Shown here: positions 1-33,933 of the stretch, in pieces
How the letters are laid out: every line of letters begins with the position of its first letter
Position numbering within the stretch: position 1 is the stretch's first letter
Assembly: GCA_027081275.1 (NCBI GenBank)
Contig: JALWKV010000253.1
Coordinates: 1 to 33,933, forward strand
DNA length: 33,933 nucleotides
Direction: 5' to 3'
Source: Gammaproteobacteria bacterium
GTDB taxonomy: Bacteria > Pseudomonadota > Gammaproteobacteria > UWMA-0217
Position numbers and translations under genes: made by a program
Notes under the pieces: generated by a model
Database searches by the model: none
What the model was told of the DNA's origin: nothing
What the model saw: the letters and a program-made list of their open reading frames with translations, nothing else

Positions 1-77
1 CCTAACCGCCAATCGATCCTTCCTTCACCACCCCAGATCCAGACCCCTGAAGGTCGCCCCGGGCAGCGAGGTGGCGA

Positions 78-105
78 ATTATAGACACCTCTCACCCACT
101 GTCAA
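78..105 (-). promoter_or_regulatory. strong sigma-70 promoter reading out of the window (rRNA-type)
   Basis: Read on the minus strand, the -35 is TTGACA (105-100) and the -10 is TATAAT (83-78), both perfect consensus, with a 16-bp spacer. Upstream of the -35 is an A/T tract (about 117-127) that resembles an UP element. Downstream of the -10 the sequence is GC-rich, like the discriminator of stringently controlled stable-RNA promoters. It lies just past the end of tyrS and fires leftward. In many gammaproteobacteria an rRNA operon follows tyrS, so I infer an rrn P1-type promoter. The transcribed gene is outside the window. Confidence 0.75.
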
Positions 106-158
106 CAGATACAGAGAAAAAAATTTTTGGAGGAACGCTCGGCCTTCCGTACCACCCG

Positions 159-1361
159 CTATACAAGTTCCACGCGCACTATCCGACGCTTTCCGACCTG
201 GATCAACGGGGCGCTTCCAGCCCGAAGCATCAGTGACTTGTCGTCCACTTTCGCGCCATCGAGCTTCACGGCTCCCTGCTTGAGCATGCGAAGGCCCTCC
301 GAGGTACTGGAGACGAGCCCCGCCTCTTTCATCACATTGGCGATCGGCAGTCCATCGCTCCCCACGGAAACACGCTTCTCGGGGATTTCATCGGGCAAAG
401 CCCCCTTCTGGAAACGGGCGATGAAATCCGCCTGCGCCTTTTCGGCCGCTGCCTCGTCGTGGAATCGGCCGATGATCTCCCTGGCGAGCTCGAACTTGAC
501 ATCCCGCGGATTCCGGCCTGCGGCGACCTCCACCCTCAACCGGCCGATCTCCTCCATCGGGCGGAAGCTGAGCAGCTCGAAATAACGCCACATCAGCTCA
601 TCGGATATCGACATGATCTTTCCGAACATGTCATTGGGGGCATCATTGATCCCGATGTAGTTTCCGAGCGACTTCGACATCTTCTGGACGCCATCGAGCC
701 CTTCAAGTATCGGCATCGTCAGCACCACCTGCTGCGGCATCCCGTATTGACGCTGGAGTTCACGCCCCACGAGCAGATTGAACTTCTGGTCGGTGCCGCC
801 CAGCTCGACGTCAGCTTTCAGCGCCACCGAGTCGTAGCCCTGAATGAGCGGATAGAGGAACTCATGGATAGCAATCGACTTCCCCGCGCGATAGCGCTTG
901 CTGAAATCCTCTCGCTCCAGCATCCGGGCGACGGTATGGCGCGCCGCCAACTGAATGAGTTCGACCGAACTCATCTTCGACATCCACTCGGAATTGAATA
1001 CGACCTGCGTGCGTTCGGGGTCGAGAATCTTGAAGATCTGTTCCTGGTAGGTCTGCGCGTTCCGCTTCACCTCTTCCGGCGTCAGCGGCGGCCGCGTAGC
1101 CGACTTGCCCGTCGGATCGCCAATCATCCCCGTAAAGTCGCCGATCAGAAACAGAATCTCGTGGCCGAGATCCTGGAACTGCCGCAACTTGTTGATCAGC
1201 ACCGTATGCCCCAGATGCAGATCGGGCGCTGTAGGGTCGAATCCCGCCTTGATGCGGAGCGGCCTACCCTCCTTCAGCTTCTCGACCAGATCTTCTTCGG
1301 GAAGAATCTCATCGGCGCCTCGGCGAATGACGGACAACGCCTCTTCGAGCGAATGAGACAT
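159..1361 (-). CDS. tyrS: tyrosyl-tRNA synthetase
   Basis: Cytosolic class I aminoacyl-tRNA synthetase that charges tRNA-Tyr with tyrosine using ATP. The 400-residue protein shows the HLGH nucleotide-binding motif at 49-52, the tyrosine-site segment around [10 protein letters not shown] (186-195) and the KMSKS loop at 227-231, followed by a C-terminal S4-like RNA-binding domain ending at the TAG stop. The extended PDLHLGH and LGGTDQKFN context fits the TyrZ/TyrS2 branch common in proteobacteria. I chose the ATG at 1361 (MSHSLEE) because AGAGG lies 7 nt upstream; the frame is open 17 codons further without a better ribosome site. It diverges from the M23 peptidase gene, and no hairpin terminator is visible after the stop. 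Confidence 0.96.
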
Positions 1362-1532
1362 GACAGAACCTCTGTTTATGGTGGATGGCTGGAGTGGAAA
1401 ACCGCAGACCATACCATGCGGCCCACCCCCGATTCATCCTGCCCGTCAATTGGTACCAGACATCGCTTCGAGTTGACGTACAATGCGCCGAGCCCTACTC
1501 TTGGCCCCAGCACAGAATTCCCTTGTATCACG

Positions 1533-2900
1533 ATGACTTGGCAGAAGAACCTCAAGCGCTCCCGGGCAATGGCAACGCGATATCACGGGCCGCACGGCGG
1601 CCATCACCGATGGCTGATCCGCGCCGCGCTGTTCATCGTGACCGTTTCCGTGTTGGGCGTTGTGCTAGCAAAGACGCAACGCAGCCTCTCGGACGCTCCA
1701 CCGACAAACACCCTCCCACCTTCCGACATCGTCACCATCACGTTACCGGTGCCACAGGCGGATCAAGACGAATTCATCGGCCCGCCACCACTGGGATCCG
1801 CCCCGGAGATCGATCCTTGGGAGTACGTTATCGTCAAGAAAGGCGACACGCTTTCCACTATCTTCAGCCGCCTCGAAATCCACAGTCAGCTCCACAGAAT
1901 CATTTCGCTGCCGGAAATCAAGGCGCAGCTCAAGTCCATCAAGCCCGGGGACCGTATTCAGATTCTGAAAGACAACGGCAAGCTGGCCGAACTGATCTAT
2001 CACAAGAGCCAAACCGAGCGCATTCACGTCAAGCGCGATGGCGACCGGTATGTGGCCAAGCTAATCTCCGACCCGATCGAGAGCCGGCAAGCGGTCGCCG
2101 AAGCCACCATTTCGGACTCGCTCTTCATGGCCGGCAAGAAAGCCGGCATCTCGGACAACCTCATCATGGAACTCGCCGAGATCTTCGAATACGACATCGA
2201 CTTCGCCCTCGACATCCGCAGCGGCGACCAGTTCCGGGTCATCTATCTCGAACAGTTCGCCAACGGCAAGAAGCTGAAGGACGGTCCGATCCTCGGCGCC
2301 CAGTTCATCAACCAGGGCAAGACATACTATGCCTTTCGCTATACCACCCCGAAGGGCGAAACCGGCTACTACAGCGCTGACGGTCGCAGCCTGAAGAAGG
2401 CGTTCATCCGCACTCCGGTCAAGTTTTCGCGGATCAGCTCGCACTTCAATCCAAAGCGCAAACACCCCATCCTCCATACCGTTCGCGCCCACCGCGGCGT
2501 CGACTACGCCGCCCCCAAGGGCACGCCGGTCAAGGCAACCGGCAACGGCAAAGTCATTTTCGCCGGCTGGAAGAAAGGCTACGGCAAGACCATCATCATC
2601 AAGCACGGCAGCCGCTACAGCACGCTCTACGCCCATCTGAACGGCTTCCGCAAGGGCATCAAACGCGGTCGACGGGTCAAGCAGGGACAGGTGATCGCCT
2701 ATGTCGGCATGACAGGCAGCGCCACGGGCTACCATCTGCATTACGAATTCCGCGTCAACGGCGTGCACAAAAACCCGGTCACGGTGAAGCTGCCGAAGGC
2801 CCCACCACTTCCCAAGTCACTGAAAAGCGACTTCCTGAACAAGACCGCCAGTCTGAAAAGCCAGCTCGAGCATTACGCCAACCTCGCCTCCGCTCACTGA
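1533..2900 (+). CDS. M23-family murein endopeptidase with LysM/OapA-like N-terminus
   Basis: Probable periplasmic, membrane-anchored zinc endopeptidase that cuts peptidoglycan cross-links (MepM/OapA type). In the 455-residue product, a basic N-terminus is followed by one membrane segment (about 29-47), a LysM-like region (YVIVKKGDTLSTIF, near 95-140), a linker domain, and a C-terminal LytM domain. Metal ligands are visible: H320 and D324 in HRGVDY and the HLH triad at 401-403. The frame stays open far upstream across tyrS, so the start is uncertain. I take ATG 1533; ATG 1569 (MATRYHG) is possible and neither has a strong ribosome site. anmK starts 9 nt after the stop, pairing wall cleavage with wall-sugar recycling. 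Confidence 0.9.
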   Translation: MTWQKNLKRSRAMATRYHGPHGGHHRWLIRAALFIVTVSVLGVVLAKTQRSLSDAPPTNTLPPSDIVTITLPVPQADQDEFIGPPPLGSAPEIDPWEYVIVKKGDTLSTIFSRLEIHSQLHRIISLPEIKAQLKSIKPGDRIQILKDNGKLAELIYHKSQTERIHVKRDGDRYVAKLISDPIESRQAVAEATISDSLFMAGKKAGISDNLIMELAEIFEYDIDFALDIRSGDQFRVIYLEQFANGKKLKDGPILGAQFINQGKTYYAFRYTTPKGETGYYSADGRSLKKAFIRTPVKFSRISSHFNPKRKHPILHTVRAHRGVDYAAPKGTPVKATGNGKVIFAGWKKGYGKTIIIKHGSRYSTLYAHLNGFRKGIKRGRRVKQGQVIAYVGMTGSATGYHLHYEFRVNGVHKNPVTVKLPKAPPLPKSLKSDFLNKTASLKSQLEHYANLASAH

Positions 2901-2909
2901 CGGCTCCCC

Positions 2910-4031
2910 GTGTCGTGCAGCTGCCACATCGGCCTGATGTCGGGCACCAGCATGGACGGCGTCGATGCCGTGGTGGTGCGCTTCGACCAGCATACGCCGG
3001 AGCTGTTGGCGGCAAGCCACACACCCTATCCCGATACATTGGCCCGGGATCTCGAACGACTTGTTACCGGTGACGACCGAATCGACCTCCGCAAACTGCT
3101 CGAACTGGACTACCGCATCGCCGACGCCTTCGCCAGCGCCGCCCGGGAACTCATCGAAACGCTTCCCGCCAGCGTCCATGTGAAGGCGATTGGGTCGCAT
3201 GGCCAAACCATCTACCACCTTCCGGACGGGCCGACGCCAAATACGCTGCAACTGGGCAATCCCGCGCTGATCGCCGAGCGGACCGGCGTGACCACGATCG
3301 CCGACTGGCGACGTCGAGACATGGCGGCCGGAGGTCAGGGTGCGCCACTCGCCCCCGCCTTCCACTGGCATTTTCTGCGCCGCGAACACGATATCGCCGT
3401 GCTCAATCTTGGCGGCATCGCCAATATCACTGTCATCCCGGGCCACCATTCGACGGTACCACCCGCCGGTTTCGACACCGGCCCCGCCAACACACTGCTG
3501 GACGGCTGGGTTGCACTGCACAGCGGCCAACGCTACGACGACAAGGGCCGCTGGGCCGGCGGCGGAACCGCCATCCCCGCTCTGCTCGACCGCATGCTGG
3601 ACGATCCCTATTTCTCGCTGGCACCGCCAAAGAGCACGGGACGAGAGCACTTCAATCTCGGCTGGCTGCGACAGATCCTCTCGACCATTCCGACCACGCC
3701 CCAGCCCACCGATGTGGCGGCCACACTGGTCGAACTGACCGCCCACTCCGTCCAGCGGGCAATCGAAACATTCGACGAGACGGTACGGATCAAAAGGTTG
3801 CTCGTCTGCGGCGGTGGCGTGCACAACGACTACCTGATGCAACGTCTGGCGGCCACCCTTGCCCCGATCGAAGTATCGAGCACCGAAACGGCGGGCATCG
3901 ATCCGGACTACATGGAGGCAATGGCATTCGCCTGGTTCGCCAGCAGGACGCTGGCGGGCCAACCGATCGAGACTTCCCCCTTTACTGGCGCGAGCGGCGG
4001 CCGCGTGCTGGGCGCTATCTACCCCGCATAG
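2910..4031 (+). CDS. anmK: anhydro-N-acetylmuramic acid kinase
   Basis: Cytosolic murein-recycling kinase that converts 1,6-anhydro-N-acetylmuramic acid to MurNAc-6-phosphate with ATP. The 373-residue protein opens with the family signature GLMSGTSMDGVDAVV (about 8-22), has the FDTGPANTLLDGW segment mid-protein, and LLVCGGGVHNDYLM in the second actin-like lobe. The start is GTG at 2910; it lies only 9 nt after the M23 stop, so the two genes are probably co-transcribed. A perfect hairpin 12 nt past the TAG stop closes the unit. Length is normal for the family. Confidence 0.95.
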   Translation: MSCSCHIGLMSGTSMDGVDAVVVRFDQHTPELLAASHTPYPDTLARDLERLVTGDDRIDLRKLLELDYRIADAFASAARELIETLPASVHVKAIGSHGQTIYHLPDGPTPNTLQLGNPALIAERTGVTTIADWRRRDMAAGGQGAPLAPAFHWHFLRREHDIAVLNLGGIANITVIPGHHSTVPPAGFDTGPANTLLDGWVALHSGQRYDDKGRWAGGGTAIPALLDRMLDDPYFSLAPPKSTGREHFNLGWLRQILSTIPTTPQPTDVAATLVELTAHSVQRAIETFDETVRIKRLLVCGGGVHNDYLMQRLAATLAPIEVSSTETAGIDPDYMEAMAFAWFASRTLAGQPIETSPFTGASGGRVLGAIYPA

Positions 4032-4042
4032 GCCAGACGCGA

Positions 4043-4067
4043 AAAGGCCCGCGCGGGGCGGGCCTTT
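4043..4067. terminator. bidirectional hairpin terminator between anmK and erpA
   Basis: A perfect 10-bp stem (AAAGGCCCGC at 4043-4052 with GCGGGCCTTT at 4058-4067) and a 5-nt loop lie between two converging genes. A- and T-runs at the two feet suit intrinsic termination from both sides. Confidence 0.85.
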
Positions 4068-4093
4068 CTAGTCGGGCAATTCGACGGCAACAA

Positions 4094-4459
4094 TCAACCG
4101 GGAGAAAACGAAGAGCCACAACCGCAAGTCGTCTGCGCATTGGGATTGCGAATGACGAACTGGGAACCTTCCAGCCCTTCGGTGTAGTCGATCTCCGCAC
4201 CGGCCAGATACTGGAAGCTCATCGGGTCGATCAGCAGCGTCACACCGCCGTTCTCCACCGTGGTATCGCCTTCCTGAATCTCCTCGTCAAAGGTGAACCC
4301 GTACTGGAAGCCGGAACAGCCGCCACCGGTAACGAAGACACGGAGCTTCAGGTTGTCGTTCTCCTCCTCCTTGATCAGCTCGCTCACCTTCTTGGCCGCG
4401 GCATCGGTGAAGATCAACGGTGCCTCCATCTCCGGCGCAGCATTTTCGGTTGCAGACAT
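4094..4459 (-). CDS. erpA: iron-sulfur cluster insertion protein ErpA
   Basis: A-type carrier that delivers [4Fe-4S] clusters to apoproteins, including isoprenoid-synthesis enzymes. The 121-residue protein has the three cluster ligands in the HesB/IscA spacing: C48 in GGGCSGFQY and C112/C114 in TTCGCGSSF near the C-terminus. The [11 protein letters not shown] context with an acidic linker favours ErpA over IscA or SufA. GAGG lies 8 nt before the ATG at 4459. It is last in a minus-strand series after argC, the DUF6776 gene and the bactofilin gene, about 100 nt from the latter, so it may have its own promoter. Confidence 0.93.
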
Positions 4460-4558
4460 ACGAAAAACCTCATCAACAGTTGGAATGCCACCGACTCTAG
4501 CACCGGGCGGCGAAAAGGGTCAAGAAACCCTCCAGCCCGTTGGAACGCCGCGGCTCCG

Positions 4559-4972
4559 TCAGCTGTTCTCGGCCTTCTTGGCGCTTTCCAGGTATTCGAT
4601 CTGGCCCCGCTCCTCCTCGCGATGGACAAGGCTGCCGTTGACCGCCGAACCAACCGCCATCTCGATCAGGTTGTAGTAGACATTTCCCTTGATCTCCGCA
4701 TGGGGCAGCAGCTCGGCATGCTTGGTGGAAAAAATGTCTCCTTCCACCGTGCCATTGACCAGTATGTTGGCGACCGAAATATCGCCCTGCACCATGCTTT
4801 CCTCGTCGAGAATCAGCGTCGCCTCATTGTCGCTCTCGGCGCGGACGTTACCGATGATCGTCCCCTCCACATGCAGCGTCCCGGCAAAGTCGACATCCCC
4901 GCGGATCGTCGTGGTCTTGCCGATAACCGTATCAATTCTTGTCGACTTTCTCTGTTTTTTCCTACCCAGCAT
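4559..4972 (-). CDS. bactofilin-family cytoskeletal protein
   Basis: Bactofilins polymerise into non-nucleotide filaments under the inner membrane and localise wall-modifying or polar machinery. The 137-residue protein has a basic N-terminus (MLGRKKQRKS), then a right-handed beta-helix with short repeats (IGKTTTIRGDVDF, VEGTIIGNVRA, VNGTVEGDIFS, EIKGNVYYNLIEM), and an acidic tail. The start ATG lies inside the 3' end of the upstream DUF6776 gene (11-bp overlap), which suggests translational coupling. In this lineage type bactofilins sit beside erpA; a wall or polarity role, possibly linked to the nearby M23 peptidase, is inference. Confidence 0.9.
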   Translation of the reverse strand: MLGRKKQRKSTRIDTVIGKTTTIRGDVDFAGTLHVEGTIIGNVRAESDNEATLILDEESMVQGDISVANILVNGTVEGDIFSTKHAELLPHAEIKGNVYYNLIEMAVGSAVNGSLVHREEERGQIEYLESAKKAENS

Positions 4973-5717
4973 CTTTCTCTACACCCTCATTGACCGAGTT
5001 CCAGGAGAAACTCTGTTGTACCGACTGCTGCTTTTTCCCCTCGGGAATCACCTTCACGAGTATATGTTCGGGCCTGAATCCTTCGGGAATCGACAGCTCC
5101 CCTTCCAGCGTCTGAAAAAACTGGAATCTGAAGCGGGGCATCTTCCCGCCGGAGGAAATGTCGCGCCACTCGAGCGTCGCGCCCTCATTCCCCTTGCGCC
5201 CCTGCAAACGCAGTTGCACCCGGCCCTTGATCGGCTTTCCCTTCCCATCAACCCTGGCCAACACCAGCTTGTAGTGGAATTTTCCCTTGCCGTCCGCCGC
5301 CTTCAGCGCAAAGCTGCGGATACTGAGCGAGCCACCAGCCTTGCCGTCGGCGGTTACCATGCTCTTATAGAAGTTGAGTTCTTCCCTGAGGTCGAGAAGC
5401 TCCTTTTCCCGCCGCGCCAGCGTCGTCATCAGCTCGCCGCTGGCCCTGGAATCGATTTCGGAGGATCGCACGGCCCGCGCGAGCTGCTCACGCAGCTCCT
5501 GATTCTTCTGTCGCAACGCCGCGATGGTGGCGCGCAACTCGCTCGCCTGCGCGGCGGAGAGGTCGTTGCCGCCATGCCCCGAAAACAGCAGCAGATAACC
5601 CGCGACGCCCAGCAACAGGACAAGCGCCGCAAGCATCGGCCCCAACCACCGCCACAGCGAATGCTCATCACAGCGGTAGATACGGACGGTTGGTCTTGGC
5701 TTGCGGACATACCCCAT
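4962..5717 (-). CDS. DUF6776-type single-pass membrane coiled-coil protein
   Basis: A 251-residue protein of unknown biochemical role that matches, from memory, the gammaproteobacterial DUF6776 family encoded next to bactofilins. It has a short basic cytoplasmic N-terminus, one membrane segment (about 24-45), a charged heptad-like coiled coil (about 55-118, LRATIAALRQKNQELREQLA), and a beta-rich C-terminal domain (about 120-245) likely in the periplasm. It starts 8 nt after the argC stop and overlaps the bactofilin start by 11 bp, so the three genes look like one transcript. A trans-membrane partner of the bactofilin filament is a reasonable guess with no direct evidence. Confidence 0.82.
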   Translation of the reverse strand: MGYVRKPRPTVRIYRCDEHSLWRWLGPMLAALVLLLGVAGYLLLFSGHGGNDLSAAQASELRATIAALRQKNQELREQLARAVRSSEIDSRASGELMTTLARREKELLDLREELNFYKSMVTADGKAGGSLSIRSFALKAADGKGKFHYKLVLARVDGKGKPIKGRVQLRLQGRKGNEGATLEWRDISSGGKMPRFRFQFFQTLEGELSIPEGFRPEHILVKVIPEGKKQQSVQQSFSWNSVNEGVEKDAG

Positions 5718-5725
5718 CGTCTGGC

Positions 5726-6757
5726 CTACGGCGTCAACGCGACGACATCCAGCCCCGCCGCTTCGTCGAAGCCGGCCATCAGGTTCATATTCTGCACGGC
5801 CTGTCCGGCAGCGCCCTTGACCAGATTGTCGATGACCGACAGCACGATGACGGTTCCACCATTGCGCGGCCGATGCACGGCGATGCGGCAGAAATTGGCG
5901 CCCTTGCAGCTGCGGGTTTCCGGATGCGCTCCCGCCGGCAGCACGTCGACAAACGGCTCGTCACGGTAGAACTCCTCGTAGATTGCCTGAAGCGTGTCAC
6001 AGTCGGAAGTGAGGTATCCATAGAGTGTGACGTGTATACCACGAATCATCGGCAGCAGATGGGGAACGAAATCGAGCCCGACGGGCTTGCCGGTAAAACC
6101 ACTGAGAATCTGGCTGATCTCGGGCCAGTGCCGATGCCCGGGAACGGCATATGCCTTGAAGCTTTCACCCGCCTCGGCCAGCAGACTGCCCACGGCCGCC
6201 TTGCGCCCCGCCCCGCTGACGCCCGACTTCGCATCCGCGACGATGCGGTCGAGATCGATCAACTTCTCCTTCAGCAGCGGCAGCAGTCCCAACGTCGTCG
6301 CTGTCGGGTAACAGCCCGGGTTGGCGACCAGTCGCGCCTCGGCAATGGCATCACGATTGAGTTCGGGCAGACCGTATACGGCTTCGCCAAGCAGCTCCGG
6401 ACAGGCATGCGGCATACCGTACCAGGCTTCCCAGACGGCGGGATCCTTGAGGCGAAAGTCGGCGGCCAGATCGACGACCTTGACGCCGGCATCCAGCAGC
6501 GCTGGCACCTCCTTCATGGCCGTGCCGTTCGGCGTGGCGAAAAAGACCAGATCGCAGTCGGCCAGCCGCGCGGGATGGGGCGCCTCGAAATGGAGATCCA
6601 GATAGCCGCGGAGATTGGGAAACAGTTCGGCGACGGGGCGTCCCGCCTCGCCCCGGGATGTCACCAGAGAAATGTCCACATGGGGGTGCCGCGCCAGCAA
6701 CCGCAGCAACTCGACGCCGGTATAGCCGGTGCCGCCAACGATTCCACACTTGAGCAT
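5726..6757 (-). CDS. argC: N-acetyl-gamma-glutamyl-phosphate reductase
   Basis: Third step of arginine synthesis: NADPH-dependent reduction of N-acetylglutamyl phosphate to the semialdehyde, in the cytosol. The 343-residue protein opens with a Rossmann motif ([17 protein letters not shown]) and carries the catalytic cysteine C149 in [10 protein letters not shown]. The histidine region [11 protein letters not shown] follows, then the conserved [12 protein letters not shown] segment. Length is normal. A GGGA lies about 10 nt before the ATG. It heads the minus-strand series into the DUF6776 gene. Confidence 0.96.
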
Positions 6758-6833
6758 CGAACGTCCCGAAAATCCTGAAGACTCGGGAAGTATAGCAGGA
6801 GGGGAGGATCGCCAGGGTGTCGAGAATTGCGGG

Positions 6834-7328
6834 CTAGGCGCGGGTGATCGAACGTATGCCAGGCAATGCCGCGGCGTCTCGTCCGGATGGCTCGTAGACG
6901 TCCGCCGACCCTTGGCCGGAGAGCATCCGCATCGCCATCGATACGCGGGCGAGGCCGATGTTCACCAGCCCCTCGTTCTCTACCGTCAGCGCATGGCAGT
7001 GAGCAATCTTCGCGCGCAGCCGATCGACCGTCTCGGCAACGCGCCGATCACCCGGGTAGAGGGCATGGACCCTTTCGACCCAGTTGTCCGAGGCCACCGA
7101 CGGGTCGGCCGTCTGCAGCAGCCCCATCATGCCGCTCTCGAAGCCTGCCAGCCGGTCGATGGTCTCGCGTTTCTCCGCCACCATCGTCTGCAGGGTATCT
7201 AGATCATGCGAGACAAGCGCCTGCTGCTCCTTGCGCAGATGGGATTCCATGGCCGCGGCTGCCGCTATCCCCTCTTCCATGAGCCGGATGGTCTTGCTGC
7301 GATAGAGTTCATCCATGGTGACGCTCAC
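6834..7328 (-). CDS. flgN: FlgN-family flagellar chaperone
   Basis: Export chaperone for the hook-filament junction proteins FlgK and FlgL. The 164-residue product is almost wholly helical, with heptad-like stretches ([44 protein letters not shown]) and an amphipathic C-terminal helix, as in the FlgN family, which is poorly conserved in sequence. The start is a GTG that overlaps the flgM stop (GTGA, 4 bp), a typical coupling signal. An internal ATG at 7316 is possible. The flgM-flgN order matches other gammaproteobacteria. Its clients flgK and flgL are 10 kb away on the other strand. Confidence 0.88.
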
Positions 7329-7633
7329 TCGCCCGGCAGGGCGTCTTCCATCGCCAGCAGCACGGAGGCGATCCGGTCCGCATCGATGGAGTAGCTGCCG
7401 TCGGCGATCGCGGCGCGGATCTCGTCCACCCGTTTTTCATCGATCGGCGGCGTTTCTTCGGCAACCCGCTCGGCCCTGGCCATCGCCAGCGCCATGCCCG
7501 TCAGCGCCACCTTGCTCGATGGTCCCGCCTCGACATTGCGCTGCTCACCGGCGTCACCGGCCTTTCTCAGGCTTCCCTGCCCTTCTCTGGCCGCCGTGCT
7601 ACTGACGGACGACACATTGCTGATCTTGTTCAT
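7325..7633 (-). CDS. flgM: anti-sigma-28 factor FlgM
   Basis: Binds and inhibits sigma-28 (FliA) until the hook-basal body is complete, then is secreted. The 102-residue protein has a disordered, Ser/Gly/Ala-rich N-terminal half (MNKISNVSSVSS) and the conserved C-terminal sigma-binding segment (about 64-100: DEKRVDEIRAAIADGSYSID followed by ADRIASVLLAME). I chose ATG 7633, preceded by GGA at about 8 nt; an upstream TTG would add four codons. A perfect sigma-28 promoter lies about 100 nt upstream, so FlgM is made from the genes it controls. flgN overlaps its stop codon. Confidence 0.93.
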   Translation of the reverse strand: MNKISNVSSVSSTAAREGQGSLRKAGDAGEQRNVEAGPSSKVALTGMALAMARAERVAEETPPIDEKRVDEIRAAIADGSYSIDADRIASVLLAMEDALPGE

Positions 7634-7654
7634 GATGAGTTCCAACTTTCGTGA

Positions 7655-7716
7655 GTAACTACTCAGCTTGATAGAGAATCTGTCCGTAACTGCTCAGATT
7701 GCCCCTGAGGAGTTAC
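7655..7716. repeat. E1 miniature element, copy A (internally deleted)
   Basis: The outer unit GTAACTACTCAGCTTG (7655-7670) is followed 15 nt later by GTAACTGCTCAG (7686-7697) and CTGAGGAGTTAC (7705-7716), which pair with one mismatch. Compared with the larger copies near 8.7, 17.6 and 33.6 kb, nearly the whole interior is gone. It lies in the flgM leader, between the sigma-28 promoter and the start codon. Confidence 0.8.
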
Positions 7717-7735
7717 CTTCGTGATCTTTCCCTGT

Positions 7736-7762
7736 TTATCGGCGGCGACAATGAAACCTTTA
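7736..7762 (-). promoter_or_regulatory. sigma-28 promoter for flgM-flgN
   Basis: On the minus strand the sequence is TAAA (7762-7759), exactly 15 nt, then GCCGATAA (7743-7736), identical to the enterobacterial/pseudomonad FliA consensus. Transcription would start near 7729, giving flgM a leader of about 96 nt that contains E1 copy A. Confidence 0.88.
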
Positions 7763-7841
7763 GCCCCCGCGGCATCTTTTCGCCCGAAATGGCGTCGTTT
7801 GTGATACCGCTCACACCGGCCGGACCGACGGCATTTGCCGC

Positions 7842-8549
7842 TTACATTGCAATGCGGACCATTCCCTTAGATACCACCTCGCCTTGCACGATCCGCTTCG
7901 ATGACAGGTTTCTCACCCGGATCATCTGCCCCTTGCCGCCGTCGGCCAGCGCCTCGCCGGCCACCCGCACCTCGAGGCCGCCGACTACCGCCAGCACCGT
8001 CACCTTCTCGCCACGCCGAATCAGTCGGGGACGCCGCAACATGCGCGAGCGAAGCAGGCCGTTGGCGGAGACCGACTGCCGCAACTCGAAACCGACCAGC
8101 GCCGCGGGATCATCGAAATAGCCACCACTGATGCGGCTCACATCCTTGCGCACCATGGCGATATCGTCCCGCCCCAGCACATCCCCGCGCATCAGTGGAT
8201 GCGCCGCCACGGCGACCGCCTTCATCAGCCGAATGTTAACGCGCACGTAAATCTTCCAGGGCTTCTCCCCCTCACAGGCGACCCCGACGGAGGTTGCGCC
8301 GCGCTGCCGCGAACCGGGGGCCCAGAACGTCTCCAGCGGTTCCTCGCAACGCCGCAGACGCAGCCGACTGTCGAGGCTGCGAACAGTGACCTCCACATCC
8401 TCACCCGATAATTCGTTATAGATAAAGTCTTCGACCGCCTCGCGCACCTCCGCATGGGGCTGGAGCGCCTCCTCCGCCACGGCATGGGTGCCGACGAACA
8501 GCATGGTGACCATCAATATGGCGCGCAACCGCCGCAATCCCTTGTGCAT
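7842..8549 (-). CDS. flgA: flagellar P-ring assembly chaperone FlgA
   Basis: Periplasmic chaperone needed for FlgI to form the P ring. The 235-residue protein has a Sec signal peptide (basic MHKGLRRLR, hydrophobic core, AVA cleavage site about residues 23-25), an N-terminal domain with two cysteines, and a C-terminal SAF domain (about 105-235) with the typical RRGEKVTVLAVVGGLEVRVAGEAL and VQGEVVSKGMVRI segments. I chose ATG 8549, with AAGGGAAATC directly upstream; the frame runs 14 codons further. It diverges from flgB. Its sigma-54 promoter is about 380 bp upstream because an E1 element lies in the leader. Confidence 0.93.
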   Translation of the reverse strand: MHKGLRRLRAILMVTMLFVGTHAVAEEALQPHAEVREAVEDFIYNELSGEDVEVTVRSLDSRLRLRRCEEPLETFWAPGSRQRGATSVGVACEGEKPWKIYVRVNIRLMKAVAVAAHPLMRGDVLGRDDIAMVRKDVSRISGGYFDDPAALVGFELRQSVSANGLLRSRMLRRPRLIRRGEKVTVLAVVGGLEVRVAGEALADGGKGQMIRVRNLSSKRIVQGEVVSKGMVRIAM

Positions 8550-8628
8550 GATTTCCCTTCCTTCGACTGAAGACATCCCTGACCAGCTCATTCTGAATTG
8601 TCAGAGGACGAAAAACGAAAACCGCGAT

Positions 8629-8831
8629 GTAACTATTCAGCTCGTTCGGAAAGACATCCGTGACTGCTCAGATTGTCCCTGAAATCCGTCAGTTCAAGGC
8701 AGAATCGCACCGCCATCCATGGCTCCTTGCGATATGCAGCCCATCCATGGACATAAATGTGCGCTTACGAGTGTAAATGGCCATTTTCGAACGCAGAAAT
8801 GGCGGATTTCAGGGGTGAGCTGAGCCGTTAC
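8629..8831. repeat. E1 miniature inverted-repeat element, copy B
   Basis: The outer left unit GTAACTATTCAGCTCG (8629) is followed by the inner left arm GTGACTGCTCAGATTG at 8660. The right end at 8831 reads, reversed, GTAACGGCTCAGCTCACC. The interior has a palindromic patch around CCATCCATGG (8713 on) and the shared block ATTTTCGAACGCAGAAATGG. There is no coding capacity for a transposase. It lies between the flgA sigma-54 promoter and the flgA start. Confidence 0.85.
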
Positions 8832-8878
8832 ACCGCGATTTTCGTCTTTCTCGCAGAATCGATCTGCCTCATCTGACG

Positions 8879-8896
8879 GGGTCAAATTATTGACCC
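8879..8896. repeat. short perfect palindrome in the flgA leader
   Basis: GGGTCAA (8879-8885) and TTGACCC (8890-8896) are perfect inverted repeats around a 4-nt A/T spacer. It could be an operator for a dimeric regulator or a REP-like remnant; I cannot tell which. Confidence 0.4.
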
Positions 8897-8929
8897 TGCC
8901 TTCGCATTCCAAGCCTCCTAGCAAATACG

Positions 8930-8945
8930 GTGCCAGCCCCCGGCA
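8930..8945 (-). promoter_or_regulatory. sigma-54 promoter for flgA
   Basis: On the minus strand, TGGCACC-GTAT-TTGCT matches the RpoN consensus TGGCACG-N4-TTGCW with one mismatch and correct GG/GC spacing. The start would be near 8918, giving flgA a leader of about 370 nt. It faces away from the flgB sigma-54 site about 200 bp to the right. Confidence 0.75.
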
Positions 8946-9141
8946 GCCGTTGGCTTCAGGGCGGCAGGCATCATCCGGCAATGGCGAACACATCAGCAGC
9001 GGAACCCTGACGCAGATCGCATGCCCCCACAACGCTGTTATGTGACACCGAACCACCCGGCGCGTCGGCACCCAACCGCTGGTCGCGACTTTCCGCCACC
9101 GAGGGAAAATCCGCTCAAGTTTTTCGCGGCTCGGACGTGCA

Positions 9142-9157
9142 TGGCACGCCCCTTGCT
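9142..9157 (+). promoter_or_regulatory. sigma-54 promoter for flgBCDE
   Basis: TGGCACG-CCCC-TTGCT is an exact match to the RpoN -24/-12 consensus. The start would be near 9168, about 155 nt before flgB. Sigma-54 control of the rod and hook genes, usually with a FleQ-type activator, is known in polar-flagellated gammaproteobacteria. No activator gene lies in this window. Confidence 0.88.
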
Positions 9158-9322
9158 CTACTGATTCCATCACCGGACGTGGCGGCTTCGAGCTGCATCA
9201 GTCGTTGCAAAAAGTTCTCGCAGCGGCAGCTATCCAAAGGTGCTGCAGCTACATATGAACGTATTGACAACGAACACGAAGCTCGCCCTGAACTCGCTAA
9301 CCGCATGGACGCGGAGGAACAG

Positions 9323-9718
9323 ATGCCAGACCTAGACAGACTTTTCGGGGTTCACTCACAAGCGCTCATCATGCGCTCGCGCCGCTCCAGCGTGCTCGCG
9401 GCGAATATCGCGAACGTGGACACCCCCAACTACAAAGCTCGCGACATCGACTTCAAAGAGGTGATGAGCCAGCAGATTCAGCCGTCCTCGATCAGGATCG
9501 AGCGCTCCAACCCGGCCCATATTGCGCTGCCGTCGAATATCACGACGACCGCCGCGCTCAAATATCGCATCCCGCAGCAGGCCTCGCTCGATGGCAACAC
9601 GGTAGAGTCCCAGGTGGAACAGGGGCAATTCGCCGAAAATGCCGTCCGCTACCAAGCCAGCCTCACCTTCGTGAACGGCAAGACCCGTTCGATGCTCAAA
9701 GCACTGTCAGGAGAATAG
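9323..9718 (+). CDS. flgB: flagellar proximal rod protein FlgB
   Basis: Proximal rod subunit of the basal body, secreted by the flagellar type III system. The 131-residue protein has the rod signature SSVLAANIANVDTPNYKARDIDF (about 24-46), a variable middle, and a C-terminal helix (VRYQASLTFVNGKTRSMLKAL) that packs in the rod. GGAGG lies 5 nt before ATG 9323, which fixes this start although the frame is open further up. It is first in flgBCDE behind the sigma-54 site, and flgC starts 3 nt after its stop. Confidence 0.96.
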   Translation: MPDLDRLFGVHSQALIMRSRRSSVLAANIANVDTPNYKARDIDFKEVMSQQIQPSSIRIERSNPAHIALPSNITTTAALKYRIPQQASLDGNTVESQVEQGQFAENAVRYQASLTFVNGKTRSMLKALSGE

Positions 9719-9721
9719 ATC

Positions 9722-10138
9722 ATGTCCCTGTTCAACATATTCGATATTTCCGGAACGGCCATGAGCGCGCAGTCGCTCAGGATGAATCTGACGGCGAGCA
9801 ATATCGCCAATGCCGACAGCGTCGCCGGCGACGAGAAATCGGCCTACAAGGCGCGGCAACCGGTTTTTTCCACCATTCTCGAAGAAATGGGGCAGAGCGA
9901 GGCGGCCGGCGGCGTGCGCATGCTGGCGGTGGTCGAAAGCAAGGCCAGCCACAACCGGCGTTACGAGCCGGGCAATCCGCTCGCCAACGACGAGGGCTAT
10001 GTCTACGACTCGAACGTCAACATCATCGAGGAGATGACCAACATGATCTCGGCCTCGCGCAGCTATCAGAACAATGTCGAGGTCATCAACACCTCAAAGG
10101 ACATGCTGCTCAAGACACTCAAACTGGGTAACGGCTGA
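9722..10138 (+). CDS. flgC: flagellar proximal rod protein FlgC
   Basis: Proximal rod subunit. The 138-residue protein has the N-terminal rod motif SLRMNLTASNIANADSVAG (about 19-37), the DPSNPLANDEGYV-type segment (here EPGNPLANDEGYVYDSNVNI), and the C-terminal helix SRSYQNNVEVINTSKDMLLKTLKLG. The stop and the flgD start overlap as TGATG, suggesting coupled translation. Length and motif order are normal. Confidence 0.96.
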   Translation: MSLFNIFDISGTAMSAQSLRMNLTASNIANADSVAGDEKSAYKARQPVFSTILEEMGQSEAAGGVRMLAVVESKASHNRRYEPGNPLANDEGYVYDSNVNIIEEMTNMISASRSYQNNVEVINTSKDMLLKTLKLGNG

Positions 10139-10893
10139 TGACACAGATCAATACCGACCTGATGCAGCGCTATGGCCTGGAAAACGGCGAACGGGGTCCG
10201 AACCCGGGAAAGAATGAACTGCTGCAACAGGATTTTCTCAAGCTGATGACCGAGCAACTGAAAAACCAGGATCCGATGAAGCCCGCCGACAACGGCGAGT
10301 TTCTCGGACAGATGGCACAGTTCAGCTCCGTCTCCAGCCTCGGCAAACTGGAGCAGACCGTCTCCCAGCTGGCGCAGTCATTGCAATCGAGCATGGGGCT
10401 CAATGCCGTCAACATGATCGGCAAGGAGGCCCTGGCGCCGGGCGACCGCATCACTCTCCAGCATGAGGGCGAAGCACAACACGGCGCCATCGACCTGCCG
10501 GCCGCCACCGGCAGTCTGCGCATCACCATTACCGATCCGGGCGGCAATGTCATTCGCCAGATCGACATGGGCAGCCAGCCGGCCGGCATCCGCCAGTTCG
10601 TCTGGGACGGCAGACGCGCCGATGGCACCCCGGCCGGGCCCGGCAACTATCTGGTCAGCGCCGAATTCGATACCGATGACGACACCACCGAGGCGGCACA
10701 GACCATGCTGTACACCACGATCGACAGCGTCAGCTTCAATGGCGGCAAGACCATGCTCAACACCAGCAACGGCCGCGCGCTGGAATTTTCGGCCATCACG
10801 CAGATTCGCGAAAAACCCGTGCCCCGGGACGCTCCTGAAGAGATCGCGGAAAATCGCACGGACGAAGCGGAAGCGCTGTCCAGCGAACAGTAA
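10138..10893 (+). CDS. flgD: flagellar hook cap protein FlgD
   Basis: Hook scaffold/cap, needed for FlgE polymerisation and lost once the hook is made. The 251-residue protein has the N-terminal conserved block LLQQDFLKLMTEQLKNQDPM followed by NGEFLGQMAQFSSV (about 22-63). The Ig-like FlgD domain follows (GSLRITITDPGGNVIRQIDMG and FVWDGRRADGTPAGPGNYLV, about 120-180), with a Tudor-like segment near 200-225. The acidic tail past residue 230 is extra. Its ATG overlaps the flgC stop by one base. Confidence 0.95.
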   Translation: MTQINTDLMQRYGLENGERGPNPGKNELLQQDFLKLMTEQLKNQDPMKPADNGEFLGQMAQFSSVSSLGKLEQTVSQLAQSLQSSMGLNAVNMIGKEALAPGDRITLQHEGEAQHGAIDLPAATGSLRITITDPGGNVIRQIDMGSQPAGIRQFVWDGRRADGTPAGPGNYLVSAEFDTDDDTTEAAQTMLYTTIDSVSFNGGKTMLNTSNGRALEFSAITQIREKPVPRDAPEEIAENRTDEAEALSSEQ

Positions 10894-10908
10894 GGGCTCA
10901 CAAGCAAT

Positions 10909-10945
10909 TGCCACCCGTATACGACCTTCGCGATGGCGGGTGGCA
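10909..10945 (+). other. stem-loop in the flgD-flgE gap
   Basis: TGCCACCCG (10909-10917) pairs perfectly with CGGGTGGCA (10937-10945) across a 19-nt loop. There is no T-run, so it is more likely an RNA stability or processing hairpin in the flgDE message than a terminator. Confidence 0.45.
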
Positions 10946-10989
10946 GACAGCAACACATCTGATGGATCAGACAATCAAGAGAGGAACTC

Positions 10990-12273
10990 ATGTCATTCAA
11001 TACTGCACTGACCGGACTTGACGCAGCCAGCAAGAACCTGGAGGTCATTTCCAACAATATCGCCAACTCCACCACCAACGGCTTCAAGCGCTCGCGCGCC
11101 GAATTCGCCGACGTCTACGCTGCTTCCGACTTCGGCGGCAACGGAACCGAAACGGGCAAGGGCGTCCAGGTGACGACCATTCGCCAGCAGATGACGCAAG
11201 GCGATATCACCTACACCGACAACGCGCTGGATCTGGCCATTTCCGGCGGCGGCATGTTCCGCATCAAGGACGCCAACGGCGGTATCGTCTATTCGCGCGC
11301 GGGGATGTTCGGCATGGACCGGGACGGCTACCTCGCCAATGCGGCCGAACAGCGTCTGACCGGTTATCAGGTCGACCAGGAAGGCAATGTCCTGCCGACC
11401 CTCGGCGAGATCAAGATCGACACTTCCGATCTCCAGCCGAAGGCCTCGGAGAACGTGGAACTCGGGCTGAACCTCGATCAAACCTCCGAAGCCATTTCAA
11501 TGGATTTTTCCTCAGACAACCCGAAATCCTACAACTTCACCACAGGTTCGACGGTTTACGACTCCCAGGGTTCGAGCCACGTCGTCAGCTACTACTTCCG
11601 CAAGGATCAGGACAATGAATGGTCCCTGTTCATTCAGTCGGCCGACACCGGCACCATGGTCGGCGACACCAACGGCTACAAAATTCAGTTCGACAACAAT
11701 GGCACCATCAAAACCATCAAGAACAGCGATAGCACTCAAACCTACGTGGACAACAGCATCGATCCGGCCATCAAGGGACAGATCGACTTCACCATCTCCG
11801 CCGATGCGCTGGGCAGCCAGGTCGATCCGATTTCCCTCAAACTCGACATCAACGACATGACCCAGTATGACGCCGCTTCCGGCGTCAACAAGGTGAAGGC
11901 CGACGGCTACTCCTCGGGCCGCATGGTCAGCCTCGACATCGACAAGAACGGCGTCATCTTCGGCCGCTACACCAACGGCCAGTCCAAGGCCATGGGCCAG
12001 GTGGCGCTCGCCAACTTCGCCAATACCGAAGGGCTGCGCCCTGTCGGCGACTCCTCCTGGGCCGAATCCTACGCCTCGGGCGCGCCGGCAGTCGGCGCCC
12101 CGGGCAGCGCATCCCTGGGTTTCATCCAGTCGAGCGCGCTGGAGTCCTCCAACGTCGACGTGACCGAGGAACTGGTCGACATGATCGGCGCGCAACGCGC
12201 CTTCCAGGCCAATGCGCAAATCATCAGCGTCAATGACGAGCTGACCCAGACCGTCATCAACATGCGTCGCTGA
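10990..12273 (+). CDS. flgE: flagellar hook protein FlgE
   Basis: Main subunit of the universal joint (hook). The 427-residue protein has the N-terminal signature [34 protein letters not shown] (about 10-43), the D0-D1 linker ending near residue 150, a D2 insert with [26 protein letters not shown] (about 180-205), and the C-terminal block [47 protein letters not shown] lies 6 nt before the ATG. Size is near the short end for the family. It is followed by a long palindrome-rich gap before flgF. Confidence 0.96.
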
Positions 12274-12304
12274 TAGCGCTCGCTCCGTCGACGAAAAAGA
12301 GTTC

Positions 12305-12413
12305 GTAGGGTGGGTCAAGGAGCACAGCGACGGAGCCACCGGAACAACGCTGCCCAAACGCCAAGCGTCGCAGCGCCCTTCCCGGTGGATCCGCTGCGCT
12401 TGAGCCACCCTAC
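12305..12413. repeat. dispersed palindromic repeat with GTAGGGTGG ends
   Basis: GTAGGGTGG at 12305 and CCACCCTAC ending at 12413 form the ends of a long imperfect inverted repeat whose inner blocks (CCACCGG and CCGGTGG) also pair. This type of GTAGGGTGGGTCAAG repeat is common in proteobacterial intergenic DNA. I see no gene in it. Confidence 0.7.
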
Positions 12414-12421
12414 ACGAGAGG

Positions 12422-12580
12422 GTGTCGCAAAAGTCCGTCCAGGACTTTGCGACACACGAAAAGCAAAAAGTGCGATTTTTCCTTTTCTCACAGAAACAAC
12501 GACTTACCGTCGTTGTTTCTGGCAGCACATCCTTGTGCTGCGCGAGGTTGCCGCAAAGCTACCGCTTTTGCGACAACCTC
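12422..12580. repeat. array of four consecutive stem-loops
   Basis: Four hairpins stand in a row: GTGTCGCAAAAGTCC with GGACTTTGCGACAC (12422-12455, one bulge); CAGAAACAACGAC with GTCGTTGTTTCTG (12491-12521, perfect, 5-nt loop); CAGCACA with TGTGCTG (12523-12540, perfect); and GAGGTTG..GCAAAGC with GCTTTTGC..CAACCTC (12544-12580). The GTGTCGCAAAA end recurs inverted as TTTTGCGACAC at 12869, so 12420-12883 could be one composite element. Confidence 0.7.
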
Positions 12581-12626
12581 CACGATCCGGGGGACGCTAA
12601 TTGAACGGCACTGGACTGCGAAGTCC

Positions 12627-12758
12627 TCTCCCCGCCGGGGAGACGACTGCATGGATGCAGGAGGTAGGGCGACGCAGGAAGCCAAAGCCGAGGGTTTGGG
12701 AGAAGGGTAAACCATTGTTTTTCACACTCTCCCCGGCCCTCTCCCTCAAGGGAGAGGG
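12627..12758. repeat. further nested short palindromes
   Basis: TCTCCCC/GGGGAGA (12627-12643, 3-nt loop), CTGCAT/ATGCAG (12647-12660) and CCCTCTCCCT/AGGGAGAGGG (12737-12758, 2-nt loop) are perfect inverted repeats. They belong to the same palindrome mosaic and resemble REP-type intergenic units. Confidence 0.6.
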
Positions 12759-12800
12759 AGTGTTACGACACCCTCTCGGAGGGGGGAGTCAAGCCATTTT

Positions 12801-12882
12801 GTTGGATTACGCTGCGCTAATCCAACCTACAAAGATGGATGGGGTGCTCGAATATTTAGAAATAGTTTTGCGACACCCCCGG
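12801..12882. repeat. GTTGGATTA palindrome and the right copy of the TTTTGCGACAC end
   Basis: GTTGGATTA (12801-12809) pairs with TAATCCAAC (12818-12826); this palindrome is widely dispersed in proteobacteria. TTTTGCGACACCC near 12869-12882 is the inverse of the unit at 12420. The rest of the gap to flgF has no recognisable promoter. Confidence 0.6.
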
Positions 12883-12936
12883 AAATGAGGGGGCGCATTG
12901 TGTCACGACACGGAAAACAACAGAGGTAATACCGCG

Positions 12937-13680
12937 ATGGATCGCGTCATCTACACCGCAATGAACGGCGCCCGGCAGATCATGCTGAAACAGGCGACCA
13001 ACAGTAACAACCTCGCCAATATCAACACCACCGGCTTTCGCGCCGATCTCGACGCCTTCAAGGCGCTGCCGATGTATGGCCCGGGTCAGGCGACCCGCGT
13101 CTATACCGAAAACAATCGCGTCGGCACCGACTTCAGTCAGGGCGCCGTGGTCAATACCGGCCGGGATCTCGACATCGCAATCGACGGCGACGGCTTCATC
13201 GCCGTGCAGGATGCCGACGGCAACGAATCACTGACTCGCCGCGGCGACCTGCGGATTTCCGCCGAGGGCCTGCTCACCAACGGCGCGGGCAAGCCGGTGC
13301 TGGGCAATTCGGGACCGATCGCCATCCCCCCGTACCAGAAGATCAGTATCGGCAAGGACGGCACCATCTCGATCATTCCGCAGGGCGGAGACGCCATGAG
13401 CATGGCCGTCATCGACCGGATAAAGTTGGTCAACCCGGCGCTGGACGGACTCAGGAAAACCGAAACAGGCCTGTTCCGCACGAGCGACGGTGAACCTGCT
13501 CTCCCCGATGCGTCGGTCACAATATCGCCCGGCTCACTGGAAGGCTCCAACGTGAATGCGACGGAAGCACTGGTGAACATGATCGAGCTCGCCAGACAAT
13601 ACGAGATGCACGTCAAGGTGATGAAGGATGCGGAAGAAGCCGACCGTAACGCCGTAACAATCATACGAGTCAATCTCTAG
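12937..13680 (+). CDS. flgF: flagellar rod protein FlgF
   Basis: Proximal rod subunit. The 247-residue protein carries ARQIMLKQATNSNNLANINTTGFRADLDAFKAL (about 9-41), the LDIAIDGDGFIAVQ block typical of FlgE/F/G (about 74-87), and the C-terminal EGSNVNATEALVNMIELARQYEMHVKVM. I chose ATG 12937 with AGAGG 10 nt upstream; the open frame before it lies in the repeat region. It starts the flgFGHIJ run. No promoter is evident in front, so it depends either on read-through from flgE across a palindrome array or on a promoter I cannot recognise. Confidence 0.95.
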   Translation: MDRVIYTAMNGARQIMLKQATNSNNLANINTTGFRADLDAFKALPMYGPGQATRVYTENNRVGTDFSQGAVVNTGRDLDIAIDGDGFIAVQDADGNESLTRRGDLRISAEGLLTNGAGKPVLGNSGPIAIPPYQKISIGKDGTISIIPQGGDAMSMAVIDRIKLVNPALDGLRKTETGLFRTSDGEPALPDASVTISPGSLEGSNVNATEALVNMIELARQYEMHVKVMKDAEEADRNAVTIIRVNL

Positions 13681-13759
13681 CAATAGGGGAAAAGCTCACT
13701 CTCCGCCACCATGACATCTCCGCAAGGAAGCGGAAGGACCGAACAAAAGGAATTTGACC

Positions 13760-14545
13760 ATGAACAGAGCACTGTGGAGTTCCAAGACAGGACTCGATGC
13801 CCAGCAGACCCGCATGGGCGTCATCGCCAACAACCTGGCCAACGCCAATACGACCGGCTTCAAGCGCGACCGCGCCGTTTTCGAGGATCTGATCTACCAG
13901 AACGTACGTCAGGTCGGCGCAAATTCCTCCCAGGACACCCAGCTGCCATCGGGACTGAATGTCGGCACCGGCGTCCGCGTCGTCGCCACGGAAAAACTCT
14001 TCACCCAGGGCGGCCTGACGAAAACCGACAACTCCCTCGACATCGCCATCCAGGGTCGCGGTTTTTTCGAGATCCTGCTGCCGGATGGCACCAGCGGCTA
14101 CACGCGCGACGGTTCGTTCCAGCTCAATTCGCAGGGGCAGGTCGTCACCTCTTCCGGGTTCCCGCTGCAGCCGGGGTTCACCGTTCCACCCAATGCGCAG
14201 AGCATCACCATCGCCGCCGACGGCACCATCTCGGTACTGACGCCCGGCAACAGCACGCCTCAGCAGATCGGCAGCATCCAGCTGGTCGACTTCATCAATC
14301 CCAGTGGTCTACAGGCACAGGGCGGCAACATCTATACCGAAACCGCTTCGAGCGGCAGCCCGCAGGCCGGCACGGCCGGTCAGAACGGACTTGGCACACT
14401 GATGCAGGGATCGCTGGAGACATCCAACGTCAACGTCGTCGAAGAGCTGGTCGGCATGATCGAGACCCAGCGTGCCTACGAGCTGAATTCCAAGGCGATT
14501 GCATCGATCGACGACATGCTCGCTTATGCCAACAACAACCTCTGA
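13760..14545 (+). CDS. flgG: flagellar distal rod protein FlgG
   Basis: Distal rod subunit. The 261-residue protein shows [40 protein letters not shown] (about 9-48), the [19 protein letters not shown] block (about 93-111) and the C-terminal [29 protein letters not shown] helix. I chose ATG 13760 with AAGG 9 nt upstream; a TTG two codons earlier is possible. It is the canonical family length, and flgH follows after 9 nt. Confidence 0.97.
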
Positions 14546-14554
14546 TAGACAGCC

Positions 14555-15298
14555 ATGACCAGACAACGTAACACCCTCCCTGGTTACCTGTTTCCGGTCG
14601 TCGGGCTGCTCGGGGCAAGTCTGCTGCTGGGCGGTTGCGCGGCGCAACAGAAAAGCCTGCGCGACCCCGCCTATGCGCCGGTAGTCGCGCCGTCGCCCAA
14701 TCCGCCGCCACCGCAGTTTCCGGCCGCCAGCAATCCGATGCAGCAGTTGATGACGGGGGCGATCTACAACCCCGCGTCGAGCCGCTCGCTGTTCGAGGAT
14801 TACCGCGCCCGCCGCGTCGGCGACGTGCTGACGGTGATCCTTCAGGAACGCACCGATGCCAGCAAGAAGGCGGGCACGGCGACGAAAAAGTCAAGCAATG
14901 TGGACATGCCGTCACCGACGATCATGGGACGCAAGATCACCCGCGGCGGCGTTCCGATCCTCGAAACGCAGATCAAGGGCAAGGTGGATTTTGCCGGCGA
15001 GGGCACCAGCAGCCAGAGCAACAGCCTGAAAGGCAATATCACCGTCTCCGTTTCGCAGGTGCTGCCCAACGGCAATCTAGTGGTGCGCGGCGAAAAACTG
15101 CTCTACCTCAACCAGGGCAGCGAGGTGGTGCGCATTCGCGGCATCGTCCGCCCCGCCGACATCTCCGCATCCAATACGATCTATTCGACCCAGATCGCCA
15201 ATGCCGAAATCACCTACAAGGGCAAGGGCGTGATCGCGGACAGCAACGAAGCCGGCTGGCTGACACGCTTTTTCAACAGCAAATGGTGGCCGCTGTAG
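14555..15298 (+). CDS. flgH: flagellar L-ring lipoprotein FlgH
   Basis: Outer-membrane ring (bushing) protein around the rod. The 247-residue precursor has a lipoprotein signal peptide with lipobox LGGC (lipidated C28), a Pro-rich linker (about 42-60), then the conserved IYNPASSRSLFEDYRARRVGDVLTVILQERTDASKKA region and C-terminal VRGEKLLYLNQGSEVVRIRGIVRPADIS. It ends FFNSKWWPL, as expected for the family. It follows flgG closely and precedes flgI by 92 bp. Confidence 0.97.
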   Translation: MTRQRNTLPGYLFPVVGLLGASLLLGGCAAQQKSLRDPAYAPVVAPSPNPPPPQFPAASNPMQQLMTGAIYNPASSRSLFEDYRARRVGDVLTVILQERTDASKKAGTATKKSSNVDMPSPTIMGRKITRGGVPILETQIKGKVDFAGEGTSSQSNSLKGNITVSVSQVLPNGNLVVRGEKLLYLNQGSEVVRIRGIVRPADISASNTIYSTQIANAEITYKGKGVIADSNEAGWLTRFFNSKWWPL

Positions 15299-15390
15299 CG
15301 CGCCACCGCCACCTGCCGGACACCCCGGCGGCGTATGCGAGCCACCATCCCCCAAATCCGCCAACGCCCGACTGAACAAGGCCATCATCG

Positions 15391-16515
15391 ATGAAACGAA
15401 CCGGATATTTTCTCTCCATGCTGCTCGTCGTGCTGACGGCCGCGCTCGGCGCGACGCCGCCAGTGGTCCATGCCGAACGGGTCAAGGACATTGCCTCGAT
15501 CGCCGGCGTGCGCGAAAACCAGCTGCTCGGCTACGGTCTGGTGGTCGGCCTGGACGGCACCGGCGACAAGGTCGGACAGACGCCGTTCACGCTGCAGAGC
15601 CTGAAGAGCATGATGGCGCAGTTTGGCGTCACCATTCCGCCGAATATCACCCCCAACGTGAAAAATATCGCGGCGGTGACGGTGACCGCCAACCTGCCCC
15701 CCTTCATCAAGCCGGGTCAGCGCATCGACGTGACCGTCTCTTCGCTCGGCAACGCCAAGAGCCTGCGTGGCGGCAGCCTGCTGATGACGCCGCTGAAGGG
15801 CGCCGACGGCCAGGTCTACGCCGTCGCCCAGGGCGAGCTGGTGGTCGGCGGACTCGGTGTCGAGGGCGGTGACGGCTCTCGCATCGCCATCAACATTCCC
15901 AGCGTCGGCAGGATTCCCGGCGGCGCCACCGTCGAGCGCGTCGTGCCCAACGCCTTCAACATGTCCAACAAGCTGGTGCTGAACCTGCACACGCCCGACT
16001 TCACCACGGCCAAGAGGCTGGAGCAGTCGGTCAACAAATGGCTCGGCGCCGGCCACGCCAAGGCGCTCGACGCCGCCTCGATCGAAATTCGCGCGCCGCG
16101 GGATTCCACCCAGCGCGTCGCCTTCATGTCCTACATCGAAAACATGGAGATCGAGCCGGGCGAAGCGCCGGCGCGCGTCATCGTCAATTCCCGCACCGGC
16201 ACGATCGTCATCGGCAGCCATGTCACAGTCAAGCCGGCCGCGGTGACACACGGCAGCCTGACGGTCACCATCTCCGAGACGCCGACCGTGAGCCAGCCCT
16301 ACCCCTTCAGTCGCGGCGAGACCAGGGAGGTCAAGCAGAGCGACATCAAGGTGGAGGAAGAAAAGAGCCGAATGTTCCTGTTCAAGGAGGGTGTTACGCT
16401 CGACCAGATCGTCCGCGCCATCAACCAGGTGGGCGCCGCGCCGGGCGATCTGGTGGCCATTCTCGACGCGCTGAAAAAGGCGGGCGCGCTACGCGCCGAA
16501 CTGGTGGTTCTCTGA
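15391..16515 (+). CDS. flgI: flagellar P-ring protein FlgI
   Basis: Periplasmic ring protein in the peptidoglycan layer; its assembly needs FlgA, encoded upstream here. The 374-residue precursor has a Sec signal peptide ([20 protein letters not shown], cleavage near VVHAE), followed by [30 protein letters not shown] (about 31-60), the HG-rich core, and the C-terminal [39 protein letters not shown]. The stop overlaps the flgJ start (TGATG). Length is typical. Confidence 0.97.
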
Positions 16516-17408
16516 TGATCACCGACAAGAGCGCGGAACTCGCATCGGTCTACACCGACTTCGACGGCATCGCCCGGCTCAAGGCCGAGGCCAGCAGGCA
16601 GACGGACGCGGCCAAGCGCGAAACGGCGCGGCAGTTCGAGGCGCTGTTCCTGCAGATGATGATCAAGAGCATGCGGGAAGCCGGCGGCAAGGGCCTGCTG
16701 GACAGCGACCAGACCGAAATGGCGCGCGGCATGTACGACCAGCAACTGGCCATTGCGCTGTCGAAAAAGGGCGCCATCGGCATTGCCGACATGGTAATGC
16801 GACAGCTTGGCGTCGAGCCCGAAAAAGGCGACGCTCCCGTTTCTTCCGGCGCAGGCTCACTGGCGATGGCCGAGAAACTCTGGGGAACGGCGCCGCAGAG
16901 CCCGGTGCCCATCAAGGCGCCGCTGCCCCAGTGGAAAACCCCCGCCGACTTTGTCGAGGGGCTCTACCCCGCCGCGGAAAAGGCCGCCGACAGCCTCGGC
17001 ACGACGCCCGAAGCCATACTCGCCATCGCGGCACTCGAAACGGGCTGGGGCCAGCATGTCATGCCTGACGACAATGGCAAGCCGAGCTTCAACCTCTTCG
17101 GCATCAAGGCCGACCGGAGCTGGCGCAAGGCGGCGACAACGGCGACCACGCTCGAATTCGACAATGGCGTCATGCAGCAGAAAAGAGAGCCGTTCCGCGC
17201 CTACGCTTCCCCGGAGGAAGCCGTCGCCGACTTTGCCGACTTCATTCGCGGCAACCCCCGTTACCGCAAGGCGCTCGAAGTGGCCGGCGACCCGGACGCT
17301 TTTCTCGAACATATCCACAAAGCCGGCTACGCCACCGACCCGCGCTACGCGGAAAAGGCGCAAGCCGTACTGAAAAAAGTGGAAACGATCGCTAAAGAAA
17401 TCGGCTGA
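16515..17408 (+). CDS. flgJ: FlgJ: rod-capping protein with peptidoglycan hydrolase domain
   Basis: Bifunctional protein that caps the growing rod and cuts a hole in the wall for it. In the 297-residue product the N-terminal rod domain (about 30-100) contains RQFEALFLQMMIKSMREA; a linker follows, and then a GH73 glucosaminidase-type domain (about 145-295) with the likely catalytic E175 in ALETGWGQ and the FNLFGIKA motif. The fusion is the gammaproteobacterial form. The ATG overlaps the flgI stop by one base (TGATG). The last codons double as the -35 of a sigma-28 promoter for flgKL. Confidence 0.96.
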   Translation: MITDKSAELASVYTDFDGIARLKAEASRQTDAAKRETARQFEALFLQMMIKSMREAGGKGLLDSDQTEMARGMYDQQLAIALSKKGAIGIADMVMRQLGVEPEKGDAPVSSGAGSLAMAEKLWGTAPQSPVPIKAPLPQWKTPADFVEGLYPAAEKAADSLGTTPEAILAIAALETGWGQHVMPDDNGKPSFNLFGIKADRSWRKAATTATTLEFDNGVMQQKREPFRAYASPEEAVADFADFIRGNPRYRKALEVAGDPDAFLEHIHKAGYATDPRYAEKAQAVLKKVETIAKEIG

Positions 17409-17419
17409 CCTGCCGATAG
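17393..17419 (+). promoter_or_regulatory. sigma-28 promoter for flgKL, inside the flgJ 3' end
   Basis: TAAA (17393-17396), exactly 15 nt, then GCCGATAG (17412-17419) matches the FliA consensus with one change in the last base. The start would be near 17426. FlgK and FlgL are late (class III) products in many bacteria, and their leader of about 270 nt contains E1 copy C. Confidence 0.75.
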
Positions 17420-17486
17420 CAACAGCAGAAGCCGGCGGAAAGGATCTGGCCGGCAAACAGAGCTTGGCTCACTCGAACATATGCCC

Positions 17487-17659
17487 GTAGCTGCTCAGAT
17501 TGCCTCTGCAATCCGCCAGTTCAAGGCAGAATCGCATCGCCATCCATGGCTCCTTGCGAAATACAGTCCCTCCATGGACATAAATGTGAGTTTACGAATT
17601 GTAAATGACCATTTTCGAACGCAGAAATGGCGAATTGCAGGGGTGATCTGAGCAGCTAC
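17487..17659. repeat. E1 miniature inverted-repeat element, copy C
   Basis: The left arm GTAGCTGCTCAGATTGCC (17487) matches the reversed right end GTAGCTGCTCAGATCACC (17659), with TGCAAT following further in on both arms. Other copies have GTAAC and TGAAAT instead, so both arms changed together. A degraded outer left unit (AGCTTGG, about 17461) may extend it. It lies in the flgK leader, after the sigma-28 promoter and 34 bp before the start codon. Confidence 0.85.
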
Positions 17660-17693
17660 AACTTCGGGCAACGGACCTTCCGGGGAAGATAGA

Positions 17694-19586
17694 ATGGATT
17701 CAATGAAAATCGCCATGAGCGGACTCAATGCGTTCCGCACCGCCATGGGTACGGCTTCGCACAATATCGCCAACTCGCAGACGGACGGCTACTCGCGCCA
17801 GCGCGTGGAAATACAGTCCAACGTGCCGCAGGGCAAGGACGGCATATTTGCCGGCAACGGCGCCCACGTCAATTCCATTCAGCGCATCAGCGACGAATTC
17901 ACCAACGCGCAGATTCGCACGCTGTCCAGCGAGCAGCAACGGCTCGACGCCTTCCACAAGATGGCATCGCGGATCGACACGATGCTGGCCGAGGACAGCA
18001 CCAGCATCACGCCGGCGATGCAATCCTTTTTCAATGCCATCGAGGAACTCAACACCGACCCCGCCTCTCCCACCACGCGCCAACTGGTGATGACGCAGGG
18101 GCAGAATCTGGTCAGCCGTTTCCACACCCAGTACAAACAGGTGGCATCGCTGTATGACGAGGTTAACGGCAGGATCGGACAGGAGGTGGATGAAATCAAC
18201 GCGCTGTCGGAAAACCTGGCGCAACTGAACGTCGCCATCCTCAACTCCGGCGCCCAGGGTTCGATGAAGACGCCCAACGACCTGCTCGACCAGCAGGAGC
18301 GCCTGCTGGAACAGCTCTCGGGTCATGTCGGCATCGCCGTCACCAAGGAAGCCAACGGCATGGTCAGCGTATTTGCCGGCAACGGCGTCGCGCTCGTCAA
18401 TGCCGACAAGGCCAACCCGTTGAAGCTGGGACGGGATGAATCGGATCCCACCAAATATGTCGTCACGCAGAACGGCATTGCCGTCAGCGACAGCCTCTCC
18501 GGCGGCACGCTGGGCGGCGTGCTCGACTTCCGCCGCGAAATGCTCGACCAGACGATGAACCAGCTGGGACGGCAGGCCACGGTGCTGGCGACCAGCTTCA
18601 ACGAACAGCACCGCAAGGGCATCAACCTCTACGACGAGTGGGGCGGCGACTTTTTCAGCGTGGACGAGCCGCTGGCGATTCCCGACAACCAGAACAGCGG
18701 CAGCGGTGCATTGACGGCCACCATTGCCGATGCGAGCAAGCTGACGACCTCGGACTATCGCGTCAGTTTCGATGGCAGCCAGTACCGGATCACCAGGCTG
18801 AGTGACGATTACAGCGTCGACAGCAGCACCCTGCCCGCCGATATCGACGGCCTGCGCATCGACATCAGCGGTACGCCGAACAGCGGCGATTCATTTCTGA
18901 TCCGCCCGACCATCAACGGCGCGAAAAACATTGGGCTTGTCATCAACAACGGCAGCCAGATCGCCGCCGCCGCGCCGATGCGCGCCAGCTCCGCCATCGC
19001 CAATGTCGGCGACGGAAAGATCACGACGCCGGTGGTGCTGGATCCGACAGATCCGTCCCTGAAAAAGACGGTCACCATTACCTTCACCGACGCGAACAAC
19101 TACAAGATCACCGATGCAGACGGCAATGCAATTCCCGATGCAAACGGCGACACTACCCGCAGCTTTGAAAGCAACGGCGAAATCACCTTCAACGGCCTCA
19201 GCGTCCACATCACCGGCTCCCCCGCCGCTGGGGACACCTTCAGAGTGACGCCCAACGATGCCGGCCAGTCCGACAACTCGAATGGCCGCCTGCTCAGCGA
19301 ACTGCAACTGGAAAAAACGATCGAAGGCAACGCCACCTTTCAGGAGGGCTACGCCAATATCGTCAACAATGTCGGCGGACTGACCCGCCAGACCGCCGTC
19401 TATCGCGATGCACAGGATACGCTGCTGAGCAACGCCAGGGCGGTGCGCGACTCCATTTCCGGCGTCGACCTCGACGAGGAGGCCGCCAATCTGGCCCGCT
19501 ACCAGCAGGCCTATGAAGCCGCGGCGCAGGTGATCGCCATTTCCAAGTCGATGTTCGACGCCGTGCTGGACGCAACCAGGAGGTAA
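17694..19586 (+). CDS. flgK: flagellar hook-associated protein FlgK (HAP1)
   Basis: Junction protein between hook and filament, exported with FlgN. The 630-residue protein has the N-terminal MSGLNAFRTAMGTASHNIANSQTDGYSRQRVEIQ block (about 8-41), the coiled D1 region (about 90-200), an expanded middle with beta-rich repeats (two GDSFLIRP/GDTFRVTP-like segments), and the C-terminal LDEEAANLARYQQAYEAAAQVIAISKSMFDAVL helix. GGGGAAG lies about 5 nt before ATG 17694; ATG 17703 is possible. flgL follows after 6 nt. Confidence 0.96.
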   Translation: MDSMKIAMSGLNAFRTAMGTASHNIANSQTDGYSRQRVEIQSNVPQGKDGIFAGNGAHVNSIQRISDEFTNAQIRTLSSEQQRLDAFHKMASRIDTMLAEDSTSITPAMQSFFNAIEELNTDPASPTTRQLVMTQGQNLVSRFHTQYKQVASLYDEVNGRIGQEVDEINALSENLAQLNVAILNSGAQGSMKTPNDLLDQQERLLEQLSGHVGIAVTKEANGMVSVFAGNGVALVNADKANPLKLGRDESDPTKYVVTQNGIAVSDSLSGGTLGGVLDFRREMLDQTMNQLGRQATVLATSFNEQHRKGINLYDEWGGDFFSVDEPLAIPDNQNSGSGALTATIADASKLTTSDYRVSFDGSQYRITRLSDDYSVDSSTLPADIDGLRIDISGTPNSGDSFLIRPTINGAKNIGLVINNGSQIAAAAPMRASSAIANVGDGKITTPVVLDPTDPSLKKTVTITFTDANNYKITDADGNAIPDANGDTTRSFESNGEITFNGLSVHITGSPAAGDTFRVTPNDAGQSDNSNGRLLSELQLEKTIEGNATFQEGYANIVNNVGGLTRQTAVYRDAQDTLLSNARAVRDSISGVDLDEEAANLARYQQAYEAAAQVIAISKSMFDAVLDATRR

Positions 19587-19592
19587 CGACAG

Positions 19593-20795
19593 ATGAGAGT
19601 CACCAGCTCCTATTTCCAGCGTTTCGCCATCGACCAGATGCAGCGCGCGCAGAAGAACATCGCCAAATACCAGGCACACATCAGCACCGGCAAAAAATTG
19701 CTGAATCCGTCGGACGACCCATCGGCCGTGGCCACGACGGAAAAACTCGATGCCGCCATCCAGCGGATGGAGCAGTACAAAAGCAACGCCAATGCCGTGC
19801 GGCAGCGCCTGTCGCAACAGGAAGACGTTTTCAACAATCTCACCGACACGATGCAGCGGCTCAAGGAGCTGTCGATTCAGGCCAATAGCGACGTGCTCAG
19901 CGACGAGGACAGGAAAATCATCGCCTCCGAGGTACGCCAGCTGCAGAAGCAGTTGCTGGACTACGCCAATACCCGGCTGCCCGGAGGCGACTACATGTTT
20001 GCCGGCTCGATGGGAAAAACGCGACCGTTCGGCATGGTCGGCGACGAAGTGGTCTACTACGGCGACCAGTCGGAGAGCTGGGTGCAGCTTTCGGATTCTC
20101 GCAAGGTGCGCGCCAACGACACCGGTGACGTGATCTTCCAGCGCATCCGCAATGGCAACGGCAAGTTCTACACCGACGCGGCCACCAGCAACACCGGCAC
20201 CGGCACGATCGACGGCGGCGTGCTGGCCGATCCGGCGCAGTTCCAGCGGCACAACTACGAAATCCGCTTTACCGCGGCGGACACCTACAAGGTCGTCGAC
20301 CTTTCCGACAGCGACAACGTAGTGGCCAGCGGCAGCTACCAGCCCGGCGCGCCGATCGACTTCGACGGCATTTCCGTCAGCATTTCGGGCGAACCGAAAG
20401 CCGACGATGTCTTTACCGTGGCGCCGAGCAAAAATGTCGATATCTTCAGTATCGCCGCCGACTTCGCCAATGCGCTGGAACTGGACCGCAGCGTCGAAAG
20501 CAATGTCGCCAAGGCGCACCAGACCTTCGACAACGTCATCAACGACATCGATCGCACACTGGAACACGTCCAGGCGCGACACAGCGATCTTGGCGCCAGA
20601 ATGGCCTATGTCGACACCACGGAGGAGGAGACCGCGTCGGTCGCGTTCATTCTCAACAAGACCCGCTCCGAAATCGAGGACACCGACTACGCCGAGGCCA
20701 TCAGCAATCTGGACGCGCAGATGACGGCGCTGGAGGCCATCCGCCGCACATACGCAAAGATGGGCCAGTCATCGCTGTTCGATTACCTTCGCTAA
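19593..20795 (+). CDS. flgL: flagellar hook-associated protein FlgL (HAP3)
   Basis: Second junction protein, contacting the flagellin filament. The 400-residue protein shows the flagellin-like N-terminus (RFAIDQMQRAQKNIAKYQAHISTGKKLLNPSDDPSAV, about 10-46), long helical D1, a central beta insert with the DSDNVVASGSYQPGAPIDFDGISVSISGEPKADD segment, and the C-terminal RSEIEDTDYAEAISNLDAQMTALEAIRRTYAKM. AGGAGG overlapping the flgK stop is its ribosome site. Two hairpins follow the stop and probably end the flgKL transcript. Confidence 0.96.
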   Translation: MRVTSSYFQRFAIDQMQRAQKNIAKYQAHISTGKKLLNPSDDPSAVATTEKLDAAIQRMEQYKSNANAVRQRLSQQEDVFNNLTDTMQRLKELSIQANSDVLSDEDRKIIASEVRQLQKQLLDYANTRLPGGDYMFAGSMGKTRPFGMVGDEVVYYGDQSESWVQLSDSRKVRANDTGDVIFQRIRNGNGKFYTDAATSNTGTGTIDGGVLADPAQFQRHNYEIRFTAADTYKVVDLSDSDNVVASGSYQPGAPIDFDGISVSISGEPKADDVFTVAPSKNVDIFSIAADFANALELDRSVESNVAKAHQTFDNVINDIDRTLEHVQARHSDLGARMAYVDTTEEETASVAFILNKTRSEIEDTDYAEAISNLDAQMTALEAIRRTYAKMGQSSLFDYLR

Positions 20796-20817
20796 ACCGC
20801 CAACCATCCACTCCGAT

Positions 20818-20839
20818 GCCGGCCGTCAGGCCGGCGTTT
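20818..20839 (+). terminator. terminator after flgL
   Basis: GCCGGCC (20818-20824) and GGCCGGC (20829-20835) form a perfect stem with a GTCA loop, followed by GTTT. It is 22 bp after the flgL stop. Confidence 0.7.
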
Positions 20840-20877
20840 CCAGCTCCCCTTCGCCCTCTTCCTCGAGAGGCTGCCGC

Positions 20878-20910
20878 AAAAGCCCTCTCCCCACGGGGGA
20901 GAGGGCTTTT
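20878..20910. terminator. second, bidirectional hairpin between flgL and the lipoprotein gene
   Basis: AAAAGCCCTCTCCCC (20878-20892) pairs perfectly with GGGGAGAGGGCTTTT (20896-20910) around a 3-nt loop, with A- and T-runs at the base. The GAGGCTGCCGCAAAAG lead-in resembles the repeat mosaic between flgE and flgF, so it may be a mobile palindrome working as a terminator. Confidence 0.7.
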
Positions 20911-21075
20911 CTCACCAGACGCTCCCGACCTGGGGCGCCCGCTGGTCGGGCAAAAGCGTCATTTTGGGTATTGGTTCACGATCTTCCGTAATCTCCCCGC
21001 CCTAAACTCTGTAACAGGAAGTCACATCCCCGCGAATTCAACCCAAGGATCGATATTGATCAAGGAGACCGATTG

Positions 21076-21885
21076 ATGAAGAAGAAGCTACTGACGGCCA
21101 TTCTCCCCCTTTCTCTGGCGCTGACGGCCTGCAGCGGCCTGCCGGTACAGATGGGCGGCGCCAAGACTACGGCAACCGGCGCGGCGGCAGGCGCAACGGC
21201 GCAAAACGCCAACAAGGATCTGGAACACTGCAGCCGGCCGCTGGGCACGCTGGCGCTCGATGAGGACACCAATTCGGACTGGTATCACCGACTGACACGC
21301 GAATACCGATTGACCAGTACCCGCCCCGTACTGCGGTTGCTGGTGCAGCAGAGCAACTGTTTCGTCGTCGTGGAACGCAGCCGCGCGGGAATGCGGCAGA
21401 TGACCAAGGAGCGGGAACTGATGAAATCGGGCGAACTGCGCGGTGGCAGCAATTTCGGCAAGGGGCAGATGGTCGCCGCCGACTATTCGCTGTCACCCAG
21501 CATCCTGTTCAGCGCCAATGACACCGGCGGCCTCGGCGGCATGCTCGGCGGCCGCATCGGCGGGTCGATCGGCGCGGCGGTGCTCGGCTCGCTGAAATTC
21601 CGCGAAGCGAACGTGATTCTCACGCTGGTCGACAATCGCTCCGGCGTCCAGGTGTCGGCATCCGAGGGCAGCGCCAAGAAAGCCGACATCGGCGTTCTGA
21701 CGGGCATTCTAGGCAGCGGCGCGGCGGGACTCGGCGGCTATTCGAAGACGCCCCAGGGCAAGGTGATCGTCGCCGCCTTTACCGACGCCTACAACCAGAT
21801 GGTACGGGCGCTGAAAAACTACAAGGCTCAGGAGGCACCCGGACCGGGCGGACTCGGCACCGGCGGCAGCCTGCGGGTCAACTGA
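21076..21885 (+). CDS. CsgG/HfaB-like outer-membrane-associated lipoprotein
   Basis: A 269-residue lipoprotein precursor: signal peptide MKKKLLTAILPLSLALTAC with lipidated C19, a Gly/Ala/Thr-rich linker (about 25-45), then a domain with TRPVLRLLVQQSNCFVVVERSRAGMRQMTKERELMKSGEL, GQMVAADYSLSPSILF and FREANVILTLVDNRSGVQVSASEGSAKK. This order matches the CsgG/HfaB fold, which forms secretion pores in curli and holdfast systems. An LGGMLGGRIGGSIGAAVLG stretch could be a membrane loop. AGGAG lies 8 nt before ATG 21076. No curli genes are nearby; its function, flagellar or otherwise, is unknown. Its neighbours suggest co-acquisition with the flagellar locus. Confidence 0.72.
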   Translation: MKKKLLTAILPLSLALTACSGLPVQMGGAKTTATGAAAGATAQNANKDLEHCSRPLGTLALDEDTNSDWYHRLTREYRLTSTRPVLRLLVQQSNCFVVVERSRAGMRQMTKERELMKSGELRGGSNFGKGQMVAADYSLSPSILFSANDTGGLGGMLGGRIGGSIGAAVLGSLKFREANVILTLVDNRSGVQVSASEGSAKKADIGVLTGILGSGAAGLGGYSKTPQGKVIVAAFTDAYNQMVRALKNYKAQEAPGPGGLGTGGSLRVN

Positions 21886-21895
21886 CAGCCTTCTT

Positions 21896-21920
21896 GTTGG
21901 GCACACCTCGTGTGCCCAAC
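21896..21920. repeat. perfect palindrome after the lipoprotein gene
   Basis: GTTGGGCACAC (21896-21906) and GTGTGCCCAAC (21910-21920) pair perfectly around CTC. This is a dispersed proteobacterial palindrome; it may act as a terminator although no T-run follows. A weaker palindrome (GTGCAT/ATGCAC, about 21978-21992) lies downstream, and a related GTGCAAGAAATGCACC motif recurs at 32212. Confidence 0.6.
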
Positions 21921-22029
21921 CCAGGAGGATGTCCGAGCTTGATTTCGCCAGCCAATACCACTATTCGCGGCCGTTGTGGTGCATGGAATGCACCCCACAA
22001 GCAAGGCACTGACTGAACGGCATTGGCCC

Positions 22030-25000
22030 CTATCCCACCTTGCGCGAACCCTTCACCTGCACCACCGGCACGCGGCTGTTGACCGGCGTCAGCGCCCGCA
22101 CCCACTCGTCCAGGTGATCTTCCAGAATGAAGTAGCGCTTGACCCAGCTCCGCAATTTATCGCCATCCTTCGCGGCGCGCTCCAGATCGTTCACGTAATC
22201 CATGATCGCCTCGACCCAGGCCTCGGTCTCGTTCGGCACCCTTCGCACCGGGGCATCGTAGCTCTGGTATGGCGCAATGTCGGTACAGACGACGGGGCAA
22301 CCGAGAATGCCGTATTCGAGCAGGCGGAGATTGCTCTTCGCCTCGTTGAAACGGTGCTGCTCCAGCGGCGCGACGGCGATGTCGAGATTGAGCGACGCCA
22401 TTTTCGCCGGGTATTTGTCATAGCTGACCCAGTCGGTGTCGTATTCGGCGACGAGGGGCCGGATCTCTTCCGGGCACATCCCCATGAACACCCAGTCGAC
22501 CCTTTCCGCCGTCTGCTTGACGACATCGATGATGATCTCGAGATCCCCTCCGTGCTGTTGCGCGCCGACCCAGCCGACCCGCGGCTTTTTCCCGGCCCGC
22601 CGCTTCGATTCCAGCGGCAGCCACATGTCGCGACGCAACCGGTTGGGAATGACGCGGATATCGTCGATCATGTCGGCATAGGCATCGGCCAGCGTGCGCG
22701 TGGTGACGATCATCCGGTCGCAGAGCGACAGCGCCTTGCGGATGCGGGCCCGCGCGTTGCGGAAATTGCCGGTGTAGTGCCTGTATACTGAGCTCTTCTC
22801 CGGAATTTCCGTCACCAGATCGTCGAGACTGAAAACGCGGAATATATCGGGCTTGTGCCGGGCAATGTCCTCCAGCAGGTTGACGTGCATGTCGTCGATG
22901 CCCGCCTGCACCACCAGCACATCCGGATCCATGCGCACGATGGGCGCCATTTTGAGCTGGCCACCGATGCCTTCGACGACGCGATAATGCTCGGTCTGCT
23001 GCAGGGCCGCATCGGAAATGGCATCGAACGGCTGGATGATGCGGTAATCGCCACTGCCACCGCGCAGCGGCAGCCCCAGCACGCGGGTGCGCTCGTGGAA
23101 ATGGACATCCCAGTTCAGCGGCAGCTTGTCGTTCACCAGAAAGGCGTTGCCGGGCGACAGGTCGAGATTCGGATTGTAGGCCGGATCGTTGGCGATCTTC
23201 GGCAGCCACCGTTCCAGCAGCGCCTCGCGCGCCTCTTCGAACGCGACTATCCCTTCGAGATATTCACGTCCCTTTCTGCGCTCGTTGATCGTGGCATTGC
23301 CCTTGTAGGCCATCAGCAGCGAAAAAGGCGTCCACACCACCTTGTATCCGGCCTCGCCGACCCGCAGACAGAGATCGACATCGAGAAAATCCTTGCCGAA
23401 ACGCTCCGCATCCATGCCACCGAGTTCGGTGAACAGCGACTTGCGCACGACCAGGCAGGTATCGCTGACGGCGGAGTAGTTCTGGTCGATCTGCGCCCGC
23501 CCCATATAGCCGGGACCATTGAGCGTCAGGCGCGAGACGAAGGGCTTGCCGATGACATCATCCATGCCGAGCACCAGGCCGGCGTCGAAGAGCAGCGTCG
23601 ATTCCGGATAGACGACCCGCGGGCCGACCACGCCCACCTCGGTGCGCTGCGCATGGAGCATCAGCCGCGAAAGCCACTGCGCCTGTTTCGCCTCGACGTG
23701 ATTTTTCAGAAACAGCAGGTACTCGCCTCGCGCCAGCATGCCCGCGCCGTTGCAGGCTTCGGCCACATTGACATCGGCGCCGAGACGCAGCACCGAGACA
23801 CTGCCCTCGTTCGCCGCCTCGATCGCGTCATAGAGCGCGAGCGTATCGGGATCGGTACTGCCCATGTCGGCGATGATGACCTCGAAATTGTCGTAGGCGG
23901 TGCGCTCCAACAACGATCGGATGCATGACTCGATATATTCATACTTGTCGCGAGTCGGAATGATGATCGAAACGGAAGCCTCTTCCGTGTGCAGATAGTT
24001 GACGCGCAGCGTGCGCGGCAGATAGCCCTCGCCGACCACCGCGGCGATGCCCGATCGTTCAAGGTGATTCTTGACCGTGAGGGCGATAATCGCCTCATCG
24101 GGTTCACGCCGCCCTTTCGGGGCATGCGTCAATACATCGGCAATGTGGCCGACCGATTGCTCACCATTCCTTTCGATCATCTTGAGCGCGAGATCGACCA
24201 TTTCACAGCCTGGCAGCGGCTCGATCCCGCCAACCTCCAGCAGGGCCTCACGCCTGACCCAGGCGCCCTGGCGGCAGTAGGGCATCGACCGCAGCATGTC
24301 GAGATTGATATCCGGCAGAAAACGGGGATTGCTGCGCTCGCCATCCCCGTCGATCTCATCGACATCGCTGTAGATGAAGGTCCAATCGGCGCGAAGATTT
24401 GCGTAGTCACCCAGTCGCAACAGCGCATGCTGCGGCCACTGCGTTCCCGGCTCGACAAAGCTCACCCAGTCCGCCTCGACCGTATTGATCGCTTCATTGA
24501 CCAGCGCATAGGGATCGTCATCGACGCCACACTGCAGCCACTGCAACGCCTCGATCTCCTCCCAGAGCGGATCGGGCGCCGGAGAGTCGGCAATGACCGA
24601 CAGCCGCCAGTCCTGATAGAACTGCGCCGACAGGCTGTCCAGCGTATCGCCCAGCAGCGCCTCGTCGCCGGGAAAAAGAAAGAGGACAAAATGGAACACC
24701 GGGCGATGGCGCCACTGGTACATCATCCGCTCGGCGAAGAGATGGCCGTCCACCTCCTTGAGGCCATGGGCCTCGATCCAGCGCTCATAGCGCAGATTCT
24801 GGCGCCTGGCGAAGGTTTCGGCCTGTACTGCCGACCCGTCCGCCTTTGCATCCCCCTTTTCCAGCACATCGCCCAGCAGCGCCTCCGCCGCATCAAGCCT
24901 CGCCAGAGTGGTGTTCGCATTGCTTTCGCGCCGATCGAAAGGATCGACGATGGGCGGGCTCTCGTTCAGCGTTCTGGCCAGCGAGAGAAAGAAGGCATCC

Positions 25001-26016
25001 TTGTCCTGCCGCCCTGCCAAGGGAACCTTGCCGTTCTCTACGAGGGTCGAAGCCACCGAATCGACTCGCGCGCCGAGCAGGTTTTCCAGCTCGAACACCT
25101 GCATGACACGGGAATCCTGCACCGGCTGGACCGACTTCTCGGCAGGTTGCCGCGCGGAGGCGCGCGCCTGCGTCTTCGTCACGAATTCGTCGAGCTGACC
25201 GTAGAAGCGGGATATAAGTTCTTCGTAATTCTTCCTGACGCGACCGACCGTCGCGAGCGCCTTTTCGATTTGCTCGGGCGCCGTACCCCAGGCCGCACCG
25301 TCCTTACCGAAATTGTCCTTGTGCGGAAACTCTGGCATCTCGGAATTTGGAACATAAACGACTGCACAACCACACAACTTTGCCTCGGTAGCAATGGCCG
25401 ATGGCTCATATGTATATAGTAGCCTCGACCTTTTAAGTAATTCAGCGAGCTGCTTCAGCGACCGCGGTACGCGCGGTGAAATCTCTATCGCCCCCGCCGG
25501 AACCTCACTGATGTCCCCCTGATACCGGTTTACAAAATAACATATCTCATCACGCTGACTTTCATCCACGCCTTTCAGATTGAAAATACTAAGGTCGGAT
25601 GTTGGCAGCCTGAGCGCACCATCTACCCGAAGCCCATCAGGAATGAACTCGGGTCGATACTCGAGCAGAAAATCCCCTTCGTCGAAATGTTCCGGCCCGC
25701 CTAGCTTTCCCGGCACATTGAGGAGATAGCGGACGACATTGCGCGCCTCGAGCGGGTTGCCGTGAACGACCTCGGGATAGATAACGATCGGCTCGCGCCC
25801 CTGCGCCTGGTGTCGCGCCCTGACCGCCTCGGTCAATAGCGGCGTTCGCAGCGCATCACTGCGCCCCGGCGTCGTCACATATGCCTCGAGTCCCTTCAGA
25901 TTGAGGGCATGACAGAGATAGTGGAGGACGCGGATACCCGATGACATTTCGGTGTATGGCGGCGCGACGACATAGTACGGATGACTGATATCGGTAAACA
26001 GCTCTTGATTCAACAC
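22030..26016 (-). CDS. giant multi-domain glycosyltransferase (probable flagellin/surface glycan)
   Basis: A soluble protein of about 1,328 residues that appears to join several sugar-transfer modules. Residues 1-310 look like a GT-B half (YVVAPPYTEMSSGIRVLHYLCHALN ... EPSAIATEAKLCGCAVVYV). Residues about 435-640 are a GT2-like domain (YSDVDEIDGDGERSNPRF). Residues about 675-920 are a second GT2 domain opening SVSIIIPTRDKYEYIESC. Residues about 990-1310 are a GT4-like domain with VGWVGAQQHGGDLE and FNEAKSNLRLLEYGILGCPVV. The second GT2 domain reads LLFLKNHVEA where a DD motif is usual. I prefer the GTG start at 26016, with AGGGA upstream; ATG 26073 lacks a ribosome site. Position beside the flagellins suggests filament glycosylation. 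Confidence 0.82.
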   Translation of the reverse strand: MLNQELFTDISHPYYVVAPPYTEMSSGIRVLHYLCHALNLKGLEAYVTTPGRSDALRTPLLTEAVRARHQAQGREPIVIYPEVVHGNPLEARNVVRYLLNVPGKLGGPEHFDEGDFLLEYRPEFIPDGLRVDGALRLPTSDLSIFNLKGVDESQRDEICYFVNRYQGDISEVPAGAIEISPRVPRSLKQLAELLKRSRLLYTYEPSAIATEAKLCGCAVVYVPNSEMPEFPHKDNFGKDGAAWGTAPEQIEKALATVGRVRKNYEELISRFYGQLDEFVTKTQARASARQPAEKSVQPVQDSRVMQVFELENLLGARVDSVASTLVENGKVPLAGRQDKDAFFLSLARTLNESPPIVDPFDRRESNANTTLARLDAAEALLGDVLEKGDAKADGSAVQAETFARRQNLRYERWIEAHGLKEVDGHLFAERMMYQWRHRPVFHFVLFLFPGDEALLGDTLDSLSAQFYQDWRLSVIADSPAPDPLWEEIEALQWLQCGVDDDPYALVNEAINTVEADWVSFVEPGTQWPQHALLRLGDYANLRADWTFIYSDVDEIDGDGERSNPRFLPDINLDMLRSMPYCRQGAWVRREALLEVGGIEPLPGCEMVDLALKMIERNGEQSVGHIADVLTHAPKGRREPDEAIIALTVKNHLERSGIAAVVGEGYLPRTLRVNYLHTEEASVSIIIPTRDKYEYIESCIRSLLERTAYDNFEVIIADMGSTDPDTLALYDAIEAANEGSVSVLRLGADVNVAEACNGAGMLARGEYLLFLKNHVEAKQAQWLSRLMLHAQRTEVGVVGPRVVYPESTLLFDAGLVLGMDDVIGKPFVSRLTLNGPGYMGRAQIDQNYSAVSDTCLVVRKSLFTELGGMDAERFGKDFLDVDLCLRVGEAGYKVVWTPFSLLMAYKGNATINERRKGREYLEGIVAFEEAREALLERWLPKIANDPAYNPNLDLSPGNAFLVNDKLPLNWDVHFHERTRVLGLPLRGGSGDYRIIQPFDAISDAALQQTEHYRVVEGIGGQLKMAPIVRMDPDVLVVQAGIDDMHVNLLEDIARHKPDIFRVFSLDDLVTEIPEKSSVYRHYTGNFRNARARIRKALSLCDRMIVTTRTLADAYADMIDDIRVIPNRLRRDMWLPLESKRRAGKKPRVGWVGAQQHGGDLEIIIDVVKQTAERVDWVFMGMCPEEIRPLVAEYDTDWVSYDKYPAKMASLNLDIAVAPLEQHRFNEAKSNLRLLEYGILGCPVVCTDIAPYQSYDAPVRRVPNETEAWVEAIMDYVNDLERAAKDGDKLRSWVKRYFILEDHLDEWVRALTPVNSRVPVVQVKGSRKVG

Positions 26017-26133
26017 GTTATATCTTCCCTGATTCTGATTCGATAATGGTTGGCGCCTTCCGCTTGTCCGCATGAGTCGCGCCCGTACCCCGGGACGTGC
26101 CTTGTGGCTGGCCCGGCATACCGCGGAATTTTT

Positions 26134-27381
26134 TCAACCCGCCACGGCCTCCCGTCGCGAGGCAAGCACCGCTTCGAGATAGCGCCGGTCACGGTGAATT
26201 CTCGACAGCAGGTTCGTGATCCGCGCGACATCATCGGGCTGCACGGCGTTACCGGTCGGAAAGGCAAGCACCCTTTCCAGTATCCTCTCCGTTGTCGGCA
26301 ACTGGAGATACGCCATCGGATAATAGGAGCGGTACGGCTCCATGCGATGGCAGCCTGGATAGAAGTATCGGCGCACATCGACATTTTCCGCCGCCATCAC
26401 CATGGCGAGCTCATCGCGCGACAGGCCGAACACCGACTCATCCACCTCGATGATGATGTATTGGTAGTTGTTCCGCTCTTCGAGCTGATATTCGAGCAGG
26501 TCGAGACCCGGGATGGCGCTGATGCCCTCGCGATAGGCAAGATAGTTCTCCCGGTTGTGGGCAACAAAGGCCTGCATGTTATCGAGCGAGACCAGCCCCA
26601 TCGCTGCCTGCACCTCGTTCATCTTTCCGTTTATGCCGAGGTAGGCGACGGAATCACGACCGTCGAAGCCGAAATTCTTCATCAACCGGATGCGCGCCGC
26701 GAGTTCGTCATCGTTGGTCACGACCGCGCCGCCCTCGAAAGTATTGATGAACTTGGTCGCGTGAAAACTGAACACTTCGGCGTTGCCGAACTGCCCGACC
26801 ATGTTTCCCTTGTAGGAGACGCCGAACGCATGCGCCGAATCGAAAAGCAGCTTCAGGCCATGTTTCTCCGCTATCTTTTCGAGCTTCTCGACATAACAGG
26901 GGCGCCCCCAGAGATTGACCGCCAAAATTCCGGTCGTTCGCGGCGTAATCAGGGCCTCGATACGCGAGGAATCGATGTGGTGGAGATTTTCATCGATGTC
27001 GCAGAAAACGGGCGTGATCTCCTGCCACTGCAAGGCATGGGCCGTCGCAACAAAAGTCATCGACGGCATGATCACCTCCCCCGTCATTCCCAGCGCGCGA
27101 ATGGCGATTTCAAGTGCGATCGTTCCATTGGCCATGGCGATGCAATGCTTGACGTTAGCGATCTCGGCGACACGTCGCTCGAATTCCTTGACGAGAGGAC
27201 CACCGTTACTGAGCATGCGTCGGTCCAGAATATCTTCGATGCGCGCGAGAATATCCTCCTTTAGTCCAATATTGGGTGTACCGACATGCAGGGGATGAGA
27301 AAACAGTGGCCGCCCCCCTTCAATAGCATAGCGGACTAGACTACGTGGCTGGATTAACATCGAACTCCCTTGCGTGACCAT
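26134..27381 (-). CDS. DegT/DnrJ/EryC1/StrS-type sugar aminotransferase
   Basis: PLP-dependent enzyme that probably puts an amino group on a nucleotide-linked keto-sugar. The 415-residue protein has the family layout: NGTIALEIAIRALGMTGEVIMPSMTFVATAHAL (about 85-117), the PLP-phosphate region LLFDSAHAFG (about 183-192), Schiff-base lysine K210 in SFHATKFINTFEGGAVV, and NGKMNEVQAAMG. Two starts are plausible: ATG 27381 (AAGG 8 nt upstream) and ATG 27360 (AAGGGAG 4 nt upstream). It lies between the glycosyltransferase and the methyltransferase on the same strand, fitting synthesis of an amino-sugar for flagellin. The exact sugar cannot be read from sequence. Confidence 0.88.
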   Translation of the reverse strand: MVTQGSSMLIQPRSLVRYAIEGGRPLFSHPLHVGTPNIGLKEDILARIEDILDRRMLSNGGPLVKEFERRVAEIANVKHCIAMANGTIALEIAIRALGMTGEVIMPSMTFVATAHALQWQEITPVFCDIDENLHHIDSSRIEALITPRTTGILAVNLWGRPCYVEKLEKIAEKHGLKLLFDSAHAFGVSYKGNMVGQFGNAEVFSFHATKFINTFEGGAVVTNDDELAARIRLMKNFGFDGRDSVAYLGINGKMNEVQAAMGLVSLDNMQAFVAHNRENYLAYREGISAIPGLDLLEYQLEERNNYQYIIIEVDESVFGLSRDELAMVMAAENVDVRRYFYPGCHRMEPYRSYYPMAYLQLPTTERILERVLAFPTGNAVQPDDVARITNLLSRIHRDRRYLEAVLASRREAVAG

Positions 27382-27433
27382 CTATTTTCCTTAACTCCTT
27401 CCTGAGCGCCACACTTGCCCCCCTATGCGTTCA

Positions 27434-27530
27434 CCCTGTCGTTGCATGAACTTCGGGCGTCAAATCGAGGAAGCGCTGTAATAGTGGCGTTTTCCTCGCA
27501 CCAAGGCGGAAACTCATGCAACACTAAGGG
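27434..27530. repeat. E2 miniature inverted-repeat element (short copy)
   Basis: The ends are CCCTGTCGTTGCATGAAC (27434) and, reversed from 27530, CCCTTAGTGTTGCATGAG, with a shared GCTGTAATAGTGGCG interior. It matches the larger element at 33622-33811. Its right end overlaps the last codons and the stop of the methyltransferase gene. I see no target duplication at this copy. Confidence 0.75.
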
Positions 27531-28299
27531 GGCCCCTCTTTTTCGATCTCATTATAAACAACGGCCTGTTCAGAAATTCACCCAGACGATCGTCCCGCCC
27601 AATATTTCTTGCCCCCACCTCACTGTAGACAACACGGCCACCGCTCAATCTCTCGGCGATCCCTATACTCTCAATATCCCAATATTCATCTACACCGTAC
27701 CGAATGAAGTCAATTACCTCTCTCTTCTCCCCATTCTCAAAAAGCGGATGGCGTATATCGCCCTTCCAGTTATAGCCGAGCTGGAAAACCAGATACTTGG
27801 CCATACTGGCCAACTGGCGCAGGGAATCCAGGATTGCACTCTTGGCCTGACTGACAGATCGAACCCCCACCCCATAGTCGTCTCCAACATGATGCAAGAC
27901 GTTCAACAAAAGGCATACATCGACCTCAAACCGGTCCCCATCTTCTTCAAAGCTGAGGTACCTGGAAACGACATCAACCCTGTCGTTCCATCCAAGAAGG
28001 GAAACAGCCTCCCGAACAAACTCACTATGGGCTTTGTTACCTTCAATATACAGCGCCTTCCGCACTCCTCTTTCGATCAGTTCCAGAGTGAAGTACCCCG
28101 TATTACCACCGACATCCGCAATAGTTGCATCATCAAAGGAAAGTCGACTCAGCATAAAATGCAGACGCTCTTCTTCCCATCTAGACCTCACATTACCTGA
28201 TACTCCATCCATCACCGACCTGATTGGCGATGCCAGCACCTGGTATTGACTATGCTTGCTAGCCTTGTCATACAACTCTGTCAAACGGCAGCTACTCAT
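27514..28299 (-). CDS. SAM-dependent methyltransferase (class I)
   Basis: A 261-residue cytosolic methyltransferase with a Rossmann SAM-binding motif IADVGGNTGYFTLELIERG (about 60-78), an acidic residue after beta-2 (ALYIEGNK, about 83-90), and VDVCLLLNVLHHVGDDYG (about 127-144). The target is unknown; an O- or N-methyl group on the filament glycan is the contextual guess. AAAGGAG precedes the ATG by 11 nt, and the start overlaps the ATP-grasp gene end by 8 bp. The final residues (about PLSVA) and the stop are encoded by the E2 element, so the native C-terminus was probably changed by the insertion. DNA here is clearly more A/T-rich than the flg genes. Confidence 0.82.
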   Translation of the reverse strand: MSSCRLTELYDKASKHSQYQVLASPIRSVMDGVSGNVRSRWEEERLHFMLSRLSFDDATIADVGGNTGYFTLELIERGVRKALYIEGNKAHSEFVREAVSLLGWNDRVDVVSRYLSFEEDGDRFEVDVCLLLNVLHHVGDDYGVGVRSVSQAKSAILDSLRQLASMAKYLVFQLGYNWKGDIRHPLFENGEKREVIDFIRYGVDEYWDIESIGIAERLSGGRVVYSEVGARNIGRDDRLGEFLNRPLFIMRSKKRGPLSVA

Positions 28300-29422
28300 A
28301 ACGATCTCGTCTCCTTTGTTCGAGGCAGTATCTGAGGGTGTCCTCCCTGCAAAAAAGGTCTGACACTCTTATCTTGCAGTAGTCCTGAAAAAAATCCTTC
28401 TCCGTGAATCGGTGAAATACAACGGACGATCCCGAACCGCCCATCCCATCAGACCAGAAATAATATTCGATAGATTCAGAGCGAGGAGGAACTCTCGGGA
28501 TGTCAAACCCACAGCCCCTAAGCAGCCCACCAAACAGATCTATATTATTGTCAACACAGAACTGCATTGGCCCCCATAAACGCGGATTCGCTTCAATCAT
28601 GCAGCAGGAGTCAGACACGTCATCGAGGCGCACTTCAACCATAATCAGACCATAAAACCCAATATCCTCAAGCATACTGACATATCTAGCTGCGCTATCA
28701 GTCAGGTGAAAATCCGAACGCTTCGCCAGTATGATTGATCCACCCCCAACTTGCTGGAGGAGATTTTCCTGAGAAAAGACAACAGTTTCTGATACACCAT
28801 CTCGCTTGGCAATATATGCGAGCAAATAGACACTTCTACCCTCAACATACTGTTGAAAAAAATAGTCGCGCCCATCTTCCCCGCACTGAAAGCGATCATA
28901 CTCCTCGTGGGAAGTAATGATATATGGCAAAAGCTGCTTCCCAGATGAGGACAAATACGACCGTGGCTTTGCCACAAATGGGAGCTCGTCTGGAATCGTG
29001 CCATATTCCTTTGGCACATCAAGACCATACTCCTGGCATATTCCACAAAAACTATGCTTATCTGATATTCGTTCGTATAGGTTTCGATCAACCAATGGCA
29101 CGATGCAGCGATCCGACTCGATATACTCCCTATATCTGAGCAGAAATCGGTTCAGATACTCCGAAGATGGCAGGATAACAACTTTCGCACAACCATGATC
29201 ATCATATAGTGAGCGAACCCATCCAGTGACAAGATCGACACCCAGCCCCCCCCCATTCCTTACAGCAAAGACTTTGTCGCTGTAATCGGTCAGAAATATA
29301 GGGTCATCTCTATCTTTAGCGACAATAAAGAACGGCACCCGAAACTCAGTCGCCCACCTACAAAACGATACAACGGCCCGGAAGTTGTACCCCGACACAA
29401 TCAAAACAGCTTGTTTACTCAT
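28292..29422 (-). CDS. ATP-grasp family ligase
   Basis: A 376-residue ATP-dependent carboxylate-amine/thiol ligase-like enzyme. It has an N-terminal Rossmann-like preATP domain (VLIVSGYNFRAVVSFCRWATE), an ATP-lid region with FVAKPRSYLSSSGKQLL (about 147-163), FFQQYVEGRSVYLLAYIA (about 187-204), and the metal-binding segment MVEVRLD ... CMIEANPRLWGPMQF (about 260-290). Substrates are not deducible. Next to an amino-sugar aminotransferase it could attach an amino acid or acyl group to a sugar amine. It is first in the minus-strand run, with no promoter I could recognise. Base composition is A/T-richer than the surroundings, suggesting transfer. Confidence 0.82.
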   Translation of the reverse strand: MSKQAVLIVSGYNFRAVVSFCRWATEFRVPFFIVAKDRDDPIFLTDYSDKVFAVRNGGGLGVDLVTGWVRSLYDDHGCAKVVILPSSEYLNRFLLRYREYIESDRCIVPLVDRNLYERISDKHSFCGICQEYGLDVPKEYGTIPDELPFVAKPRSYLSSSGKQLLPYIITSHEEYDRFQCGEDGRDYFFQQYVEGRSVYLLAYIAKRDGVSETVVFSQENLLQQVGGGSIILAKRSDFHLTDSAARYVSMLEDIGFYGLIMVEVRLDDVSDSCCMIEANPRLWGPMQFCVDNNIDLFGGLLRGCGFDIPRVPPRSESIEYYFWSDGMGGSGSSVVFHRFTEKDFFQDYCKIRVSDLFCREDTLRYCLEQRRRDRYE

Positions 29423-30076
29423 CTCATTATCGCCAACGCCACATTCCGAACAACGTGAAGCAACTTCCGGCTGGGCTCAACCGTAATTGACATCCAAGAA
29501 GCAGCTCCGGCGAGCGTGCTTTTCGAACACTCATATTCACACGCCCCTCATATCGGAGAACCCACGTAGAACAACTCATACAAGGCCATTCTGAGCCTCG
29601 AAATGCATGATGGGGCGACATTCTTGGCGTCCAACCTGCAGGTTATCGTCATAATCGACCAGTCACGGCTTAAGCGCCCCCGGCCGATCGAAGCCCATCA
29701 CAATCGTCTCTACCGGTCCGTTAGATTGCATCTCATGAAGAAAGGTTGATCTGCCAAGCTCACGTCTGCGGCAGGAGCCGAAATAGGTTAGGCAATAGTT
29801 GTGCCAGAACAGCACTTACTGACAGCCGGCTCAGATCAACGGATTGCCGGTGGTGGGCCTTCAGAAGTGTCAAGCCGTTGACGAAAGCCGTAGGCCATAT
29901 AACTGAGCGCCAGTTGAGAGCAATATCAGAGCAAATCGTGGACGCTAACCCTAAACGGACTTTGCCAAGCATGAAACAGTGTCACATCATGTCGCCTGCT
30001 CAAGCACTCACTTTTCCAGTCTATCTGCCCTCTCATACCGTTCGGCCGTATCATCAGACTTGAGCCGCTCACAGAC
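29423..30076. other. about 650-bp intergenic stretch without a recognisable gene
   Basis: Only short frames with no family resemblance are open here, on either strand. There are no clear hairpins, terminal repeats or transposase motifs. Composition is A/T-richer than the flg genes. It should contain the promoter of the minus-strand modification cluster, but I cannot point to one. Confidence 0.5.
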
Positions 30077-30103
30077 TAAATTCTTCCCGCCTCGGACCGA
30101 TAA
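30077..30103 (+). promoter_or_regulatory. sigma-28 promoter for flagellin 1
   Basis: TAAA (30077-30080), exactly 15 nt, then ACCGATAA (30096-30103), one mismatch from GCCGATAA. The block CCGATAACCCCCTTG is shared with the flagellin 3 promoter. Confidence 0.85.
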
Positions 30104-30179
30104 CCCCCTTGCAATCAGGATCAAGCGCCTCCTGCCCGGAGGCCGTCATTACTTTGACATAGGGAAATAGGACAAGATT

Positions 30180-31034
30180 ATGCCTCAGACAATCAACACC
30201 AACATGTTTTCGCTCAACGCCCAGCGCAACCTGGATCGTTCCCAGGGCGCCATGGGTAAAGCCATTCAGCGCCTCTCATCGGGCCTGCGCATCAATAGTG
30301 CGAAAGACGACGCCGCCGGCCTGGCCGTCGCCGAAGGCATTACATCAAAAATCCGCGGCCTGGACGTTGCAGCACGGAATGCCAACGACGGCATCTCGCT
30401 GGCGCAGACCGCAGAAGCGGCTCTGGGCGAGATCACCAACAACCTGCAGCGTATCCGTGAACTGGCCGTTCAATCCGCCAACGGGACGCTCGGCGACACC
30501 GAGCGCGGTTACCTGCAGACGGAAGTAGACGAACTGACTGCGGAAATCGCGCGTATCGTCGACGACACTGAATTCAATGGTAGCAAGCTGTTCAGCGCGA
30601 CCGGTGCGGCAAGCTCCGTCGAGATCCAGGTCGGTGCCAACAGCGGCGAGAAGATCACCATCACCAACAACAGCCTGACCGGCTTGAACGCTTACGGCAC
30701 TGCCGCCAAGACAGTCGATATCTCGACCCAATCCGCGGCCGAGGCCGTCCTCGACACTGCATCAGGCTCTACAACCGGCATGGACGCGGACATCGGCAGA
30801 GTCATCAACACCCGTTCGCAAATGGGAGCGATCCAGAACCGCTTCGAGTCGGTCATCTCCAACATCAACAGCTACAAGGAAGGTCTCCAGGCCGCGCATT
30901 CGCGAATCATGGATACCGACTATGCCGAGACAACCGCCGAGCTGGCTCGTACCCAGGTGCTGCAGCAGGCCGGTGTCGCCATGGTCGCGCAGGCCAACCA
31001 GTTGCCGCAGGGCGTACTGCGACTGCTTGGATAA
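30180..31034 (+). CDS. fliC: flagellin, copy 1
   Basis: Filament subunit exported through the flagellum. The 284-residue protein has the conserved D0/D1 N-terminus ([37 protein letters not shown], about 5-55) and C-terminus ([38 protein letters not shown], about 216-284), with only about 60 variable residues between, so there is essentially no outer D2/D3 domain. Ser/Thr in the middle ([14 protein letters not shown]) are possible glycosylation sites. AGGA lies about 9 nt before the ATG. A strong terminator follows. Three paralogues stand in tandem; this one is closest to copy 3. Confidence 0.96.
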
Positions 31035-31055
31035 GCGGCTTCGGCTGCTCCACGC

Positions 31056-31090
31056 AAAAGGCCGTGAAGCAATCGCCTCACGGCCTTTTT
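31056..31090 (+). terminator. intrinsic terminator after flagellin 1
   Basis: AAAAGGCCGTGA (31056-31067) and TCACGGCCTTTT (31078-31089) pair perfectly across a 10-nt loop and end in a T-run. Confidence 0.9.
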
Positions 31091-31220
31091 CATTTTTACA
31101 TTCCCGTCATTGCCTCCGACGACGGATAAAACCGTTCATGCCCGTCTATCCACCGTTCGTCTGCCGGATCAGGAGACCGGCACATCGATACTAAAGTTCC
31201 TGGCGAACCTGCCGAAAACC

Positions 31221-31237
31221 TTGGTAAGCCATTTGCA
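31221..31237 (+). promoter_or_regulatory. candidate sigma-54 promoter for flagellin 2
   Basis: TTGGTAAG-CCAT-TTGCA has the exact GG-N10-GC spacing of RpoN sites and the -12 TTGCA, with two mismatches in the -24 box. The start would be near 31248, 36 nt before the flagellin 2 ATG. No acceptable sigma-28 site is visible for this gene. Confidence 0.55.
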
Positions 31238-31283
31238 CTGGCTTGCACACAACAAAAACAAATAATAAGAAAGGTAACCAACA

Positions 31284-32120
31284 ATGCCTCAGACTATCAA
31301 CACGAACATGTTCTCTCTCAACGCTCAGCGGAACCTCAACCGTTCGCAGAGCGCCATGGGACAGGCAATCCAGCGACTCTCCTCGGGACTCCGCGTCAAC
31401 AGTGCAAAGGACGATGCGGCCGGCCTTGCCGTAGCCGAGGGGATGACTTCCAAGATTCGCGGTCTGGACGTCGCCGCGCGCAATGCCAACGACGGCATCT
31501 CTCTGGCGCAGACCGCGGAAGCAGCACTCGGCGAGATCACCAACAACCTGCAGCGCATTCGCGAACTGGCGGTTCAGTCCGCCAACGGCACGCTGGGTGA
31601 TACCGAGCGCGGTTACCTGCAGACTGAGGTCGACGAGCTGACGGCCGAGATCACCCGCATCATCGACGACACCGAATTCAACGGCACCAAGCTCTTCGCG
31701 GCCGACGCCACTGCTACCGTCCAGGTCGGCGCCAACAGCGGCGAGAACATCGATATCACAATGAGCAGCCTCAAAGGATTGAACGCATATGGTGCAGGAG
31801 CGAAACAGGTAGACATCAGCACCCTCACTGGCGCGGAAGCAGTACTCGCTGCGGGTAGCGGGGGAATGACGGAAGACATCAATACAGTCATCAATACCCG
31901 CTCCAGGATGGGCGCGATCCAGAACCGCTTCGAGTCGGTCATCTCCAACATCAACAGCTACAAGGAAGGTCTCCAGGCCGCACGCTCGCGGATCATGGAC
32001 ACCGACTACGCCTCCACCACTGCCGAGCTGGCGCGCACCCAGGTGCTGCAGCAGGCGGGCATCGCCATGGTCGCACAGGCCAACCAGATTCCCTCTGGCG
32101 TCCTGCGACTGGTCGGTTAA
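31284..32120 (+). CDS. fliC: flagellin, copy 2
   Basis: Filament subunit of 278 residues, with the same conserved N- and C-terminal helices as its neighbours but the most divergent of the three in the middle (about 140-210; DITMSSLKGLNAYGAGAKQVDISTLTGAEAV) and in the C-terminal tail ([24 protein letters not shown]). AAAGGT lies 8 nt before the ATG. Its promoter region differs from those of copies 1 and 3 and carries a sigma-54-like site. A hairpin with a T-run follows the stop. Confidence 0.95.
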   Translation: MPQTINTNMFSLNAQRNLNRSQSAMGQAIQRLSSGLRVNSAKDDAAGLAVAEGMTSKIRGLDVAARNANDGISLAQTAEAALGEITNNLQRIRELAVQSANGTLGDTERGYLQTEVDELTAEITRIIDDTEFNGTKLFAADATATVQVGANSGENIDITMSSLKGLNAYGAGAKQVDISTLTGAEAVLAAGSGGMTEDINTVINTRSRMGAIQNRFESVISNINSYKEGLQAARSRIMDTDYASTTAELARTQVLQQAGIAMVAQANQIPSGVLRLVG

Positions 32121-32142
32121 CAACAAATCGTTCGACACAGAC

Positions 32143-32178
32143 GCCGGTTCCGGGCACTGTCCGGGGCCGGCATTTTTT
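32143..32178 (+). terminator. intrinsic terminator after flagellin 2
   Basis: GCCGG..CCGG pairs with CCGG..CCGGC around a short loop (32143-32171) and is followed by ATTTTTTG. Confidence 0.85.
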
Positions 32179-32445
32179 GTTTGCAATCAGCAAAACACCT
32201 GCATTCGTTTCGGTGCAAGAAATGCACCCCACATCGTAGGAGAGCATCCCCCCCTGAGGTCTCACGCAGGGTGCGTACCACGCAGCAGGCATGGCTGCGA
32301 CAATACACGCAGCGATCAGTAATGCTCCCTTCCCCTCCGCTCAAAGGAATCCGATACCATCGCGGTTACCCACATACCAGGACGACGGATCGTCGCTTTT
32401 TTATTCCCGCCAGTCGGCAGCCGCCGCTGATGCCCGGAAAACGGC

Positions 32446-32472
32446 TAATGACGCCCCGCCCGCCGCCGATAA
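32446..32472 (+). promoter_or_regulatory. sigma-28 promoter for flagellin 3
   Basis: TAAT (32446-32449), exactly 15 nt, then a perfect GCCGATAA (32465-32472). Only the last base of the -35 differs from consensus. The rest of the gap from 32180 holds a GTGCAAGAAATGCACC-type palindrome at about 32212 and no gene. Confidence 0.82.
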
Positions 32473-32554
32473 CCCCCTTGACCCCACGATCGAAAGCGGT
32501 TGCACAAGATACCGCCCGTGGAACGAAACAGACAATAAACAATAGGGATGAATC

Positions 32555-33397
32555 ATGCCTCAGACAATCAACACCAACATGTTTTCGCTCAACGCCCAGC
32601 GCAACCTGGATCGCTCGCAGGGCGCCATGGGTAAAGCCATTCAGCGCCTCTCTTCGGGCCTGCGCATCAACAGCGCGAAAGACGACGCCGCCGGCCTGGC
32701 CGTCGCCGAAGGTATCACCTCGAAAATCCGCGGCCTGGACGTTGCCGCGCGCAATGCCAACGACGGCATCTCGCTGGCACAGACTGCCGAAGCGGCGCTC
32801 AGTGAAATCACCAACAACCTCCAGCGCATTCGCGAACTGGCGGTTCAGTCCGCCAACGGTACGCTGGGCGACACCGAACGCAGCTACCTGCAAACAGAGG
32901 TAGACGAGCTGACTTCGGAAATCAAGCGGATCGTCGATGACACCGAGTTCAACGGCACCAAGCTGTTTGCAGCATCCAGTACGGTCGACATCCAGGTTGG
33001 TGCCAATAGCGGCGAGAAGATCACTCTGACAACTACAGATCTCACAAACCTGAACGCCTATGGTGGCGCAGGGAAAGTAGATATCTCAACACAAACTGCC
33101 GCAGAAGCGGTTCTTGACACCGCCTCTTCGAGCACGACAGGAATGGACGCCGACATCGGAAAAGTAATCAACACCCGTTCCGAAATGGGTGCCGTGCAGA
33201 ACCGCTTCGAGTCGGTCATCTCCAACATCAACAGCTACAAGGAAGGTCTCCAGGCTGCGCGTTCGCGGATCATGGATACCGACTATGCCGAGACAACCGC
33301 CGAGCTGGCTCGCACCCAGGTGCTGCAGCAGGCAGGCGTCGCCATGGTAGCCCAGGCCAACCAGTTGCCGCAGGGCGTGCTGCGACTCCTCGGCTAA
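32555..33397 (+). CDS. fliC: flagellin, copy 3
   Basis: Filament subunit of 280 residues. The first 75 or so residues and the last 70 are nearly identical to copy 1 ([40 protein letters not shown]), while the middle (about 140-205; [22 protein letters not shown]) differs. Outer domains are absent as in the other copies. ATAGGGA lies about 7 nt before the ATG. Behind a sigma-28 promoter, it probably contributes to the same filament as copy 1. Confidence 0.96.
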
Positions 33398-33404
33398 CTG
33401 GCAC

Positions 33405-33435
33405 GGGGGCTGCTGCAACGGATCTGCGGCGGCCC
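33405..33435 (+). terminator. weak hairpin after flagellin 3
   Basis: GGGGCTGCTGC pairs with GCGGCGGCCCC around a 9-nt loop with two G-T pairs. No T-run follows, so termination strength is doubtful. Confidence 0.45.
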
Positions 33436-33621
33436 CATTCCCCACCCCCCGTTTTCTCCACTGACAACATGACAGTAGAGGCACGCCATTAAAACAGTGC
33501 CGTCAGATCGGCGGGAAGAGAAAACGTAACGTAAGTATTATTCAGCTTGGGCGAAGGCGCCCCCGTAACTGCTCAGATTGCCCCTGAAATCTGACAGTTC
33601 AAGGCAGAAAATGTGAGTTTA

Positions 33622-33811
33622 CCCTATCGTTGCATAAAGTTCTGTCTCGACCCGTGGGAAATGCTGTAATAGTAGCGTTTGACGCTATTTTCCGGTCTGT
33701 CGCTAGACCGAACCATTGGTTAGGTCTAGCGACAGACCGGGAACAGGTATCAAACACCTATATTTACAGCGTTTCCTCGCTTTGACACCCGAAGTTTATG
33801 CAACGTTAGGG
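33622..33811. mobile_element. E2 miniature inverted-repeat element (long copy) inserted in E1
   Basis: The ends are CCCTATCGTTGCATAAAG and, reversed, CCCTAACGTTGCATAAAC. It is flanked by TTTA at 33618-33621 and 33812-33815, a 4-bp target duplication confirmed by comparison with the uninterrupted E1 copies. It encodes no transposase, so it is a non-autonomous element. Confidence 0.85.
33692..33740. repeat. perfect 18-bp stem palindrome at the centre of E2
   Basis: The left arm 33692-33709 (beginning CCGGTCTGTCGC) and right arm 33723-33740 are exact inverse complements around a 13-nt spacer. The short E2 copy at 27434 lacks it, so it may be a third-level insertion or the part deleted from the short copy. 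Confidence 0.85.
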
Positions 33812-33933
33812 TTTACAAGTGTAAATGACCATTTTCGAACGCAGAAATGGCGGATTTCAGGGGTGAGCTGAGTAGTTACTACGTAGCAAGCTCCACTTGC
33901 AGGAGGAGCACGAAATAACAACAACAACGCCTC

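Follow-up and report, generated by a model that had tools for sequence, protein, structure and literature searches.

We describe a flagellin locus in which a sugar aminotransferase (AT), an ATP-grasp ligase (ATPG) and a methyltransferase (MT) lie beside a giant glycosyltransferase (GT), on a gammaproteobacterial contig of 33,933 nucleotides (the window, meaning the whole stretch of DNA analysed). On balance, we favour a pathway in which viosamine is N-acylated, probably with an amino acid, methylated and attached to flagellin, the sugar part being supplied by a portable three-gene cassette. Sequence and structure prediction provide the order of the genes, the family to which AT belongs, the predicted ATP-grasp fold, the occurrence of the trio across phyla and in flagellar loci, and the signs of recent arrival; from these we infer exactly which sugar is made, which acyl group is added, which atom is methylated and that flagellin is the acceptor.

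Results and discussion

A cassette among flagellar genes

The initial annotation reported a four-gene minus-strand run next to the flagellins, and the open reading frame (ORF) list holds four intact frames at exactly the positions it gave, within 22030-29422, transcribed in the order ATPG, MT, AT, GT.

28292-29422, minus strand: ATPG, predicted ATP-grasp carboxylate-amine ligase, first gene of the run; ORF of 376 aa
27514-28299, minus strand: MT, SAM methyltransferase, overlapping ATPG by 8 bases; ORF of 261 aa
27382-27513, no strand: MT-AT gap of 132 bases, with pieces of a dispersed repeat inside
26134-27381, minus strand: AT, DesI-like sugar 4-aminotransferase; ORF of 415 aa
22030-26073, minus strand: GT, giant multi-module glycosyltransferase, presumed flagellin glycan transferase; ORF of 1347 aa
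25117-26073, minus strand: GT N-terminal module, residues 1-319, unlike between two same-genus genomes
30180-31034, plus strand: flagellin 1, presumed acceptor; PF00669, E=2.5e-46; sigma28-like site, 11/12, at 30077
31284-32120, plus strand: flagellin 2, presumed acceptor; PF00669, E=2.3e-46; sigma28-like site, 11/12, at 31192
32555-33397, plus strand: flagellin 3, presumed acceptor; PF00669, E=4.8e-47; sigma28-like site, 11/12, at 32446

The run is flanked on one side by flgK, flgL (names assigned by eye, flgL additionally matching PF00669) and a CsgG-like lipoprotein gene (PF03783, 29.5 bits; cut-off 20.8), and on the other by the three flagellin genes. With flagellar genes around glycosyltransferase and sugar genes, the locus has the layout of a flagellin glycosylation island.

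MT and ATPG are A/T-richer than their surroundings, as the initial annotation had remarked. Their G+C contents are 49.2% and 46.6%, with 59-65% in flgK, flgL, csgG, the flagellins and GT codons 314-1347, and their third-position G+C is 0.53 and 0.47 as against 0.72-0.83 in the surrounding genes. AT is intermediate (56.7%; third-position 0.70), and the shift starts inside the GT gene, where codons 1-313 have a third-position G+C of 0.62 versus 0.79 for the rest. It falls near the boundary of the GT N-terminal module. The MT-AT gap holds repeat pieces of 49 bp and 68 bp, at 87.8% and 76.5% to copies at 33.6-33.8 kb and, since this gap of 132 bases divides MT from AT, the four genes may belong to more than one transcript. 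The gap found no support as a structured RNA (z-score -1.0), Rfam returned nothing at its gathering threshold, and the best sigma28-like site before ATPG matches 8/12 positions, a score equalled or beaten in 280 of 300 shuffles.

A resident glycosyltransferase with a variable first module

GT carries PF00535 above cut-off at residues 702-884 and a GT1-type stretch below cut-off at 1164-1296. Over residues 320-1347 it shares 71% identity with the flagellin-adjacent GT of a same-genus genome, G002; residues 1-319 have no match in that protein, whose N-terminus is a GT2 module (PF13712), and they match nothing in Pfam at 0.1 and nothing significantly in the PDB. GT adjoins the flagellins in two relatives, G002 and G004, and the G002 locus has the giant GT and lacks the AT-ATPG-MT trio. 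Going by these alignments, the giant GT is a resident of the lineage, its N-terminal module being the one part that differs, so that the view of the four genes as a single set has to be given up. The suspicion that MT and ATPG were acquired is strengthened, because their composition differs and a same-genus locus is without the trio. We conclude that the cassette was probably acquired recently and that the N-terminal module of GT probably arrived together with it.

Predicted activities of the cassette enzymes

AT belongs to the DegT/DnrJ/EryC1/StrS fold family (PF01041, 357.6 bits; cut-off 19.8). Its best curated model is that of DesI, a TDP-4-keto-6-deoxyglucose 4-aminotransferase (TIGR04427), at 497.9 bits, under the equivalog cut-off of 650, with the next model at 215.1. 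The best match in a PDB sequence search is 2po3 (E=1.3e-120; next 5.5e-53), which we take to be DesI, the chain itself being listed as '4-dehydrase'; QdtB (3frk) lies far behind. The role of DesI is in macrolide sugar synthesis. For the AT partners in five other loci the best model is also DesI, at 250-473 bits, all under its cut-off. RmlA and RmlB (TIGR01207, TIGR01181) score above cut-off elsewhere in the same genome (contig C211), and rmlA-/rmlB-like genes stand a few genes from the cassette in Anaerovirgula (L038), L039, G1291 and G1299. An FdtA-type 3,4-ketoisomerase (PF05523) has no match in the genome (assembly 98.5% complete, 297 contigs), which argues against a 3-amino sugar. The predicted product of AT is thus probably dTDP-viosamine.

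No Pfam or NCBIfam model places ATPG above cut-off, its sole Pfam score being 15.7 for PF14397 (cut-off 31.4); its relatives in G1291 and G1299 are above the cut-off for PF02655 (28.1 and 34.9; cut-off 23.2). A PDB sequence search found no match with the single protein and none with a seven-member profile, plasmids and phages yielded no match, and PHROGs had none for ATPG or MT. The AlphaFold2 model of ATPG (ma352df35d25e, pLDDT 87.7) resembles most closely 2pn1 (Z 22.2), PylC (22.1) and biotin carboxylases (about 21), and all 50 structural matches listed are ATP-grasp enzymes by title (Z 20.3-22.2), a class to which we take these structures to belong. Because of this predicted structure and the two relatives that pass PF02655, we regard ATPG as a predicted ATP-grasp carboxylate-amine ligase by fold. 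This comparison puts PylC level with a CPSase-like protein and with biotin carboxylases, and does not single out an amino-acid ligase. PylC, the L-lysine-Ne-D-ornithine ligase, couples an amino acid to an amine; it shares its overall fold with ATPG (289 residues, rmsd 3.3) at 16% identity and serves another pathway.

MT, too, has no Pfam or NCBIfam model above cut-off. Its similarity to CmoB is weak, Foldseek is not decisive in scoring CmoB and many other SAM enzymes alike, and a profile comparison with the PDB drew 56 sequences (best E=1.6e-05), for the most part through the SAM-binding core of arginine methyltransferases; these PDB matches give no guide to substrate. As separate genes, ATPG and MT overlap or lie at most about 20 bases apart in all such loci, in G1291 they are fused into one 643-aa protein, and the MT family occurs in 2 of 393 genomes of one order, each time at ATPG.

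A low G+C content, the repeat pieces between MT and AT and the want of a clear flagellar promoter might be taken to mean that imports, decayed or unexpressed, are among the four genes and that no product is made. We consider this most improbable: all four frames are intact, and the enzymes keep nearly all the positions invariant in other members of their families, namely 59/60 in ATPG (ten other members), including K152, E263, E277 and N279, presumably the ATP/Mg ligands, 34/34 in MT (eight other members) and 51/55 in AT.

Distribution of the trio

The ATPG family was located in 11 loci, a count that leaves out 19 weak matches (E 1.5e-15 to 6.7e-7). AT is present in 10 of these and MT in nine, once fused to ATPG. 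Both loci without MT (L038 and L043) have a second ATP-grasp, fused in the former and separate in the latter, the two being 44% identical; in Halomonas (L043), ATPG is present and AT is absent within 21 kb. Seven of the 11 loci are flagellar, four of those seven having come from searches centred on flagellar genomes, and the remaining four are polysaccharide loci. Apart from the window, five genomes, Paenibacillus dokdonensis among them, have the full trio in a flagellar locus, and a sixth, Anaerovirgula multivorans, has ATPG and AT in such a locus with a second ATP-grasp replacing MT. This is in keeping with the earlier proposal that an amino-sugar, a ligase and a methyltransferase form a route serving the filament. 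The initial annotation had advised searching genomes for the same four-gene set; as the loci compare, the conserved unit is three genes, AT, ATPG and MT, not four.

A contig scan with the single window ATPG sequence found no relative. The scan that was not centred on a chosen genome yielded six loci with a two-sequence ATPG alignment, and with a two-sequence profile 2 of the 398 genomes of a phylum draw matched at E<=1e-10, namely the genome itself and one weak match. Eight weak ATP-grasp matches from class and phylum draws (L029-L036) were ruled out as trio loci, none having an MT match in the surrounding 13-20 kb; a distant DegT-type AT match (24-30% over 128-176 residues) lies near the ATP-grasp in L030, L031, L032 and L036. 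By eye, several of the eight resemble polysaccharide clusters.

The annotation had also held that occurrence mainly beside polysaccharide loci would count against a flagellar role, and here the result is divided, since the six uncentred loci comprise four polysaccharide and two flagellar ones. In the trees built, AT of the window clusters with the two gammaproteobacterial copies from polysaccharide loci, and its MT with the three copies from such loci, both apart from the Bacillota flagellar copies. One could therefore suppose that the cassette serves a cell-surface polysaccharide and neighbours the flagellins by chance, but this seems improbable for a cassette set between flgL and fliC, beside a GT that flanks the flagellins in G002 and G004, and found, whole or as a variant, in the flagellar loci of six other genomes.

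A proposed route to the flagellin glycan

In the pathway that we favour, RmlA and RmlB would provide dTDP-4-keto-6-deoxyglucose, which AT would convert to dTDP-4-amino-4,6-dideoxyglucose (viosamine). At the expense of ATP, ATPG would activate a carboxylic acid (most probably an amino acid) and link it as an amide to the 4-amino group. MT would act on the ATPG product, most likely methylating the newly added group, and the giant GT would build the modified sugar into the glycan of the three flagellins.

The same sugar route could end differently, with MT acting as a sugar O-methyltransferase, as VioM, and ATPG adding a hydroxy or fatty-acid-like acid. Such an ending has a precedent in the flagellin of P. 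syringae, which bears N-(3-hydroxy-1-oxobutyl)-2-O-methylviosamine made via vioA/B/S/R/M/acp (PMC3927599), and that island resembles the window in combining a giant GT with a methyltransferase and a sugar aminotransferase. We nevertheless think it unlikely, as the overlap, fusion and co-occurrence of MT and ATPG fit methylation of the group that ATPG adds, and the alternative of a second ATP-grasp fits an amine-bearing group. A group that is either methylated or ligated again is what would be expected of an amino acid with a free amine.

Beyond the aminoacylated viosamine proposed for this locus, we offer a broader idea tentatively, as a possibility. AT-ATPG-MT may be an undescribed portable pathway to N-methyl-aminoacyl-viosamine or, in loci with a second ATP-grasp instead of MT, to dipeptidyl-viosamine. 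It would have travelled between flagella and surface polysaccharides in Pseudomonadota, Bacillota and Bacteroidota, entering flagellin loci through joint replacement of the cassette and the first module of a resident giant GT. The ATPG-MT fusion and the exchange of MT for a second ATP-grasp imply a two-step order that can be tested, in two enzyme families poorly covered by database models. The locus further suggests that a flagellin glycan may change through exchange of one cassette and one GT module at a fixed site.

Comparison with known systems

The initial annotation took the pathway idea to be undescribed; the principle is in print, in C. difficile type B (PMC5207246) and Shewanella sfmD/sfmE (PMC3765264). 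The C. difficile type B flagellin locus, CDR20291_0241-0247, resembles the window in having aminotransferase and ATP-grasp genes in a flagellin island. Its aminotransferase gene is FdtB-like, the terminal unit of its glycan is an amino-dideoxy sugar bearing a short peptide as acyl group (PMC5207245, PMC5207246), and an ATP-grasp mutant has a truncated flagellin glycan (PMC5207246). That sugar is a 3-amino sugar, Fuc3N, from the FdtB route, whereas the window AT is DesI-like and its genome gave no FdtA match; the cap consists of glycine, alanine and taurine. That locus additionally carries FemAB-like and ornithine-cyclodeaminase-like genes, for which Pfam showed nothing in the 15 window proteins scanned (other ORFs being named by eye). 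The C. difficile ATP-grasp is described as PF13535, while the window ATPG is above no ATP-grasp model, the two being compared by family description.

Shewanella oneidensis sfmABCDE offers neighbouring methyltransferase (sfmD) and ATP-grasp (sfmE) genes for flagellin modification, with a methylated second moiety (PMC3765264). There the modification is of nonulosonic-acid type, the operon is without an aminotransferase or giant GT, and the methyltransferase has 395 aa. The viosamine island of P. syringae (vioA, M, T, S, B, R and acp; PMC3927599), set between gs and hk genes, has a giant GT, VioT, of 1173 aa, a methyltransferase and an aminotransferase that supplies viosamine to a flagellin glycan, all three with likely counterparts in the window; its vioA and vioB mutants lose the residue. 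It differs in that the acyl group comes via ketoacyl-ACP enzymes and VioB, with no ATP-grasp among the seven ORFs; VioB, VioS, VioR and ACP have no Pfam match among the 15 window proteins and none by eye among the other ORFs.

In an open-access-weighted search covering few papers, in part, we recognised no description of an AT-ATPG-MT trio beyond these parallels, and a term search of papers on Enterobacteriaceae and Geobacillus flagellin islands did not find 'ATP-grasp'. The principle is known from other flagella, and the enzyme combination here looks like a new variant, which, if the proposal is correct, would take the amino-acid capping of flagellin sugars beyond C. difficile, where it is described, to another sugar and other phyla.

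Locus structure and composition

The source assembly comprises 3.19 Mb in 297 contigs, of which the window is one entire contig (C253). The initial annotation placed the cluster correctly:

22030-29422, minus strand: four intact frames encoding, in order of transcription, an ATP-grasp protein (ATPG), a methyltransferase (MT), an aminotransferase (AT) and a giant glycosyltransferase (GT)

The ATPG and MT frames overlap by 8 bases and a spacing of 132 bases separates MT from AT. Upstream lie flagellar genes, including flgN, flgA, flgH and flgJ (Pfam) and flgK and flgL (by eye), and then a gene for a CsgG-like lipoprotein. On the downstream side are three flagellin genes, each exceeding the PF00669 cut-off. 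The annotation was also right that the last two genes are A/T-richer than their neighbours: MT has a G+C content of 49.2% and ATPG one of 46.6%, and their third-position G+C values are 0.53 and 0.47, respectively. The latter compare with 0.72-0.83 for flgK, flgL, csgG and the flagellins and with 0.79 for the C-terminal portion of GT, AT being intermediate (0.70).

The lipoprotein gene (CsgG/LpoB-like, 21073-21885, between flgL and the cluster) is 84% conserved in a genome of the same genus. The flagellins (30180-33397) are closely related tandem copies, each with a sigma28-like site (11/12 matches); a search for such a promoter before ATPG found nothing tying the run to flagellar control. A dispersed short repeat, in pieces of 25-262 bp that are 72-100% identical, occurs at 7684-7708, 8658-8832, 17484-17662, 27426-27492 and 33562-33882, as well as in the same-genus stretch (L021:5889-6087) and at two other loci of this genome (L047 and L049); the MT-AT gap contains one of the pieces. 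A very stable multi-hairpin element (12416-12553; z-score -7.8 for 12410-12556) matched nothing in Rfam at the gathering threshold and has copies in L053 of the same genome (95.7% identical) and at L021:1536-1674 (84%).

A conserved three-gene unit

A search for ATPG within the order of the window's genome recovered only that genome (1 of 5), while a draw from the class gave 9 of 369 genomes at E<=1e-5: its own, one strong match (G297, 40% identity) and seven weak ones. Scanning contigs with a two-sequence ATPG alignment returned six loci, including the G297 contig (L041). Further members came from the Paenibacillus family, where 3 of 295 genomes matched at E<=1e-40 (Paenibacillus itself among them), and from the Anaerovirgula order, where 22 of 393 genomes matched at E<=1e-6, three strongly (Anaerovirgula included) and 19 weakly. 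The window and all loci with a clear ATPG member from the scan, family and order searches, the 19 weak order matches being left out, form a set of 11.

AT accompanies ATPG in 10 of these 11 loci, the exception being Halomonas (21 kb examined), and MT does so in nine. In G1291, ATPG and MT are fused into a single protein of 643 residues; its MT half and the stand-alone MT of G1299 share 73% identity. MT is missing from the Anaerovirgula and Halomonas loci, each of which carries a second ATP-grasp protein; these two proteins are 44% identical:

L038:9977-12331: second ATP-grasp, fused to ATPG (Anaerovirgula)
L043:8451-9635: second ATP-grasp, a separate gene near ATPG (Halomonas)

When the MT family was sought among the 393 genomes of the Anaerovirgula order, it appeared in two, at ATPG both times. 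By gene content, then, the conserved unit is the trio of AT, ATPG and MT. The initial annotation, which had treated all four genes as one set modifying flagellin through an amino sugar, a ligase and methylation, is thus supported in part; the fourfold set is not borne out, as GT looks resident.

Probable exchange at a variable site

In the same-genus genome (G002), flgK, flgL, csgG, GT and the flagellins follow the same order as in the window, and the sole listed frame of at least 100 residues between GT and the flagellins encodes a different methyltransferase (226 residues, L021:10243-10923) with no blastp match to MT. Two flagellins are visible in this stretch, whose contig ends directly after the second. 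The place of the cassette is a variable glycan site, and the suspected acquisition, probably a recent one, is supported by the absence of the trio from this matching locus together with the compositional shift in MT and ATPG.

The two GT proteins share 71% identity from window residue 320 onward and nothing before it. The N-terminus in G002 is a GT2 module (PF13712); that of the window protein matched no Pfam family and nothing significant in the PDB. DNA similarity is lost from 24756 up to the first flagellin, where it returns, and GT composition differs on either side of codon 313, in agreement with these comparisons. A second genome of the family (G004) has a large GT whose C-terminal part is related (46% identity):

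L022:6141-14294: 2717-residue GT frame adjoining two flagellin genes

From these comparisons GT looks resident in the lineage, and the cassette appears to have been swapped in together with the first module of GT.

Flagellar and polysaccharide settings

By tblastn, flagellin genes share a contig with the cassette in Anaerovirgula (L038), Paenibacillus dokdonensis (L067), G942 (L074), G973 (L076), G1291 (L101) and G1299 (L104), at distances of roughly 4-16 kb from ATPG; fliD, fliS, fliW and other flagellar genes of these islands were named by eye. No flagellin gene was found by tblastn in the 15-21 kb covered for each of the remaining four loci (L039, L041, L042 and L043), which carry polysaccharide genes (named by eye, partly by similarity). 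A mainly polysaccharide setting, which would speak against a role in flagellin modification, is favoured by the scan (4 of 6 loci polysaccharide, 2 of 6 flagellar), a method that uses short peptide patterns and was queried with the window ATPG and the copy from the G297 polysaccharide locus. The full set points the other way, with 7 of 11 loci flagellar, the window counted, a figure biased by four flagellar loci that came from searches centred on the scan's two flagellar genomes. Five of the six scan genomes encode flagellins somewhere; none was found in Algoriphagus. The Paenibacillus island also contains a transposase-like frame (L067:9978-11567, by eye).

In unrooted trees, the window AT groups with two gammaproteobacterial polysaccharide copies, and the AT from the Algoriphagus polysaccharide locus groups with flagellar ATs of Bacillota. 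The window MT joins three polysaccharide copies, separate from the flagellar MTs of Bacillota (split support 100). Placement of the window ATPG has a support of only 61, and the flagellar ATPG of Anaerovirgula falls with polysaccharide copies (support 95). Such mixed groupings suggest that the cassette was probably recruited to flagella more than once.

Predicted enzymes and pathway

AT belongs to the DegT family. Among NCBIfam models DesI ranks first (497.9 bits, short of the equivalog cut-off of 650) and PseC second (215.1); the best solved structure is 2po3_A (E=1.3e-120; runner-up 5.5e-53), a structure of DesI. DesI aminates C4 of TDP-4-keto-6-deoxyglucose. In five other loci, too, the partner AT has DesI as its best model, with a score below cut-off. 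RmlA and RmlB score above cut-offs in the genome, near each other on contig C211, and rmlA- and rmlB-like genes (named by mutual similarity and by eye) lie a few genes from the cassette in four loci (L038, L039, L101 and L104). With RmlA and RmlB present and zero matches to the 3,4-ketoisomerase family PF05523 in the window's own genome, the sugar is expected to carry its amino group at C4 and not at C3. Two flagellar islands from the Anaerovirgula order have a radical SAM/SPASM gene between AT and rmlA (L101:14642-15592, by Pfam; L104:6922-7872, by its near-identical start).

ATPG exceeded no family model cut-off and found nothing in a PDB sequence search. Its predicted structure, modelled from seven aligned family members with a mean pLDDT of 87.7, resembles ATP-grasp enzymes, namely 2pn1 (Z 22.2), PylC (Z 22.1) and biotin carboxylases (Z about 21); the tie means that the modelled fold shows the chemistry class, ATP-grasp, rather than the substrate. 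MT has a SAM-methyltransferase fold with no clear closest relative, CmoB-like models matching weakly only. In GT, residues 702-884 form a GT2 module that scores above cut-off; two further stretches fall below it, one of GT2 type near 471-611 and one of GT1 type at 1164-1296. Positions invariant in other family members are kept by the window at 59/60 in ATPG, 34/34 in MT and 51/55 in AT.

In the proposed pathway, RmlA and RmlB followed by AT would yield dTDP-viosamine (4-amino-4,6-dideoxyglucose), ATPG would join a carboxylic acid to the 4-amine at the expense of ATP, and MT would then methylate the product. Overlap, fusion and co-occurrence suggest that MT and ATPG act successively on a single group. 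The acid is most likely an amino acid, because a second ATP-grasp can replace MT and a free amine would suit either methylation or further ligation. The likely acceptor is flagellin, given the position of the cluster and the six other flagellar loci.

Comparison with known systems

Our literature searches found no description of a DesI-like aminotransferase occurring together with these families of ATPG and MT, nor of the pattern of ATPG-MT fusion and partner exchange. In Campylobacter, two phase-variable genes that lie two locus tags apart encode an ATP-grasp protein (CFT03427_1510) and a SAM methyltransferase (CFT03427_1512) (PMC6321876).

Amino-acid-type capping of a flagellin amino sugar is, as an idea, already in print, as the following parallels indicate. 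The type B flagellin glycan of Clostridioides difficile ends in Fuc3N bearing an acyl peptide of glycine, alanine and taurine (PMC5207245); its locus includes FdtB-like and ATP-grasp genes, and an ATP-grasp mutant is reported to lack the terminal residue (PMC5207246). Flagellin of C. botulinum carries N-methyl-glutamyl legionaminic acid (as cited in PMC5207245), and in Shewanella, mutants of an operon with sfmD (methyltransferase) and sfmE (ATP-grasp) have an altered flagellin mass (PMC3765264). Pseudomonas syringae decorates flagellin with N-(3-hydroxy-1-oxobutyl)-2-O-methylviosamine by way of vioA, vioM, vioT, vioS, vioB, vioR and acp; as that system is described, it shares the sugar class with the window but differs in acylation chemistry (PMC3927599).
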